In this document: piece by piece, positions 1 to 64,000 of the stretch
How the letters are laid out: each line of letters starts with the position of its first letter
How positions within the stretch are numbered: position 1 is the stretch's first letter
Source of the DNA: Synechococcus sp. JA-2-3B'a(2-13)
Lineage (GTDB): Bacteria; Cyanobacteriota; Cyanobacteriia; Thermostichales; Thermostichaceae
NCBI RefSeq assembly: GCF_000013225.1
Contig: NC_007776.1
Location: 701,277 to 765,276, forward strand
DNA: 64,000 nucleotides
Reading direction: 5' to 3'
Notes under the pieces: generated by a model
What the model saw: the letters and a program-made list of their open reading frames with translations, nothing else
What the model was told of the DNA's origin: nothing
Databases searched by the model: none
Program-made: the position numbers and the translations under genes

Positions 1-1579
1 ACCAATAGGAATACTCCAGGGTGAACATGCGGGTGAGGAAGTTCTCGCTGCGGTTGAAGTAGTTGAGGGCAGCCTGGACGCAGACCAAGCTGGGATCCCC
101 TTTTCGGAAGGCAATGACTGCTTTTTTGAGTTGGTCTGGATCCGGAATGTCTTCAGCGTCGTAGATGGTGAGATATTCGCCACGGGCAAAGGCCAGGCCG
201 TAGTTGCAGGCTTTGGGTTTGGTCTTGGGTTTGCTGTCGGGCACCAACAGCAGGCGCACGTAGCGGGGGGGCTTGGCAGCTCGAGCTGCCTCAATGGTGT
301 CTCGGTCGTTTTCCTCCAACAGAATAAGCACATCCAACCGCTCGTGGGGGTAATCCAGCTTAGAGAGAGACTTGATCAAAATCGGCATTACTTCCGGCTC
401 TTTGTAGACCGGCACCAGGATGGTGTAGATAGGCAAGTCGCGATCATCCAAAGCGGCTACTTCCTCATCGGTAATCTGGTGGAAGCGATCGGCGGATCCC
501 ACTAGGCTGAGCAGCAGTTTGAACAGGATCGAAGCGACGTAAAAAAGATTGATCAGCAGCACCAAAATGGTCAGAGTCGTCCAGGGAGCAGTGGCCAACC
601 CCAATAGAAATAGCAGCAGCAGGCCGTAGCCCACTGCAATCTGAGAAGGAGTAAACACCCGCGAGGCCGATTCCTCCGGCAGGCGGGCCATCAGCTTGTA
701 CACCGCCTCTTGGCTGAAGCGGGATCCCTGGTCTTGGCTGAGCAGTTGCGTGATATCCTGCTCGGTGCCCAGCACCTTTTCAATCCGCAAGCCTGGCCGC
801 CAGCTGTAGAGCAGCTCATCCACCACCCAGTCCAGGGGGTCATTGACCATCACTGTAAGGGTGTGCTCATCCGTCCAGCTCAAGGGGTAGAAGAGGTGGC
901 GCATCATCACCTCGGGATCAAACTGCCGGCTCAGGCTCTCGTCGCGGTGGAGCAGCCCTGTCCCCATTAGTTCTGAGACAGCGGGGTAGCCCAGCAAATG
1001 GGCTAGGATGCTGAGATACTCGGGGGTGGAGAGGTAGCTCAGCCGGGTCAGCACCTGCCCCAGGCTGGAGCCGGTGCGGCGGCGGATCTCCAAAGCCTGC
1101 TGCCACTGCTCTAAGGTAAGACGGCTGCCCAGCAGCTCGGCGGCCAGCTTGCGCTCAAGGATGACCGTCAGGATCTGCTTTTCAGTGGCTGGGATCTCCC
1201 AGAGTTTTTCTGCTTCCGGGCACAGGTGTTTCACAGACTGCCAAATGGCGGGGAAGCCCGGCTCTTCTGTGGCCACCACAACAGTTTGCGGGTCGAGCCA
1301 GCCACAGGGCAAAAAGCGCACCGGCACCAAATCAATAGGCTCAATCAGCCAAGGCAGCTCTGGATCTAGGGAGTGCTTGAGCAGCCAGTCTCTCAGCCTA
1401 GGCCGGTCCAGAATCTGGCGACACAAGTTGACAAACTTGCCCGGGTGCATGACTCGCAAGCTCCAAAGAGCCCTAGGCAAGGAGCAACTAGCTGCTTCGC
1501 GATACTCCTCAGCCTCAGCCAATTGCTGCCGGGTAAGGTAGCCCGTGCGCAAAAGCGAGGATTTGAGGGACTGGAGCAT
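1..1579 (-). CDS. Family 2 glycosyltransferase, cellulose-synthase-like, N-terminal GspE_N/MshEN-like domain (3' end missing)
   Basis: Polysaccharide synthase of the inner membrane, at least 526 residues; the C-terminus lies beyond the left edge. The ATG at 1577-1579 is followed by about 230 residues resembling the N-terminal domain of type II secretion ATPases, with a segment EQWQQALEIRRRTGSSLGQV and then LSILAHLLGYP. Two membrane segments follow (around residues 320-370, GLLLLFLLGLATAPW). The GT-A domain begins at IYTILVPVYKEP. A DAED acidic motif near residue 474 (positions about 150-163) should bind the metal and UDP-sugar. The QxxRW motif is off the edge. The BcsB-like gene is just upstream on the same strand, which supports a secreted beta-glucan or related polymer. 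The fold is clear; the polymer is inference. Confidence 0.85.
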   Translation of the reverse strand, partial: MLQSLKSSLLRTGYLTRQQLAEAEEYREAASCSLPRALWSLRVMHPGKFVNLCRQILDRPRLRDWLLKHSLDPELPWLIEPIDLVPVRFLPCGWLDPQTVVVATEEPGFPAIWQSVKHLCPEAEKLWEIPATEKQILTVILERKLAAELLGSRLTLEQWQQALEIRRRTGSSLGQVLTRLSYLSTPEYLSILAHLLGYPAVSELMGTGLLHRDESLSRQFDPEVMMRHLFYPLSWTDEHTLTVMVNDPLDWVVDELLYSWRPGLRIEKVLGTEQDITQLLSQDQGSRFSQEAVYKLMARLPEESASRVFTPSQIAVGYGLLLLFLLGLATAPWTTLTILVLLINLFYVASILFKLLLSLVGSADRFHQITDEEVAALDDRDLPIYTILVPVYKEPEVMPILIKSLSKLDYPHERLDVLILLEENDRDTIEAARAAKPPRYVRLLLVPDSKPKTKPKACNYGLAFARGEYLTIYDAEDIPDPDQLKKAVIAFRKGDPSLVCVQAALNYFNRSENFLTRMFTLEYSYW

Positions 1580-1592
1580 GGCTGGAAACCCT

Positions 1593-1620
1593 ATTCGCGC
1601 AAGTGGGACGGAGTCCTTGC
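1593..1620 (-). repeat. Dispersed hairpin repeat, type A
   Basis: Read on the minus strand this is GGACTCCGTCC followed by CACTTGCGCGAAT, matching the family found elsewhere in the window. It fills the short gap between the bcsB-like gene and the glycosyltransferase start. Confidence 0.75.
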
Positions 1621-1663
1621 TTGGCTCAAGTCTGGTTTAACCGGAAGTCCTCTGCCAACCCCC

Positions 1664-3601
1664 CTAGGAAAGGGTGGGCGACTCAGGGCGGCGGGCCAAG
1701 CGTTGGTAGGTATTCCAGGCTCCTACTGCCAGCAAAAGGGCCAGCAGCAGCACTAACCAATAGCGGTATTGCCACAACAAAAGCTGCCAACTGAAGCGAC
1801 CGGGGTAGCGCACTCGATAGCCTGCCGGCGTGAGATCCCAGCTCTGTACTTGGGTGAGATCGGGGGCAGCGGCATAGGCGGTGAGCACGTTTCCCTGTAG
1901 CTGGTTGGCCAGGCGGGTGCGCGGATCGGCAAGGCCGCGGCTGAGGCGCTCTGCCAAAGCCGGGTCAGATCCCCACCAGGAAAGCCAAAGGTTCGGCTTA
2001 CCTTTCAGGAGAAAGTACTGCAAAAGGCCGAGGTTTTCTTGAGGCTGAGCGGCCAAGGCCACCTGCCGGTTGAGGGGATTGATGATTTCAAACTGGGATC
2101 CCAGCCGGATGGGGCTATTAAGCTCCACCTGATCTGGCCCAGCCACGATCACCTGCCAGGCAAAGTTCCCCGTCTCCAGGTTGGCTTCCTCTTTGGGCAA
2201 AACCTCAAGGGTGGGCAGCAGGGGTCGGGCAGCCAGCCGGCTGAGGGCACCGACCAGGTAGGCGGCAGCCGGCAGCAGTTGGGGATCCCCTACCCACACT
2301 TGGCCGGATCCTCGAAGCACCGCCGGGATCTCCTGCAGCTCGCCAGTGGGGGCTTGGTAGCCGCTCCAGATAAAGCCAGAGCTATCCGAGCGCACTTGCA
2401 AAGTCAGCGGGGTCAGGGATCCCTGGCAATTACCGGGGCTGGCGCCATAGTCAAAGCGGAGCTCCAGTTGATTAAAGCGGCGCAGCAGGCGGGTGGGCAG
2501 GGTCACAGTTTCGTTGAGCTGGGTGCGCCCGGTTAGGTTGTAGGTGCGCAACAGAACGCCATTCAAGAACACGTAGCCGGTGAGACGATCCCCCACCCGG
2601 CCATCCACCGGGTTCATGATCACATCCAGTTGCGCCGCCAGATCCCGCGGTCGTCCCCCCAATTGGGACAGGTTGAAGTTGAAGACCAAAGACTGGCTGC
2701 CAAACCCCCGCAGCAGCGGATCCACAATACCCAACTCCCGCAAGCTAAGGCGGTTGGCCCTGAGCGCTCTCTCCAGATCCGCCACCCTTGTCACCTGGAT
2801 GCCGCGGCTGACCAGCCCCGCCCGCTTCCATTCTTCATAGAGAGCAAGAATAGCTTCCCGGCGGGCGGCCACTCGCAGGCGGGATCCCTCTGGGGTAATT
2901 TGATGCTGCAAGTGGGGGGTGAAATTGGCCGGCTCTAAGATCACCTGTGCCCCCTGCTTCGGACGGTTGCTCCACAGGATGGGCGTTTGCGGAAACAGGT
3001 GAGAAAGGAGGCTGTACAGCCACAGAGCTGCTTCCGCCGCTTCAGGAGTGAGGTCAGCCGGCACTACCAAAGTAACCTGAGGATACAGCCGGCCCAGAAA
3101 ACCGGCCACCGTGGCATCAGGAACGAGGGGCGCCAGCTCAAAGAAACTATCCCGCCCTACCGTCAGCAGCAAATTGCCGGTATTCAAGTCGGCGCAAATA
3201 TCGTCGCTGATGCTCAGGAAAGGCTGCACCGACAAGGTGATGAAGCGCTCGCTCCGCGCCAAGCTGGGGATGGGCACTCGCACCACCGGCTCCTGCCGCA
3301 GGTCCCGCACCAGAAAAAGGCCCATTAGCTCCTCGTTGATCAGCACCCGCACCGTGGACGTGGGCTTGAGCACCGGCGAGGGATCCAGGCGCAACTGCAC
3401 AAAGCTGGCCTCAGGGTCAACACCGTTCAGGGGAGCAGGGATCCCGATATCTAGACGCGGGTTAGCTCCTTGCAGCAGCACCGAGCGGTCGTAGCCCAGC
3501 CTTTGCAGAGAAATGACTTCCGCTGCGTGGACAGCCGTCGGCCCGCAACACCAAAGCAAACCGGCAACCCACAAAGCCCACTGTCTTGCCTTCTGCGTCA
3601 C
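1664..3601 (-). CDS. BcsB-like cellulose synthase periplasmic subunit
   Basis: Periplasmic partner of a cellulose-type synthase that guides the nascent glucan. A signal peptide (WALWVAGLLWCCGPTAVHAA, residues about 8-27) is followed by the BcsB beta-rich body. This carries family-like stretches such as RVLINEELMGLF, a cysteine-containing ISDDICADLNTGNLLL and YVFLNGVLLRTYNL. One C-terminal membrane helix follows (YWLVLLLALLLAVGAW, about 613-630). The length of 645 aa is somewhat below proteobacterial BcsB (about 750). The start is GTG with a strong GAGGGGG ribosome site. The downstream gene on the same strand is the glycosyltransferase, separated by 84 bp holding a dispersed repeat. Family assignment is confident; cellulose as product is inferred. 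Confidence 0.85.
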   Translation of the reverse strand: MTQKARQWALWVAGLLWCCGPTAVHAAEVISLQRLGYDRSVLLQGANPRLDIGIPAPLNGVDPEASFVQLRLDPSPVLKPTSTVRVLINEELMGLFLVRDLRQEPVVRVPIPSLARSERFITLSVQPFLSISDDICADLNTGNLLLTVGRDSFFELAPLVPDATVAGFLGRLYPQVTLVVPADLTPEAAEAALWLYSLLSHLFPQTPILWSNRPKQGAQVILEPANFTPHLQHQITPEGSRLRVAARREAILALYEEWKRAGLVSRGIQVTRVADLERALRANRLSLRELGIVDPLLRGFGSQSLVFNFNLSQLGGRPRDLAAQLDVIMNPVDGRVGDRLTGYVFLNGVLLRTYNLTGRTQLNETVTLPTRLLRRFNQLELRFDYGASPGNCQGSLTPLTLQVRSDSSGFIWSGYQAPTGELQEIPAVLRGSGQVWVGDPQLLPAAAYLVGALSRLAARPLLPTLEVLPKEEANLETGNFAWQVIVAGPDQVELNSPIRLGSQFEIINPLNRQVALAAQPQENLGLLQYFLLKGKPNLWLSWWGSDPALAERLSRGLADPRTRLANQLQGNVLTAYAAAPDLTQVQSWDLTPAGYRVRYPGRFSWQLLLWQYRYWLVLLLALLLAVGAWNTYQRLARRPESPTLS

Positions 3602-3749
3602 CTTGACCCCCTCTTGTTGATCCCCAACTTGTTTGAGGCAGGCAAGCCCCTTGGCCCACCTGACCCAAGTTTGCCCAACATGCAGAAATCTGTAAGCTTT
3701 CGGGGGTCTTTACGCACAAACCGTAGATTCGGATGCCCAGGGGATCCCT

Positions 3750-4181
3750 TTACTGGCGGGCGTAGTCATCCTCAAAGCGCACAATGTCGTCCTCCCCGAG
3801 ATATTCCCCGTTTTGCACCTCGATCAACACCAAGGGAAGGGTGCCGGGGTTTTCCAGGCGGTGCTTGGTGCAGGGGGGAATGTAGGTGGACTCGTTGGAG
3901 CTCAGCAGCATCACCTCTTCTCCACGGGTAACCTTCGCTGTGCCCCTGACCACGATCCAGTGCTCGCTGCGGTGGTAGTGCATCTGCAGGCTGAGCCGAT
4001 GGCCAGGCTTCACCTCGATGCGCTTGATCTTGTACATCGGGCCTTCATCCAAAACCCAGAAGGATCCCCAGGGACGGGTCTCTGCTTGAGAGGGCACCAG
4101 CTCAAGCGCTGGAACTGCTGCTTCATTCACGTCCCGCACAGCCTGCAACATAAGATCATGTCCTCGCAAAGTCACCCTCAT
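3750..4181 (-). CDS. Mannose-6-phosphate isomerase type II-like cupin
   Basis: Small cupin (143 aa) matching the isomerase domain found at the C-terminus of bifunctional mannose-1-phosphate guanylyltransferases. The family signature is visible: RPWGSFWVLDEG, then MYKIKRIEVKPGHRLSLQMH, then YHRSEHWIVVRGTAKVTRGE and TYIPPCTKHRLENPG. Histidines of the HRSEHW and KHRLEN segments are expected metal ligands. It probably interconverts fructose-6-P and mannose-6-P for GDP-mannose or exopolysaccharide precursors, which fits the neighbouring glycosyltransferases. A second ATG at 4151 (MLQAVRD) has an AGGA upstream and may be the true start. Confidence 0.85.
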   Translation of the reverse strand: MRVTLRGHDLMLQAVRDVNEAAVPALELVPSQAETRPWGSFWVLDEGPMYKIKRIEVKPGHRLSLQMHYHRSEHWIVVRGTAKVTRGEEVMLLSSNESTYIPPCTKHRLENPGTLPLVLIEVQNGEYLGEDDIVRFEDDYARQ

Positions 4182-4445
4182 TCTCTCTCAGCGTCCGAGA
4201 CCTCCTCATCGACAATATGGCTGAATTGGCCTACGCCAAAACTCGTAGAAAAAGACTCTCAAGACAGGGAATGCTAGTCTATCCCTGTGTCCAGTGCCTA
4301 GACACGTCAGCCCATCCCCACGCCCTACTTGAGACATGTTCTCATTAACACTAAATAGCTCTTGAGGCTCGATTGGCGATTTAACCAGTTACCCTCCAAT
4401 TAATCTCCAATTAATTCTAAATTCTTGAAGCTACTGAAGTAACCC
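4182..4445. promoter_or_regulatory. Divergent promoter region with inverted repeat and tandem A/T-rich repeat
   Basis: This AT-richer spacer separates the leftward cupin from the rightward membrane-protein operon. It holds a perfect 7-bp inverted repeat (ACAGGGA at 4264-4270, TCCCTGT at 4282-4288). It also holds a direct repeat of CTCCAATTAAT at about 4394-4415, some 30 bp before the rightward start. Both could be regulator sites; no consensus is recognised. Confidence 0.35.
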
Positions 4446-6086
4446 ATGTTTCTCAACAGGCTCAGGGCTTTCTTGCAGCTCTTCGGGTCTACCGGGATCC
4501 TGTTTCTGCTGCTGGCTAGCCTTCTGTGGGGTTTGAAGGAGGGCTGGGGCTGGGTGAGCTTGGAGATGCAGTTTCTCGGCTACAAGGGATCCGTGGCGGT
4601 TTTGGGGCCGGATCCGCGCCTGCCCATTGTGGGCACCACCTTTCCTCCCTTGCTGGTGCTGGCTACGGCCATTCTGGGACGATCCCCGCTGTTGCTGCAG
4701 ACCATCTTGGGCTCTTTGCTGCTGGGCTGGGTGTGGCGGCAGTTACGCCGTTTGCCGGTGGAGGTGGGATGGTGCTGGCTGTGGGGTTTGTTGATGGTGG
4801 TGCAGCCGACTTTGATCTTGATGCTGCTGCGCAGCCCCGCTTGGACGGCCACCTCGCTTTTGCTGGGGGTAAACATGGCCTTGTTGTTTCCCCTGGCTGA
4901 CGAGAAACGAGCAGCGGGGAAGTCAGTGGCGGCAGGGGATGAGCTGCCTATTACCCTGAGGCTGCTGCTCGTTGGGCTGGCGCTGGGGCCCCTGATGGTG
5001 CTGCGCTGGGAAAGCGGATGGCTGCTGCCCTGGGCGGGGATGCTGCTGCTGGTGGCCTTTCGCCGAGAAGTCTGGGGGTTTCGCTGGGCCTCGCTGTTGG
5101 TGGCCGGCTTTGTCAGCCTAGCCTTGATCCTGAGCTGGCTGTATGTGAATTGGCTGTCGGTAGGGGATCCCTGGGCTTTCACCTACCAGGTGGGCAGCGG
5201 TCTGCGGCTGCCGCAATTGCGGGAAGACTTGCAGCAGGCGGGTGGCTGGCGGGGGGTGCTGGAGGCTGGGAAATGGCTGGCGGTGCTGGCCCCTGCCTAT
5301 CTGCTGTTGGGGCTGGGATCCCTGCTGGGCCGAGGCCCGGGTCGCTGGGTATGGGCTCTGGTCTGGGGGATGCCGCTGGTCATCCTGCTGGCTTCTCTAG
5401 GGCAGGGGCTGTTTTTGCGGGAGCTGAGCCGCTTTGGCCTTTTCTGGGTGCCGCTGCCTTTGCTGATGGGCGCCTACTTGTGTCGCGGAGCCGGCCCCGG
5501 CTGGGCTAAGCGCCTGTTGATCACTGCCCTCTTGGGGTTGAACTGCCTCACTGCCGGTTATGGGGTGAGCCAAGAGCCGGGTTTCTTCATGCCCCTGGTG
5601 GCCGAGGAGCGGGATCTCTGGGAGCGGCTGGTGGCAGGGTTAGTGCCCCTTAGTGGCGAGTTGGAAGCTGCCCAAAACCTGTATGAAGTAACCTCTGCTG
5701 GGCAAGCCCTAGAAGACTGGCGGAGGCTGCGGCAGGAAAAGCGCCAGGTTGGGCAGTATCTCTATCGCCACCTGTTGCCCGGACAAAAAGTGCTGGTGGA
5801 CGACGACATCCACTTTGAGGCTATCTTTTGGGCAAGGGATCCCCGCTCTTTCCTTACTCCTCACCAGTACGAGTTTGCCCTGGCCCTTCAGCATCCCCAG
5901 GAAAGGGTGGACTACCTCTTGGTAGCGGGGCTGGCGGATCCCTTGCGGAGCGCCGATCGCATCCTGCAATTTTGGCCTGAGCTCAATTTTGAGGGGCTGC
6001 CGGGCTTCAGGGAGGTTTATAGCTCCCCCCAAGTGCGGCTGTGGGCTCGCCAACACCAAGAGGAACCGCAGGAGGAGAGGAGATGA
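4446..6086 (+). CDS. Multi-spanning membrane protein, glycosyltransferase-39-like
   Basis: Integral membrane protein of 546 aa with about ten hydrophobic helices in the first 370 residues (for example GILFLLLASLLWGL, LLVLATAILG, LLLVGLALGPLMVL, LLPWAGMLLLVAF). A soluble C-terminal domain of about 170 residues follows. The architecture, with an early loop holding LGPDPRLPIVGTTFPP and a late globular domain, resembles lipid-linked-sugar GT-C transferases, but no diagnostic motif is certain. The stop codon overlaps the next start (ATGA at 6083-6086), so the two are translationally coupled. Likely role: sugar transfer or polymer handling at the inner membrane; inference. Confidence 0.6.
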   Translation: MFLNRLRAFLQLFGSTGILFLLLASLLWGLKEGWGWVSLEMQFLGYKGSVAVLGPDPRLPIVGTTFPPLLVLATAILGRSPLLLQTILGSLLLGWVWRQLRRLPVEVGWCWLWGLLMVVQPTLILMLLRSPAWTATSLLLGVNMALLFPLADEKRAAGKSVAAGDELPITLRLLLVGLALGPLMVLRWESGWLLPWAGMLLLVAFRREVWGFRWASLLVAGFVSLALILSWLYVNWLSVGDPWAFTYQVGSGLRLPQLREDLQQAGGWRGVLEAGKWLAVLAPAYLLLGLGSLLGRGPGRWVWALVWGMPLVILLASLGQGLFLRELSRFGLFWVPLPLLMGAYLCRGAGPGWAKRLLITALLGLNCLTAGYGVSQEPGFFMPLVAEERDLWERLVAGLVPLSGELEAAQNLYEVTSAGQALEDWRRLRQEKRQVGQYLYRHLLPGQKVLVDDDIHFEAIFWARDPRSFLTPHQYEFALALQHPQERVDYLLVAGLADPLRSADRILQFWPELNFEGLPGFREVYSSPQVRLWARQHQEEPQEERR

Positions 6087-7213
6087 AAAGGAGACGATCC
6101 TGGCAGCGGCGACAGGTGCTGCAAGCGGGCGGAGCGCTGCTGGCTGCCTATGGGGTTGCCGGCTGTGGCCAGGAGTTTTTGAGTCAGCAGGGGAGTCGCA
6201 GCCCGGAAAATGCCGAGACGGGAAGCATGAACTTGTCAGAGCTGCTGGCCCGCTGGCAGGTGGGCATTGGCGAGGATCCCGGTCGCTTCCTCTGGGAAAT
6301 CGAGTCGGATCCGCAGGTGGCGGCAGTGGCGCAGGGGTGGGATCCCCATTTCCTGAGCGGTTGGCTGAACAGCTTTGATCACCGCCAGGGAGATCTCTCC
6401 TTTTGGCGCAACTGGCACCAGGCTGGGCTCTTGCGGCAGTGGTTTGAGCGGGGCTATACCCTGCATGTCATCACCTGGGAAGACGACACCCACCGCCCCT
6501 GCGGCGACTATCACATCTCCCCGCAATTTGTGGAGGACGTGGCCGAGCTGGCGGGCTATATTGCCCAAGCCAATCCTCAGGGCCGCCCTACCTATTGGAG
6601 CCTGGCCACGGAGTTTTCCTATTGGCGGATCCCAGCAGATACCTACAACGCCGACACTGCTTTCTACTACCAAGCCCTGATGCGCAATGTCCTCAAAGCC
6701 CGACAGGCCATCAAAGAGCGGCTGCCAGAGGCCGAAGTGGCCCTGTGCTGGGGGGGCTGGATTGCCACCTTTGACGACCCTTCCCAGGGGGCAGGCCGCA
6801 GCATGGTGGAGCCCTTTGCCGAGACTATGAGCCAAATGGACGGGATCGCCTTCCAGTCGATGCGCCAGCGGCGGCCCGGAGAGTTTAATCCAGAGTTGAA
6901 CGGCCCGGATCCCGGTAACCCGGAGCAGATCCGCCTCTGTTGCCGCCTGTTTTCCCCCATCCACTCCAACCTGATGTTGGCCCACTACGAGCCATCGATT
7001 AAGGACAAGCACCCCAGCGGCGGACGGGCCGACACCGTCCATACAGACTTTCAGCTCATGAGCCAGCCGGAGTGGCTGCAGGAAGTGTCTCAACTGGGGC
7101 TGCGGCGCTTTTCTCTCATGCACTACGGCCTGTATAAGGGGGATCCCTTCGGAGCGCTGACCGCCGCTCGCCAATTCCGGGCACAGGTGGGCCTACCGGC
7201 TGCCACCTCATAG
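6083..7213 (+). CDS. Exported glycosidase-like protein with twin-arginine/lipoprotein-type signal
   Basis: 376 aa starting at the ATG that overlaps the upstream stop, preceded by GGAGGAGAGG. The N-terminus MKRRRSWQRRQVLQAGG...LAAYGVAGCG reads as a twin-arginine signal with a lipobox-like Cys near residue 28. The body looks like a TIM-barrel hydrolase: HVITWEDD, PTYWSLATEFSYWR (possible acid/base Glu), EVALCWGGWIATF and IAFQSMRQRR. No glycoside hydrolase family could be assigned. Coupling to the membrane transferase and nearness to the BcsB-like gene suggest polymer trimming, a role comparable to BcsZ; that is inference. Confidence 0.6.
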   Translation: MKRRRSWQRRQVLQAGGALLAAYGVAGCGQEFLSQQGSRSPENAETGSMNLSELLARWQVGIGEDPGRFLWEIESDPQVAAVAQGWDPHFLSGWLNSFDHRQGDLSFWRNWHQAGLLRQWFERGYTLHVITWEDDTHRPCGDYHISPQFVEDVAELAGYIAQANPQGRPTYWSLATEFSYWRIPADTYNADTAFYYQALMRNVLKARQAIKERLPEAEVALCWGGWIATFDDPSQGAGRSMVEPFAETMSQMDGIAFQSMRQRRPGEFNPELNGPDPGNPEQIRLCCRLFSPIHSNLMLAHYEPSIKDKHPSGGRADTVHTDFQLMSQPEWLQEVSQLGLRRFSLMHYGLYKGDPFGALTAARQFRAQVGLPAATS

Positions 7214-7307
7214 TTAGCAGTCGTTCCAAAGCCGGTTTTGTCCCGGATCTTGGCCCAAATCTTGATCCTAGGGATACAATCCCCCTGAAGCTGCCGGGAT
7301 CCCTGCC

Positions 7308-8165
7308 ATGGAGAAGCTGAGATTTCTAAGGGCAAGCCTGCTGGCGAGTCTAGTGGTTAGTGCAATGCCGCCGGAGCTGCCGGCCTGGGCAGGATGCGGT
7401 TTTCCCCGCGGTGCCGGCAAGACTTTTTTTTCGCTGCAGCCGGAGGTCTATCGGCCTCGCACCCGCTTTGATCAGGGGGGACGCCTGCAGCCGGCCCTTT
7501 CGGAGTACGGAGAAACCCGCCTCAACCTTTTCGCCGAGACTGGCCTTAGCGATCAGCTCACTCTCAACCTCAACACCAGCTACGTTTTCATCGAAAATCG
7601 CTTTGCCAGCGGGGCTGACACCGTTACCCAGCGCAACCAGGGCCTGCGGGATCTGGAACTGGGCCTGCGCCATACTTGGGGGAACGGGGATCCCTTCTTC
7701 TCGGCTCAGCTAACGGCCTTGATCCCGCCCGGATATGCCACCCAAGACATTCCCCTGCCCTTGGGGTACGGTGTTTTCGGCTACGATCTCAAAGTTGGGG
7801 TGGCGGCCAATACCCAGTTGGGATCCCTGCCTGCCTTTTTCGACTCCTGCCTCACGTTCCGAGATTACTTGGGCTATCCCGGGGATCGGGTCAAGGCCAA
7901 CCTGACCTTCGGGGCAGACCTGACTCCTGAGCTGCAGGCCATCCTGGCTTTGGATGGAGATTTTACCTTGGGCAACGGTGCACCTTTGCTGTTTGGAGAT
8001 TTGGCGGTTCAGGATCCCGACTACGACAACCTCAAGCTTTCGGGCCAGCTCAACTGGCGGTTGGAGGGAGGGTTAACGCTGGGCTTGGGAGGGTTTCAGT
8101 TCCTGGCCGGTCGCAACACCAATGCCGGCGGCGGCTTCACCGGCTATGTGTGGCTAAGTTACTGA
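7308..8165 (+). CDS. Outer-membrane beta-barrel protein
   Basis: 285 aa with a signal peptide (LRASLLASLVVSAMPPELPAWA). Alternating strand-turn segments typical of a barrel follow: ETRLNLFAETGLSDQLTLNL, LRDLELGLRHTWG and VKANLTFGADLTPELQAIL. It ends in a terminal aromatic residue (GYVWLSY), the usual outer-membrane insertion signal. The overall pattern resembles the transporter-like barrels often annotated as phenol-degradation MetA-pathway proteins. Substrate unknown. It stands alone between the polysaccharide genes and a stress protein. Confidence 0.6.
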   Translation: MEKLRFLRASLLASLVVSAMPPELPAWAGCGFPRGAGKTFFSLQPEVYRPRTRFDQGGRLQPALSEYGETRLNLFAETGLSDQLTLNLNTSYVFIENRFASGADTVTQRNQGLRDLELGLRHTWGNGDPFFSAQLTALIPPGYATQDIPLPLGYGVFGYDLKVGVAANTQLGSLPAFFDSCLTFRDYLGYPGDRVKANLTFGADLTPELQAILALDGDFTLGNGAPLLFGDLAVQDPDYDNLKLSGQLNWRLEGGLTLGLGGFQFLAGRNTNAGGGFTGYVWLSY

Positions 8166-8266
8166 AACCCAACAAAATGTTGCAGGACATCCCCTACGGT
8201 AACAGGGATCCGCAGGGGCAGATCTAGGATGAGTCTTGGCAAACTACGGCCCGGAGAACGGATCCC

Positions 8267-9109
8267 ATGCCTCGATTTGAGAACCTCATTGCCGCTATCG
8301 ACGGCAGCGGCCCCACTGAGCAAATGGTGCATACCCTTCTGTCTCTGCCGGCCTTTGCCCAGTGCCACGTGACATTGCTGCATGCGGTGCCTTCCCAGAC
8401 CTCTGCCGAGGAGATGCGGGCTGCCTGGCAAAAGGGGCAGGAACTGCTGGCCCAAACCCTGCAGACTTTCCCCCCCCGCCCAGGGCTAAAGATCAGCACG
8501 CAACTGGTGGAAGGGGATCCCAAGGTGGTGGTGCTGCAGGTGGCCGAGTCCCTGCCCAATCCGCTGATTGTGATGGGATCCCGGGGGCGCAACCGCATCA
8601 TGGCCATTTTGCAGAACTCGGTGAGCCAATATGTGTTCCAGCTCGCCTCCTGCCCAATGCTGCTGGTCAAAGACGACGCCTACGTCAAATACCCCAGCCA
8701 TGTCATGGTGGCCCTCAACAACTCCCCCGCTGCCCAGGCCGCCTTTGCCACGGCCCTTGACTTGATCTCCGGCATTCAAGGGGCCCAGATCTTCCTGGCC
8801 TCTGTGCAGTTGGATGCCGACAACCCAGGTAGAGATGAGGCTCTAGATCGGGCAATCGACATCCTCAAAAACCGGCAAATCGGCCACCAAGTGTTAACTG
8901 CCGTCGGGGATCCGGCTACGGAGATTGTCCGCCTGGCTGAAGAAAGCAAGGCCGATCTGCTGGTGATGGGATCCCCTGACCGCCGACCTACCATTGCCCG
9001 CAGCATTCCCGATTTGGATCGGCTGTTGGGGCGTTCCATCTCTGACTATGTGCGGGTTCACATCGGCTGCCCCGTGCTGATGGTGCGTTCCGTCCAAGAC
9101 AGCGACTGA
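8267..9109 (+). CDS. Tandem universal stress protein (two UspA domains)
   Basis: 280 aa built from two Usp folds (about 1-140 and 143-278). The first opens with ENLIAAIDGS and contains VMGSRGRNRIMAILQNSVSQ, a degenerate form of the ATP-binding G-x2-G-x9-G-S/T motif. The second opens with HVMVALNNSP and contains LLVMGSPDRRPTIARSI, where the glycines are lost. Family members bind ATP or act as stress chaperone-like factors in the cytoplasm. The degenerate motifs suggest weak or absent nucleotide binding, at least in domain 2. Confidence 0.9.
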   Translation: MPRFENLIAAIDGSGPTEQMVHTLLSLPAFAQCHVTLLHAVPSQTSAEEMRAAWQKGQELLAQTLQTFPPRPGLKISTQLVEGDPKVVVLQVAESLPNPLIVMGSRGRNRIMAILQNSVSQYVFQLASCPMLLVKDDAYVKYPSHVMVALNNSPAAQAAFATALDLISGIQGAQIFLASVQLDADNPGRDEALDRAIDILKNRQIGHQVLTAVGDPATEIVRLAEESKADLLVMGSPDRRPTIARSIPDLDRLLGRSISDYVRVHIGCPVLMVRSVQDSD

Positions 9110-9117
9110 GCCAGGCT

Positions 9118-10638
9118 TCAAGGCAGTATGGAGCGGCGCTCTGTAACTCGGTCACTCTGCTGCTGACGATCCGGGCTGACGGCCCAAGCTTCAAAGATCA
9201 GCTCAGGGACTCCGGGAGGGATGGTCATGCGGGTGAGGGCTTGCCACTGCCCCTGCTCGTCACGGGAGAAGTCCAGCAACCAACGGGGGCCATCCACCAA
9301 AGAGCGAGTGCGGCCATGCTTGACCCAAAACTTGATCCAATAAGGTGGCTGGGAGGCGGCGCCGGCGGCGGAGGCAGGGGCCAAGGCCGGCAAACGCAGC
9401 ACCACATCGAAATTGTCGCCCGCTCGCAATTGCTCAGGCACCAGCAGTTGTGGCGCCGGGCACACTTCTGGCGGCGGGGGCGAGTTTTTGGTGTCCTTGC
9501 TGGTGGCAGGCAGGGCGAATGCAGGCGGAGGTGGGGTGGCCGGGCTCCCTGCTGGGGCTGGCAGGGCGGCATCCTCGCCCATTGGCTCAGCTTGGGGGGG
9601 TGAGGGAAGAGGGGAAATCGGCGCCGCAGGCTGGGGGTTAGGTTCGGGTGCGGCCTTAGCAGAGGGCTCTGCCGGCTGAGTCGAGCCGGGATCCCCTCCA
9701 GCAGGAGCACTGTGCTGCCAGATGCGCAGCAGCTTTTGCAAGGTTCGTTCGGGAGAGAGCAGGGTTGCGGTCGAGGCAGGACTGGCAGCATCGGCCAGCC
9801 TCTCTTCCTCTTGCTGCTGCGGGAGGGGGATCCCTGCGCCAAGAAGTCCTGCCTCTTGGCTGCGACAGCGAATGGAAAAGGGGATGGTCAGGGTCTGAGG
9901 CGACGGCTCTGGATCCCACCAGGAGGAGGGAGTAAGGGCCAGTTCTCCCCGTAAAGGACGGGCCCACACTTGGCTGGGCAGGGTGATGGGGATGCTGAAC
10001 ACCGCCGTCCGCGCCCCCGCCGGGAGTTGAATTTGCCGTTGTCCCTGGAAAAGCGGCCTCTCCTCCCCTTCTGGCCAAACCTGTACCCGCAGCTCGCCGC
10101 TGCAGCCGATCCGCCCCGTCAACACCAGCACCTCCTCCGGGGATCCCTCCAATTCACTGTGCATTAGGGAAAACAGCTCTGGCGGGATGGCGACCTCTTT
10201 TTTCTGGGGGGGCTCAAACCCGGCCTCTTCAGCCACCGGGGCAGGGATCCCTCGTTCCGGCTCCAGAGGGGCAGGCACAACCTGAAAACGGAGACAATTG
10301 TCCAACTCGGTTTCACCGAACAGTTCTGCGATCAAGTCGGCATCTCGGCAGTGCAATTCCCAAAACCCAGGGGTGAGGCGGCTGGCAGGCAAAATAATGC
10401 CGATCCCTTCATCGTTGGTGCGCACAGAACGGGTTTGGACCTGTGGAGGAGTCGTGCCGGTGTTGGGGCCCTGATTCTGTGGCCCTAGAGGACGCTGCCG
10501 GACTTCCACCGTGATGGTGAAGTGGGGCTGGGGCGAACGGGCAACAATGGTGTAGGTATCTTCTTCCAGAACTGCTCCCTCGGCTGGTACTGGCTGCCAG
10601 TCTTCCTGGCCGTCCCGCCGAACCCAGAAATTTAACAT
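9118..10638 (-). CDS. Hypothetical protein with proline-rich linker, overlapping hisS
   Basis: 506 aa, not recognised. The N-terminal 240 residues look beta-rich (NFWVRRDGQEDWQPVPAEGA; GFWELHCRDADLIAELFGE). A long Pro/Ala-rich low-complexity stretch (about 290-400) follows, then a second beta-rich domain (LLVPEQLRAGDNFDVVLRLP onward). No signal peptide or membrane segment is visible. Its ATG lies inside the last codons of hisS: the 7-bp sequence ATGTTAA serves both genes, so translation is probably coupled. The immunoglobulin-like look of both ends suggests protein binding; this is a guess. Confidence 0.6.
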   Translation of the reverse strand: MLNFWVRRDGQEDWQPVPAEGAVLEEDTYTIVARSPQPHFTITVEVRQRPLGPQNQGPNTGTTPPQVQTRSVRTNDEGIGIILPASRLTPGFWELHCRDADLIAELFGETELDNCLRFQVVPAPLEPERGIPAPVAEEAGFEPPQKKEVAIPPELFSLMHSELEGSPEEVLVLTGRIGCSGELRVQVWPEGEERPLFQGQRQIQLPAGARTAVFSIPITLPSQVWARPLRGELALTPSSWWDPEPSPQTLTIPFSIRCRSQEAGLLGAGIPLPQQQEEERLADAASPASTATLLSPERTLQKLLRIWQHSAPAGGDPGSTQPAEPSAKAAPEPNPQPAAPISPLPSPPQAEPMGEDAALPAPAGSPATPPPPAFALPATSKDTKNSPPPPEVCPAPQLLVPEQLRAGDNFDVVLRLPALAPASAAGAASQPPYWIKFWVKHGRTRSLVDGPRWLLDFSRDEQGQWQALTRMTIPPGVPELIFEAWAVSPDRQQQSDRVTERRSILP

Positions 10639-11930
10639 AGCTCCATCACCTTAGGTGCTCCGCACTGCTGACCCGAATGGGATGCCAGATACTTAACCAG
10701 ATCGGCTTGCAAAAGGGTTTGCTGTTGCCCTGTAGGCAGGTGCTTAAGCTGTACCTCTCCGGCTGCAGCTTCCGCATCCCCTAGCACAACAGCCCAAGTT
10801 GCGCCGCTGCGGCTGGCCCGTTTGAACTGCTTGCCAAAGGCGCTGCCGCTCAGATCCAGCTCGGTGCAGAAACCGGCTCGGCGCAGCGCTTGAGCGATCC
10901 GGAGGGATTGGGCCTCAGCCTTCGCCCCACGGGAGATCACGTAAACCTCGACCGGTGCTGGCGGAGCCTCCCCTTGTTTCTTTTGCAACAGCAGCACCAG
11001 CCGCTCCATGCCGACGGCCCAGCCCACCGCTGGGGTAGAAGGTCCGCCCAGCTCTTCCACCAAGCCGTCGTAGCGACCACCCCCACAGACGGTACTCTGG
11101 GATCCCAAGTCAGGTGAGACGATCTCAAAGGCGGTGTCGGTGTAGTAGTCCAGGCCCCGCACCAAGTAGGGATCCAACTGGTAGGGAATATCCAACATCT
11201 GCAGGTGAGCTTGCACCTGCTCGAAGAAAGCCCGCGATTCTGGGCCGAGGTAATCCGGCAGCTTGGGGGCCCCCTCGGCAATCTCGCGGGTGCGGGGATC
11301 CTTGCTATCCAGAATGCGCAGCGGGTTGCGGGTGAGACGCTCTTGGGAGTCAGGATCCAGCTTCTCCCGCAAGGGAGTGAGGTAGTCCACCAGGGCCTGG
11401 CGATAGGCCCGCCGATCCTGCAGATCCCCCAGGGAATTGAGCCGCAAGCTCAGGTTCTCCGCCCCCACCGCTTGCAACAGCTCCCAGGCCAAGGCGATGA
11501 CTTCCGCATCGGCGCGGGGATCCCGGCTGCCCAGCAGCTCTACCCCCAACTGGTGGAACTGGCGTTGCCGCCCCGCCTGGGGACGCTCATAGCGAAACAT
11601 CGGCCCACAATACCAGAGGCGTTGCACATCTCCAGCCGTTTGCAGCCCGTGCTGGATGTAGGCCCGCACCACACCTGCTGTGTTCTCTGGGCGCAGGCTC
11701 ACCTCTTGCTCGCCACGGGTGCTGAAGGAGTACATCTCCTTGCCCACCACGTCAGTGGCACTGCCAATGCTGCGGGCAAAGAGCTCCGTCAACTCCAGGA
11801 TGGGGGTGCGAATTTCTTGGTAGTTGGCCCGTCCCAGGATCTCTCGGGCGCTGGCTTCCACCTGCTGCCAGAGCCGCACCTCCTGCGGCAGAATATCTCG
11901 GGTGCCCCGCACCGCCTGGATCATCTCCAT
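10632..11930 (-). CDS. hisS: Histidyl-tRNA synthetase
   Basis: Class II aminoacyl-tRNA synthetase charging tRNA-His in the cytoplasm. At 432 aa it has the normal bacterial length. Visible landmarks are MIQAVRGTRDILP at the N-terminus, motif 2 FRYERPQAGRQRQFHQLG, the histidine-specific segments LVRGLDYYTDTAFEI and GGGRYDGLVEELGG, motif 3 AVGWAVGMERL, and the C-terminal anticodon-binding domain beginning EVYVISRGAKAEAQ. The start ATG has a GGGAGGGAG ribosome site. A second Met at codon 3 is also possible. The stop overlaps the next gene by 7 bp. Confidence 0.97.
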   Translation of the reverse strand: MEMIQAVRGTRDILPQEVRLWQQVEASAREILGRANYQEIRTPILELTELFARSIGSATDVVGKEMYSFSTRGEQEVSLRPENTAGVVRAYIQHGLQTAGDVQRLWYCGPMFRYERPQAGRQRQFHQLGVELLGSRDPRADAEVIALAWELLQAVGAENLSLRLNSLGDLQDRRAYRQALVDYLTPLREKLDPDSQERLTRNPLRILDSKDPRTREIAEGAPKLPDYLGPESRAFFEQVQAHLQMLDIPYQLDPYLVRGLDYYTDTAFEIVSPDLGSQSTVCGGGRYDGLVEELGGPSTPAVGWAVGMERLVLLLQKKQGEAPPAPVEVYVISRGAKAEAQSLRIAQALRRAGFCTELDLSGSAFGKQFKRASRSGATWAVVLGDAEAAAGEVQLKHLPTGQQQTLLQADLVKYLASHSGQQCGAPKVMELC

Positions 11931-11990
11931 TCTCGTTCTCCCTCCCTGGGGTGGGCCTGGCCGCCTGCTATGCCAATGGCTGTTCTCGTC

Positions 11991-12020
11991 AAAGGACTCC
12001 GTCCCGCTGACGCAAACGGC
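11991..12020 (+). repeat. Dispersed hairpin repeat, type A
   Basis: AAAGGACTCCGTCCCGCTGA continuing to CGCAAACGGC, a near-consensus copy placed in the short gap between the hisS start and the end of rsmE. Confidence 0.8.
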
Positions 12021-12024
12021 CTAG

Positions 12025-12861
12025 TTATTGATTATCGGCGACAACACTCCCCGTCGCTAGCGGAGCCAAATGACCCCGATCCAAGCTCGAGTCCAACCAG
12101 GAGTAGGTGGCGGCAATTTGGCTGGTGGCAACAACAGCGGCGGTGGTGGCTCGCAAGATGGTAGGGCCAAGGGAGACGGACACTCCCCCATATTCCTCAG
12201 CCTGCCGACGTTCGGCAACCGTCCAGCCCCCTTCTGGGCCAATGGCTATGGCCAAGGCCGGGATCTGCAGCTTTGGCAGGGCCTGCACCAGCAGGGGGGC
12301 GTTCTCGCGCGCCACGGCTATACCCCACCAGAAGGACTCCGTCCGAGTAGCGCGAACGGCTTGCAGCTCCGCCAGCCAACTTGTCCAAGGGGTGGGGGGA
12401 TCGACCTGAGGCCAGCGCAACCGCTCACATTGTTCTGCGGCCTCCCGCACAATTTTTTGCCAGCGTTCCTGCCGCCCAGATCCCGGTTCCAACACGGTGC
12501 GCTCTGTCAGCAGGGGGGTAATTCGCGCCACCCCCAGCTCGGTAACCTGGCGGAGCACCTCGTCAAACCCCTGCCCTTTGACCACCGCCAAGCCCAGATG
12601 CAAAAAAACGGGCAATTCCCGCGGCAGCGTCTCCACCTCGCCCACAATTTGGGATCCCTGAGCTTGCCAACGGGCCGCCCACAGCTTGCCTGAGCCGTCC
12701 AAAACCAAAAAGAGATCCCCTGGCCTGAGGCGGCGCACCCGCTGCAAGTAGTGCTGTTGCGGGCCGGTTAAACGGAGAACACCACTCGGATCCCGCTGCG
12801 CCGGGTCAATCGCCAACCGGGGCAAAGCGCTCAGGTCATGCGTGCGTTCAGACAACACCAT
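12025..12861 (-). CDS. rsmE: 16S rRNA (uracil-1498-N3)-methyltransferase RsmE
   Basis: SPOUT-fold methyltransferase of 278 aa that methylates U1498 of 16S rRNA. Family landmarks are VLRLTGPQQHYLQRVRRLRPGD at the N-terminal PUA-like part, LHLGLAVVKGQGFDEVLRQV, ITPLLTERT, then the cofactor knot: IAIGPEGGWTVAERR and LGPTILRATTAAVVA. The ATG at 12859-12861 lies inside the end of prmA (31-bp overlap), so the pair forms an operon; the open frame runs further upstream but without family similarity. An antisense copy of the dispersed repeat supplies the residues QAVRATRTESFWW between the two halves. Confidence 0.93.
   Translation of the reverse strand: MVLSERTHDLSALPRLAIDPAQRDPSGVLRLTGPQQHYLQRVRRLRPGDLFLVLDGSGKLWAARWQAQGSQIVGEVETLPRELPVFLHLGLAVVKGQGFDEVLRQVTELGVARITPLLTERTVLEPGSGRQERWQKIVREAAEQCERLRWPQVDPPTPWTSWLAELQAVRATRTESFWWGIAVARENAPLLVQALPKLQIPALAIAIGPEGGWTVAERRQAEEYGGVSVSLGPTILRATTAAVVATSQIAATYSWLDSSLDRGHLAPLATGSVVADNQ
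12331..12360 (+). repeat. Dispersed hairpin repeat inside rsmE
   Basis: GAAGGACTCCGTCCGAGTAG followed by CGCGAACGGC. It lies within rsmE in the opposite orientation and keeps the frame, encoding AVRATRTESF. The stem GGAC/GTCC is intact. Confidence 0.8.
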
Positions 12862-13772
12862 TCCCCCCGTCGCCAGAGGGCTGCCACCACCCATTCGTTG
12901 GCCTCCAGCATCTCCGCCACCAACTTGGCCTGCTCGATGAGGATGCCGCTGAGGATCAGCCATCCCCCCTCCTTCACCACCAGCCGAAACTCCGGGATCA
13001 TATCCAGGATCACATCTGCCAGGATGTTGCACACCAGCCCATCCACCATTTCGGGAATCTGCTCCAGGCTGCCCTGAGCGACCACAATGCGATCCGTCAG
13101 GCCGTTGAGATCGCGGTTGTGCATCGTGGCTTGCACCGCCAGGGGGTCGATGTCCACCGCAAACACCCGCTTCACCCCCAACAGGGCCGCCGCCAACGAC
13201 AAAATGCCGGATCCACAGCCCACATCCGCCAGCGTCGCCGCCGGGGGATCCCCTCCCCAGCTCTCCAGGCGCATCTCCAGCGACTCCAGACAGAGCTGCG
13301 TGGTGGGGTGAGTGCCCGTGCCGAAGGCCATACCGGGATCCAGCCGCAACAGGTGCCGACCGGGGTGAGGGGGCGGATCCAGCCAGGCCGGACAAATGAG
13401 CAACTTATCCCCGATGGGTTGGGGCTGCCAGTGCTGCTTCCAACTGCTGCTCCAATCTTCCGCCTCTATGCGTTCCCAGCGCAGCTTGGGAACCCGCTGA
13501 CCGGCAATGAGGGCATCCTGCTGCAGGCGCAGGGAGAGGGCTGCCAAATCCAAGAGGCTGACGTGAGGCCAAGGCAGATAGGCGTGAATGCAAATCTGAT
13601 CTTCGCCATAGGCTTGGCTGGTCATGCCCCGACAGCCAAAATTCTCCAGCCGCCAAAAGATCAGGTCTTCTTGGGCAGGGGAGGCGATGAGACTGATATC
13701 CCACCAGGCTCCACCGGGATCCGGCGCTTGTGCGGGCGAAAACGGAGTGGGATTGGCAACAGTTCTGCTCAC
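12831..13772 (-). CDS. prmA: Ribosomal protein L11 methyltransferase
   Basis: S-adenosylmethionine-dependent methyltransferase trimethylating ribosomal protein L11; 313 aa, typical length. The N-terminal substrate domain contains WDISLIASPAQEDLIFWRLE. The catalytic domain shows LDPGMAFGTGTHPTTQLCLE, the SAM motif LADVGCGSGILSLAAALLG, VFAVDIDPLAVQATMHN and the NPPF-equivalent LVCNILADVILDM. A long C-terminal segment VKEGGWLILSGILIEQA completes the fold. It overlaps rsmE, so two ribosome-modifying enzymes are co-transcribed. Confidence 0.95.
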   Translation of the reverse strand: MSRTVANPTPFSPAQAPDPGGAWWDISLIASPAQEDLIFWRLENFGCRGMTSQAYGEDQICIHAYLPWPHVSLLDLAALSLRLQQDALIAGQRVPKLRWERIEAEDWSSSWKQHWQPQPIGDKLLICPAWLDPPPHPGRHLLRLDPGMAFGTGTHPTTQLCLESLEMRLESWGGDPPAATLADVGCGSGILSLAAALLGVKRVFAVDIDPLAVQATMHNRDLNGLTDRIVVAQGSLEQIPEMVDGLVCNILADVILDMIPEFRLVVKEGGWLILSGILIEQAKLVAEMLEANEWVVAALWRRGEWCCLNARMT

Positions 13773-14196
13773 AGGGATCCCTTCACAAACCTAAAGGAAA
13801 ACCAAAGTGATGGCTAACAAGATGGCGCTCCAAGTCGCCAAGCCAGCTACACACAATGCGGTACTTTATATCAAAAATTGCAGCACTCTACTCAATCCAT
13901 AGTTTAGGCTTTAAGAGCCTACTCCAGCTATCCCGGCTATCCTAGGATTTGAAGGCTTACGCCGTCGGTTCAGCAGCGAAAAAAGGGGGGGAGCCCCCCA
14001 ATTGGGGGATGACCCTCAGCGGCTCTTTGGATGACCAGCTCAGCCCTGTGAGATAGATTAAGTCCAAAAGCATTGAACAAGAATTGGATGCAGCGTTGAC
14101 ATTCGTTCCGAGCCTCAGTGATTTTGCGGATAGATGGGGTTTGGCTGGGGCGTACTGAGCAACGATGGAGAAGGAGCAACGCAGGTGGCGAGGTCG
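13773..14196. other. Intergenic region with G/C-run hairpins
   Basis: About 420 bp without a convincing gene. It contains a run of G at 13985-13991, then a perfect 14-bp palindrome CCCCCAATTGGGGG at 13995-14008. A leftward frame (13970-14221) is open for 83 codons but resembles nothing I know and overlaps the next gene's start. It could be a decayed gene or transposon end. The rightward promoter for the ACT-domain gene must lie here. Confidence 0.3.
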
Positions 14197-15057
14197 ATGT
14201 CAACTGATGAGCAATCAGCACAGCAGGGCACTCCCCAGCCCAAGGTGGCTTCTCTAGGAGTTGCCGGGGATCGGGAAGCGCGGAAGAGGGCTGCCCATGA
14301 AGATCTTCAGCCGCTCAAAGTCAGCACCCGCAAGGACTCCGTGCCGCTGACGCGATCCGCTCTGATGCGGCGTTTTAACCAGAGCTTTCCGCCTTTTTAC
14401 AGCCAGTTTGTCAGCAGCGAGGTACAGGCCCAAAATCTGCGCTTGGCTTACACCCTCTACCAGACCCGCAAGGCGGTGGTACAGGTGCAGGACGAAGGTC
14501 GCAAGACGGTGGTCTGTCTGGCCTACCGCAACCGACCTTCTCTGCTCAGCGATCTGTTTGGGGTGTTCACCGCTTTTAATCTCTCGGTGCATGGCATTCA
14601 TCTCTATGGGCAGATCTACTCACCACACCTGGTGTTTATCCGCACCATTGTCTCCCGCGATGGCCACAGCCTTTCTTCCCAAACCAAGCTCAGCCTAGAA
14701 CGGGCCATTCACGAATGCCTGGCGGGTGTGTTTCGCGTTCATGAAACCTTGGCGCTGGAGTTTGATCTCAAGGCCGGCCTGAAAGAGGCGCAGGTTTCTT
14801 TTTACTTTGACCCAGTGTTTCATTTGCCCACACTTTTGGTGGATGTGGACAACCAGCCGGGCGCGTTTTACCGGGTGATGACGGCCCTCGCGCAGGAGGA
14901 TTTGACCGTTGTTAACCTCAACTTGATGCTCCGCCGCAAGCAGACGCGCTTTATTTTCTACTTGCTGGGGCCGGATTCAACTCCAACCATGCCGGAGTTC
15001 CTGGGGCAAAAATTGGCCTTGAGCATCCAGCAGCGGCTGCAAGGGGATCCCGCCTAG
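14197..15057 (+). CDS. Tandem ACT-domain protein (GlnD C-terminal-like)
   Basis: 286 aa from ATG 14197 (an in-frame ATG at 14134 is an alternative). Two ACT domains resemble those at the end of the PII uridylyltransferase Gln[21 protein letters not shown] with [12 protein letters not shown], and [20 protein letters not shown] with [12 protein letters not shown]. No nucleotidyltransferase or HD domain is present, so it is a stand-alone sensor, probably binding an amino acid. A dispersed repeat near the N-terminus encodes [12 protein letters not shown], ahead of the domains. The stop overlaps the convergent pcyA stop in a CTAG. Confidence 0.75.
14331..14360 (+). repeat. Dispersed hairpin repeat inside the ACT-domain gene
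   Basis: CAAGGACTCCGTGCCGCTGA followed by CGCGATCCGC, in frame, encoding KDSVPLTRS. The same peptide appears in menC at 49213-49252. Confidence 0.8.
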
Positions 15058-15803
15058 ATCTGCACGGGACTGGGAGGCAAATCGAAAAGGACGGTGTTCA
15101 TGTAGCGCTCTGCCCAGGCGGGACCGAAGGCTTTTTCCAAAACGCGGCGGGTGCGGTCGTTCTGCTGTTGCTGGCTGCAATAGCGCTGCTGCCCCTGGTA
15201 GTGGGCCAAAATCTGGCCGGGATCCGTCTGTGGGGGGATCTGCTGCGCCAGCCGGCAGTGAATTTCCAGGAAACGGCGGGCAAAGTGCAAAAAGCGGTCG
15301 GCCTCTGCTTCGTCGGCAGGACGCACGAACAGACAGTAGGGAGAAAAAATCGTGCCCCACTCCGGCAACCGGCGCCGGTGTTGGAAAGGGACGAGATGGG
15401 ATCCCAACGCTTCCAGCTCCTGGATATAGAGATCGGGCAAGCTGGGGGTCACCGGCGAGAGATCGACAATGGCGGCGCTCACCTGTCCGCGACCGACCAC
15501 AATGTCGCAACCGAACAGCGGCAGCGGGTACTGCGGCTGCGGAAACATAACGCAATGGAGAATATCCAGGCTCTGCCCGGCCTGGGCCAGCTCCAGGTGC
15601 AGTTTGCGAAAGGGATCCCCTTGGTAGCAGCGGTTTTCAATTTGCAATTTCTCACCCTCTAGGCGGCCTTCCACGTAGCCCAGATCTTCAGGCAGAGGAT
15701 AGGGGGCTAGGGTGAGGGTAGATCCCCAAACGTTCAGGATTGCCTCAGATAAGCCCTGAATGAGCGGATGCAGTTGGGCAGAGAGAGCAGGAGCGGTGAA
15801 CAT
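15054..15803 (-). CDS. pcyA: Phycocyanobilin:ferredoxin oxidoreductase
   Basis: Ferredoxin-dependent bilin reductase converting biliverdin IXalpha to phycocyanobilin, the chromophore of phycobilisomes and phytochromes. At 249 aa it is the normal length. Landmarks are [19 protein letters not shown], the catalytic region [20 protein letters not shown] with CDIVVG carrying the essential Asp, [15 protein letters not shown], and the C-terminal [18 protein letters not shown] and [12 protein letters not shown]. It converges with the ACT-domain gene; both stops share CTAG (15054-15057). A clear marker of a phycobilisome-bearing cyanobacterium. Confidence 0.97.
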
Positions 15804-15871
15804 AAGACTCTAGAAGAAAGGCCAAGAACCCCATCCAACCTTGACCTTGGCTCCATGCCAAAGTGTTATGG

Positions 15872-15895
15872 GGGAACCGCACCGCTGATGCGAAG
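15872..15895 (+). repeat. Degenerate dispersed repeat, type B
   Basis: GGAACCGCACCGCTGATGCG, a partial copy of the type B sequence, in the gap between the pcyA start and tRNA-Ser. Confidence 0.5.
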
Positions 15896-15969
15896 GGCTT
15901 GGGTGGGATCCCCAAAAATCCCAGAGGCCCTAGCTGGGCAAGGCGTTCTAAAACTGTATGCCTGAAGAC

Positions 15970-16055
15970 GGAAGGGGTGGGATTCGAACCCACGGTGACC
16001 TTGCAGTCACAACGCTTTTCGAGAGCGTCACAATCAACCACTCTGTCACCCTTCC
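15970..16055 (-). tRNA. tRNA-Ser (anticodon CGA)
   Basis: An 86-nt class II tRNA on the minus strand. The acceptor pairs GGAAGGG with CCCTTCC. The anticodon stem ACGCT/AGCGT encloses loop CTCGAAA, so the anticodon is CGA (codon UCG). A long variable arm follows, then the T arm with GTGGGTTCGAATCCCAC. The 3' CCA is not encoded. Confidence 0.96.
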
Positions 16056-16157
16056 AGTCAGCTGTGGGGCTTTACCATCTTAACGGCAAACCGAGTCTCC
16101 TGCTTCTTCCCAGCCTCAAAGCCAAGCTTGCTTCCCCCACGGGGTGCGGTTGATGGG

Positions 16158-16187
16158 AAAGTGCTCCGCACCGCTGGCGGGAACGCC
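16158..16187 (+). repeat. Dispersed hairpin repeat, type B
   Basis: AAAGTGCTCCGCACCGCTGG then CGGGAACGCC. The stem is GTGC/GCAC around loop TCC, a compensatory variant of the type A stem. It lies just upstream of panB. Confidence 0.7.
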
Positions 16188-16206
16188 CAGATGAGATCAT
16201 AGGGAT

Positions 16207-16992
16207 ATGGCTGCTCTATCCATTCACCACTTTCGCCAGGCCAAACAGGCGGGTCAACCTTTGGTGGCCCTCACGGCTGCCGACTACGCCACCGCTCAGA
16301 TTTTGGATCAGGCTGGGATCGACTTGATCCTGGTGGGCGACAGCTTGGCCATGACCCACTTGGGGTATACCAGCACCCTGCCCCTGACGCTGGAACAGAT
16401 GCTCCATCACGCCCAGGCGGTGCGCCGCGGGGTAGAACGGGCCTTTTTGGTGGCCGACTTGCCCTTCTTGACTTATCAAGTCCACAAAGAACAAGCTCTC
16501 CTCTCAGCAGGGCGGTTGATGAAGGAGGCAGGAGTCAACGGGGTCAAGCTGGAGGGGGGCTACCCCGACATGGTGGAAACGGTGGCCTTTCTGGTGCAGC
16601 GGGGGATCCCGGTTTTGGGTCATATCGGCCTCACTCCGCAGGCCAAACATCAACTGGGAGGCTATCGCCAGCAGGGAAAAACCACTCCGGAGGCGGAGCG
16701 TCTGCGACAAGAGGCCCTCAGCCTGGAACAAGCAGGGGCATTTGCCCTGGTTCTGGAGCACATGCCGGCGGAATTGGCTGCCCAAATCTCGGCCCAAGTG
16801 GGGATCCCAACCCTGGGCATTGGAGCCGGGCCGGCCTGCGATGGGCAGATTTTGGTCACCCACGACCTGCTGGGGCTGAGCGAGCGGCTCCCCCCTTTTG
16901 CCAAGGCCTATACCAATTTGAGACAGGCGATCCGAGAAGCAGTGGAAGCTTTCGCCGACGATGTTCGCCAAAAAGTATTTCCCCCCCGCTGA
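16207..16992 (+). CDS. panB: 3-methyl-2-oxobutanoate hydroxymethyltransferase
   Basis: First committed enzyme of pantothenate synthesis, transferring a hydroxymethyl group from 5,10-methylene-THF to 2-oxoisovalerate; 261 aa TIM barrel. Metal and substrate residues sit in [16 protein letters not shown] and [12 protein letters not shown]. The catalytic region is [13 protein letters not shown], then [13 protein letters not shown] and [21 protein letters not shown]. All family signatures are intact. The start ATG lies 20 bp after the type B repeat. It is monocistronic. Confidence 0.96.
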
Positions 16993-17432
16993 AGGGATCC
17001 CTTACCCATTCAAAGCTTGGGCAGAGCATGACTCTAGTCAATAATAAGCTCAACTATACTGAAAATAATGTATAATATGTTCAGTACGGATTACTACCAG
17101 TTGATCTTTCTGTTTACTTTCGAGTCTGCCAACATGGTAGCCAAAGCAAAGCAGAAAATTGGTAGTAAGACGACACGGAAACTGCGCTTTGGGTATTCTA
17201 CTCAAAGCTTTGCGGGATACCGCCATTCTGTTTGGACTCCGTCCCGCTAACGCGAATGGAAACAAACAGAATGCTATCGCTGCATAGTTGAACAGTGATG
17301 TTCAGCAGTGTTCAGCGTAAATGTATCAGGTGCTATGCCTACGGCACCTCATACTGCTACCTACTGCTACGCAATGCTTATGGGAACGGGAACCGCACCG
17401 CTTTCTCAAGGCTGGGCAAGGATAGGGCGACC
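16993..17432. other. Gene-poor interval with AT-rich DNA and repeats
   Basis: About 440 bp with no convincing gene. The first third is AT-rich and unlike the surroundings. There is an inverted repeat enclosing a dispersed repeat (17224-17273), recurring TGTTCAG words (17076-17310) and a type B fragment near 17389-17410. A 60-codon rightward frame (17068-17250) runs into the repeat and is probably fortuitous. This may be a decayed insertion. Confidence 0.4.
17224..17273 (+). repeat. Dispersed type A repeat held inside a 10-bp inverted repeat
   Basis: CATTCTGTTT (17224-17233) and AAACAGAATG (17264-17273) are perfect inverse complements. They enclose GGACTCCGTCCCGCTAACGC, a type A repeat. The whole could fold into a long hairpin. 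Confidence 0.7.
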
Positions 17433-17861
17433 TCAGGGATCCCTGAGCAGCACCGTCCCGGTCACCGCAGCACTTTGACCCAACCGGTCGAAGACCCGCA
17501 AGCTGAGCAGGTAGGAGCCAGGCACCAAGCTCAGGGGAGGGCGAATGCGGAAGCGGGTTGTACAGAACACCTCTCCCGACACACAATTCACCTGGGCTGC
17601 CGATAGCGTCTGAACCTCAATCCCCGACCACGACACCTGAAACGCCAGCTCCGCCGGGATCCGGCCCGGCACCGATACCGAAACCCCCAGCTCCAAAAAG
17701 CCGTTCCGATGTACCACAGAAGGGATATCGCTGCTGGTGATCAAAGGCGGCGGCGGAGTACTGGCCGTCAGCGCATCGGCACCACAACCGACCAAGGCCA
17801 CGCCCAGCAGGCCCAGCGCCCATCCCCAGGATTTGGATCCCAGCTTCATCACAGGGTTCAT
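17433..17861 (-). CDS. Small lipoprotein, function unknown
   Basis: 142 aa from ATG 17861 (GTG 17873 and ATG 17849 are alternatives). The N-terminus SWGWALGLLGVALVGCG ends in a lipobox with Cys at about residue 26, so it should be lipid-anchored. The remaining 115 residues look like one beta-sandwich domain: LELGVSVSVPGRIPAELAFQ and LVPGSYLLSLRVFDRLGQ, with two cysteines (NCVSGEVFC) that could form a disulfide. I do not recognise the family; extracytoplasmic location is the only firm statement. Confidence 0.6.
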   Translation of the reverse strand: MNPVMKLGSKSWGWALGLLGVALVGCGADALTASTPPPPLITSSDIPSVVHRNGFLELGVSVSVPGRIPAELAFQVSWSGIEVQTLSAAQVNCVSGEVFCTTRFRIRPPLSLVPGSYLLSLRVFDRLGQSAAVTGTVLLRDP

Positions 17862-18017
17862 CTGAAAACTCACCTTCTCAGTATAGAGGGTGGGGGCAAC
17901 AGAGTTAGTGTTGGTTCTGGGAAAAGCTAAAAATTTACACTACAGATAGTGGCGAGCTGGATTTTCATCCAGACCATCTGCTACAGTAAGGCCCATAACC
18001 TGTCGAGCAGCCTGGAT

Positions 18018-19625
18018 ATGGAAGGGGAAGAGGAGCTAAAAGCCTTGCGGGCGCGGGTGCGCAACCTAGAGCGATCCCTCGCCGAATCGGAAGCGCTGTC
18101 ATTGCAGCAGATTGAGTGCATCCATCGCCTGGAACATCAACTGCTGGAAGCACAGGCCCAGATTCAAGAGCGGGATCAAGCTTTGCAAGCGTGTCAAGAG
18201 GAGAAAGCACGGCTGGCCCAGCGCCCTACCCCAGAGGCTTTTCAGCTTCAGCAACAGCACATCGAAGAACTGCAGAATCTCCTGTGGGAAATGGAGCGCC
18301 GTCCAACGCTGGAGCACTACCACATTCTGCAGCAGCAGTTGCAAACCAGTCAGACGGAAATTGAAACCCTCAAGGCGGAATTGCAGCGGCGCGTCGATCC
18401 GGCCCGATTTTACCAACTGCAGCAGGAGCTCCTGGAGCTGAAACAGCAGGCCAACCAATTGGGAGAATACGCCGTCAAGTTGCCGCAGGTGCAGCTTTTG
18501 CAAGCCCAACTGCAGCTCCGTGTACAGCAGCTAGAGGAGGAAAAAGCACAATTGCAAGCGCAAATCCAAGAGTTGGCTGCTCGACCTTCTGCACAAGAAC
18601 TGGAAACCCTACGGGCGGAGCTAGAGGCTGCCCACCGCCAAGCGGAAGCCGAATGGCAGCGTTTGAAGACCCATCTGGAAACCGAAAAGGCACACATGGA
18701 AGCTGACCTGAACACCGCCCGGCAACGTATTCGCGAACTGGAAGAGCGTCCTACCCCAGAGCAATGGGCACGCTTGCAGGCGGAGCTGGATCATCTGCGC
18801 CAACAGGCCTCTTTTGCCAAGGCCGAGCGGGCCACCTTGCTGGAAGAGCTGCAGCAGAGTCAGCGGCAGCAGGCCGAGCAAGCCCAACAGATTGCCAAGC
18901 TGGAAGCGGAAGCAGCCCAGGCCGCCCACCTCAGGGAAACAGAGTCCTCACAGGCGCAGCGAATCCTTGCCCTGGAGGAGCAGGTGCAGGCTTTGACCCG
19001 CGAGCTTGGTGCTTTGCGAGCCGAGCGGGATCAGCTCATGCAAGAGTTGGCCCAGCGTCCCACCCTTGCCCAGTGGCAGGAAGTTCAGCAGCAGGTGCAG
19101 GACACCCGAGAAAGCCTGGAAGCAGCCCGGCGGGGGCGAGAACTGGCCGAGGCCCATCATCTGGTCAGCCAAAAGCAAATCGAGAAGTTGCAGCAGCAGG
19201 TGATGGCTTTGAAAACCGAGTGTGTGCAGGCCCACGCCTACGCGCAAACCCAAGAAAAGGAAGTGGCCCTGCTGCAGCAGCGCAATCAAGAACTGGAAGA
19301 GCAACTGGCCACACTGCGTCAGTCGGCCTCCGCTTCCCCTCAGCCAGCGGTTGTCGAGGCCAGGTCGAATCATCGGGCCCAGGAACGGATTCCTGCCGCG
19401 GCTGACGAGTCTGCTCCTTCCCCGGCCACCACCTGGAGAACACCCACCCCAGGGATCCCGCCGCTCACCCTGGACGAGCGGGAAGAAAGTGCCCCGCTCG
19501 GCTGGCGCCAACGGACAGAAAGGCTCCTGAAACGCTCCGCTTTGGCCGCTTCACGGGCAGGAGGGGAAACGGGCAGTCGCAACCGGATTGAGTTGCCGAC
19601 TTTTGTGCAGCGGCGGCCCTACTGA
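18018..19625 (+). CDS. Long coiled-coil protein with recurring RPT-type units
   Basis: 535 aa from ATG 18018 (an upstream frame extension exists). Almost entirely heptad-rich coiled coil (Gln, Glu, Leu, Ala). A unit of roughly 35-70 residues recurs, each starting with a basic-Pro motif and an aromatic/Leu-Gln segment: RPTPEAFQLQQQ, RPTLEHYHILQQQ, RVDPARFYQLQQE, RPSAQELETLRAE, RPTPEQWARLQAE, RPTLAQWQEVQQQ. The C-terminal 90 residues are Pro/Ser-rich and basic. No signal or membrane segment. Probably structural or scaffolding. It ends overlapping the convergent glycosyltransferase by 7 bp. Confidence 0.7.
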   Translation: MEGEEELKALRARVRNLERSLAESEALSLQQIECIHRLEHQLLEAQAQIQERDQALQACQEEKARLAQRPTPEAFQLQQQHIEELQNLLWEMERRPTLEHYHILQQQLQTSQTEIETLKAELQRRVDPARFYQLQQELLELKQQANQLGEYAVKLPQVQLLQAQLQLRVQQLEEEKAQLQAQIQELAARPSAQELETLRAELEAAHRQAEAEWQRLKTHLETEKAHMEADLNTARQRIRELEERPTPEQWARLQAELDHLRQQASFAKAERATLLEELQQSQRQQAEQAQQIAKLEAEAAQAAHLRETESSQAQRILALEEQVQALTRELGALRAERDQLMQELAQRPTLAQWQEVQQQVQDTRESLEAARRGRELAEAHHLVSQKQIEKLQQQVMALKTECVQAHAYAQTQEKEVALLQQRNQELEEQLATLRQSASASPQPAVVEARSNHRAQERIPAAADESAPSPATTWRTPTPGIPPLTLDEREESAPLGWRQRTERLLKRSALAASRAGGETGSRNRIELPTFVQRRPY

Positions 19626-20854
19626 GCGCTCCATTCTCGGGGATCCAACCGTTCTCCGGCTTGAAAACGAGGCCAAGCCCAGCGCAGCAGGGATCCCAAT
19701 TGGGCGTGAAATCGCTCCGGGGCAAATTGCAGAGCATGGGCCCGAATCCGCTGCGGATCCCATTCCTGTCGATCCGCCTGCCGCAGCCCTTCCACCAGCG
19801 CTTCCACACTGGCCTCGGGAATGAGGATGCCGGTTTGGCCGTGGATGACCGTCTCTTGGGCACCTCCCCGGTTGAGGGCAACCACGGGGCGGCCGCAGGC
19901 CTGGGCCTCCACTGCCACTAGGCCAAAATCCTCCTCCCAGGGGAACAGCAGCAGCCGGCAATTGGCTAGCAGTTCCCGGAAACGATCGGGGGGCTGATGG
20001 GGCAAAAACTCCACCTGCGGCCCCGCCAGTCGCTTGAGCCGAGCCAGCTCCGGCCCTTCGCCCACAACCAGCAGCCGACGACCCAGCCGTTCACAGGCGG
20101 CAATCGCCAGATCCACCCGTTTGTAGGGCACCAGTCGGCCTGCCACCAGGTCATAATCGGCGCTGGGATCCGCCACCGGCTCCAACCCCTGCAGCGGAAC
20201 GGGCGGATAAATGACCACAGCCTCGCGGCGATAGAGCTTGGCAATGCGGCGGCGAATGTGCTGGGAGTTGGCGATCAACAGATCTGGACGTTGAGCTGCC
20301 AGAAAATCCCATTGGCGCAAGCGGTGCAGCAGCCATTGGCCAATTGCGCCAACAGGCCCGCTTCTCCCCAGCCCTTCTCGCTGCAGATACAGCTCCCGGT
20401 TCTCCCAGAGGTAACGGGTGGGGCTGTGGATGTAGCTCAGGTGCAGGGTAGAGGCTCCCGTCAGGATCCCTTTGGCAAAGGCGTGGCTGCTGGAGATCAC
20501 ACAGTCATAGCCGGAGAGGTCGAAGCTCTCATAGGCCAACGGCATCCAGGGCAGCAGATACTTGAGGCGGGCATGGTAGTCAGGGCGCAGCACCCCCAGC
20601 CACTTGGCCCAGCCTTGCAAAAAGGAGGTGTGAATTGTCAGCTCCTGCCAGCTCGGCGGCAGGGTGTGAGCGGAGAAGAGACTGACGTAAAGGGGGGCCT
20701 GTGGGGCAAAAGCCACCAGCTCCTGCAAAACCTTTTCCGATCCCCCCGGCCAGATCAGGTACTCGTGCACCAGGGCCAGGCGCTCAGGCCAAGCGGGATC
20801 CCGGCTGGGAAGAGTGGGGACAGCCACAGGAAGGGATCCCCAAGGCTCAGGCAC
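19619..20854 (-). CDS. Glycosyltransferase family 4
   Basis: Retaining GT-B sugar transferase of 411 aa. The N-terminal acceptor domain starts LALVHEYLIWPGGSEKVLQE. A linker includes IHSPTRYLWENRELY. The donor-binding domain has VAGRLVPYKRVDLAIAACER, LLVVGEGPELARLKRLAG and the E-x7-E signature in EEDFGLVAVEAQACGRPVV. These are typical of lipopolysaccharide or exopolysaccharide transferases acting on nucleotide sugars at the inner face of the membrane. The start is GTG, 2 bp after the stop of the PH-domain gene, indicating coupling. Sugar and acceptor are unknown. Confidence 0.9.
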   Translation of the reverse strand: MPEPWGSLPVAVPTLPSRDPAWPERLALVHEYLIWPGGSEKVLQELVAFAPQAPLYVSLFSAHTLPPSWQELTIHTSFLQGWAKWLGVLRPDYHARLKYLLPWMPLAYESFDLSGYDCVISSSHAFAKGILTGASTLHLSYIHSPTRYLWENRELYLQREGLGRSGPVGAIGQWLLHRLRQWDFLAAQRPDLLIANSQHIRRRIAKLYRREAVVIYPPVPLQGLEPVADPSADYDLVAGRLVPYKRVDLAIAACERLGRRLLVVGEGPELARLKRLAGPQVEFLPHQPPDRFRELLANCRLLLFPWEEDFGLVAVEAQACGRPVVALNRGGAQETVIHGQTGILIPEASVEALVEGLRQADRQEWDPQRIRAHALQFAPERFHAQLGSLLRWAWPRFQAGERLDPREWSAQ

Positions 20855-20856
20855 GG

Positions 20857-21270
20857 TCAGGACTTGGCAGAGCGGCGCTTTTTGCCAATTGGGCCGCTCA
20901 CCTGCTTGGCTTTCTCGTCGATCCGCTCATTGATGTAGTTGTAGATCTCGCGGAAGCGAGGCAAGGCCCGCATCTCCAGGCGACTGCCGTCCTTGAGGGT
21001 GAGCACCATATCTCCCCACACGCCCAAGCCCCGTGGCACCATGACCACCTTGGCGATCTCGCCGTAGATTACATCTGAGCGCTCCTTGCCGCCCCATCCC
21101 CCAATCACGGTGATGCGACGATTGGTAATCCGATAGTGTACCCACAGCTTACGCACCAGTGCCCCCACAAACAGAGGCAAGCCGACAAGTGTAGCCCCAA
21201 TGAAGGAGTTCAACACCAAATCGCCACTGTGGGGGCCGCCCTCAAAAAAAACCTCCTCTTGCACCGCCAT
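20857..21270 (-). CDS. Bacterial PH-domain membrane protein
   Basis: 137 aa. The ATG at 21270 is chosen because the following QEEVFFEGGPHSGDLVLN matches cyanobacterial homologues; a TTG at 21339 would only add an unrelated leader. One hydrophobic segment (FIGATLVGLPLFVGALV) precedes a PH-like domain: VHYRITNRRITVIGGWGGKE, VIYGEIAKVVMVP and MVLTLKDGSRLEMRAL. The C-terminal tail is basic (KKRRSAKS). In many cyanobacteria this family sits near yidC, but not here. Role unknown, possibly membrane-protein biogenesis. Confidence 0.75.
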   Translation of the reverse strand: MAVQEEVFFEGGPHSGDLVLNSFIGATLVGLPLFVGALVRKLWVHYRITNRRITVIGGWGGKERSDVIYGEIAKVVMVPRGLGVWGDMVLTLKDGSRLEMRALPRFREIYNYINERIDEKAKQVSGPIGKKRRSAKS

Positions 21271-21345
21271 GCAGAGCACCGTCCGGTTGTTTAGAGTGTT
21301 GCCGTTAACGATCTTAAACGATTTCTCAGCTTTCCCCAACTGGGG

Positions 21346-21852
21346 CTAACGGCAGGTTCGGGATTGGGTCAGCCTTCGGACGGCTTGTAGGGAACGGCAG
21401 GTGGCCAAGACCAGGTAAACAAACAACACCATCACCACCACCGCCACCGCTGCGGCTCCGGCATTACCCAGCCAGCCCCACCCTTCCAGCCCCGTCAGGG
21501 CCACCAAAGCCCAAGAAGCCGGGTGCAGCATTCCCCCCAACAGGAGAATTTGCGAGAGCATTTGCCCAGCCGTAAAGCGGGATCCCAGCACCACCAGGGC
21601 CAGTCCGCCGCCGATGTTGATCAACCCCATGTTGCCCAAAAAGGCGTAGCAAATGTGCCAGGCGTACTTTTGTTTGGGCACCTCCTGCCAGAGGAGGGGC
21701 TCGGCAGGGATCCCCGAAGCCTCCTGGGGGGCGAGCGGCAACGGCTGAACTTGGCTGAGGATCCAGCCGAGGACAATGGCGGCAACCAGCATCGCCACGC
21801 CCGCCTTCACGTTCAGCTTGCCGGGGATGGTTAGCTCGGGGTGGGCCAACAT
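21346..21852 (-). CDS. Integral membrane protein, function unknown
   Basis: 168 aa from ATG 21852. The start is decided by a perfect AGGAGG (21860-21865) seven bases upstream; the longer open frame lacks this and overlaps the channel gene. Four hydrophobic segments are visible: AGVAMLVAAIVLGWIL, NMGLINIGGGLALVVLG, ILLLGGMLHPASWALVAL and AAAVAVVVMVLFVYLVL. A conserved-looking KYAWHICYAFLGN precedes the second. No family recognised. It lies between the PH-domain and channel genes on the same strand, 62 bp after the channel. Confidence 0.65.
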   Translation of the reverse strand: MLAHPELTIPGKLNVKAGVAMLVAAIVLGWILSQVQPLPLAPQEASGIPAEPLLWQEVPKQKYAWHICYAFLGNMGLINIGGGLALVVLGSRFTAGQMLSQILLLGGMLHPASWALVALTGLEGWGWLGNAGAAAVAVVVMVLFVYLVLATCRSLQAVRRLTQSRTCR

Positions 21853-21859
21853 CGCAGAT

Positions 21860-21865
21860 CCTCCT
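21860..21865 (-). promoter_or_regulatory. Shine-Dalgarno AGGAGG deciding the start at 21852
   Basis: Perfect AGGAGG on the minus strand with 7-nt spacing to the ATG, stronger than at most neighbouring genes. Confidence 0.8.
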
Positions 21866-21914
21866 GCAACCCGTCCTAGCCTATCCTGTCTTTGCCCCAA
21901 ATTGGCCAACAGCC

Positions 21915-22790
21915 TCAATCCCTTGGATAGAGCAGTGTGCCACAGCGTTTGCAGAATTGGGCATCCCCATCGTGTTGGGACAAACCGCACCCTGGGCAGG
22001 CCCATTGCACCGAGTTGCCGCTTTTCACCAATTGTTTGATCAGCTCCCCCACTTGCCAGGGAATTAGAGCGATCCCCGTCAGGATCATCAGCACCGTCAG
22101 CAACCGACCCAGCTCAGAACTGGGGGTGAGATCCCCAAACCCCACCGTGGTCATGGTAACGACGGAAAAGTAGAAAGCATCCAAAAAGGTGGCAAAAGCG
22201 CCAGGATTCACTGGATGTTCTACCTGGTAGATCAGCCCAGAGTAGACGAAAACAATGGCAAAGAGGGTGAAGAAAATGCGCAGCAAAATGCGGCTATCGG
22301 CGGAGATCACTTGCCCAAACAGGGTTTTGCCCTCTACCAGGCGCAGCAGCCGCAAAATGCGAAACCAACGGAAGATGCGAATGAAGCGAATATCGGTTAG
22401 CCCGGCAAAAAAAGGCAAAATGGCGAGCAAATCGATGAGCGAATACAAGCTCACGACATAGCGCAACTTCTGCGGGGCCGCTGCCAGTCGGAGCAGATAT
22501 TCCACCACAAACAAGCCGAGAATGAGGCGATCCACCCGCTCCAGCCCAAGACGTACCTCAGGGGGAATGGGATAGGTTTCCACCACAAAGAAGGTGGATG
22601 AACAGAAAACCAACACCGCCACCAGCAAGTTCACCCAGCGGCTTTCCGGAGTGTCTTGATCCCCCCAATAGCGCTGGAGGATCCCAGAATGGGCAAGATC
22701 GAGATCAGCTTGGGTGGGGAGAGTGGTCACAAACGGGATCCAGCTGGGAAGATATCGAGAGAGTTTCCTTTCAACGCCCATCAGGCGCAT
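21915..22790 (-). CDS. Voltage-gated-type potassium channel with C-terminal zinc ribbon
   Basis: 291 aa from ATG 22790 (ATG 22781 also possible). Six transmembrane segments: S1 LLVAVLVFCSSTFFVVE, S2 LILGLFVVEYLLRLAA, S3 LIDLLAILPFFAGL, an arginine-bearing S4-like helix FIRIFRWFRILRLLRLVEG, S5 and S6. The pore has TMTTVGFGDLTP, the canonical potassium selectivity filter. After S6 (LLTVLMILTGIALIPWQVGE) comes an unusual tail with paired C-x2-C motifs (CPGCG and CKRCG), a zinc-ribbon pattern. Function: inner-membrane potassium conductance; the ribbon may sense metal or redox state. Confidence 0.9.
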   Translation of the reverse strand: MRLMGVERKLSRYLPSWIPFVTTLPTQADLDLAHSGILQRYWGDQDTPESRWVNLLVAVLVFCSSTFFVVETYPIPPEVRLGLERVDRLILGLFVVEYLLRLAAAPQKLRYVVSLYSLIDLLAILPFFAGLTDIRFIRIFRWFRILRLLRLVEGKTLFGQVISADSRILLRIFFTLFAIVFVYSGLIYQVEHPVNPGAFATFLDAFYFSVVTMTTVGFGDLTPSSELGRLLTVLMILTGIALIPWQVGELIKQLVKSGNSVQWACPGCGLSQHDGDAQFCKRCGTLLYPRD

Positions 22791-22878
22791 ACTAACTAAG
22801 CTAATGGAAACTAGCTCACAGAGCGAACTTCCCCTAAGCAAACGTCCAGGCTTTGGGTGTTAATTAGGTGTTGAGTCG

Positions 22879-23472
22879 ATGTTGCCTCCTATCGTACTGG
22901 CCTCGCAATCCCCTGCCCGCCGCCAATTGTTAAAGGCTGCCGGGATCCCTTTTCGCGTTCAGCCCAGCTATTTTGACGAAAGCCAAATCAAAAGCTCAGA
23001 TCCCGTGGAGCTGGTGCAGAAGCTGGCCTCGGCGAAAGCCGAAGTGGTGGCGGCCCAGCAACGGGAGCCCGTCTTGGTCGTGGGGGCCGACTCCGTGCTC
23101 TACCTAGATGGCGAGATCCTGGGCAAGCCGCCCAATGCCCTAGAGGCGGAACGGCGCCTGCGGCAAATGCGGGGCGAAGTGGGAGAGCTCTACACAGGCC
23201 ATGCCTTGATTGACACGAAGCAGAACCGCCGCCTCACCCACTATGCGGTGACGCGGGTGTTTTTTGCCAAGCCCAGCGACGAGGAAATCCGCGCCTACGT
23301 GGCCACCGGTGAGCCGCTCAATTGTGCTGGCTGTTTTGCCATCGATGGTCGTGGCAGCCTGTTTGTGGAGCGGATCGAGGGGTGCCCCGGCAATGTTATC
23401 GGGCTGAGCTTGCCCCTGCTGCGGCGCATGATGCAGGAGTTGGGCTATTCCCTCACCGATGCTTGGAGCTAG
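22879..23472 (+). CDS. maf: Maf-family nucleoside triphosphate pyrophosphatase
   Basis: 197 aa house-cleaning enzyme hydrolysing dTTP/UTP or modified NTPs to monophosphates. The signature [19 protein letters not shown] opens the protein; then [39 protein letters not shown], and the C-terminal [20 protein letters not shown] with [10 protein letters not shown]. Length is normal. The stop shares CTAG with the convergent gatB stop. Confidence 0.93.
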
Positions 23473-24941
23473 CCGTCGAGGTGTTGCTTGAGCAGGTCGT
23501 TGGCCAGCTTTGGATCTGCCCGTCCCTGAGTTTTTTTCATCAATTGCCCGACAAAGTAGCCGAAGAGCTTGGTTTTGCCCCCCCGATACTGCTGCAGTTG
23601 CTCGGGGTTTTCTGCCAGCACCTCGGCGATCATCTGCCCCAGCAGAGCGCTATCCGAGATTTGGGTCATGCCCTTAGCTTCCACCAGGGCGCGGGCCGAT
23701 CCCCCTTTTTCCAGCAGTTCCGGCAGGATCTCCTTGGCGATTTTGCTGGAGATGGTGCCCTGCTCGATGAGGCCAATCAGCTCGGCCAGGGTTTCCGGCT
23801 TCAGGGCAATGTCGGGATAGTCCAGCTTGTGGGTGTTGAGGTAGCTGGCGATGTCGCTCATCATCCAGTTGGCGGCTGCCTTCGGATCGGCCCCGGCGGC
23901 GATCACGGCTTCAAAGTATTCGGCGGTGTTGCGTTCATCGCTGAGGTAGCGGGCATCGTACACCGAGAGACCGTACACCTCCTGGTAACGTCGCCGCTTC
24001 ACACCGGGCAATTCCGGCAGCTCTGCCTGCCAGCGGGTTTTCTGCGCTTCGGTAACGCGAATGGGCGGCAGATCGGGCTCGGGGAAATAGCGATAGTCGC
24101 TGGATCCCTCTTTCTTGCGCATGCTGATGGTGCGCTGGCTGTTTTCTTCCCAAAGGCGGGTCTCTTGCACGATCCGCTCGCCTGCCTCCACAGCCTTGAC
24201 TTGGCGGTTGAACTCGTACTCGATGGCCCGTTGGATGGCGTTGAAGGAGTTCATGTTTTTAATTTCCACCTTCGTGCCAAAGGTCTGGGATCCCAGCGGA
24301 CGCACCGAGATGTTCACATCACAGCGCAGGGATCCCTCCTGCAGGTTGCCATCGCACAGCCCGGCATAGCGCAGGATGCGGCGCAGCTCTTGCACGTACT
24401 CTGCCGCTTCTTCCCCGCTGCGGATGTCCGGCTCGCTGACGATCTCGATGAGGGGAACCCCCGCCCGGTTGAAATCCACCAAAGAGTAGCTGGATCCCGA
24501 TAGGCGGTCGCTGCCAGCGTGGACCAGCTTGCCCGCATCTTCTTCCATGTGCAGACGGGTGATGCCGATGCGCTTGGTACGACCGTCGCTGAGCTGGATC
24601 TCAATCCAGCCGTGGGTAGCAATCGGCAGGTCGTATTGGGAGATTTGGTAGTTTTTGGGCAAGTCGGGGTAAAAGTACTGCTTGCGGTCGAACTTGCTGT
24701 AGGGGGCAATGGTGCAATTCAAGGCCAAACCCGCTTTGACCGCGTACTCCAGCACCTTTTCGTTGAGCACCGGCAGGGTGCCGGGCAGGCCCATGCAGAT
24801 GGGGTCAATCTGGGTGTTGGGGGGAGCGCCAAAGGCTGTCGCGCTGCTGGAGAAGATCTTGGAGCGGGTGCTGAGCTGGCAGTGAACTTCCAACCCGATC
24901 ACAGCTTCATATTGCACTTTGGCAGGGGCAGCAACAGTCAT
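23469..24941 (-). CDS. gatB: Aspartyl/glutamyl-tRNA amidotransferase subunit B
   Basis: Subunit B of GatCAB, which amidates misacylated Glu-tRNA(Gln), essential because cyanobacteria lack GlnRS. 490 aa. Signature segments are [39 protein letters not shown], the LARS-type core [38 protein letters not shown] and [12 protein letters not shown]. The C-terminal YqeY-like tail runs to LLKQHLDG. gatA and gatC are not adjacent. Start ATG at 24939-24941. Confidence 0.97.
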
Positions 24942-25088
24942 GGGATGGGAAAAACTGGCGGTGTAACCATTCTAGTGCGACCTTGGGGATCCCAGCTCAC
25001 AGACAGTTTCTGGGGACGGCAGCCCAGAACCCAGGACGAGGCCGGAGCAGCCCAGCTTGAAGCAGATCCTCAGAACAGCGAAACTTCC

Positions 25089-25373
25089 TCAAACGGTAGG
25101 GCGAATCTCAAAAGTGGGTAGACCTTCCGGCGGCTCGGAACGTTGCTCAATGGCCTCCACAACCGAACCGGGGCTGCCCTGTTGGCACCAGCGCAGCATC
25201 GCCTCCACTGCGGCAGGGGATCCTTCAAAAACAGCCTCTACACGACCATCCCGCAAATTGCGCACCCACCCTTGAACACCCGCATGGAGAGCCATCGCTT
25301 CGGTGTGGGCGCGAAACCCCACGCCCTGAACCCGCCCCCGTATCCAGACGTGAACGCGAACCCTGTCACTCAT
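25089..25373 (-). CDS. acyP: Acylphosphatase
   Basis: 94 aa enzyme hydrolysing carboxyl-phosphate bonds. The ATG at 25373 overlaps the previous stop (ATGA); a longer open frame upstream lacks similarity. Catalytic signature: RVHVWIRGRVQGVGFRAHTE with the active Arg, then GVQGWVRNLRDGRVEAVFEG with the active Asn, and AVEAMLRWCQQGSP. All expected residues are present. Confidence 0.95.
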   Translation of the reverse strand: MSDRVRVHVWIRGRVQGVGFRAHTEAMALHAGVQGWVRNLRDGRVEAVFEGSPAAVEAMLRWCQQGSPGSVVEAIEQRSEPPEGLPTFEIRPTV

Positions 25374-25552
25374 GCCGACGGGGATCCCTCCGTTGTGCTG
25401 CAGGGTTCTGGCGACTCGGTCGGCTCCTCCGGAGTCTCTGAGGTCTGCCGATCCAGCCACCCCACAAGAACGTTGACCAGGGCAACCAAGCCTAGGAGCC
25501 CCAGCGAGATCCCACAGGCATACCCAATCGCTTGCCACAGCACGGAAGACAT
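25370..25552 (-). CDS. Small single-span membrane protein
   Basis: 60 aa from ATG 25552. A single hydrophobic helix (AIGYACGISLGLLGLVALVNVLVGWL, residues 7-32; read as two overlapping stretches) is followed by an acidic Pro/Thr/Ser tail (ETPEEPTESPEP). The stop overlaps the acylphosphatase start by ATGA, so the two are translationally coupled. Function unknown; the tight coupling supports that it is a real gene. Confidence 0.6.
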   Translation of the reverse strand: MSSVLWQAIGYACGISLGLLGLVALVNVLVGWLDRQTSETPEEPTESPEPCSTTEGSPSA

Positions 25553-25650
25553 GAACCCAACCTCACGAACGCTTGTGCAGAGGATCCCACCCTTCATGCA
25601 CCGTGACATCCTCCCGGCGCTCGTCCTACGGACAGAGCGCGGGCCACCCT

Positions 25651-25675
25651 TCCCGTCAGCAGGACGGAGTCCTTA
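25651..25675 (-). repeat. Dispersed type A repeat inside element copy 1
   Basis: CCCGTCAGCAGGACGGAGTC continuing CTTA on the plus strand. The equivalent site in copy 2 (33384-33410) also carries it, so it was in the element before the copies separated. Confidence 0.7.
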
Positions 25676-25797
25676 CCTCGCGGCTGGGCATTCCTGCCCC
25701 ACGCCACTTGTCTGGGTCTACAACCCCCGACAAAACGACTGGACAGGTGGTTCCCCTTCCCCAGCCTCCCTGGCTACTGCCAGCTTGCAAAACAAGT

Positions 25798-25920
25798 CTA
25801 ATCCACAGGGAACGGTGCATCGGCAGGCAGGATGGACTCCTGCACCCAGGAACCCCTGTCCACCGGACAAGAGCAAGAGGCATCTGGATCAATCCGGTAC
25901 TTGTAGGTTACCGCCAGCAT
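25798..25920 (-). pseudogene. tnpB: TnpB N-terminal relic (40 codons)
   Basis: ATG at 25918-25920 opens MLAVTYKYRIDPDASCSCPV, the usual TnpB beginning, then runs to ESILPADAPFPVD and a stop. Typical TnpB has about 400 residues; the region between DPDA and the following Ser is deleted relative to copy 2, and everything after PFPVD is gone in both. The RNA-guided nuclease core is therefore absent. Confidence 0.75.
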
Positions 25921-26085
25921 AAGTAGGTTTTACTACAGATTTCGCTCAACAGATTTCGCTCAGAGGTATGGCGGGGATCCCTGTATCCCGGTGCTTACCC
26001 TGCGGGTAGAGTGCAGGACTGATTGCCCCTGCACCCCCGTTAGTTACCGCTAGCTACACCGCCGGGAAGCCCCGCCCTCTATTAG

Positions 26086-26152
26086 TTAGTGGCTAGTGAA
26101 TAGTGAATAGTCACTATCCACTAACCACTATCCACTATTCACTATCCAGGGT
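26086..26152. repeat. Short inverted and tandem repeats (TAGTGAATAGT / ACTATCCACTA)
   Basis: Clustered words: TAGTGAATAGTGAATAGT on one side and ACTATCCACTAACCACTATC, ACTATTCACTATCC on the other. These partly complement each other, so the DNA can fold. It lies just outside element copy 1 and is not a CRISPR array, as units are about 8-12 bp with no unique spacers. Confidence 0.6.
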
Positions 26153-26267
26153 GAGGGTCGGGATGAAAGGCGGGGACATGATGTTTTGTCCTTACTGGTG
26201 CCATAAAAAGTAGCGGGGTTTTATACACTGCCGCTATAGACATCAAGTACAGGGGCGGGGCATCCCG

Positions 26268-26422
26268 TCCTTTTCGCGTTAGCGGGACGTAGTCCTTAAG
26301 CCCAGGAAATGTCCTTTTCGCGCTAGCGGCGCGGAGCGCTAACCGGAGTCACTGTTCGCGTCAGCGGGACGGAGTCCTTGAAGCCCGCACTCTCTCGCTT
26401 TAGCGGCGCGGAGCGCTTTGCA
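26268..26422 (-). repeat. Cluster of four dispersed repeats, alternating types A and B
   Basis: On the plus strand, four units in the same orientation: TTCGCGTTAGCGGGACGTAG (A), TTCGCGCTAGCGGCGCGGAG (B), TTCGCGTCAGCGGGACGGAG (A) and CTCGCTTTAGCGGCGCGGAG (B). They are spaced about 30-45 bp apart and lie just downstream of the histidine kinase stop. This is the densest group in the window. Confidence 0.8.
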
Positions 26423-26491
26423 TCAACATGAGTGCGGGAGTATGTCACTTAAAATGACTACACCAGTCTTGTTCAGCACCAATCTATTGGG

Positions 26492-27553
26492 TTAGCGCAA
26501 CACCAGGGCTAGAGCAGTCCCTTGGGATCCCGTCTCGACCAACCGCAAGTCCCCCCCGTGGGCCTGCAGGATGCGCCTGGCGATATATAGCCCCAGACCT
26601 CCTGAGCCGGTTGGGTAGTGGTGGCCGGCAATGTGAATGGGCTGGGTCACGTAGGGTTGGGCCAACTCTTCTAGGGGAGCCGGCAAGCCGGGGCCATCAT
26701 CCTGCACCTGGATCTGGTGGGGGCTGACGATTAACACCACCGCATGGCGTGCGTAGCGCAAGGCGTTGTCCACCAGATTCACCAGCGCCCGCTCCAGCTC
26801 TGCCTCATCGGCGTTGCCCCACCCTTCTCCTTCGACTCGCAGATCGATCCCCCGCTCCTGGGCCAGGGATCCCATGCGCTCGGCCACCTTTCTGGCCAGG
26901 GATCCCAGATCACAAGGCCGAGGATGCAACTCGATCTCTCCCCGCTCCAGGCGGTGAGCCTCCACCATTTTCTGCACCAGAGAGAGATTGTGTTGATTTT
27001 CCTGCAGGATGCGATCCAGCAGAGCGCGACGTTGCTCCGGCTCGAGCTGTTGATCCTGTTTAAAGGCGCTCAGCAGGTGCCCAAAGGCGATGAGGGGGGT
27101 TTTGAGGTCGTGAACGAGGGTAGCGGTAAAGGCTTCTCGCCGCATTTGATCGATCTGGATCTGGCGCAGCAACTGGGCAAAAGCCTGCCGCAAGATCAGG
27201 GCTTCCTGGGGATCCCCGGGGCGGAGCAGCAGATTCCAACGGGCGGGCTGGTTAATCAAGGTTTCCAAATGAGCCAACTCGCGGGCCAGCAGGGTGAGGG
27301 GGCGCAAAATCATGGAGGACAGAGCATAGCCCACCACCGCCGACAGCACCGCCAGCAACGGGATCCACAGCAGCAGCAGGAGGATCCCTTCAGTGCTGAA
27401 CTGCGTGTCGGGCCAGATCCACTGCACCGACAGGATGAAAACCAAGTTGGGGACGAACGAAAGGCTGGCAATGACCAATGCCACCTGGGTGCGCAAGCTG
27501 TGGGGAAAGCGGCGGCGCCAAAACTCAAGTACGCGGAGTGGTTGCTGTTTCAA
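26492..27553 (-). CDS. Sensor histidine kinase (orphan)
   Basis: 353 aa inner-membrane kinase. Two helices (TQVALVIASLSFVPNLVFIL and ILLLLLWIPLLAVLSAVVGY) flank a very short external loop, so it probably senses within the membrane or cytoplasm. A HAMP-like linker leads to the dimerisation helix with the phospho-acceptor LVHDLKTPLIAFG. The ATPase domain shows N box LVNLVDNALRYA, G1 VQDDGPGLP and G2 GSGGLGLYIARRIL. No response regulator is adjacent. The start is TTG at 27551-27553, the only start before the first helix. Confidence 0.9.
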   Translation of the reverse strand: MKQQPLRVLEFWRRRFPHSLRTQVALVIASLSFVPNLVFILSVQWIWPDTQFSTEGILLLLLWIPLLAVLSAVVGYALSSMILRPLTLLARELAHLETLINQPARWNLLLRPGDPQEALILRQAFAQLLRQIQIDQMRREAFTATLVHDLKTPLIAFGHLLSAFKQDQQLEPEQRRALLDRILQENQHNLSLVQKMVEAHRLERGEIELHPRPCDLGSLARKVAERMGSLAQERGIDLRVEGEGWGNADEAELERALVNLVDNALRYARHAVVLIVSPHQIQVQDDGPGLPAPLEELAQPYVTQPIHIAGHHYPTGSGGLGLYIARRILQAHGGDLRLVETGSQGTALALVLR

Positions 27554-28119
27554 ACTCGGTGCGCTCGCTTTGACAAGACCTGCTTAAATAATGAACCAAT
27601 GGTACGGAAGAATGAACATCCCCTCACGGTCAAGGCTGAAGAGTTCTTTCCTAGGTCTTAGAATGACCGTTATGTCTTGAGCCACTTCATCCCCATGAAT
27701 AAAGAAGGATGCCGTAACCCCAGCTTTTAGGATACCCAGCTACCCCATTCTTTAGAGAAGCCGCGCCGTATTCCGGTTGGCAAAGCTGTGGACATCACGG
27801 CAAAGGCAGCTTGATCCCCGGGCATGACCAACGTCGAGCAATTATGGCCATCTTATAGCCATTTCAAACTAGATTGAGACACTCCCCAAGCGCTCTGCGC
27901 CGCTTCCGCGACCACCCCAAGCCCCTCTCTTTTTGGGAGAGGGGAGTTAGAGAGCAATGAACGAAAATGTTTTATTCCTATTCAAGATGACTATAATGCG
28001 GAGCACTTAAGCTCCTAGGACATGAAAAAACCCCTGGGCGTCTGTCCGTGTTTCGACCCCAGAGGCTTCTTCTCTTCACTCCTCACCACTATTGAGCGTA
28101 GCCGCCCTTCCAAAGGCTG
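27554..28119. other. Intergenic region with a hairpin and type B fragment
   Basis: About 570 bp with no credible gene. A perfect 8-bp stem (CCCCTCTC 27922-27929, GAGAGGGG 27937-27944; loop TTTTTGG) lies in it; a related but imperfect CCCCAAGCCCTCTCCC sequence occurs near 31143. A type B fragment (GCGGAGCACTTAAG) is at about 27995-28010. The histidine kinase promoter should be at the left end. Confidence 0.4.
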
Positions 28120-28932
28120 TCAAGCACTTTCCCATTGGGGTTGGCGTGTGGGAAATTGCGCTAGGGTGGCACTGCCGTACAGGATCATCTGCTGGGGCTG
28201 CAAGTTCACCCGGTCTACCCGCAGCTCAGTGCCTCGCAAGGCGAGCCGATCCAAATCCAGAAGCTCATTCAGGCAGCGTACCAAAGCTTGGCTCAAGGCT
28301 AGCTCCTCTTCTGTACCGCTTTCAAACACTGGATCTGTAAAGCGGATGCGACGCCGCTCCAGCACCTCAACCTGGGCGGAAAAACCGACGCAGAAAGCCC
28401 TGGCTTCTCCCTGCTGTACATTTGCCTGGAATTGCAGTCGTCGCGCCGGGGTGATGCTGATATGGACGTGATGGAAGGATAGGGGGCTATCATCCTGCTT
28501 TCCTAAGGCCAGCCTATTCAGCACAAAAGGTGTGTTAAACGATTGCGCCAGATCGTCTTCGCTCAGCACCACGCGCATTGTGGCCTGTACTGGCTGGCGC
28601 AGCTTGATCTTCCCCTGCCAAATTTGGCTGAAATCGATGGCCACCGCGTTGCAAAACAGCTCTAGGGCCGAAAGCCTCAGGCCGTTGTACATCTGCAGAT
28701 GCTGGCCCAACAGTTCAAAGCTGTCGATACGACCCTGCAACAATTTGGCAACAGGCTCCACTCGCACGCGCGCCTCCAGCCGCTCTGCATGCTTAAAGAG
28801 GGCACGAATGGCTGCGCCTACCCCTCGGCTAACCCAATCGACAGCCATGGGATTCTGCAGGGAAAGTTGGGGCAGGAGTCCTGTAGCCATGGGAAAAGGT
28901 AAAGAGCGCCTACAGGGATCATAACCAACCAT
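28120..28932 (-). CDS. DUF2993 (LmeA-like) protein
   Basis: 270 aa resembling the DUF2993 family common in cyanobacteria and actinobacteria, some of which bind phospholipids. Typical pieces: LEARVRVEPVAKLLQGRIDS followed by GLRLSALELFCNAVAIDF, then QPVQATMRVVLSEDDLAQSF and a C-terminal VDRVNLQPQQMILYGSATL. No clear signal peptide. ATG 28932 is the longest start; ATG 28890 (MATGLLPQL) is an alternative. It is transcribed in the same direction as chlD, 41 bp downstream of its stop. Family call fairly sure, function unknown. Confidence 0.75.
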   Translation of the reverse strand: MVGYDPCRRSLPFPMATGLLPQLSLQNPMAVDWVSRGVGAAIRALFKHAERLEARVRVEPVAKLLQGRIDSFELLGQHLQMYNGLRLSALELFCNAVAIDFSQIWQGKIKLRQPVQATMRVVLSEDDLAQSFNTPFVLNRLALGKQDDSPLSFHHVHISITPARRLQFQANVQQGEARAFCVGFSAQVEVLERRRIRFTDPVFESGTEEELALSQALVRCLNELLDLDRLALRGTELRVDRVNLQPQQMILYGSATLAQFPTRQPQWESA

Positions 28933-28973
28933 TAAGAAAAGTTACAACCTTTGCCAACGGAGAGGCTGTTCTC

Positions 28974-30992
28974 TCAGGGGTAGGTGCGTCCCTCCTGCAT
29001 AGCCGAGCGGGCCACGGCTGCGATCCCCTGGTCGGTGGCACGGGGCAGATGAAAGTACCGTCCGCCCGCCAATTCCGCCAGCTCGGCGCTGAAGCCGGTG
29101 GTTACAAAGCGGCTTTGGGAGTCGATCAAGAGCAGCTTCAACCCCAGGGCGCGGATGCGCAGGGCGATCTCCCGCAGCTCTTGCTTGAGGTCGATGGGAG
29201 CCGCTCCCAACTGGCTTTTGCTGTCGCTCCGTCCCAAGGAGCGGCTGAGGGGAATGTTGGCCCGGCCATCGGTGAGAGCCACCAGCATCACCTGGCCCAC
29301 GTCGCCGGCAGCACGGGCATTGACTCCCATCCGCACGGCTTGGGTGAGGGCATGGGCAAGAGGGGATCCCCCGCCGCAGGGCAGAGATTCCAAACGGCGG
29401 CGGGCCAGCTCAATGGAGCGGGTGGGGGGGAGCAACACTTCGGCAGTTTCCCCACGAAAGGCGATGAGGGCCACCTTGTCACGGTTTTGGTAAGCCTCGG
29501 TGAGCAGGCGCAGGGCGGCACCTTTGGCCGCTTGCATGCGGTTGAGGGCCATGGAGCCGGAGGCGTCCACCACAAAGATCACCAGGGCTCCGGCCTTGCG
29601 AACCAGCTTTTTGGCGCGGATATCGCTCGGCTCCACAATCACGCTACGTCCCGGTTGCCGCTGGCGGCGGCTTTTCTGATAGGGGGCAGCAGCTCGCAAG
29701 GTGGCATCGACGGCAACGCGGGGGTTGGATCCCTGGGGCAGGATGGGCTTGACGTAGCGGCCTCGGTCGGCGCTGAACACCAGGCTGCGGGATCCCGTTT
29801 TTCCCTGCTGGTTGAGGGACTGGGCGAAGGCCAGCAGGCGCGGGTCGAGGGCAATGCGCTCCGGCTCGAAGAAAAACTCTTCCGGCAGACTCAGGTTTTC
29901 CGGCTGGGGATCCGTTTCCTCTCTATCTTCCCCATCCTTGTCGGGATCCGGCGGCGGGGGATCCGACTGTTGGGATGGTGGCGGGGGGGGAGGGGGGGGC
30001 TGGTCGGGGTCGTATTGGGCGCGGGGCAGCAGCACCAGTTGCACAGCCTGCTGCAGATCCTCGGCCAACAGGCGATCCCGTCCTTCCAGAGCTGCCAGGG
30101 CACAGGCGGCTCGCAGGGCAAATTGTTCTCCCCGGTGCCCTTGGACGTTGCCGCGGATGGCCTCCTGCACCAGGTAGAGGAGCTGTTCCCGCTGCGGCTT
30201 GACCTGGGGCAGCCACTCCCGCGCCAGGAGGATGCGGGTGCGGATTTCCTCCAGTTCCGCCTGGTGCTCGGCCAGGAAGGGCTCGGGAGCATCGACAAAT
30301 TGCGTTGCCCGTTGGACAATTTCCCCTCGCTCTTCTAGGCTCAGCTCCTGCCCCACCGGCACCACCAGTGCCAGGCGATCCAGCAGGTGGGGGCGCAGGG
30401 ATCCCTCTTCGGGGTTGTAGGTGGCCACCAAGAGAGGCCGGCAGGGGTGTTGCAGACTCAGCCCCTCTCGTTCCAGGCGGTTGACCCCATCCCCCACCAC
30501 CGTCAGCAACAAGTTGACGATGGCGTCGTCCAAGAGGTTGATGTCATCCATATAGAGCACGCCCCGGTGGGCAGCAGCCAAGAGCCCTGGCTGGAAGACC
30601 GTTTCCCCCTGCCTGATGGAGGCCTCCACATCGACGGATCCCAGCAGCCGATCTTCGGTGACGCCCAGGGGAACCTGGACAAAGGGGGGCGATATCACTT
30701 GGGTGGGCGGCACCTCTCCGGCTGGGTAGCGAGCCTTGGCCCAGTCGGACCAGGTATCCGGCTGCGCTGGATCGTCGTTGCAATAGGATCCCGCAATCAC
30801 CTCGATGGGCGGTAGCAAGGCGTGGATCCCTCTGGCCAAAACCGACTTGGCGGTGCCGCGAGGCCCCACCAGCACCACACCCCTTAGGCTGGGATCCACT
30901 GCTGCCAGCAGCAGAGCCAGCTTGGCCGCCTGTTGCCCCACTACAGCGGTGAGGGGAAAGGTACAAGGAGCGGATAGAGTTGCGGATCCCAT
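28974..30992 (-). CDS. chlD: Magnesium chelatase subunit D
   Basis: AAA+ plus von Willebrand factor A subunit of Mg-chelatase, which inserts magnesium into protoporphyrin IX for chlorophyll; 672 aa. The N-terminal AAA domain has a Walker A-like [13 protein letters not shown], the ChlI-like [13 protein letters not shown] region and [13 protein letters not shown]. The middle is Pro-rich then acidic (residues about 330-375, [20 protein letters not shown]). The C-terminal VWA domain has [23 protein letters not shown] and [12 protein letters not shown]. chlI and chlH are elsewhere. ATG at 30990-30992. Confidence 0.96.
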
Positions 30993-31077
30993 GGTTGGCG
31001 GGTAGGCTTGGCGAGCAACGGTTCAATCGAGCAGATTCGCAGCGGAGCGGGAGCTGTACACCCCAGTCTATCGCTTG

Positions 31078-31098
31078 AGTGCTCCGCACCGCCTTTGC
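31078..31098 (+). repeat. Dispersed repeat fragment, type B
   Basis: AGTGCTCCGCACCGCCTTTG, with intact GTGC/GCAC stem and TCC loop, in the gap upstream of chlD. Confidence 0.6.
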
Positions 31099-31271
31099 AA
31101 CTGAGATTTTCTGGGGAGGTTCCAAACCGGCTCCAGACAGTTCCCCAAGCCCTCTCCCAAGGGGAAGGGGTAGGTCGGAATCAAGGCCACCAATGGCCTA
31201 CGGCGACTGGGAATACCCCTGGTGAGCCGCCGCTGTTTGGTGGTCATCTTCTGTTCAAAATGGGCATCACT

Positions 31272-32714
31272 TCAGCGGGTTGCAATCATCACGTGTTTGG
31301 TGATTTGGTAGTCGCGCACCGCTTCTGCCGAGAGATCTTTGCCAAATCCCGATTGCTTAAAGCCGCCATGGGGGGCCTCAGAGGCAATGGGAATATGGTC
31401 GTTGATCCAGACGGTGCCGAACTCCAGATCGGCGGCCAACCTCATCGCTCGTCCGATGTCTTGAGTCCACACAGAAGCCGCCAGCCCGTATAGGACGTCA
31501 TTGCCCAAGCGTAGCGCTTCCGCTTCTTCGCGAAACGAGCCGAGCGTGAGAACCGGCCCAAAAACCTCACTCTGTACGATCTCCGCTTTTTGATCGACAT
31601 TGGCAATCACCGTGGGTTCATAGTAGTAGCCCTGGGCAAGCTGGGAAGGGATCCGACCGCCGGTCAGCACCTTGGCTCCCTCTGCTTTGGCCCGCTCCAC
31701 AAATCCCATCACCCGCTCCCGCTGGGCTGCTGAGACCAAAGGCCCCATCTCCACTCCCGCCTCGAAAGGGGATCCCACCGTTACTTTGCGCATGGCTTCT
31801 ACAATGGCCTCTTGCGCCTGCGCCAGCTTGCTCTCGTGCACATAGACGCGGGTGGCTGCCGTACAGTCTTGGCCGGTATTGACGGTGGCAGCAAATGTGG
31901 CCTTGGCAGCAACGGTCTCTACGTCCGCATCCTCGAAGACGATAAACGGCGCTTTGCCCCCCAGTTCCAAATGCACCCGCTTCAGGGTATCTGCCGCTGT
32001 CCGCATCACCTGCTTGCCGGTGGCGGTAGAGCCGGTAAGGCTGACCATGCGCACCTGGGGGTGCTCCACCAGGGCTTGGCCGGTAGCATTGCCTCCGGTA
32101 ACGATATTGACTACCCCGGGCGGGATCCCAGCCTCGGCGATCAGTTCCCCCAGCATCAGGGTGGTCAGGGGGGTGGCAGGAGCGGGCTTGAGCACCACCG
32201 TACAGCCGGCGGCCAGGGCGGGGCCGATCTTCCAGACGGCCATCATCAGCGGATAGTTCCAGGGGGTAATTTGAGCGCACACCCCCACCGGCTCTTTGCG
32301 AAAGAGGGAGGTGTAGCCCTTGGCATATTCCCCGGCGCTAAAGCCATGGATGTCGCGGGCGGCAGCGGCGAAGAAACGCAGATTATCCACCGCAAACGGC
32401 AAATCTCCCCCTAAGCTGAGGAACTCGTAGGGCTTGCCGGTGTTTTCCGATTCCACACGAGCCAGTTCTGGGGCACGAGCCTCGATCAGATCTGCCAATT
32501 TCCAGAGGGCCAGGGATCGCTCGCCGGGGGTGAGTTTCGACCAACGGCCATCGTAGAAGGCTGTTTGGGCGGCCTGCACCGCCCGATCCACATCGGCAGG
32601 GCTGGCATCCACCGCCTCTGCCAGTTTCTCGCCGGTGGCCGGGTTCTCGATGGTCATCAGGCCCCCCCCTTGGCTATCGACCCATTGGCCGTCGATCCAG
32701 AGTTTGTAGGCCAT
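31272..32714 (-). CDS. NAD(P)-dependent aldehyde dehydrogenase, aminobutyraldehyde/betaine-aldehyde type
   Basis: 480 aa cytoplasmic enzyme oxidising aldehydes to acids. Core motifs: TPWNYPLMMAVWKIGPALAA, VVLKPAPATPLT, the nucleotide-binding SLTGSTATGKQVM, catalytic Glu in HLELGGKAPFIVF and catalytic Cys in NTGQDCTAATRVYV. The DCTAATR context resembles gamma-aminobutyraldehyde dehydrogenases (PatD type), suggesting polyamine or GABA metabolism; substrate is inference. The right boundary is followed by element copy 2. Confidence 0.9.
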   Translation of the reverse strand: MAYKLWIDGQWVDSQGGGLMTIENPATGEKLAEAVDASPADVDRAVQAAQTAFYDGRWSKLTPGERSLALWKLADLIEARAPELARVESENTGKPYEFLSLGGDLPFAVDNLRFFAAAARDIHGFSAGEYAKGYTSLFRKEPVGVCAQITPWNYPLMMAVWKIGPALAAGCTVVLKPAPATPLTTLMLGELIAEAGIPPGVVNIVTGGNATGQALVEHPQVRMVSLTGSTATGKQVMRTAADTLKRVHLELGGKAPFIVFEDADVETVAAKATFAATVNTGQDCTAATRVYVHESKLAQAQEAIVEAMRKVTVGSPFEAGVEMGPLVSAAQRERVMGFVERAKAEGAKVLTGGRIPSQLAQGYYYEPTVIANVDQKAEIVQSEVFGPVLTLGSFREEAEALRLGNDVLYGLAASVWTQDIGRAMRLAADLEFGTVWINDHIPIASEAPHGGFKQSGFGKDLSAEAVRDYQITKHVMIATR

Positions 32715-33032
32715 AGCGATGTCCTCAACAGCTTGGTGAAATGGCTCTCCCCATTGTGCCGAATCTTTTTGGCTCGGCTTGAATCATAAGCTTCATTCAA
32801 CTTTGGCAACTTTGGGGTGCAGAGATGGGATCCTTTGGGATTGGGATGGCCCAAACGGCTATTCGCAAAGCGGGCCGTAGACTGTGGCCAACGGCGCACT
32901 GGTGAGGATCCCGCATCTGCTAACTAACGGAGGTGCAGGGGCAATCAGTCCTGCACTCTACCCGCAGGGTGAGCACCGGGATACAGGGATCCCCGCCATA
33001 CCTCTGAGCGAAATCTGTAGCAAAACCTACTT

Positions 33033-33265
33033 ATGCTGGTGTAACCTACAAGCACCGGATTGATCCAGATGCCTGCCAACAAGCCGCTCGCGTCAGCGGG
33101 ACGGAGGCCTTGCTGTTGGCGTGGCTGGAGATTGGCCAGGACGTATACAACTACACTTTGCCGGAAATCAACGAGTGGATAGCATCTTGCTCTTGGCCGG
33201 TGGACAGGGGTTCCTGGGTGCAGGAGTCCATCCTGCCTGCCGATGCACCGTTCCCTGTGGATTAG
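33033..33265 (+). pseudogene. tnpB: TnpB N-terminal relic with frameshift and repeat insertion
   Basis: ATG 33033 is followed by a one-base loss (stop after three codons). In the shifted frame VTYKHRIDPDACQQ, LLLAWLEIGQDVYNYTLPE and ESILPADAPFPVD are recognisable TnpB N-terminal pieces. Between them a dispersed repeat adds AARVSGTEA. All nuclease residues are missing. Confidence 0.75.
33081..33112 (-). repeat. Dispersed type A repeat inside the tnpB relic of copy 2
   Basis: AAGCCGCTCGCGTCAGCGGG continuing ACGGAGGCCTTG, in frame within tnpB between DPDACQQ and LLLAWLEI. The corresponding stretch is deleted in copy 1. Confidence 0.75.
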
Positions 33266-33383
33266 ACTTGTTTTGCAAGCTGGCAGTAGCCAGGGAGGCT
33301 GGGGAAGGGAAACTGCCTGTTCAGTCGGTCTGTCGGGGGTTGTAGACCCAGACAAGTGGCGTGGGGCAGGAATGCCCGACCGC

Positions 33384-33410
33384 GAGGTAAGGACTCCGTC
33401 CTGCTGACGG
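33384..33410 (+). repeat. Dispersed type A repeat inside element copy 2
   Basis: AAGGACTCCGTCCTGCTGAC followed by GGGAAG; same site as in copy 1 (25651-25675). Confidence 0.7.
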
Positions 33411-33605
33411 GAAGGGTGGCCCGCGCTCTATCCACAGGACGAGCGCCGGGAGGATGTCACGCATCCACCCTAGCTCTGGATTGGGAAGGATGGCCAGCGC
33501 TTTTGCACAGGCGCAGCAGGGCACAGTCTCAGTACCCTGGTTGATTGAGTCAATGCAGAGGTGGGATCCCTCTGTTGGGATAGCCGTTAGGGAGGCAGGT
33601 TCACG

Positions 33606-34904
33606 ATGCAACTGCGAACAGCTCTGCCGCTGTTGTGCCTTTCTCTCTTGGTAGCTGCTTGCCGGCCCGGCGGGCCACCTCGCAGCATGGGGGGTGAAGG
33701 GGGCGGAGAAGGCCAACCCACACCAGTGGCCGTCGGCAGGGTAGAGGAACAGCAAATCGAAGAGACTTCAGAGTTCATGGCCAGCCTCGGATCCCAGCAG
33801 GTGGCCAGTATCCGCCCTCAGGTCAGTGGACAGGTGACCCAGGTGTTCGTGCAGCTGGGATCCCAGGTGGCTGCCGGAGCCCCTCTCTTTGAGATCGACA
33901 GCCGGCAGCAACAGGCGGCGGTGGCCGGCCAAACGGCGGGGATTGCCGCAGCCCAAGCCAACCTGGAGAGCGGCCGGGCCGTGCTCAGCCAGTTGCGGGC
34001 GGATCGGCTGCGGCTGGAGGCAGCGGCGGAGTTTGCCCGGGAGCAGCACGAGCGCAACCTGCGCCTCTTGGCCGAGGGGGCCATCAGCCAGGCGCAAGCG
34101 GATCAATCCAGCCGCGACCTGCGCCAGGCGGAGGCGGCTTTGGCGGCGCAACAGGAGCAGATCCGCGCTCAGGAGGCCGCGATCTTGCGGGCAGAGCGGG
34201 AGGTGCAGCGAGCCCAGGCCGAGGCGGAGCGGCAACAGGTGCAACTGCAGTTTTTCCAGGTTACAGCTCCCTTTGCCGGCATTGTGGGGGATGTTTTGGT
34301 GCGGCAAGGGGACTACGTGACGCCTCAGACGGTTTTGACCACCTTGACCCAAACCCAGGCGCTGGAGCTCAACCTCAACATCCCGTTGCAGCGGGCCCCC
34401 CAGCTGCGCATTGGCACGCCGGTGCAGATCCTGGATAGCCGCGGCGAGGTGATCGGCAGCAGCCAAATCTCTTTCATTGCTCCCGAAGCCAACGCCGCCA
34501 CGCAATCGGTGCTGGCCAAGGCTCTTCTGGAGAACCCTGCCGGCCAGTTGCGCTCGGCCCAGTTTGTGCGGACTCGGGTCATCTGGGAGGAGCGGCCGGC
34601 CTTGCTGGTGCCGGTGACGGCGGTGGCCCGCTTGGGGGCGCAAACCTTTGTCTACACGGTGCAGACAACGGAGCCGCCAGCAGAGGGCATGCCCCCGGGG
34701 GCGGTGGCGGTGCAAAGGCCGGTGCAGCTGGGATCCATCTACGGAAACAGCTATGAGGTGCTGGAGGGTTTGGAGGCCAATGAGCCAATTGTGCTGAGCG
34801 GCCTGCAGAAAATCCGCGATGGCGCCCCGATTGTCGATGAGGTGCTTTTTCAGCAGAGGATGCAGCCACAAGGGGGAGGGAGACCTCCTGGATCCCCGCC
34901 CTAG
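33606..34904 (+). CDS. RND efflux periplasmic adaptor (membrane fusion lipoprotein)
   Basis: 432 aa adaptor joining an RND pump to an outer-membrane channel. Signal and lipobox LLCLSLLVAACRPGG put it on the inner membrane. Lipoyl halves flank a long coiled-coil hairpin: SIRPQVSGQVTQVFVQLGSQ, then residues about 105-215 rich in Ala/Gln/Glu, then FQVTAPFAGIVGDVLVRQGD. The beta-barrel and membrane-proximal domains follow. It is directly followed by the pump gene (61 bp). No TolC gene is in the window. Substrates unknown. Confidence 0.93.
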   Translation: MQLRTALPLLCLSLLVAACRPGGPPRSMGGEGGGEGQPTPVAVGRVEEQQIEETSEFMASLGSQQVASIRPQVSGQVTQVFVQLGSQVAAGAPLFEIDSRQQQAAVAGQTAGIAAAQANLESGRAVLSQLRADRLRLEAAAEFAREQHERNLRLLAEGAISQAQADQSSRDLRQAEAALAAQQEQIRAQEAAILRAEREVQRAQAEAERQQVQLQFFQVTAPFAGIVGDVLVRQGDYVTPQTVLTTLTQTQALELNLNIPLQRAPQLRIGTPVQILDSRGEVIGSSQISFIAPEANAATQSVLAKALLENPAGQLRSAQFVRTRVIWEERPALLVPVTAVARLGAQTFVYTVQTTEPPAEGMPPGAVAVQRPVQLGSIYGNSYEVLEGLEANEPIVLSGLQKIRDGAPIVDEVLFQQRMQPQGGGRPPGSPP

Positions 34905-34965
34905 GTCCTCTCTCCGGCGGTTTCCCAACTCAGCTATCCCCTTTCACTCCTCACTGCGCTGGACT

Positions 34966-37900
34966 ATGTTTGTTGACTTTTTCATTCGCCGCCCTGTTTT
35001 TGCCAGCGTCTGCTCCATCCTGATCGTGCTGGTGGGGGCGGTGAGCATTCCCCTACTGCCGGTGGACTACTACCCACAGGTGGCGCCGCCAGCGGTGAGG
35101 GTGACTGCTGTTTATCCTGGGGCCAACGCCGAGACGGTGGAGACGGCGGTAACCAATGTGCTGGAGCAGGAGATCAACGGCGTCGAGGGTATACGGTCTA
35201 TCGCCTCGGTGAGCAGCAGCAACGGCACCAGCCAGATCACCGTTACCTTCAGCCCGGATCGGGATCTGGACACGGCGGCTGTGGATGTGCAGAACCGGGT
35301 GGCGCGGGCCCAGGGCCGGCTGCCGGCGGAGGTGATCCAAAACGGCATCAGCGTGGAAAAGGCCGGCGACAGCGCCTTTGTGCTGGTGTTGGCGCTGCGC
35401 TCAGAGGCGGGGGAATACGACGAGCTGTTTTTGAGCAACTACGCGGAGCTGTTTGTGCGGGATGCTTTGCGGCGCATCCGCGGCGTCAGCGATGTCATCA
35501 TTTTCGGGGAGCGCACCTATGCCATGCGCATCTGGCTGGATCCGACGCGGCTGGCCAGCTATGGTCTGACAGCTCTGGATGTGGTAAACGCAGTGCGCCA
35601 GCAGAATATCCAGGTGCCCGCCGGCCAAATTGGCGGCCAGCCCAGCCCCCCGGATCAGGAGTTTCAGATCAGCGTCCAGGCCACGGGGCGGCTGTCGCAG
35701 CCGGAGGAGTTCGCCCAGATCGTTCTCAAGGCCAACGCCGATGGCAGCTTGGTGCGCATTGCCGATGTGGGCCGGGTAGAGCTGGGGGCCCAAAGCTACG
35801 ATACGTTCTTCCGCATCGGGGGGCAGGAGGCGGTGGGGATCGCCATCACCCAACAACCGGATGCCAACGCCCTAGAGGTGTCGCGGCAGGTGCGGCAGAC
35901 GTTGGCGCAGCTGGCGGAGAGTTTTCCGCCCGGCTTGATCTACGAGATCCCTTTCGACGCCACCCTGTTCATTACCGAGTCGGTGCAGGAGGTGATTTTC
36001 ACTCTGTTGCAGGCGATTGGCCTGGTGGTGTTGGTACTGTTCATCTTTTTGCAAGATTGGCGCGTCACCCTCATTCCCACCGTTACAATTCCGGTGGCGC
36101 TGCTGGGGACCTTCGCCTTTGTGCGCCTGTTTGGCTTTTCCATCAACACTTTGACTCTGTTCGGCCTCACCCTGGCCACTGGCTTGGTGGTGGACGACAC
36201 CATTGTGGTGGTGGAGAATATCTCCCGCTACATCCGCGACCGCGGCATGCGGCCTCTGCAGGGGGCCTCGGCGGGGATGAACGAGGTGTTGGGGGCGGTG
36301 ATCGCCACGACGCTGGTGCTGCTGGGGCTATTTGTGCCTGTTGCTTTCTTTCCTGGCACCAGCGGTCGCATCTACCAGCAGTTTGCCGTCACCATTGCCG
36401 TGTCGGTTTCGCTGTCCACGTTTAATGCCATTACCTTGGCTCCGGCTTTGTCGGCGCTGCTAATTCGCCCCCGCTCAGAGCAGATGTTTTGGCTGCTGCG
36501 CTGGTTTGACCGCGCCGTGGAAGGGATCCGAGCGGCCTACTGCCGCCTGCTGGAGCTGGTGGTGAAGCTGCGGCTGCTGGTGGTGACGGGGTTTATTGCC
36601 TGTTTGGGCCTCACCTACTGGCTGTTCCAGGTTGTGCCGACGGGGTTTGTGCCGGATGAGGATCAGGGCTTTTTCATCACCATTGTTCAGGGGCCGCCGG
36701 GGGTCTCCCTTCACTACACCGACGGGGTGATTCGGCAAGCCACAGCCGTTTTGGAGGGGATCCCTGAGATCGAAAATCGGGTGATCGTGGGGGGGTTCAG
36801 CTTTACCGGGCCCTCGCCGGGGAATGGGCTGATCTTTGCCACCCTCAAGCCCTGGGAAGAGCGGCGGCAACCGGAGCAATCGGCGCAAGCGATTGTCAAC
36901 CGGCTATTTGGGCCTTTTTTGGGCGGGATCAGCCGCGCATTGGTGATCCCGATCCTGCCGCCGGCCATTCCCAATTTGGGGGTTGCGGGCGGGTTTACTT
37001 TCCAGCTTCAGGATCGGGGGGTGAACGATTTCAACCTCTTGGAGCAGACGGCCAACACCCTGTTTTTTGTGGGCAACTCGCCGCCCCCGCCGGGCCAACC
37101 CCCCTTGGGCTTGCAGATTAACCCGCCCACCTTCAACGCCAATTCGCCGCAGCTAGAAGTACAGGTGGATCGGGAGATGGCCCAGTTGTTGGGGATCCCT
37201 CTGTTGGATGTCTTCGGCACGCTGCAGACGCTGCTGGGGGGCACCTACGTCAATGATTTCGACCTGTTCAACCGCAACTACCGGGTCTATGTGCAGGCGG
37301 ATCAAGCATTCCGAGGTAACCCGGAAAGCATCGGCCAGTTCTACGTGCGGGGTGGGCAGGGGCAGCTCTTGCCGTTGAGCACCCTGGTTCAGGTGGAGGA
37401 GACCACCAGCCCGGCCATCATCAACCACTTCAACCTCTTCCGCTCGGTGGAAATTCAGGGCAGCGCCCTGCCGGGCTTTAGCTCAGGGCAAGCGATTCGG
37501 GCTATGGAAACTCTAGCCGCCCAGTTGTTGCCGCAGGGGTTTGGCTTCGAGTGGTCGGGCCTGTCGCTGGAAGAAATCGAGTCGGGAGGACAGGCGCCGC
37601 TGATCTTTGCTTTGGGCTCGGTGTTCGTCTTCCTGGTGCTGGCGGCGCAATTTGAGAGCTATGTGGATCCCTTGATCATTTTGTTGGCGGTGCCGCTGGC
37701 GGTTCTTGGGGCTCTTTTGGCGCAACTGCTGCGGGGCTTGACCAACGACGTCTTCTGCCAAGTCGGGTTGGTGATGTTGATCGGGCTGGCCAGCAAAAAC
37801 TCCATCTTGATTGTGGAGTTTGCCAACCAGTTGGTTGCCCAAGGGATCCCCCTGGTTAAGGCTGCAGTGCAGGCGGCAGAGACCCGCTTCCGCGCGATTC

Positions 37901-38175
37901 TCATGACGGCCTTGAGCACCATACTTGGCATTTTCCCGCTGGCAGTGGCCAGCGGGGCCGGGGCCGCCAGCCGTCAGTCTCTGGGCACGGCGGTGATCGG
38001 CGGCATGTTCGTCTCGACAATGCTCAGTTTGCTGGTGGTGCCGGTGCTCTATGTCGTGATCAAGGGGATCCAGGTGCGAATTTTGGGGGGATCCCCTTCG
38101 CCTGTGGATCTGGCGCATCTGCCCCCACCGGAGGATCCCAAGGATCTGCTGCCTGGTGGCGACAGCGTTGGGTAG
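34966..38175 (+). CDS. RND multidrug efflux transporter, HAE1 (AcrB) family
   Basis: 1069 aa inner-membrane proton-driven pump. ATG 34966 is chosen since MFVDFFIRRPVFASVCSILI is the canonical AcrB start. Twelve helices and two large periplasmic loops are evident. The proton-relay region is TGLVVDDTIVVVENISR in TM4, with the AcrB-like Asp pair. The repeat-half boundary is near residue 520, and the second half has GLVMLIGLASKNSILIVEFA. A periplasmic loop is Pro-rich (NSPPPPGQPP, about residue 705). It forms an operon with the adaptor gene. Confidence 0.95.
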   Translation: MFVDFFIRRPVFASVCSILIVLVGAVSIPLLPVDYYPQVAPPAVRVTAVYPGANAETVETAVTNVLEQEINGVEGIRSIASVSSSNGTSQITVTFSPDRDLDTAAVDVQNRVARAQGRLPAEVIQNGISVEKAGDSAFVLVLALRSEAGEYDELFLSNYAELFVRDALRRIRGVSDVIIFGERTYAMRIWLDPTRLASYGLTALDVVNAVRQQNIQVPAGQIGGQPSPPDQEFQISVQATGRLSQPEEFAQIVLKANADGSLVRIADVGRVELGAQSYDTFFRIGGQEAVGIAITQQPDANALEVSRQVRQTLAQLAESFPPGLIYEIPFDATLFITESVQEVIFTLLQAIGLVVLVLFIFLQDWRVTLIPTVTIPVALLGTFAFVRLFGFSINTLTLFGLTLATGLVVDDTIVVVENISRYIRDRGMRPLQGASAGMNEVLGAVIATTLVLLGLFVPVAFFPGTSGRIYQQFAVTIAVSVSLSTFNAITLAPALSALLIRPRSEQMFWLLRWFDRAVEGIRAAYCRLLELVVKLRLLVVTGFIACLGLTYWLFQVVPTGFVPDEDQGFFITIVQGPPGVSLHYTDGVIRQATAVLEGIPEIENRVIVGGFSFTGPSPGNGLIFATLKPWEERRQPEQSAQAIVNRLFGPFLGGISRALVIPILPPAIPNLGVAGGFTFQLQDRGVNDFNLLEQTANTLFFVGNSPPPPGQPPLGLQINPPTFNANSPQLEVQVDREMAQLLGIPLLDVFGTLQTLLGGTYVNDFDLFNRNYRVYVQADQAFRGNPESIGQFYVRGGQGQLLPLSTLVQVEETTSPAIINHFNLFRSVEIQGSALPGFSSGQAIRAMETLAAQLLPQGFGFEWSGLSLEEIESGGQAPLIFALGSVFVFLVLAAQFESYVDPLIILLAVPLAVLGALLAQLLRGLTNDVFCQVGLVMLIGLASKNSILIVEFANQLVAQGIPLVKAAVQAAETRFRAILMTALSTILGIFPLAVASGAGAASRQSLGTAVIGGMFVSTMLSLLVVPVLYVVIKGIQVRILGGSPSPVDLAHLPPPEDPKDLLPGGDSVG

Positions 38176-38238
38176 CAAGAGGGATCTGCTTGCTTCTTCT
38201 CTTCTGGCGGAAAAGCGAGTGGGGGAAGGGGGCACCTT

Positions 38239-38496
38239 TCATCCACCGCAGGCCCTGTCCTCGAGCAGTTCGGACTCGGCTTCGCTGGGCATTTTTTCCC
38301 AGAACTGAGCCAGGTGTTGCAGGCCCACAAAGCCCAACTGCCAGAGGATCAAGGCTAGAGGGCCGTGCTGCTGCCGTTGGATCTTCAGGGCCAGAGCCAG
38401 TTGTTTGGGCTTGAGGAGCTGTTGCTGCTCAGCAAACTGGCAGAACTGTCGATCCCATTGGCTAAGGGCTTGTAAATCCGGCAGGGTCGGTTCCAT
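38239..38496 (-). CDS. DUF2949 small protein
   Basis: 85 aa, cyanobacterial DUF2949-like. It has the family pattern of a helical region ending in a conserved Trp-Gln-x-Gly core: LLKPKQLALALKIQRQQHGP followed by LALILWQLGFVGLQHLAQF. No signal or membrane helix. Function unknown. It converges with the efflux pump gene. Confidence 0.65.
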   Translation of the reverse strand: MEPTLPDLQALSQWDRQFCQFAEQQQLLKPKQLALALKIQRQQHGPLALILWQLGFVGLQHLAQFWEKMPSEAESELLEDRACGG

Positions 38497-38689
38497 AGGT
38501 TTGGCCAGGCAGGAAAGGATTGAATGTCGAGGATCGGGATCCTCGTACTGATTCTGGGGATCTTCTTGCGGATCCCTTGCAACAGGTTTCTTCCAGGGTA
38601 TGTGACCACCCAGGCCCTCCCAAGGCCGGTTAGGGCAGAGAGGACTGAGCTTTGTCGCAAAGCTGGCTTATAGATCCTGGCAGGACGGT

Positions 38690-39484
38690 CTATCCCCAGG
38701 GGTCGTCGTCGAAGGGACTATCTGACCAATAGCCACTCTGCTGGGATGGGGGGGGCTGTTGGGGAAGGGGCGGCGTGTAAGCAGGAGGCGGTGTTGGGAT
38801 GGGGGTGGGTTTTTCCAGATCCTCAAGTCGAGGCAGGTCGGCGGGCTTGGGCTCGACACCAAGGCTTCTCAGCTTGGCTTGCGTTTCTTGCACTTGCGCA
38901 TTGAGCTCTTCCAGGTAGGCGCGGTAGTGGTTGGCAGCTTCCAGGTACTGCTTGGCTTTCTTTTCGTTTTCCTGGACGACCGCCTCCAGTTCTTTGGTGC
39001 GAACGGTGTAATCGGCCTCTTGATTGGTGAGGTTTTCGATAGCTTGATTGAGTACAGCCCGCCGGCGCTCCAGTTGGGCTACGATTTCCGACAACTGTCG
39101 TTCTCGCTCGCTGAGGCTGCGTTCGCGGTTTTGGGTTTGTTCCAGTTGAAAGCTAGCCTGGCTTAACTGCTCTCGCAAATACATCACCTGGGGCTCTGTC
39201 TCGTTGCGTTCCTGCTGCAACTCAAAGACCCGGGCTTCCAAGTGATCTTTTTCCTGCTGCAACACTTCCCGCTCGTTCAAAAGACGGGTGTAGAGCTGGT
39301 TGAGAAAGTCCACCTCCATCACCACTTGGCTAAGCTGAGTGGCGTATTCCCCAACCAAAGCCAACTCCCGAGCGAGGTTTTGGGTTTCACTGGTGGCTTG
39401 ATCGGTGAAAAACTGGGGAAGTTGGGTGGTTTCTCTGAGGCGTTGGGTAAATTGCTTGAAGCGGAAAGAAAAGTTGCTCGCCAT
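38690..39484 (-). CDS. Coiled-coil protein with proline-rich tail
   Basis: 264 aa, not recognised. Residues about 30-205 form continuous heptads rich in Gln, Glu and Leu (VDFLNQLYTRLLNEREVLQQ, LNQAIENLTNQEADYTVRTK). The last 50 residues are Pro-rich (PTPIPTPPPAYTPPLPQQPP) and end acidic (SDSPFDDDPWG), a possible binding peptide. No membrane segment. Likely a cytoplasmic scaffold or filament component. The next gene upstream is the low-complexity-tail membrane protein, same strand. Confidence 0.65.
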   Translation of the reverse strand: MASNFSFRFKQFTQRLRETTQLPQFFTDQATSETQNLARELALVGEYATQLSQVVMEVDFLNQLYTRLLNEREVLQQEKDHLEARVFELQQERNETEPQVMYLREQLSQASFQLEQTQNRERSLSERERQLSEIVAQLERRRAVLNQAIENLTNQEADYTVRTKELEAVVQENEKKAKQYLEAANHYRAYLEELNAQVQETQAKLRSLGVEPKPADLPRLEDLEKPTPIPTPPPAYTPPLPQQPPPSQQSGYWSDSPFDDDPWG

Positions 39485-39540
39485 TGCCGGTGCGGTAGCC
39501 TCGAAGATCAGGGGAATGCCGATGGTTGGATTTCACAGGG

Positions 39541-39580
39541 CTTGGATTGCTTCCAATCTACTTGGATTGCTTCCAATCTA
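39541..39580. repeat. Perfect tandem duplication of a 20-bp hairpin unit
   Basis: CTTGGATTGCTTCCAATCTA occurs twice head to tail. Each unit contains TTGGA-TTGCT-TCCAA, able to form a small hairpin. It lies between two same-strand genes, so it may act in the leader of the coiled-coil gene. Confidence 0.85.
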
Positions 39581-39612
39581 ACATTGAGCTACAGCTTTTG
39601 CGGAAGCTTGCC

Positions 39613-40356
39613 TTAGGTGGGATCGGGGGGAGTTTCAGGGGCCGGCATGGCAACTTCCCCAGAGGGATCCCGCTTCTCGGATTCCGGCTGGGGGTTTTCT
39701 GTCGCTCTGTTTTTAACCTTGTCTTTTTGGTCTTTCGAGGTGCCTTCTGAATCTTGGCCGGAGATGCGGCGCAACAGCCGTTGCAGGAGTGGGCTGCGGC
39801 GATTGCCGATGACGGAGAAGCGGCTTTCAATCTCCTCGACGGGGACGGGATCCATTTGGGCCAGCTCCGGCTCGCTGAGGAGGAGTACCCGTATCGTTGC
39901 AATGGGGATCTGCAAGAATAGGTTGGATCCCCAAAACCCAAAGGCAGCTATGGCTAGGCCTGCCAGACGGGTGCCGTTGCCAGGGGTGAGCGGGGCAAAG
40001 AGGGGGGCAAAGTCGTAGAGGCGCTCACCGACTTCCAGCATCAGGATTGCCGCCAACAGCGTCAAAATCTTATGTTCGGGGCTGAGGAAGGCGGCCAAGA
40101 TGCGGCGCTGCTCGAGGGTGAGTTCTTCTGGGGGGACAGAAGCCACCCACACGCTAAAGATGTCAAACGGTTTGCGCCACTGCATAGCAAAGACCGGCCC
40201 AATGCCCACCACGGCCACCCAAGCCTGCTCCGCCCCCACCGGCAGGAGGGGATCCCCTGTGGCCAGCCCGATCAGGGTCAGCCCCACCCACAAGGGGAAG
40301 AGGAGGATGCCGGCGGCATGGATCCAGAGGAAAGGTTCCTGCCAATGGCTGCGCAT
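39613..40356 (-). CDS. Low-complexity-tail membrane protein
   Basis: 247 aa cyanobacterial family named for its tail. Membrane helices: FLWIHAAGILLFPLWVGLTL, WVAVVGIGPVFAM, ILTLLAAILMLEVGERLYDF and LAGLAIAAFGFWGSNLFLQ. The conserved-looking CPEEL-type linker here is PPEELTLEQRRILAAF. The last 60 residues are charged and low in complexity (GTSKDQKDKVKNRATENPQP). Function unknown. Confidence 0.8.
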   Translation of the reverse strand: MRSHWQEPFLWIHAAGILLFPLWVGLTLIGLATGDPLLPVGAEQAWVAVVGIGPVFAMQWRKPFDIFSVWVASVPPEELTLEQRRILAAFLSPEHKILTLLAAILMLEVGERLYDFAPLFAPLTPGNGTRLAGLAIAAFGFWGSNLFLQIPIATIRVLLLSEPELAQMDPVPVEEIESRFSVIGNRRSPLLQRLLRRISGQDSEGTSKDQKDKVKNRATENPQPESEKRDPSGEVAMPAPETPPDPT

Positions 40357-40390
40357 GGGGAGATGCCAAAAGGGACAGGGGAGAGCAGGG

Positions 40391-40615
40391 CTAGGGGCGG
40401 GATTTGTCCACCACTTCCAATTCTGTGAGGCGGAAGGTGACTAATTTGTCCCAGTTGCCGCCTTCAAAGAGGACAGCGGCATGGTTGTCGGTAACCCGCT
40501 GTACCTGGCCCTCAAAGCAGTAGTAGGTGTCGTTGGGGTTGATGACCCGCACGGCAACGCCGGGGTAGATCGGGGGAAGGGCTTCGAGGAGGGTTGGGGT
40601 TGGAGTCGTGTTCAC
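40391..40615 (-). CDS. ndhS: NAD(P)H dehydrogenase-1 subunit NdhS
   Basis: 74 aa subunit of the cyanobacterial NDH-1 complex that forms part of the ferredoxin-binding site for cyclic electron flow. The SH3-like core is highly typical: [20 protein letters not shown], then [20 protein letters not shown] and [10 protein letters not shown]. The start is GTG at 40613-40615; the core would also tolerate a later start. It lies 34 bp before the low-complexity-tail gene on the same strand. Confidence 0.92.
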
Positions 40616-40829
40616 GTTTCAGCTATCCTCTTTTTTTGCAGAAGCTCTGCCTTACTATTATGGGGGAAAGCCCCTCTCTTGCCGAGTCTCCCCCTCGTTG
40701 AGCTTCTTCCCACAGCGGTTCGCCGAGGGTTGGGCAATGGCTGAGGTGTGGCTTCCAGCCCGCTAACACGAAAGGGGCCTGCACTGCAACTTCGACGGTC
40801 AACCCAGCTCCCCCTCAAGGCCCCAGACC

Positions 40830-41417
40830 ATGGCTACCGGCGCACAGTCTTCCCCCTCCCAACTCTGGCATGTGTTGGTGATCGATGATGAGCAGGGACG
40901 GCGGGCTGTGGCCCTCAGTGCTGCCACCTATTCCATCGGCAGGGATCCCAGCAATGCGATTGTCATCGATTCGGCGGCGGTTTCCCGGCAACACGCGCTG
41001 CTGCTGCGGCTACCCCACAAAGATGGCCAATATACCTACCGGCTGCTGGACGGCAATATCGAGGGCAAGCGCAGCACCAACGGCGTCTCGGTGAATGGGC
41101 AGAGATGTTTGAGCTGGGATCTCAAGGATGGGGATCAGATCCTGTTGGGGAATCAGGTGCGGATGCAGTACTGCATTCGCCAGTTGTCAGACGAAGATTT
41201 TCAGCGGTATCTCCAGTCTGTAAGCTTTCGCAGCGTGAAGGCGGAGGTGGTGGATCGACGCTCCACAACCATGCAGCGGTTTGATCCGCCCTCGATGCAG
41301 GCAATTTTGCCCCAAGAGGAGACGACGGAGAGAATTGACGTGAAGCCTCAACGCCGCAATCCGCTGCGGCTGCTGTTCCAGACCCTCTGGGGGCGTTTGA
41401 GGGGGAAGCTGAGATAA
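40830..41417 (+). CDS. FHA-domain protein
   Basis: 195 aa cytoplasmic phosphothreonine-binding adaptor. The FHA domain (about 15-110) shows all hallmark residues: TYSIGRDPSNAIVIDSAAVS, RQHALLLRLP, STNGVSVNG and GDQILLGNQVRMQY. The basic C-terminal 80 residues (RRNPLRLLFQTLWGRLRGKL) may contact membranes or nucleic acid. No Ser/Thr kinase lies nearby. It converges with the antiporter gene. Confidence 0.93.
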   Translation: MATGAQSSPSQLWHVLVIDDEQGRRAVALSAATYSIGRDPSNAIVIDSAAVSRQHALLLRLPHKDGQYTYRLLDGNIEGKRSTNGVSVNGQRCLSWDLKDGDQILLGNQVRMQYCIRQLSDEDFQRYLQSVSFRSVKAEVVDRRSTTMQRFDPPSMQAILPQEETTERIDVKPQRRNPLRLLFQTLWGRLRGKLR

Positions 41418-41418
41418 C

Positions 41419-42912
41419 TTAACCCTCGGGGATGCCCACCCGTTCTGAGTCTGGGAGCGATGACGCGGTCTCGTCGGTGCTGTCTTTGCGGTCTTGCTCT
41501 GACGCTTCTGCCTGCAAGTCCAGGAGGGAGGGGGAGTTGGCTTCCCCAATCAACACTCCCCGCAGCCAGAGGGGAGCGACAAAGGTGGTGGCAATCACCA
41601 TGACGATGATGCTGACATCGAGGGCATCGGAGAGAACCCCACTGGCGGCCCCCACACCGGCAAACACCAGGCCCACCTCACCCCGGGGAATCATGCCCAC
41701 CCCGATGGCGTAGCGGTTGATGCCCGGCTTGCCAAAGGCCCCCAAGCCCGCTGCTAGCTTGCCCACAATGGCAACTCCGATCAAGAAGACGGCAATGATC
41801 AGCCCCTCTCGGTTGACGGGGAGGGTGGGGTTGAGTACGGCAAGGTTGGTTTTGGCCCCGACGCAGACGAAGAAGATGGGCACCAGTAGGTCGGAAATGG
41901 GCTTGATCTGTTCTTCCAGCTCTTGCCGTTTCTCGGTTTCGGCCAAGATCAGGCCAGCGGCAAAAGCGCCCAAAATCGCTTCTAGATGAATGATTTGCCC
42001 TACATAAGCCAGCAGAAAGGCCAGCACAAGGGCGGGCAGAAGGGGGTTACCTCGGGTCTTCAGGCTGTTGAGAAGGGCAACAAAGTAGGGGCTGAGAAGG
42101 CGCCCCAAAACAATGGAGCCGACCAAGAAGACGATGGCACTGAGGATGATGATGCCGATATCGGAAAGGTTGACTTCTCCGTTTTTGGCCAAGCCCGCCA
42201 CCACGGCCAAGATGATGATGCCCAACACGTCATCCAAGACGGCGGCACCAATGATCACTTGCCCCTCTGGGGAGGTGAGTTTTTGCAGCTCGGCCAAGAC
42301 GCGGGCGGTGATGCCGATGCTGGTTGCTGTGAGGGCAGCGCCGGCAAATATGGCGGGGATAACGGGCACATGAAACAGGTAGAGCAAGCCCAGGGTTCCG
42401 GCCAGGAAAGGCACAGCGACCCCGATGACGGCTACGGCTGCGGCTTGAGGGCCGACCCGCAACAGCTCGGCCAGATCCGACTCGAGGCCGATTTCAAACA
42501 AAAGGACGATCACCCCGATCTCGGAGAGGATGTCGATGATCTGGCTTTGGGAGGAGAACACCTGTACCAGGGATCCCTCGTCGAGTCCGGCAGTGGCTTG
42601 CAGAAATTGCATCAGTGCTGAGGATTGAGCCAAGGTGTGCAGCTCTTGGCCGGAAACTTGTCCTTCTGGGAAGACAAGCAACCCCAGAGCGGAGGTTCCC
42701 ACCGTAACGCCCCCCAGCAATTCTCCCAGCACCGGCGGAAAGCCGAGGCGAACGGCGATTTCTCCGGCAATACGGCTGGCCAGATAGATGACCACCAGAG
42801 CCATCAGCACCGCCGCCAAGATCAGGGGTAAAAGATTGGCAGCCCCTTCCGGTTCAAGGGGGGCAGCGGCTTCAACAGCAAGCAACACTGAATCTAGGTT
42901 GTTCAACAGCAA
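41419..42912 (-). CDS. Cation:proton antiporter, CPA2 family (NapA/NhaS3-like)
   Basis: 497 aa integral membrane exchanger with about 12 helices. The family core appears as GFPPVLGELLGGVTVG in the N-terminal part, IGVIVLLFEIGLESDLAELL, FAGAALTATSIGITARVLAE and the ion-binding Asp pair in GAAVLDDVLGIIILAVVAGL. The C-terminal 50 residues are polar and acidic (EASEQDRKDSTDE). It resembles cyanobacterial NhaS3-type Na+/H+ antiporters; Na+ versus K+ specificity is not decided by sequence. Confidence 0.9.
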   Translation of the reverse strand: MLLNNLDSVLLAVEAAAPLEPEGAANLLPLILAAVLMALVVIYLASRIAGEIAVRLGFPPVLGELLGGVTVGTSALGLLVFPEGQVSGQELHTLAQSSALMQFLQATAGLDEGSLVQVFSSQSQIIDILSEIGVIVLLFEIGLESDLAELLRVGPQAAAVAVIGVAVPFLAGTLGLLYLFHVPVIPAIFAGAALTATSIGITARVLAELQKLTSPEGQVIIGAAVLDDVLGIIILAVVAGLAKNGEVNLSDIGIIILSAIVFLVGSIVLGRLLSPYFVALLNSLKTRGNPLLPALVLAFLLAYVGQIIHLEAILGAFAAGLILAETEKRQELEEQIKPISDLLVPIFFVCVGAKTNLAVLNPTLPVNREGLIIAVFLIGVAIVGKLAAGLGAFGKPGINRYAIGVGMIPRGEVGLVFAGVGAASGVLSDALDVSIIVMVIATTFVAPLWLRGVLIGEANSPSLLDLQAEASEQDRKDSTDETASSLPDSERVGIPEG

Positions 42913-43064
42913 GATCTCACCCTCAAATGATGAACAGCTTTTTGTCTCGGGCCGGCCCTGGTGGGAACGCTGCCGTTCCCATTCCTTTCGCCCTTCTGCT
43001 GGAAGACTGTTACAGAAGCTAACCTCCCTTGGGAACTGTTGGCAACGCCCAGGTAGGCACTCTT

Positions 43065-43098
43065 ATACTCCAGATAATTTGATACTTATCTGGAGTAT
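43065..43098. promoter_or_regulatory. Perfect 13-bp inverted repeat between pth and the antiporter gene
   Basis: ATACTCCAGATAA (43065-43077) and TTATCTGGAGTAT (43086-43098) flank loop TTTGATAC. There is no following T run on either strand, so it could be an operator for the leftward antiporter gene as easily as a transcript end for pth. Confidence 0.65.
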
Positions 43099-43111
43099 TG
43101 TCTCCACAGAC

Positions 43112-43140
43112 GTTCCCATGAGCAGGACGAAGCCCTTATC
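43112..43140 (-). repeat. Degenerate dispersed repeat, type A
   Basis: TTCCCATGAGCAGGACGAAG then CCCTTATC. On the minus strand the core is GGGCTTCGTCC. It follows the 13-bp inverted repeat. Confidence 0.55.
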
Positions 43141-43198
43141 ACCCCGCTCCTGGAAAATCCCTCAGAGCCAACAACCCAGGTGGACGACGAGCTGCTCC

Positions 43199-43873
43199 TC
43201 AGGAGGAAGCCTCGCCATGGCCCGGTGCAGGGTTGGATCCATCCAAATCGGACGATGGCCCAGACAGATCCAGAGGATTAAAGCGGTTCATGGCTGTCCT
43301 CAGTCCCTCTTGCCAGCAGCACTCCACGGCCTCTACCGCCACATCCAACACCCGCTCCAGCACCTCTTGTTCTGCAGGGGCGAATCCACCCAACACATGC
43401 CCGACTACATCTTGGCTGCCCTTGGGTTTGCCCACCCCCAAACGCAGCCGTGGAAACGCCTCGCTCCCCAAGTGCTGAATGATGGACTTCATGCCGTTGT
43501 GCCCACCGGCAGAACCGGATCCCCGCAGGCGCAGACGACCCAGCGGCAGATCCATATCGTCGTACACCACCAGCACAGAGGCGAGATCTAACTTGTACCA
43601 ATCCAGCACCGCCCGCACCGATTGGCCGGAACGGTTCATGTAGGTTTCCGGCTTGAGCAAGCGTCGCTTTCCTCCCAGGGCAAACCCTTCTCCGTAGCTA
43701 CCTTGGAATCGCTTCTCCAAAACCAACGGGATCCCCCAGCGCTGCGCCAGCCGATCCACCACCATAAAGCCGCAATTGTGGCGAGTATTGGCGTATTGAG
43801 GGCCGGGATTGCCCAAGCCCACAACAAGCTGCAGGGAAATCTCATCTACCTCCTTGGGCTTGACCTGGGTCAC
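43199..43873 (-). CDS. pth: Peptidyl-tRNA hydrolase
   Basis: Cytoplasmic enzyme recycling peptidyl-tRNA; 224 aa, slightly long because of a polar C-terminal tail. Key residues: LVVGLGNPGPQYANTRHNCG with catalytic His, LLKPETYMNRSGQSV, LVVYDDMDLPLGRLRLRGSG with Asp, and GSAGGHNGMKSI. The start is GTG at 43871-43873. Confidence 0.96.
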   Translation of the reverse strand: MTQVKPKEVDEISLQLVVGLGNPGPQYANTRHNCGFMVVDRLAQRWGIPLVLEKRFQGSYGEGFALGGKRRLLKPETYMNRSGQSVRAVLDWYKLDLASVLVVYDDMDLPLGRLRLRGSGSAGGHNGMKSIIQHLGSEAFPRLRLGVGKPKGSQDVVGHVLGGFAPAEQEVLERVLDVAVEAVECCWQEGLRTAMNRFNPLDLSGPSSDLDGSNPAPGHGEASS

Positions 43874-44060
43874 AACGTTTCTCGCCTCCTCGAGCTAAAG
43901 TAAGGCATCGCTGCTTTGAGTGGTGTTGGCGTGTTTTCGGGCTGCTGATCGCCCCGGAGGTTCGGATACCCAGCCGGCGGCAGGAGAACTCTTGGGGGCG
44001 AATGACTCCGCCATTGTTTATTGTGAACGCTTAATGTGAACGCTTCTGACCAACCCTGCT

Positions 44061-45278
44061 ATGAGCCTGCCCACCCCCTTCGGTCTTCACCCCAGCACAA
44101 CCGAATTCGAGGCCTCGGATGCCCTGCGCCTCAGCCAGCGTCTGATTCAAGTGGGGATCGCCCTCTCCTCAGAAACAGATCTGGGGCGGCTGCTGGAGTT
44201 GATCGTTGCTCAAGCCCGAGAACTGACCCACTGTGATGGGGCCAGCCTCTTTGTCCGAGAGGGAGAAGAATTGCGGTTTTTCGTGGTCAACCGCCATGAG
44301 GAGCTGCGGGATCTGCGCCTGCCCCTCAGCCCTTCCAGCATTGTGGGCTATGTGGTGCTCACCGGGGAGAGCCTGAATCTGCCAGATGTCTACCACCTGC
44401 CCGCCGATCAGCCCTATGCTTTTAACCCACAGGTGGATCGGCAAACCGGCTATCGCACCCGCTCCTTGCTCACTGTGCCCATGCGGGATCCCTCAGGAAA
44501 GATCCTCGGCGCCCTACAACTGTTGAACCGCCTAAAGCCGGATCACCCCACCCCCCTAGCTCCTGACCAAGTGGCCGAGTGGAGCCAACCTTTTTCTGAG
44601 CTGGAAGTTAGCGTGGCAGAAGCCCTAGCCTCCCAGGCGGCGGTTGCCTATCAAAACGTCCAATTGCGGGAAGAACTCAAATCTGCCCACTTCGAGACCA
44701 TCTTCTGTCTGTCTGTGGCCGCAGAATACCGAGATCAAGATACCTCTTTTCACCTGAAGCGGATGAGCAACTACTCCCGCATCATCGCCAAACAGTTGGG
44801 CCTCTCCAGCCATGAGCAAGAGCTGATCTTCTACGCCAGTCCCATGCACGATGTGGGCAAAATCGGGATCCCGGATGCCATCTTGCAAAAGCCGGGGCGT
44901 CTGACCCCAGAAGAGCGGCAGATCATGAACCGCCACCCTGAGATTGGTTATGAGATCCTCAGCAAGTCCGACTCCGAGCTGATGAAAAAGAGCGCCATCA
45001 TCGCTCTGACCCACCACGAGAAGTTCGACGGCAGTGGGTATCCGCGCGGCCTCAAAGGAGAAGGGATCCCTCTAGAAGGGCGGATTGTGGCCTTAGCCGA
45101 TGTATTCGATGCCTTGGCCAGCCGTCGCCCCTACAAAGAAGCCTGGGCTTTGAATGAGGTCTTTCAGTTTGTAGAGGACAACAGAGGCAGCCATTTCGAT
45201 CCGCAAGTGGTGGCCGCCTTTAACCGAGGACGCAGCGAAATTCTGGAAATCTACCACCGCTATCAAGAAACCCGCTAA
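44061..45278 (+). CDS. GAF-HD-GYP cyclic-di-GMP phosphodiesterase
   Basis: 405 aa cytoplasmic protein. A GAF sensor domain occupies about residues 20-195 (LIVAQARELTHCDGASLFVR, RTRSLLTVPMRDPSGKILGA). The HD-GYP domain (about 215-400) has the metal-binding MHDVGKIGIPDAILQKPGRL, MNRHPEIGYEIL, THHEKFDGSGYPRGLKGEGI and VALADVFDALASRRPYKEAW. All canonical residues for c-di-GMP hydrolysis are present. The GAF ligand is unknown; no chromophore-type Cys motif was noticed. Confidence 0.92.
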   Translation: MSLPTPFGLHPSTTEFEASDALRLSQRLIQVGIALSSETDLGRLLELIVAQARELTHCDGASLFVREGEELRFFVVNRHEELRDLRLPLSPSSIVGYVVLTGESLNLPDVYHLPADQPYAFNPQVDRQTGYRTRSLLTVPMRDPSGKILGALQLLNRLKPDHPTPLAPDQVAEWSQPFSELEVSVAEALASQAAVAYQNVQLREELKSAHFETIFCLSVAAEYRDQDTSFHLKRMSNYSRIIAKQLGLSSHEQELIFYASPMHDVGKIGIPDAILQKPGRLTPEERQIMNRHPEIGYEILSKSDSELMKKSAIIALTHHEKFDGSGYPRGLKGEGIPLEGRIVALADVFDALASRRPYKEAWALNEVFQFVEDNRGSHFDPQVVAAFNRGRSEILEIYHRYQETR

Positions 45279-45560
45279 ATCCAGCTCCAGATCAATCAGG
45301 GATCCAAGATACCAACCCAGAACATTCAGCTCCAAAGGGATCCGTCCCAGCAAACCGCAAAGAAGGGATCCCAGGCCATCCTTCCCGCACAATTCTGCAA
45401 AATCCTATGGGCAGGAGATGGGATCCCAGGGCAAACTGAAGGTGGTCGATTTTCTGCAGGAATCACCCCATCAAAGGCCGATCTAGAGCCGACTTTTTGT
45501 GTTGCTCTACACATTAGCATCCAACCCATCTGTACCCAACGTGTGCCGAGGATCCCTGTG

Positions 45561-46682
45561 ATGGCTACCCTGACAAATCCACCCACTCCTACCCTATCGA
45601 TCAACACCAAGCTGCGCGATTTGGCCTTGGTGGAGTTTCAGGTGAGCGAGTCCACCCCTTGTGAGAACGTGGTGCGCCGCCTAGAAGATGACAGCAGCCT
45701 TTCAGGAGTCATCGTGCTGGACGAGCGGTCACAGGTGCGGGGAATGTTGACCCGCCGCGCCATTCTGGAGTGGATGCTCAGCAAGCCCTACGGCCTGGAT
45801 GTGTTTTTGAAGCGGCCCATCAGCTCCATGGTAGAGTTCCATAGCCGGGATTTTCTCTTGCTCCCCGGCGACTGCGATGTCATCCAAGCAGCCGACCGAG
45901 CTTTCCAACGGCCCGAAGAGACCATCTATGACCCCGTGGTGGTTCAACTGGGATCCCAGGACTACCGCCTTCTCGATGTGCCGGTGTTGTTGGTGGCCCA
46001 GGCCCAGGTGCATCTGGCCACCCAGCGCAAGCTACAGGAGCAGCAGGAAGAGATGATAAGGATCTTGGCAGAGCTGGAGCAGGAAAAAAACCGCAGCCTC
46101 CAGTATGCCCGGGATCTGGAGCGGCAAAAAGCCGAGATCCTCAACCAAAACCTGGCCTTAGATATGGAACGCCGGCGGGCCCAACAGCGCTCTGAGGAGC
46201 TGGCTCGCCTCAATGCCCGCATCATCGAGATTAGCTCGATCCTCTCGGAGAAGGGCAAATCCACCTTTGCCGCCACCTTTGCTGGGGTAGAAGCGGTGCG
46301 CACCCTCTTCCAGGAAATTGCCGACAACAACCAGGAGCTATCCCGCGAACTCAAGGAGATCAACACCATCGTGGATTTGATCGTGGAGGTGGCAGGATAC
46401 ATTCGCCTGCTCTCCTTTAACGCGGCTGTAGAGGCCAACCGCAGCGGTGGTGCCGGTGGCTTTGGAGCCATTGCCCAGGAGATCCGCAAATTGGCGGGAC
46501 GAACCACCGAGGCCAGCAACCGCATTCGCGGCCTAGCAGAGCGTATCCAGCGCCAGAGCCAATCCACCCTGCAATCGGCCCAAAGCAGTGCTGAGGTGGT
46601 GCAATCCCTTTACCAGCAGGCCCAGTCGGCTCAGTTGGCCCTAGAGGAGCTGCAAACCCTGTTGGAACGAGCCCAAATCTAG
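45561..46682 (+). CDS. Soluble chemoreceptor-like signalling protein with CBS-like N-terminus
   Basis: 373 aa from ATG 45561 (GTG 45543 possible). The N-terminal 130 residues look like a CBS pair or related input domain: TPCENVVRRLEDDSSLSGVI, VLDERSQVRGMLTRRAILEW. A long coiled coil (about 155-230) leads to a short methyl-accepting-type signalling tip: IRLLSFNAAVEANRSGGAGG, FGAIAQEIRKLAGRTTEASN. No membrane segment or HAMP domain is present, so it is cytoplasmic. Known relatives signal through CheA-like kinases or Pil systems; the partner is unknown here. Confidence 0.8.
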   Translation: MATLTNPPTPTLSINTKLRDLALVEFQVSESTPCENVVRRLEDDSSLSGVIVLDERSQVRGMLTRRAILEWMLSKPYGLDVFLKRPISSMVEFHSRDFLLLPGDCDVIQAADRAFQRPEETIYDPVVVQLGSQDYRLLDVPVLLVAQAQVHLATQRKLQEQQEEMIRILAELEQEKNRSLQYARDLERQKAEILNQNLALDMERRRAQQRSEELARLNARIIEISSILSEKGKSTFAATFAGVEAVRTLFQEIADNNQELSRELKEINTIVDLIVEVAGYIRLLSFNAAVEANRSGGAGGFGAIAQEIRKLAGRTTEASNRIRGLAERIQRQSQSTLQSAQSSAEVVQSLYQQAQSAQLALEELQTLLERAQI

Positions 46683-46734
46683 CCTCCCTTTTGAGATTCT
46701 TCTGGATCCTGAGAGCCTGAGGTTGCCATGGTGG

Positions 46735-47136
46735 CTAGGGGGCAGCTTTCCCCTCTCGAATCTCATAAGTATAAAATTGCCCAGCCACGGCAAGGGTTTC
46801 AAAGTGGTAGGTGGGCAAGGAAATCCCCAGCGGGCCAAAGTTGAGCAACGACAAATCGGTGGTGTAGAGGCTGAAAAGGATAAAATTCTGCCGGCGGGTT
46901 TGGCGCATGAACAGAGCTTCTAGTTCGGGCTGGAGCTCTCGGACAAGGGCATGACATTCCTCAATCAAAGTGACCAAGAAAGACGGGATCTGAGCGCAGT
47001 ATTCTCGCGTAGCGTAGGCGGCCAGTTGTTGCCCTGCATGGGTTCTGTACTCTTCTAAGGTGGGATTGGTGATGGCCAAAGCAGCCACTCCTCCCGCCAA
47101 AACCAGCCCGGAAAGCAAGGAAAAGACCTTTAGCAT
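46735..47136 (-). CDS. DUF4359 protein
   Basis: 133 aa from ATG 47136, chosen because family members begin with a short hydrophobic helix (VFSLLSGLVLAGGVAALAIT). Longer starts would read through a dispersed repeat (47211-47240). The family pattern is clear: NPTLEEYRTHAGQQLAAYAT, REYCAQIPSFLVTLIEECH, RRQNFILFSLYTTDLSL and PTYHFETLAVAGQFYTYEI. Membrane-anchored or secreted, function unknown. Confidence 0.8.
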   Translation of the reverse strand: MLKVFSLLSGLVLAGGVAALAITNPTLEEYRTHAGQQLAAYATREYCAQIPSFLVTLIEECHALVRELQPELEALFMRQTRRQNFILFSLYTTDLSLLNFGPLGISLPTYHFETLAVAGQFYTYEIREGKAAP

Positions 47137-47210
47137 CGCAGCCTCCGAAACCAGATTTTCCATTCTGCTACAGGCTTGAGCCACCTCAACAGGGATCTTC
47201 CGGCAGAAGC

Positions 47211-47240
47211 CAAAGGGTTCTGTCCCGCTGACGCAATCGA
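47211..47240 (+). repeat. Dispersed repeat, degenerate type A
   Basis: CAAAGGGTTCTGTCCCGCTG then ACGCAATCGA. It lies between the DUF4359 gene and prfB. Confidence 0.65.
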
Positions 47241-47458
47241 CCAAAGCCGACCCGTCGATCCCGTAGCCCTTTCGCCAGCCGCCTGCGCGGGATCAACAGC
47301 CAAACGCTCTACCCCGAAAGGACTCCTAGGAACCCGGTTCACCGGCGCTGCACGGCAACAGTGTTCCGGCAAGCCCGCAGAAGGGCTATATCCCTTGATT
47401 GAGTTGCCGGCCCACAGGTTAGGATGGGATCCGACGCGCAAACAGCTTGCTGCTCTCT

Positions 47459-48590
47459 ATGGAACTTGCCGATCTAAGACGCACCCTAGAATCGCTCACC
47501 TTGCGCCTGAGCAACGCTCAGGACTATCTTTGACCTGCCCCACTTGGAGCAACAGATTGCCATCCTAGAGCAAGAAGCCTCGCAGCCGCAGTTTTGGAAT
47601 GATGTAGAGGCAGCCCGCCGCCACCTGCAAAAGCTCAACAGCCTCAAGGCCTCCTGGGATCAGGTGCACCGCTGGAAGGATCGCCTGGAAGATGCCGCCA
47701 GCGCCCTTGAGCTGCTCCAAGAAGAGCCCGATCCGGAACTCTTAGCCGAGACAGCGGGATCCCTGGCAGCGGTGGAGCGGGAGTTGGGCCAGTGGGAGCT
47801 ACAGCAACTGCTCTCCGGCCCCTACGACAAAAACGGTGCCATCCTCGCCATCACCGCCGGCGCAGGGGGAACCGACGCCCAGGACTGGGCGGAAATGCTC
47901 CTGAAAATGTACACCCGCTGGGCCGAAAACCAGGGCTACAAGGTCAGCCTCTCGGAATACTCCGAAGGTGCCGAAGCCGGCATCAAGTCCGCCACCCTGC
48001 TGATCGAAGGCCCCTACGCCTATGGTTATCTCTCTGCCGAGAAGGGTAACCACCGGATGGAGCGCATCAGCCCCTTCAACGCCAACGGCAAACGGCAAAC
48101 CAGCTTCGCCGGCGTAGAGGTGATGCCGATCCTGGAAGAGGAAAGCGAGTATGAGCTGAAGATGGAAGATCTGGAGTTCGAGACCTCCCGCTCGGGTGGA
48201 GCAGGTGGCCAAAACGTGAACAAAGTGGAAACAGCGGTGCGGGTGATCCACAAGCCCACCGGCATTGCCGTGCGCTGCACCGAGGAGCGCTCCCAACTGC
48301 AAAACAAAGAGCGGGCCATCCAGATCTTGAAGGCCAAGCTGATCGAGATGGAAGAAGAAAAACGCAGACAAAAGCTGGCCGAGATTCGCGGCGAGATGGT
48401 GACTCAGGGCTTTGGGGGGCGTATTCGCACCTACACCTTCGATCCTTACAAGTTGATCAAGGATCACCGCACCAACGCCGAAACCTACAATGTCGAGGCC
48501 TTTATGAACGGCGAGCCGGAGGAGCTGATGCATTTTATCCAGGCCTATCTGCGGCAGGAATACGCCAAACAACAGGCCGCCGCAGTCTAG
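47459..48590 (+). CDS. prfB: Peptide chain release factor 2 (programmed +1 frameshift)
   Basis: Terminates translation at UGA and UAA. Translation starts at ATG 47459 and reads 24 codons to CTT TGA. A +1 shift at CTTTGAC (47528-47534) then joins [16 protein letters not shown] and the rest, giving about 376 aa. Features: the SPF-type stop-recognition region is around [20 protein letters not shown], and the catalytic GGQ is in [20 protein letters not shown]. Release factor 2 thereby limits its own synthesis by suppressing the shift. The stop shares CTAG with the convergent menC. Confidence 0.96.
47519..47534 (+). other. prfB programmed frameshift site
   Basis: CAGGACTATCTTTGAC: slippery CTT followed by in-frame TGA and C, with an AGGA element just upstream, as in the classical release factor 2 site. 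Confidence 0.93.
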
Positions 48591-49651
48591 GGCCGGCTGT
48601 AGCGCTCCCACACCGCCTGCATGAGGGCAGCCCGCTCCTGGGCTGAGAGCTGGGTCAAGGTCAGGGGATCCCCTTCCTGGAAAAACTCCCCTACCCCCCA
48701 TCCCACGGCCCGGGGAGAGGCGGTTTTGGCTTGCAGGGATCCCGCCCAGGCCAGTCCATGCCAAGCGCCGATGGCAGTCTCCAGCGCAGAAGAAAAAACC
48801 AGATCCAGGCCGGGATGTCGGCTGAGATACTCCCGCAGCGCGATGCAGGAGCCCACCAAAGATGGCTTCACCACCAGGATCCCTGTCCATCCTGAGCGAT
48901 GGACGGCTTGCAACTGTTCCAAACAGGCCACCGATTCATCCAAAGCAATGGGGGTCTGGTACTGGCGGCTGAGCTCCACCAGATGGGAGTGCTGATCCGG
49001 CGGCAGAGGCTGCTCCAAAAACTCGATCTTGCCCGGCGAGTCCTGGTTAAGCCGATCACAAACCATCAGCCACCGGTGGGCCTCCGCAAGCGATAATCCC
49101 CCATTGGCATCCAAACGCAGACGGGATCCCGGCGGCAAGCGCTCCAGCCATTGCTCCAGCTTCTCCAACTCCTGCTGCATGGGATCCCTCCCCACCTTGA
49201 GCTTGTACACCGACCGCGTGAGTGGGACGGAGTCCTTGTAGGAGTCCTTGTAAGATTCCGGCGGCAGGGTCTCCCCCAAAAGTTCACAGAAAGAGAGTAG
49301 AGAGAGATCCTTGTTCAACCAATCGGGATCCCGACAGGCCAGCCAAGCGCCTTCCAACCCAAACCGGCAGGCCGGCAGTGCTTCTGGGATCCCCAAAATA
49401 TACGCCTCCGACAAAAGAGGGGGCAGCTGCCGACAAAACGCCAGAGCCTGCTCCAGGGTTTCGCTGCCAAACCAAGGGATGGGAGCAATTTCCCCATATC
49501 CCTGACAGCCTGTCTCCCGATCTGTAAGTCGGATCAGGATCCCTTCGCGCACGGACCACAGTCCGTGGTGGGTACGCAGGGGCCGCCGAAAGGGACGCCA
49601 GTAGGAGCAAAACGCAAAGGAAAACCGCTTTTCCAGCCGCCCAAGCGGCAC
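48587..49651 (-). CDS. menC: o-Succinylbenzoate synthase
   Basis: Enolase-superfamily dehydratase making o-succinylbenzoate for phylloquinone/menaquinone synthesis. The start chosen is GTG 49651 (RBS GAGGG upstream, about 354 aa); a TTG at 49720 would lengthen it. Barrel residues: catalytic Lys in [48 protein letters not shown] and [11 protein letters not shown]. Immediately before the catalytic strand a dispersed repeat inserts [18 protein letters not shown], including a 12-bp tandem duplication. The enzyme otherwise looks intact. Confidence 0.9.
49213..49252 (-). repeat. Dispersed type A repeat inside menC with partial duplication
   Basis: On the minus strand TACAAGGACTCC occurs twice, then GTCCCACTCACGCGGTCG. 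In frame it encodes [14 protein letters not shown]. Confidence 0.8.
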
Positions 49652-50015
49652 GGATCCCTCTTTTTGGGTATCCCCTGCAGATGATCTGCTGTGCCTACCA
49701 GCCACAAAAAGCTCAAGCAAGATAAAGAAAGGAAAAACGCCAGTTTTCTCAGAGGGCTGCTATTCAGAAACGATCCCCATCGTTTTCTTGGACATCTCGA
49801 GATTGACCCACAATCGTGACCTCAATCCAGAGTTATGGTTACTTCAGGCCAGGGTGAGACACATGGGCTCCTAAAAAAAGCTTTCCGGCACTGCGCATTC
49901 AACATTTTCAACATTTTTTATTTAGGTGTTTTATTGAGGTGTGGGCGCAATGTCCCCGTTTGAATCGAAATGGCCATGTTTGCCAGATCTTAGTTTTCCT
50001 CATGGTTTGCTCAGC
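49652..50015. other. Intergenic AT-rich leader region of menC
   Basis: About 300-360 bp with no further gene. It is AT-rich around 49895-49935 (CAACATTTTTTATTTAGG) and probably carries the menC promoter. The M16 peptidase gene ends at 50016 on the same strand. Confidence 0.35.
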
Positions 50016-51305
50016 TTAAAACACCAGCTCAACCTCTGCCAAGGCGGCTTCCGGCCCCACCAGAGCAATGGCCGGGGGGGTCAGGTAGGTCTTTGCGGCT
50101 TGGTGGAGCTGCTCTGGGGTGAGCTGCCTGACCCCCTGCAAATACTGCCGGTCAAACTCCATGCCCAAGCCCAAAATCTCGTACCAGCCCGCCAGTTGAG
50201 CCACCTGGGCATTGGTTTGTTTGCTGAGGGCATACTGGCCCAGAAGTTTGCGCTGCGCCATTTCCACCTCTGCCAGGTCGAGCGGATTGGCCTGCAGACG
50301 GTGGATTTCTGCTTGTAGGCGTTCCAGAGCCACCTGGGTGTTCTCTGCTGCAGTGCCCATGTAAACCCCAAAAGGGGCGGGATCCCGGCGGGTGGCAAAA
50401 AAAGCCGAGACCTCATAGGCCAGGCCACAGCGCTCCCGCAGTTCCACAAACAGACGGCTGGATAGACCGCTGCCCAAGTAGGTGGCCAACAGTTTCAGGG
50501 CCGGATAATCCGCAGAAGCAGCAGGGGATCCGCGAAACCCAATCAAGATTGTTGTCTGCTGAGTGGGCTGGGGCAACCTCAGCAGTTGGGGATCCCTCAG
50601 AGGGGGCAGGGGAACATCCCGATCCTCTGGAGAGGGGCCGGGAACAACCCAGTCTCCCAAAGCCGCTTCCACCTGGGCAGCCATCTGCTCCGGCGGCTCT
50701 GGGCCGATCACCACCATCACCATTCCATTGGGACGACAGTAGGCCGCGTGATAGGCTACCAAATCCTCGCGGGTCAGGGATCCCACCGTTTCCAGCCGTC
50801 CCAACCCCGGCAGAGCGTAGGGATGATCCCCATAGAGGGCTTGTTGCACCTGCTCGAAAGCCAAGCTGAAGGGCCGTTCCTGTTGGGCGCGGATGGCCTG
50901 CAGCATCAACCCCTGCTCTCGCGCCACCTCCTCTTCAGGAAAACTGGGATCCCGCAGCGTCTCCGCAAGCAAATCCAGCAACTCCGGGAAATCGGCAGCC
51001 ACACAGCGCAGGCTCACCTCGAAATAGTCGGCAGAACTGTCCACCGATAGCGAGGCTCCCAGCGATTCCACCGCAGCAGCAATGGCCTGGGAGTTGCGCC
51101 GATGCGTGCCTTTGGTGAGGACAGCCGCCATCAAGTGGCTCACCCCCGCCTGTTGCGGCCGCTCTGCCCGGCTACCACCGCGGAAAAAACAGTGGGCAGC
51201 CAAGATCTCCACCGTTGGGTTCTGGCCCAGCAACAGCGTGATGCCATTGGCCAAAAGGACGCGCTGTAAACGGCCACGTTGGGTGGCAAGCAGAGCAGAG
51301 TTCAT
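50016..51305 (-). CDS. M16-family peptidase-like subunit lacking the zinc site
   Basis: 429 aa from ATG 51305 (a TTG at 51341 is weaker). It has the M16 double domain. Where active members have HxxEH it reads GVSHLMAAVLTKGT, so the Glu and second His are lost and catalysis is unlikely. The C-terminal half keeps typical features (ILIGFRGSPAASADYPALKL; YLGSGLSSRLFVELRERCGL). It sits about 60 bp after the active M16 gene, as expected for the inactive partner of a heterodimeric processing peptidase. Confidence 0.9.
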   Translation of the reverse strand: MNSALLATQRGRLQRVLLANGITLLLGQNPTVEILAAHCFFRGGSRAERPQQAGVSHLMAAVLTKGTHRRNSQAIAAAVESLGASLSVDSSADYFEVSLRCVAADFPELLDLLAETLRDPSFPEEEVAREQGLMLQAIRAQQERPFSLAFEQVQQALYGDHPYALPGLGRLETVGSLTREDLVAYHAAYCRPNGMVMVVIGPEPPEQMAAQVEAALGDWVVPGPSPEDRDVPLPPLRDPQLLRLPQPTQQTTILIGFRGSPAASADYPALKLLATYLGSGLSSRLFVELRERCGLAYEVSAFFATRRDPAPFGVYMGTAAENTQVALERLQAEIHRLQANPLDLAEVEMAQRKLLGQYALSKQTNAQVAQLAGWYEILGLGMEFDRQYLQGVRQLTPEQLHQAAKTYLTPPAIALVGPEAALAEVELVF

Positions 51306-51365
51306 GCAGGCAAGGGATCCCGTCCAAAATCCGAAAATCAAGAGTCCGGAGCGCCAAGGCGGCGC

Positions 51366-52778
51366 TTAACGGCAAGCCAGTTGCAGCTCCGAAGCCGCCG
51401 CTGTACCCAGGGCAGTCGGCTTGAGAACGGTGACCACATAGGCCTCCAAAGACAAGTACTGCTGGGCCAATTCCCGGATCTGAGCCGGGGTAAAAGATTG
51501 CACCAGCTCCAGGTACTCTTGAATGCGTTGCACCCCGCCCAACGTCTCGTAGTAGCCATAGATGCCCGCCAATTGGCTGGGGGACTCGGCGGAGAACAGG
51601 AACTCATGGGTGAGCATACGCCGGGTGCGATCCAACTCCGCTTGGCCGATGCCATCCTGCTGCAGCTTTTCAATCTCGTGCAGGATCGTCGCCTCCACCC
51701 GCGCCACATCCTTCGGCTCCAGCTGAGCGCCGATACAAAACAGTCCCCCCTCCTTCAACACCAGCGAAGAACAGCCAATGGCCCTCACCCAGCCCCGCTG
51801 TTCCCGCAGCAGATGCACCAGCCGCGAAGTACGGCCATCTCCCAGCAGAGAAGCCAACATCTCCAGGCCACAGGCTTGCTGCCAATCGTCAATGCCAACG
51901 GTAGGCCAGGCCAATTTCAGACGGGCTTGCTCCAAGCGGGCATGGTCGCTCTCCCGGCGCAGGATCCCTTGGGGACGAGGCTGGGGCGGGATGGGGGGGC
52001 TGGCCGGTGCTGGCCCGGCGGCAGAGCTGCCAAACTGCTCCTCCACCAAGGCCAACGCCCGCTCGGGATCGATGCCACCCGTCACCACCACCGTCATGGA
52101 TTCAGGCCGATACCAAGCGCGGTGGTAAGCGCGCATCACCTCAGGGGTCAGTTGCATCAAGCTTTCCGGTGTGCCCAACACCGGTCGTCCATAGGGATGC
52201 TCCCCATAGGCAGTCTGCATCAAAAGCTGATAGGCCGTGTAATCAGGGTTGTCGGCGGCGCGGCGAATTTCCTCCAGAACCACCTGCCGCTCCCGCTCAA
52301 ACTCTGGATCCGGGATCCCGGCCCGCAAAACCACCTCTGCCAAGTAGGGCAAGGTATCCGCTAGGTCAGCAGCAGCCACCGTAATGTAGTAATGGGTGTA
52401 GTCTTGGCCGGTGGCAGCATTGGTAACTCCGCCCCGTCCTTCCACGGCCCAATCCAGCTCACCAGGGGCCAGCCGCTCGCTGCCCTTAAACACCATGTGT
52501 TCCAAAAAATGGGATAGGCCCAGCCACTCCGGCGGCTCATGGCGTCCACCTGTCCGTACCCAGACGTCAACGGTTACAGAATCGGCAATTGGGATGGGAT
52601 GAACGATAACGCCTAGCCCGTTGCTCAGTCGGTGGGTGTAGGCGGGCAAGAGACGAGGAAAGCGGTTCAAAATTCTTAATTGATGGAGAACAGTCTTAAT
52701 TGTAGATGGAGAGGGTCTCCCGGAAATAGTATCTGAGACTACTTTTCTTGGTCTTCTCTCCCCGGCTTGCGGAGGCAA
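51366..52778 (-). CDS. M16-family zinc metallopeptidase (catalytic subunit)
   Basis: Up to 470 aa. The zinc site is intact: LSHFLEHMVFKGS, with the third ligand Glu in RERQVVLEEIRRAADNPDYT. The C-terminal half has LARLKLAWPT-type domain features (ARLKLAWPTVGIDDWQQACG, LLGDGRTSRLVHLLREQRGW). The start is uncertain: TTG 52778 is the longest, while family similarity begins near LPAYTHRLSNGLGVIVHPIP. It likely degrades or processes peptides in the periplasm or cytoplasm together with the following inactive homologue. Confidence 0.9.
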   Translation of the reverse strand: MPPQAGERRPRKVVSDTISGRPSPSTIKTVLHQLRILNRFPRLLPAYTHRLSNGLGVIVHPIPIADSVTVDVWVRTGGRHEPPEWLGLSHFLEHMVFKGSERLAPGELDWAVEGRGGVTNAATGQDYTHYYITVAAADLADTLPYLAEVVLRAGIPDPEFERERQVVLEEIRRAADNPDYTAYQLLMQTAYGEHPYGRPVLGTPESLMQLTPEVMRAYHRAWYRPESMTVVVTGGIDPERALALVEEQFGSSAAGPAPASPPIPPQPRPQGILRRESDHARLEQARLKLAWPTVGIDDWQQACGLEMLASLLGDGRTSRLVHLLREQRGWVRAIGCSSLVLKEGGLFCIGAQLEPKDVARVEATILHEIEKLQQDGIGQAELDRTRRMLTHEFLFSAESPSQLAGIYGYYETLGGVQRIQEYLELVQSFTPAQIRELAQQYLSLEAYVVTVLKPTALGTAAASELQLACR

Positions 52779-52864
52779 AACGCTCCGCCCCTTTTGGGGA
52801 ACCTTTTGTGGAAGAGGAAGAACCTAGGCGCCTTGGGCCGCCCCCTGTCCACCCATCTCCCCAA

Positions 52865-54079
52865 CTAAGGCTCTTGATGGAAATCCGGGGATCCCTGCCA
52901 AGCCAGACTGGGGGATCCCTCTCCGGCCAGATTGTCCTCCACCTGAAATCCAGGGGGCCATTCTTCGCTATCGCGCACCCGCTGCACCACCTCTTGGGGC
53001 AGCACGACCCCCAACTGCCGGGCAGCCATGGCCACCACATCCCCCCGGTCGATCAAGCCAGCAATGGCGCCGGTGGGCGTGAAAACCAAAATGCGGCGGG
53101 GTTCCGCCTGGCGCATCATCTGAATCACCTGGGGAATGGGGGTCTCTTCTCGTACCCCCTGCAGTTGCTCCATCGGCTTGAGAATAGCCTTGAGGGTGAG
53201 GCGATCCCACTGGCTGCGCTCGATGTCGTTGAGCAGTTCTGGCCTGACCAACCCGCGATAACGGCCATCTTCCTCGGCAAAATAAACCTCCGCTGGCTGA
53301 GTTGGAGCTTCCGGCCTGAGAGAAGAAGGCACCAGATAGCGATCCACAAACTCCCGCAGGCTCATGTTCGCGTCCAAAACCCGAAACTGGCGGGTCATCA
53401 CATCTGCAGCTTTCAGGCGGGCCAGCACCTGCTGCAGTTGCGCGTACTGGCTGTAGCGGCGGGCGGTGTTCAAAATAAACAGGCCGATCAACCCCACCCA
53501 GAGGCCGTTGAGGCTCCCCCAAAATACCACCAGCAGACCTAGCCCCACCAAACCCCAGCCCACCCCCTGGCCGGCTCGGGCCGCCCACAGCATACCCTTT
53601 TGCCGATCCCCTGTCCAACCCCAGATGGCCGCCTTGAGCATTTGCCCCCCATCCAGAGGCAAGCCCGGCAGCAGGTTAAACAGGGCAATCGTCAGGTTGA
53701 TGGCAGCCAAGCTGGCAAGGGTTGAGGCCAGCATCGACTCCGGCACAGCCCAAGCCCGGGCCACGCTGAAGAAAACAAACAGACCCAAGCTGAGGAGAGG
53801 GCCTGCCACCGCCACGCAAAAAGCCCCAAGGGGGCGGGGAACTTCCCGCTCAATCGCCGCCATACCCCCAAAAATAAACAGGGTGATGGAGTTAACCCGT
53901 ACTCCATAGGCGCGGGCCACCAAGCTGTGGGCCAACTCATGGGCCAGCAGAGAAAGAAACAACCCCATCGCCGTCAACACCCCGTAGGAGAGCACCAGCA
54001 GGAGGGCCGCCGGGAACCAGGTGTAGTCGATGAAAAAGGGGATCCCCCACAAGCTACCGATGCGCAGGCGACTGGTCAT
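52865..54079 (-). CDS. Site-2 protease-type M50 metallopeptidase with CBS pair
   Basis: 404 aa intramembrane protease. The zinc motif is LLAHELAHSLVARAYG, and the second metal site NLLPGLPLDGGQML stands for the usual NxxPxxxLDGG. Hydrophobic helices cover residues 10-215. The C-terminal 180 residues form two CBS repeats (VMTRQFRVLDANMSLREFVD; ETPIPQVIQMMRQAEPRRIL), which probably sense adenine nucleotides and gate the protease. The target is unknown; relatives cleave membrane-bound regulators such as anti-sigma factors. Confidence 0.92.
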   Translation of the reverse strand: MTSRLRIGSLWGIPFFIDYTWFPAALLLVLSYGVLTAMGLFLSLLAHELAHSLVARAYGVRVNSITLFIFGGMAAIEREVPRPLGAFCVAVAGPLLSLGLFVFFSVARAWAVPESMLASTLASLAAINLTIALFNLLPGLPLDGGQMLKAAIWGWTGDRQKGMLWAARAGQGVGWGLVGLGLLVVFWGSLNGLWVGLIGLFILNTARRYSQYAQLQQVLARLKAADVMTRQFRVLDANMSLREFVDRYLVPSSLRPEAPTQPAEVYFAEEDGRYRGLVRPELLNDIERSQWDRLTLKAILKPMEQLQGVREETPIPQVIQMMRQAEPRRILVFTPTGAIAGLIDRGDVVAMAARQLGVVLPQEVVQRVRDSEEWPPGFQVEDNLAGEGSPSLAWQGSPDFHQEP

Positions 54080-54412
54080 GACGATACAACTCCTTACACA
54101 GCTCTCACTGGGGAGAAGGCCCAGGAAGGTGCTGTTGAAGACGACAAGCAGCCCCTTAACTTGGGATCCCTCTCCTCCACTGTAGCCCTTCTGCCGGGCC
54201 TTCCGTTCCCTTGCGGCTCCCCCGGCAGACAGCGGGCCTGCCCTATCCCTAGAGGCTCTTAAAGATCTTCTCAGAGCACAACACTACCTACAACACCAGA
54301 CCCCCGAAGATTGTGATAACGTGGTTGGGCATTGGGTCGGCGGGGCCAACCAGCACTCAAAAGTTGGAACGACCGAGCTTTAGCAGGGGAGCTTTGCAGG
54401 AGGGGTGTGGCT
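54080..54412. promoter_or_regulatory. Divergent promoter region, M50 protease / nrdJ
   Basis: 333 bp separating diverging genes. It ends with GCAGGAGGGG, an excellent ribosome site for ATG 54413. No cobalamin riboswitch consensus was found. GGGATCCC occurs once. Confidence 0.4.
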
Positions 54413-57400
54413 ATGGTGTGGACTTCGTCCCACTCAGGCGAACAGAGCGAAGAAGTGCAGGGACTTGATCCCGCTGAAACGACGGGATCCCTGCCTCTGG
54501 GCGAGTTTCCGGCCACAGCCCCGGCGGCCAGCCCGGTGTTCTACCGCACCTACAGCCGTCGCCGCCCAGATGGCAGCCGCGAGACTTGGAGTGAGGTTTG
54601 CGATCGCACCTTGGCCGATATTGCCCGGTTGGGGCGCTTCACCCCTCAGGAGCGGCAGTTGGTAGAACGTCTGCAGCGGCAGTTGAAGGCGTTGATCTCC
54701 GGTCGAGCCTTGTGGGTGATGGGCACCGACTGGATCCAGAAGCCGGAAAACTTCTCCGGTGCCTACAACTGCACCAGTTTGGCGGTGGTGGACTGGCGGG
54801 CCTTTGGCCTGATGATGGATCTGGCCATGATGGGCTGCGGCACGGGAGCGGTGCTGGAACCCCAGTTCATCCGCCAGTTGCCCCCCATTGTCAACCGCCT
54901 GCGGGTTCACGTGAAGGGATCCATCGGCGCCACCCCTCCCGAAGAGCGGCAGGAACACACCCGCATCCACCGGCAGGGATCCCAGGTGCACATCCAGGTG
55001 GGGGACAGCCGCCGCGGCTGGGTGGAGTCCTACCAAGCGCTGCTGGAGCTGGCGTCGGATCCCAGCTTTGGGGGCCAAGTGGAAGTGACAGTGGACTTGA
55101 GCGATGTCCGCCCGGCTGGGGAGCGGCTGAAAGGGTTTGGGGGCGTGGCCAACCCCATTAAGCTGCCCGGCTTGTACGAGCGCTGTGCCGCCATCCTCAA
55201 CAGGGCAGTAGGGCGGCAGTTGAACTCCGTGGAATGCTGCCTGCTCATCGACGAGGCGGCGGTGGTGGTGGTGGCGGGAAACATTCGTCGTAGCGCTGGC
55301 ATTCGTCAGTTTGCTGCCGACGACCAGCTGGGATCCACCGCCAAAGACAACCTCTGGCAGCAGGACGAAAACGGCAACTGGAGAATTGATCCCGAGCGAG
55401 ATGCCCTGCGCATGGCCAACCACACGCGGGTGTTTCACCGCAAGCCGACGCGGGAAGAATGTGTTGAGGCCGTGCGGAAGCAGTTTTACTCCGGTGAGGG
55501 CGCCATCCAGTGGGCCGGGGAAGCCGTAGCACGGGCCAATTGCGACCTTATCCCACCCGACCTAAAACCCGACTTTCTCAAAGCCTATGAGGCAGGAACG
55601 GCCCGAGAATGGCTAAAGGGACGGGATCCCTCCCTAGGGGAAGAGGAGCTTCAGGATCGCCTGTGGCGCTATGGGCTGAATCCCTGCGTGACAGCCGATA
55701 CCTGGGTGCACACGGGCGATGGGCCGCGCCAGGTGAGAGACCTGATTGGGAAGCAGCACAGCACCTATGTCAATGGAGAACTATTCAGTACCACACCGGA
55801 GGGGTTCTTCTACTCCGGTACCAAGCCTGTGCTGAAGCTTTTGACCAAGGAAGGGTTCTCTCTGCGGCTGACAGGCAACCATCGGGTTCTCAAAGTCACC
55901 GCTCAAACCCAAAAGGCACAATACACCGAGTGGGTACCGGCAGAAAGCCTACAACCGGGCGACCGCATCCTGCTGCACAACCATCGCGATCTCACCTCGT
56001 GGGATGGGGCGGGTACCTGGGAAGAAGGCTGGCTTTTGGGGAATTTGCTGGGTGACGGTGGCCTTACGGCAACCCCGTGGAACGACACGGCTTTATTACG
56101 CTATTGGCAAGATACCCAAGCCGAAATGAGCCAGTATGCGATTCAGCTTTTGCAAACGGCAGTGGGTTACGAGCCCCGCCAGCCAGAGGCATATCACTAT
56201 GCGCAGCTTGGGTTGCGGGTTATCGGCTCCAGGGGGTTGGCAAAACTGGCGGCCCAGTTCGGCATGAGGCCCGGACAAAAGCAGATGACAGAGGCGCTCG
56301 AAGCCACCAGCTTCCAGTTTCATCGAGGCTTCTTGTGCGGGCTCTTTGATGCGGATGGCAGCGTGCAAGGTAATCAGGAGAAAGGGGTTAGCGTGCGGCT
56401 CTCTCAAAGCCATCTGGGTACCCTCAAAGCGGTTCAGCGCATGCTGGCGCGGCTGGGCATCATTGCAGTTTTGTATGAGAATCGCCGTCCTGCTGGATAT
56501 CGCCTGCTGCCGAACAGTGCTCGCCAACCTGCACCATACGCTTGCAAAGCCCAGCACGAATTGGTTATTGCCAACGACAACTTGCATCTGTTCCAGGAAT
56601 GGGTCGGCTTTCGGGAACCGCACAAAGCCCAAAAGCTAGAGGCACTGCTGAATGGCTACAAGCGCCAGCTCAACCGAGAGCGGTTTGCTGTGACGGTTGC
56701 TGCCCTTGAGGCAGACGGGGTAGAGCCGGTGTATGACTGTACTGTCCCCGGCCCAGCGTGCTTTGATGCCAATGGGTTTGTTGTCCACAACTGTGGCGAG
56801 ATTATTGGCCACACATTCCATTGCAACTTGGCCGAGATCCACCTCAACCGTTTGGATCCCCACAACCGGCAAGAGCAAGAGGAAGCCTTCACGGCGGGAG
56901 CCCTCACGGTGGCAGCCCTACTCCACCACCGCTTTGTGGAACCCCGCTTTCAGCGCTCGCGGGAATGGGATCCCATCGTCGGCGTCTCGTTCACAGGCCT
57001 GTTCGACTTTTGCGTCAAAGCCTTTGGGGTTGAATGGCTGCGCTGGTGGCAGGAAGGGAGACCCGATACCCCCATCGGGAAGGAATTCAAGCAGCAGGAG
57101 CGGGAATACCTCAGCCGCTGGAAGGAGATCGTCCACCGCGTGGTCTGGGACTACTGCGACCGCCACAGCCTGCGCCGCCCCAACCGCTGCACCACGGTTC
57201 AGCCCGCCGGCACCAAGTCGCTGCTCACCAACGCCTCTCCCGGCTGGCACCCGCCCAAAGCCCAACGCTACATCCGCCGCATCACCTTTGCCAAAAATGA
57301 CCCGGTGGCGCTGGCCTGTCTGGACTATGGCTACTCGGTGGTACCTGCTCAGGCGGACAAAGATGAAAACGGGAACTTGCTCAACGACCCCTTTGATCCC

Positions 57401-57868
57401 CGCTGTACCGAATGGCTGGTGGAACTGCCTGTGGAAGTAGAATGGGCCAACCTGCCCGGTGCTGGCCAGATCGAGATCGAGCAATTCTCGGCCCTGGCCC
57501 AGTTTGACTTCTATATGCAGGTTCAGAAGTACTACACCACCCACAACACCTCCGCCACCATCGAGCTGCGGGAGGACGAGGTGGAAGCTCTGGGATCCCG
57601 TATCTACGAAGCCATCCGCGACGACGAGGGCTACATCAGCGCAGCGCTGCTGGCCCGCTTCGATGCCCCCTTCCCCCGCCTGCCTTTTGAGAAAATCGAC
57701 AAGCCCACCTACGAACGACTGGTGGCCGAGGTCAAAAAGAGACGGCGGACAGATAACTTCTTCGCGGCCCTGGCCCGCTACGGCCGCAACTTTACCTTGG
57801 CAGCAGAGGGACCGGCAGGGTGTGACGCTCTGGGGTGTCTGTTGCCAGATTCGGCGCCTCAGAGCTAG
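54413..57868 (+). CDS. nrdJ: Adenosylcobalamin-dependent (class II) ribonucleotide reductase with intein
   Basis: Reduces ribonucleotides to deoxyribonucleotides using B12-generated thiyl radical chemistry; oxygen-independent. The 1151-aa precursor splices to 782 aa, the size of monomeric RTPR (about 740). Residues by analogy with the Lactobacillus enzyme: Cys in GAYNCTSLAV (residue 120) and the spliced NP-CGEIIG Cys (active thiyl site), plus C-terminal GCDALGC as the reducing CxxxxC pair. Start: ATG 54413 with AGGAGG. The first codons overlap a degenerate dispersed repeat. Intein details are in the next entry. Confidence 0.95.
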   Translation: MVWTSSHSGEQSEEVQGLDPAETTGSLPLGEFPATAPAASPVFYRTYSRRRPDGSRETWSEVCDRTLADIARLGRFTPQERQLVERLQRQLKALISGRALWVMGTDWIQKPENFSGAYNCTSLAVVDWRAFGLMMDLAMMGCGTGAVLEPQFIRQLPPIVNRLRVHVKGSIGATPPEERQEHTRIHRQGSQVHIQVGDSRRGWVESYQALLELASDPSFGGQVEVTVDLSDVRPAGERLKGFGGVANPIKLPGLYERCAAILNRAVGRQLNSVECCLLIDEAAVVVVAGNIRRSAGIRQFAADDQLGSTAKDNLWQQDENGNWRIDPERDALRMANHTRVFHRKPTREECVEAVRKQFYSGEGAIQWAGEAVARANCDLIPPDLKPDFLKAYEAGTAREWLKGRDPSLGEEELQDRLWRYGLNPCVTADTWVHTGDGPRQVRDLIGKQHSTYVNGELFSTTPEGFFYSGTKPVLKLLTKEGFSLRLTGNHRVLKVTAQTQKAQYTEWVPAESLQPGDRILLHNHRDLTSWDGAGTWEEGWLLGNLLGDGGLTATPWNDTALLRYWQDTQAEMSQYAIQLLQTAVGYEPRQPEAYHYAQLGLRVIGSRGLAKLAAQFGMRPGQKQMTEALEATSFQFHRGFLCGLFDADGSVQGNQEKGVSVRLSQSHLGTLKAVQRMLARLGIIAVLYENRRPAGYRLLPNSARQPAPYACKAQHELVIANDNLHLFQEWVGFREPHKAQKLEALLNGYKRQLNRERFAVTVAALEADGVEPVYDCTVPGPACFDANGFVVHNCGEIIGHTFHCNLAEIHLNRLDPHNRQEQEEAFTAGALTVAALLHHRFVEPRFQRSREWDPIVGVSFTGLFDFCVKAFGVEWLRWWQEGRPDTPIGKEFKQQEREYLSRWKEIVHRVVWDYCDRHSLRRPNRCTTVQPAGTKSLLTNASPGWHPPKAQRYIRRITFAKNDPVALACLDYGYSVVPAQADKDENGNLLNDPFDPRCTEWLVELPVEVEWANLPGAGQIEIEQFSALAQFDFYMQVQKYYTTHNTSATIELREDEVEALGSRIYEAIRDDEGYISAALLARFDAPFPRLPFEKIDKPTYERLVAEVKKRRRTDNFFAALARYGRNFTLAAEGPAGCDALGCLLPDSAPQS
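54416..54446 (+). repeat. Possible dispersed repeat at the nrdJ 5' end
   Basis: TGTGGACTTCGTCCCACTCA then GGCGAACAGAG: stem GGAC/GTCC with loop TTC and a 3' half close to the family. It overlaps codons 2-12 (VWTSSHSGEQS). Similar to about 20 of 25 positions; less certain than other copies. Confidence 0.45.
55685..56791 (+). other. LAGLIDADG intein (369 aa) in nrdJ
   Basis: Starts with Cys (NP|CVTADTWVHTGDG) and ends VVHN before Cys+1 (HN|CGEIIG). Splicing block B: FSLRLTGNHRVLKVTAQ with TxxH. Homing endonuclease blocks: WLLGNLLGDGGL and FLCGLFDADGSVQ, both catalytic acids present. Block F: VYDCTVPGPACFDANGFV. The sequence is therefore that of a full, probably active intein. The insertion point is exactly before the catalytic cysteine, a classical homing site. 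Confidence 0.95.
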
Positions 57869-58001
57869 TTCCCCAAAAGGGTTCCCCCTGCTGCCGACCA
57901 ACCCCATCGGATGCAAAGGCGCGACCGAGCTCCCTCCTGTGATACCTTTGTAGGGATTCCTTACAACCCCAGGGATCCCTTCTGCCCTTGGAATCGGCCC
58001 C

Positions 58002-59003
58002 ATGCAAGACGAAAAAGACACGCTTCGCCAACAGCTTCTCACCCTGCAAAGCGAGGCCCTCGCCCAAGTGGAACAAGCTGACGGTCTGGAGGCTCTGGAA
58101 CAGATCCGCATCGACTACCTGGGCAAGAAAGGTAAGCTCTCCAAAATCTTGGGGGGAATGGGGAAGCTGCCCCCAGAAGAACGGCCTGCCATTGGCGCTT
58201 TGGCCAACACCTTTAAAGAGGCCCTCCAATCCAGTCTGGAGCAGCGCAAACAGGCCCTTGGTGAAGCTCAACTGCTGGCCCGCCTAGAAGCAGAGCGCCT
58301 GGATGTCACTATGCCCGGGCCCCGTCGGCCTCTGGGGCGGATCCATCCGCTGCAGGCCACCATCGACCGCATGCTCGATATCTTTGTGGGAATGGGCTAC
58401 ACCGTGGTGCATGGGCCTGAGCTCGAGACGGAGTACTACAACTTCGAGGCCCTCAACACCCCTGCCGACCATCCGGCGCGGGATATGCAGGATACCCTCT
58501 ACCTGGCCAATGGCTACCTGATGCGTACCCAAACCTCCTCGGTGCAGGTGCGCTACATGGAGCAACACCAGCCGCCGCTGCGCATTGTGCATGCCGGTCG
58601 GGTGATGCGCCGCGATACCGTGGATGCCACCCACTCCGCTGTGTTTCACCAGATGGAAATTTTGGCGGTGGGCGAGAACCTCACCTTTTCCGACCTGAAG
58701 GGCACCCTCAACACGTTCATCACCCGCCTATTGGGCAAGCGAGAAACCCGCTTTCGGCCCAGCTATTTTCCCTTTACCGAGCCTTCTGCTGAGATGGACG
58801 TGCGCTTTGGCTCGAAATGGCTGGAAATCTTCGGCTGCGGCATGGTGGATCCCAATGTATTTCAAGCGGTGGGCTACGACCCGGAGCGCTACACCGGATT
58901 TGCGGCAGGGATCGGCATTGAGCGGATGGCCATGCTCCTCCACGGCATTCAGGATATCCGCCTGTTTTATACCAGCGACCTGCGCTTTCTGTCTCAGTTT
59001 TAG
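58002..59003 (+). CDS. pheS: Phenylalanyl-tRNA synthetase alpha subunit
   Basis: Catalytic alpha subunit of tetrameric PheRS; 333 aa. The N-terminal tRNA-binding coiled coil (about 1-85) leads to the class II core. Motif 2 is YFNFEAL-type here as [20 protein letters not shown], with [20 protein letters not shown] and [10 protein letters not shown]. Motif 3 lies in [18 protein letters not shown]. Start at ATG 58002. The beta subunit is not in the window. The preceding nrdJ ends 133 bp upstream. Confidence 0.97.
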
Positions 59004-59070
59004 GTGGCTATCTTATCTGAGGAACAAAACCCTCGTCCTGAGCCCTGCAAGACCTTCAGAAAACCCTCTT

Positions 59071-59367
59071 TCAGGAAAAGGTTTGCTTGTAGATCAACTG
59101 CAATTGTTCTAGCTCATCTTGGCGGGCAGCACGGCGCAGCAGGCGCATTTGCTCTTCGATGAGCTGGCGAGCCTCATTACGGCTAATCGGATCGAAGACC
59201 AACTCCTCCATGGCAGCAGGATCCCCGCTGTTATCCGGCGGCCTGAAGTAAACCCGAAAAAAGAGCCTTTGGGCGTAGAGAGTGGTGAAGAGAGCCTGAT
59301 TTTCGTCGACCTGACACAGGCTGTAGAGCAGACCAAATGTGGGGTGATTCAGATACAACTCATTCAT
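59071..59367 (-). CDS. pipX: PipX, PII-interacting coactivator of NtcA
   Basis: 98 aa from ATG 59367. PipX swaps between PII and NtcA depending on 2-oxoglutarate, coupling nitrogen status to transcription. The Tudor-like domain is very typical: YLNHPTFGLLYSLCQVDENQ, ALFTTLYAQRLFFRVYF. The two C-terminal helices EARQLIEEQMRLLRRAARQD and ELEQLQLIYKQTFS follow. A short insertion NSGDPAAMEE, encoded around GGGGATCC, sits between strands where most homologues have a tighter turn. Confidence 0.93.
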   Translation of the reverse strand: MNELYLNHPTFGLLYSLCQVDENQALFTTLYAQRLFFRVYFRPPDNSGDPAAMEELVFDPISRNEARQLIEEQMRLLRRAARQDELEQLQLIYKQTFS

Positions 59368-59558
59368 GCCCAATAGCGTATCACTCTTGGGGGAGAGGAG
59401 AGACTTTTCTTCCCGGTCGGTGCCAGAGAAAGTTCTGGAAATGATGTGGCTATGGCTCTTGAGACCAAGGGCTTAAATCACAAGTTCCGCCCAGCTCGAT
59501 TTTGGCTGTTGCGACTGGATTCAACATTAGCAAACTAACAAGATTTTGGGTCAGGCTG

Positions 59559-60134
59559 TTACCGCCGCTGCTGTTCCCGCACCTTCCTCTTCGTGTCATT
59601 CAATTCGTTTTCCACCTCTAGCTGACGAAATTGCTCTTCCAATTCATCCCAAGCCTCGAAAGGTTTTCCCCAAGGGCTGAAATTCCGGTCCGGGTTGTCG
59701 ATGCCTTTGGCTTGCGCGGCTCTTACCTCCTGCAGCTTAGCCTTCACTTCTTGGCGGCGCTGGCGAATTTGCGGCAGCAGCGCTTCCATTTGTTGGATTT
59801 TCTCCTTTTGGGCCTTCATTTGACTCCATAGCTGGCTGCCCCTCTCCAACAGCTCAGCTTCCCGGCGTCGCGCTCCTTCGGCTAGATCGGGGCGATTGGC
59901 CCGCTGCGCCTTCTCAATGCGAAAGTGCCAGGTTTTGATCTCCTCAGCCAAGTTGAGAATGCTTTTTTGGAGAGCTTCCTCTTGGGCGCGGCTTTCCTGC
60001 AACAACCGCAGGGTATCGGATTCCTGCTGGCGCAACTGCTCATCGAGGGCTTGCAGCTCGATCTCAGGGTGGGCCCTGAGAAATTCTTCCAGGCGGGTTT
60101 CCAAAAACCGGATGATATCTTCGATCAGTTTCAT
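59559..60134 (-). CDS. TIGR04376 family coiled-coil protein
   Basis: 191 aa cyanobacterial protein of unknown role. It matches the TIGR04376 family by the opening LIEDIIRFLETRLEEFLRAH with PEIELQALDEQLRQQE, the central helical charge-rich zone (IKTWHFRIEKAQRANRPDLA) and the ending AWDELEEQFRQLEVENELND. Completely helical with no signal or membrane segment. Confidence 0.85.
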   Translation of the reverse strand: MKLIEDIIRFLETRLEEFLRAHPEIELQALDEQLRQQESDTLRLLQESRAQEEALQKSILNLAEEIKTWHFRIEKAQRANRPDLAEGARRREAELLERGSQLWSQMKAQKEKIQQMEALLPQIRQRRQEVKAKLQEVRAAQAKGIDNPDRNFSPWGKPFEAWDELEEQFRQLEVENELNDTKRKVREQQRR

Positions 60135-60330
60135 GGACGGATCCTCTTCCCAAGCCCTCAGTTGCGTTTAGAGTAGCCCAAGCTGGGCCATCCTAGATAG
60201 GGTTATCCCATGCCCGTTTAAGACATTCCCTTCGACCTTCACCCAAAGTGAGGCCAGGGATCCATCCGGCACGCCAGTTCACCGCAACTGGGAACTCTCC
60301 TGAACCCAACTGCCCCCAGGCGGATCCCTC

Positions 60331-61110
60331 TCAATCCAGCAAACGGCCATCCCCAACCCGGATAATGCGCTGGGCGGCCTGGGCTACTTCAAGGTCATGG
60401 GTGACCACGACCAGGGTGATGCCCTGCCGGTGGAGCTCCGCAAAAAGGTTCAGCACTTCCTGGCCGGTATGGCTATCCAGAGCCCCAGTCGGCTCATCAG
60501 CCAGCAACAGTTGGGGTCGGTTGACAATGGCACGAGCAATCGCCACCCGCTGCTGCTGGCCGCCGGAGAGTTGGGCCGGACGTTGCTGCAGTTTGCTCCC
60601 CAAGCCCACTTGTTCTAGGGCTTGCTTGGCCCGCCGGCGTTGCTCCGGCTCCGGGATCCCAGCATAGGCCAAGGGCAGCATGACGTTCTCCAGCGCTGTC
60701 AGGACGGGCAGGAGATGGAACTGCTGGAAGACAAAGCCGATTTTTTGGTTGCGAATGTGGGCCAAATCGCGATCGGTCAGGGTGGAAACTTCCACCCCAT
60801 CCAGCCAGTAGCGCCCTGAGCTGGGCCGATCCAAGCAGCCGATGAGGTTCATCAGGGTGGATTTGCCGGATCCAGAGGGCCCCATAATGGCGCAATACTC
60901 TCCCGGCTGGATCGCCAAGTCGATATCGTAGAGGGCCTGAAAACTGCCCTCCGGCAGTGGATAGACTTTGTTCACCCCAACCATCTGCACTACGGGCGGG
61001 CTGGCCGCAGCCAAGGCCTCGGCTGGGCGCTCCAGGGATCCGACCGGCCCACGGCGATGATTTGCCCAGGAATCTTGCTCAAGCATGGTTGGCACCGCGA
61101 CTTGCCCCAT
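60331..61110 (-). CDS. ABC transporter ATP-binding protein (MacB/LolD-type)
   Basis: 259 aa ATPase. Walker A GPSGSGKSTLMNLIGC, Q-loop FVFQQFHLLPVLTALENV, signature QLSGGQQQRVAIARAIVNRP, Walker B LLLADEPTGALDSHTG and switch His in VVVTHDLEVAQAAQR. The sequence type is that of MacB/LolD/DevA exporters that extrude lipoproteins, peptides or glycolipids. No permease or adaptor is adjacent. Start ATG at 61110. Confidence 0.93.
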   Translation of the reverse strand: MGQVAVPTMLEQDSWANHRRGPVGSLERPAEALAAASPPVVQMVGVNKVYPLPEGSFQALYDIDLAIQPGEYCAIMGPSGSGKSTLMNLIGCLDRPSSGRYWLDGVEVSTLTDRDLAHIRNQKIGFVFQQFHLLPVLTALENVMLPLAYAGIPEPEQRRRAKQALEQVGLGSKLQQRPAQLSGGQQQRVAIARAIVNRPQLLLADEPTGALDSHTGQEVLNLFAELHRQGITLVVVTHDLEVAQAAQRIIRVGDGRLLD

Positions 61111-61140
61111 TCTAGCCTTTGGGCTTCCCTGGCTTGACGG

Positions 61141-62928
61141 CTAACCGGAAGAGCGGATCTCCTGCGGCTGATGGTAGGGGCAGCTCCCCTGGGGATCCAC
61201 CCTGAGGCGGTAGAGGGGAGAGCGTTCCTGATCGCAGCGAAAGGCTTGGGCTTGGGAAGTCAAGATCTGGCGGGCAAAGCGACAATTTTGGCACTTTTTG
61301 CCACCGTGATGACTGGATACAGAAGGCTGTTTTGGACGCGGCACGATCCCTGCTGGAGAGGGAGCAGCCTCTGCCGGGCGGATCAGCTCCCGTGGAGAAA
61401 GGCCGCGCAGCACCAGTTCGGATCCCTGCCAGCGGGCTTCCACCAGGCCGGTATCGGCCCAGGCCAGCCAACGGGGATCCTGGGTGATCTGGGGCGGCAG
61501 ACGCACCTGTACCCCCGCCAAAGTCCGCGGCGACCCCTGCTCCTGCCAAACTTCTTCCACCTCCCCCTCATAGCGCAAAGGGGGATCCCTGATCTCGGCG
61601 GGGGAACCGGCCTTCAGCTCCGCGAGCCTAACTGGGGTTTGTAGGTGCCCATCGGGCAACTCCAGCCAATGCCCAGGCTGAGGGCAGTGGACATGGTAGC
61701 GATTGCACAGCTCCGGCAGATCCGCCAGATCCTGAGCCTGCTTGGGGTCGGCGTGAACCAAGACCAAATGCTGGGGGCGAAAGGTGTGGATGATCTGGGT
61801 GAGATGCCCGACATCGTTGTGGCTGTGCCAGGTTATCCATTCAACGGCAATGCGGGAGCGCAGCGGCGCCGGCCAACGCTCAAACGGGGTAGCCAGTTCC
61901 ACCTCTGGCAGCCGCACCAGCAGACAGGAGCGCTGCGGTTGGGCCAGCAATCTCGACCAGATGGGATCCCAAGCCTCAGGCCCGGCATCGGCGTCGCACA
62001 GCAGCAAGCCTTGGGGCAGAGGATCCGCTTCGGTAAGGGGCTGAACCCGCGGCTGCAGGCGGTCTTCCCAGAACAAGGGCTGGTAGGTGGCGAAATTGCG
62101 CACCGGCTCCGGCAGGTAGGTGAGCAAGCGCTCGTAGAGATTGCAGCCTGCCGCCAGCCCCGGCGCCACCCATATCTTGAGCTCTTGGGGGGCTTGGGTA
62201 AAGCGGTGGTGGGCTTTGAGGAGAAAGATCAGCTCCTGCCCCAACCCCAACACTGGCAGGGGAAACAGCACCGTTTGCCCCGCTTCCAAGGCGCTGAGCA
62301 ACCGCTCCACCAGGCGATTTTCCAGGTGACGACGGGGTGGATGGCGGGTGGATCCCAGCGAAGCCTCGATGAGCAACACGTCCGGCTGCCAGTGGCGCAA
62401 AGCAATGAGATCCAAGCCGGGGGCAAAGCGAGTTGAGGCCAGGGAACAGTCGCCCGTGTACACGCAGGCTTGGGCCGGAGTGGTTTGGGTATTTTGCAGC
62501 AGGGTTGCCGCCGCTCCCGGCAGATGCCCAGCCGCAAAGAAAGTGAGCATCAGATGGGGCAAAATCTCTCGCGCCCGGCCCAAAGGCAGCGCCCGAAAGG
62601 GGGGAAAGCGAATGTCCCGGTCGTAGCCTGGCCAAACGCCACACTCCCACAGACCAGCGGCCAAATGAGCAGTCACCGGCGTGGCGTAGAGAGGTACCTG
62701 AGGGTAACGACGATGAAAAGCAGGTAGCCCTTGCACATGGTCAAAGTGAGCATGGCTGCAGATTACCGCATCCGGGATCCCTGGCAGAGCCTTAAAGAGG
62801 GCAGGAGCGGGCAACCCGCAATCGAGAAGCAAACGGTGGGATCCAATCTCCAGCCAATAGGCACAGCCCTGTTGACGGGGATCCGTACCCAGGGGGAGCA
62901 GTCGAAGGGGGGGTCTCTCTGACTCCAC
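61141..62928 (-). CDS. Metallo-beta-lactamase/beta-CASP hydrolase with C-terminal Cys cluster
   Basis: 595 aa. MBL zinc ligands: ICSHAHFDHVQGLPAFHRR, FAAGHLPGAA and VYTGDCS, with further His in WHSHNDVGHL. The beta-CASP domain (about 195-420) suggests a nuclease acting on RNA or DNA. The C-terminal 170 residues include KKCQNCRFARQILT and another Cys-rich ending (FRCDQERSP, SCPYHQPQ), which could bind metal. Family members process RNA; the substrate here is unknown. GTG start at 62928. Confidence 0.85.
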   Translation of the reverse strand: MESERPPLRLLPLGTDPRQQGCAYWLEIGSHRLLLDCGLPAPALFKALPGIPDAVICSHAHFDHVQGLPAFHRRYPQVPLYATPVTAHLAAGLWECGVWPGYDRDIRFPPFRALPLGRAREILPHLMLTFFAAGHLPGAAATLLQNTQTTPAQACVYTGDCSLASTRFAPGLDLIALRHWQPDVLLIEASLGSTRHPPRRHLENRLVERLLSALEAGQTVLFPLPVLGLGQELIFLLKAHHRFTQAPQELKIWVAPGLAAGCNLYERLLTYLPEPVRNFATYQPLFWEDRLQPRVQPLTEADPLPQGLLLCDADAGPEAWDPIWSRLLAQPQRSCLLVRLPEVELATPFERWPAPLRSRIAVEWITWHSHNDVGHLTQIIHTFRPQHLVLVHADPKQAQDLADLPELCNRYHVHCPQPGHWLELPDGHLQTPVRLAELKAGSPAEIRDPPLRYEGEVEEVWQEQGSPRTLAGVQVRLPPQITQDPRWLAWADTGLVEARWQGSELVLRGLSPRELIRPAEAAPSPAGIVPRPKQPSVSSHHGGKKCQNCRFARQILTSQAQAFRCDQERSPLYRLRVDPQGSCPYHQPQEIRSSG

Positions 62929-63184
62929 AGGTGTGTCGTTCTGAACCTAGAAGACCGCGTTCAATCCTGCAAACAGGAGGGGCGACTTGGCCAGGGATCC
63001 CCCCTCTCCACCGGTACACCTCCCCGGAGAGTTGGAGACAACCTGTGCCGATCCACTTATCCTACACTTCTCACAGCATAGCGTTTGCCCACCATCTGCC
63101 GCGGCAGCCTGCCATTTCATCCATGCAGCAGCTGAATGGATGTGGGGATTTGGTTTTGCGATGAACTTGTCTTGGCTTGGCAGC

Positions 63185-64000
63185 CTATGGGTCGGCGCTC
63201 TCTTCTGTCGCCGCAGCGGCGCTGCTGCTGGGAAAAGCAAAGCCGGCAAAATCGTGATCGTCGGGGCGCACCGTCAGGATCATCAGGTTGTAGAAGGCCC
63301 AGACCAAGCCAAACAGCAGCTCAGGCCAAGAGGGATCCCAACTGCCGGCAGAACGCAGGGATCCCACCCCCATAGCCAGAAAAGTCAGCACAATAGCCAG
63401 AGCCTGAGGCCCCAAGGAGAGCTGGGAAGGCTGTTCGGGATAGGGGGGCACTCCCTGCAGACTTTGCACCAGCGCCTGGATGGACTGAAAAAACTGGCTG
63501 CCCGTCTGCCGTTCCGACTGCCAAGCTGCCCCCCACAAATGCGGGGGAAAGGCCAAGAGCCAACTGATGCGCCCCAGGAGAGCATAAGGCAAAAACCACG
63601 CGAAGAAGACCCGGTCAAAGGCCGGCACCGGCATCCACCCTGTGCAGAGAAAGACCATCGGCACCGCCAAGTAGACCAGCTCCGCCATCCCACCGGCAGC
63701 CCAGAGGGCCAGCCACAGGTATTGAAAGCGCTGCTGCTGCGTGGTCGGCTTGCCCCAAAAGGGGTTTTCCCTCAAGGCCGAAAACAAAGCCAGCAAAGCA
63801 ACGCGGCGGTTGCGCAAGGGCAACAAAACACCCGTAACCTGGGTTTGGCGAACCAATTGAGACTGCCAGCCGCGGCAGTGCATCTGACACCCCAACTGCA
63901 CAGGGCGGCGAATGTCGATCTGCGGGATCCCTTCCAAGGCTGCCCGCCGGATGAGACAGCCAGAACCCAACAGGGGTGCCGCCTGATACCCTTCGGATCC
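63185..64000 (-). CDS. Family 2 glycosyltransferase, cellulose-synthase-like (5' end missing)
   Basis: C-terminal 271 residues of a polysaccharide synthase whose start lies beyond the right edge; the frame is open to the edge. The opening LGSGCLIRRAALEGIPQIDI resembles the segment after the GT-A catalytic core in BcsA relatives. Membrane helices follow: YLWLALWAAGGMAELVYLAV, PYALLGRISWLLAFPPHLW, LSLGPQALAIVLTFLAMGVG and LLFGLVWAFYNLMILTVRPD. The C-terminal tail is short; no PilZ domain. A distinct gene from the one at the left edge. Confidence 0.7.
   Translation of the reverse strand, partial: GSEGYQAAPLLGSGCLIRRAALEGIPQIDIRRPVQLGCQMHCRGWQSQLVRQTQVTGVLLPLRNRRVALLALFSALRENPFWGKPTTQQQRFQYLWLALWAAGGMAELVYLAVPMVFLCTGWMPVPAFDRVFFAWFLPYALLGRISWLLAFPPHLWGAAWQSERQTGSQFFQSIQALVQSLQGVPPYPEQPSQLSLGPQALAIVLTFLAMGVGSLRSAGSWDPSWPELLFGLVWAFYNLMILTVRPDDHDFAGFAFPSSSAAAATEESADP

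Follow-up and report, generated by a model that had tools for sequence, protein, structure and literature searches.

The analysed window (64,000 nucleotides, positions 701277-765276 of a complete genome of 3,046,682 bases) carries on its forward (+) strand, on which all window features given below lie, the nrdJ precursor (54332..57868 in the ORF listing), encoding a monomeric adenosylcobalamin-dependent (class II) ribonucleoside-triphosphate reductase (RTPR) that contains an intein. The start codon is uncertain, the first TTG standing at 54332 and an alternative ATG at 54413. The open reading frame scored 692.2 bits against the TIGR02505 RTPR equivalog model (cut-off 340), the joined exteins matched the L. 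leichmannii enzyme (1l1l_A) with E=1.1e-27, and the N-x-C-x-E motif of the family is present, as NPCGE, once the intein is removed. The intein itself (55685..56791), supported by its junctions, alignment, structural model and Pfam matches, is a stop-free insert of 1107 bp (369 codons) in frame with nrdJ; it is assigned to class 1, and a LAGLIDADG homing endonuclease is nested within it. Scans around the gene for sigma-70-type promoters and for terminators yielded no informative signal. Its first and last codons are TGC (Cys1; 55685-55687) and AAC (Asn369; 56789-56791), followed by TGT of the +1 Cys (56792-56794), and the flanking sequence reads ...WRYGLNP / CGEIIGHTFHCN..., where the slash, here and below, marks the insertion point. 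Thus, the limits proposed in an earlier reading of the sequence alone (hereafter the sequence-only reading), with a Cys at the start and His-Asn at the end, were exact to the codon.

In the alignment with 1l1l, GLNPCGEI of the joined flanks is paired with GTNPCGEI, which begins at chain residue 404, so that the +1 extein Cys (56792..56794) corresponds to residue 408 (Cys408 in L. leichmannii numbering), which is the established thiyl-radical cysteine. The insert therefore separates the Pro of NPCGE from its radical Cys, the NP/C site of reductase inteins, and, because it stands directly before the radical cysteine, this same cysteine is the +1 splicing residue. The sequence-only reading had rightly placed the intein at the radical site, but its wording, one residue before the cysteine, was off by one. 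Its proposal that removal of the intein restores NPCGE was borne out, since the alignment of the joined exteins runs on across NPCGEI, both against 1l1l and against the uninterrupted genes of congeners, giving back the host protein.

Searches of the complete genome detected a single RTPR locus, and neither the Ribonuc_red_lgC (PF02867) profile nor the NRDD profile gave a match in it. As no second reductase was detected, the spliced NrdJ is probably essential to the cell.

Anatomy, conservation and predicted structure

The conservation counts below refer to an alignment of 46 inteins of the same family. At the N-terminal end, block A (N1; CVTADTWVHTGDG; 55685..55723) begins with the splicing nucleophile Cys1, invariant in 46/46, and block B (N2; LRLTGNHRVLKVTA; 55862..55903) holds T63 and H66 of the TxxH motif, both likewise invariant (46/46). 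At the C-terminal end, block F (C2; GVEPVYDCTVPGPACF; 56717..56764) contains D351 (46/46), and block G (C1; ANGFVVHN; 56768..56791), which scored above the cut-off of TIGR01443 (intein_Cterm), ends with H368 and N369, again without exception among the 46 sequences. Together with the +1 Cys, these are the residues of a class 1 intein; a class 3 intein, which lacks Cys1, was ruled out by the presence of that residue. Nested between blocks B and F are two LAGLIDADG motifs, LLGNLLGDGGL (residues 117-127; 56033..56065) with the acid D124 and LCGLFDADGSV (residues 217-227; 56333..56365) with D224, and Asp is found at each of these two positions in 42 of the 46 sequences. Both motifs thus keep their acids, in agreement with the sequence-only reading. 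Two neighbouring residues are unusual among the relatives: G126 (56060-56062), two residues past D124, is Gly in the window sequence only (1/46), most relatives having Ser, Cys or Thr there, and C218, inside the second motif, is shared by only 2/46.

Profile searches with the intein alone gave LAGLIDADG_3 (PF14528) at E = 2e-20 over residues 212-308, which include the second motif, and the Intein_splicing Pfam model (PF14890) at E = 2.5e-9 and 37.6 bits (cut-off 35.8). With these Pfam matches, the RTPR scores and dozens of relatives at the same junction, the intein signal is far above chance. An AlphaFold model of the intein, built from a 30-sequence alignment, reached a pLDDT of 94.4 and a pTM of 0.92, and its best PDB matches were the full-length homing-endonuclease inteins TliVMA (7qsu; E=4e-17), PI-PfuI (1dq3) and PI-SceI, followed by the endonuclease I-DmoI. 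The confident model, the intein matches in the PDB and the PF14890 score jointly point to a predicted Hint splicing fold.

Distribution and horizontal movement

Of 59 sampled genomes of relatives, 17 have an intein of this family (about 50% identity or more) at this site. An occupancy count from a junction search was set aside, as some seemingly uninterrupted genes (frame of about 740 aa) match in two pieces, probably reflecting a variable loop just upstream. Dozens of genomes hold full-length relatives with 50-84% identity at an identical junction; the 35 loci from named genomes are nearly all cyanobacterial, the few exceptions being proteobacterial and archaeal, and wherever the junction is readable in family members it is NP/C. 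A search of viral contigs with an alignment as query yielded 43 related loci, most of them at the same site and some in the context YGLNP/CGEIIG, whereas a single protein query gave no match in these contigs, and searches of phage and plasmid records returned only distant matches (about 25-30% identity). The claim that inteins occur at this site in other reductases is accordingly upheld, by the same NP/C junction in cyanobacterial, proteobacterial, archaeal and viral-contig reductases. Two same-site inteins, L021 (273 residues) and L020 (313 residues), have shrunken endonucleases and represent natural steps towards a mini-intein, which shows that the family also includes further stages of the homing cycle.

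Within the genus, six genomes were compared: G000, G001 and G005 carry the intein at the window site, and in G002, G003 and G004 this site is empty. This partly answers the question, also raised in the sequence-only reading, of the state of the site in hot-spring populations. In G004, the congener nearest to the window genome, with an extein 96% identical to that of the window, the window site is empty and an unrelated intein sits 10 codons downstream, at FH/C. This second type of insert (locus L091) has about 338 residues, LAGLIDADG-like motifs and an atypical C-terminal Gln (GGTLTGQ/CNLAE). The nrdJ of G005 (L092) contains, besides the window-site intein, an extra one upstream, between NIRR and SAGMRQF, ending in YLTHN. 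In eight further loci (L011, L015, L020, L021, L031, L032, L035 and L047) the C-terminal flank runs into a second intein-like N-terminus (FHC/VAG or VSG), as it likewise does in viral loci L097, L098 and L106; these flanks suggest two inteins with a 10-residue piece of extein between them. Two inteins of the same family, at G006:C42:8555-9660 (L018) and G050:C184:5450-6546 (L019), were matched in two reading frames, which may reflect decay, sequencing error or splitting.

Comparison of intein and host-gene phylogenies revealed a conflict. The window intein is no further from those of two distant cyanobacteria, G031 (84% identity) and the metagenome-assembled genome (MAG) J069 (83%), than from that of the congener G001 (82%), whereas the corresponding extein identities are about 74%, 73% and 88%. 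Consistent with these values, in the intein tree the window and G001 are sisters and are joined by the pair G031 and J069, while in the extein tree G031 and J069 lie far from the window and G001. In AU tests, for which the clades were picked after the trees had been seen, the extein data rejected the intein clade {window, G001, G031, J069} (p=3e-61), and the intein data rejected the host-family clade (p=0.004). The conflicting trees indicate that the intein moved horizontally, and purely vertical inheritance was ruled out on this ground. Between the window and G001 the endonuclease part has accumulated no indels, and its dN/dS is about 0.11, a rough value because synonymous sites have come close to saturation (dS about 1.4). 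Judged from these sequence comparisons, the intein is horizontally mobile and patchy within the genus.

Proposed splicing and homing, and rival readings

Given the observed anatomy and conservation, the predicted fold, the recurrence at one site, the conflict between the trees and the lack of any other detected reductase, the best explanation is, with high probability, a class 1 intein that carries a LAGLIDADG homing endonuclease, splices out of NrdJ, homes and persists selfishly. Both the standard class 1 chemistry and an endonuclease active now or recently are what we infer as most likely. In such a scheme, a thioester would form between Cys1 and the upstream Pro, the upstream chain would be handed to the +1 Cys, that is, the future radical cysteine, and Asn369 would cyclise with the aid of His368, after which an S-to-N shift would leave a seamless NPCGE and an active reductase. 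Counting against this reading, a Pro at the -1 position makes the initial step of splicing slower in some inteins (among the papers searched, none on effects of Pro -1 in the Mth RIR1 intein was found), and the residues G126 and C218 within the LAGLIDADG motifs are rare. The endonuclease would cut intein-less nrdJ alleles around NP/CGE and spread the element through repair-copying, as the horizontal movement and the sequence constraint indirectly suggest. The intein would then persist selfishly, presumably because its site is highly conserved and any imprecise excision would inactivate the reductase.

A variant in which the intein still splices while its endonuclease is now inactive, so that inheritance is vertical only, is rather unlikely. 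Such a stage does exist, inasmuch as the same-site inteins L020 and L021 have lost much of the endonuclease, and the rare residues G126 and C218 would fit it. On the other hand, both catalytic acids are kept, the length equals that of the G001 intein, the dN/dS against G001 is low, the predicted fold is complete, and the element has moved horizontally in the past. At the far end of the scale, a non-splicing insertion with a broken nrdJ, or an assembly artefact, is so improbable as to be negligible. Nothing was found in its favour, the same insert stands at the same junction in many independent genomes, the reading frame is open and constrained, and a dead reductase would hardly be expected when the genome is complete and no second reductase was detected in it. 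An artefact of assembly and a pseudogene were both ruled out by this recurrence.

The sequence-only reading had also proposed that the splicing rate could set the dNTP supply. Such control is possible, as a hypothetical notion coherent with the single detected reductase. A true post-translational switch, in which the splicing rate, and with it the dNTP supply, is set by temperature, redox state or some other signal, is improbable, even though the radical cysteine of the enzyme doubles as the +1 nucleophile and no second reductase was detected. Effects of heat, oxidants or zinc on other inteins have been reported (PMC5790916, PMC6195587, PMC7360933). Against a switch, the site is empty in congeners G002 and G003, and in G004, with its nearly identical extein, it is empty while an unrelated intein occupies another site; control of dNTP supply by splicing is thus not needed in the genus, and horizontal spread explains the pattern with no benefit to the host. 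Slightly less probable still is the specific form in which splicing is gated by temperature or redox in the day/night cycle of the mat and acts as a dNTP valve, an idea arising from the double role of one cysteine, as splicing nucleophile and as radical site, in the only detected reductase. The mobile, selfishly persisting class 1 intein therefore stays our preferred reading.

Relation to known inteins

The intein of the window looks intact and is well supported as an ordinary mobile intein; as this insert is found in the same place in many cyanobacteria and phages, it illustrates well a phenomenon that is already known, and it may already be listed in InBase. Its closest counterparts are the same-site cyanobacterial nrdJ inteins (for example those of G001, G031, MAG J069 and Leptolyngbya species), which share the NP/CGE junction, 53-84% identity and the invariant splicing residues; they are mostly of the same length, although their sequences have diverged and the endonuclease is shrunken in L020 and L021. 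The proteobacterial, archaeal and viral-contig reductase inteins (L049-L056, L096-L134) are homologous (about 30-56% identity) and occupy the same position relative to the catalytic cysteine, but their hosts mostly belong to other reductase subclasses, and the proteobacterial and archaeal exteins are only about 25% identical. The intein of SPbeta bnrdE, in a phage reductase large subunit, matches the window intein over its full length, with, however, 25% identity and a class Ib host, in a comparison made by sequence match rather than by junction. TliVMA, PI-PfuI and PI-SceI share the architecture of a Hint splicing domain with a nested two-motif LAGLIDADG endonuclease, but are 12-16% identical and reside in other host proteins. 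The NrdJ-1 intein is split and without an endonuclease, and is by this description set apart from that of the window. It is a fast-splicing intein named for a class II reductase gene and has found biotechnological use (PMC7090010, PMC13123727).

It is well known that inteins occur at the active sites of essential proteins, with reductases among the hosts (PMC5874633, PMC3653736), and by 2009 the curated reductase inteins numbered about 80 (PMC2795772). Full-length (type II) inteins have already been reported in nrdJ of hot-spring Thermosynechococcus (PMC9403480), and they resemble the window intein in being large, in containing a homing endonuclease and in their patchy occurrence among strains of thermophilic cyanobacteria; they belong to a different genus, and the comparison with them is at the level of the gene.

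The six congeneric genomes, in which a single essential gene has its site occupied, vacant or replaced by an intein at another position, provide a clean natural case for studying intein persistence, alongside viral contigs with the same intein family. With the catalytic Cys serving as the +1 nucleophile and no other reductase detected, the locus also offers a test bed for distinguishing regulatory from purely selfish inteins. The same genome contains a second intein, a DnaB mini-intein without an endonuclease (L002:4-1803; approximately C1:1117.8-1118.2 kb), which reads CLAGDTQV...LLVHN/SIEQDADL.
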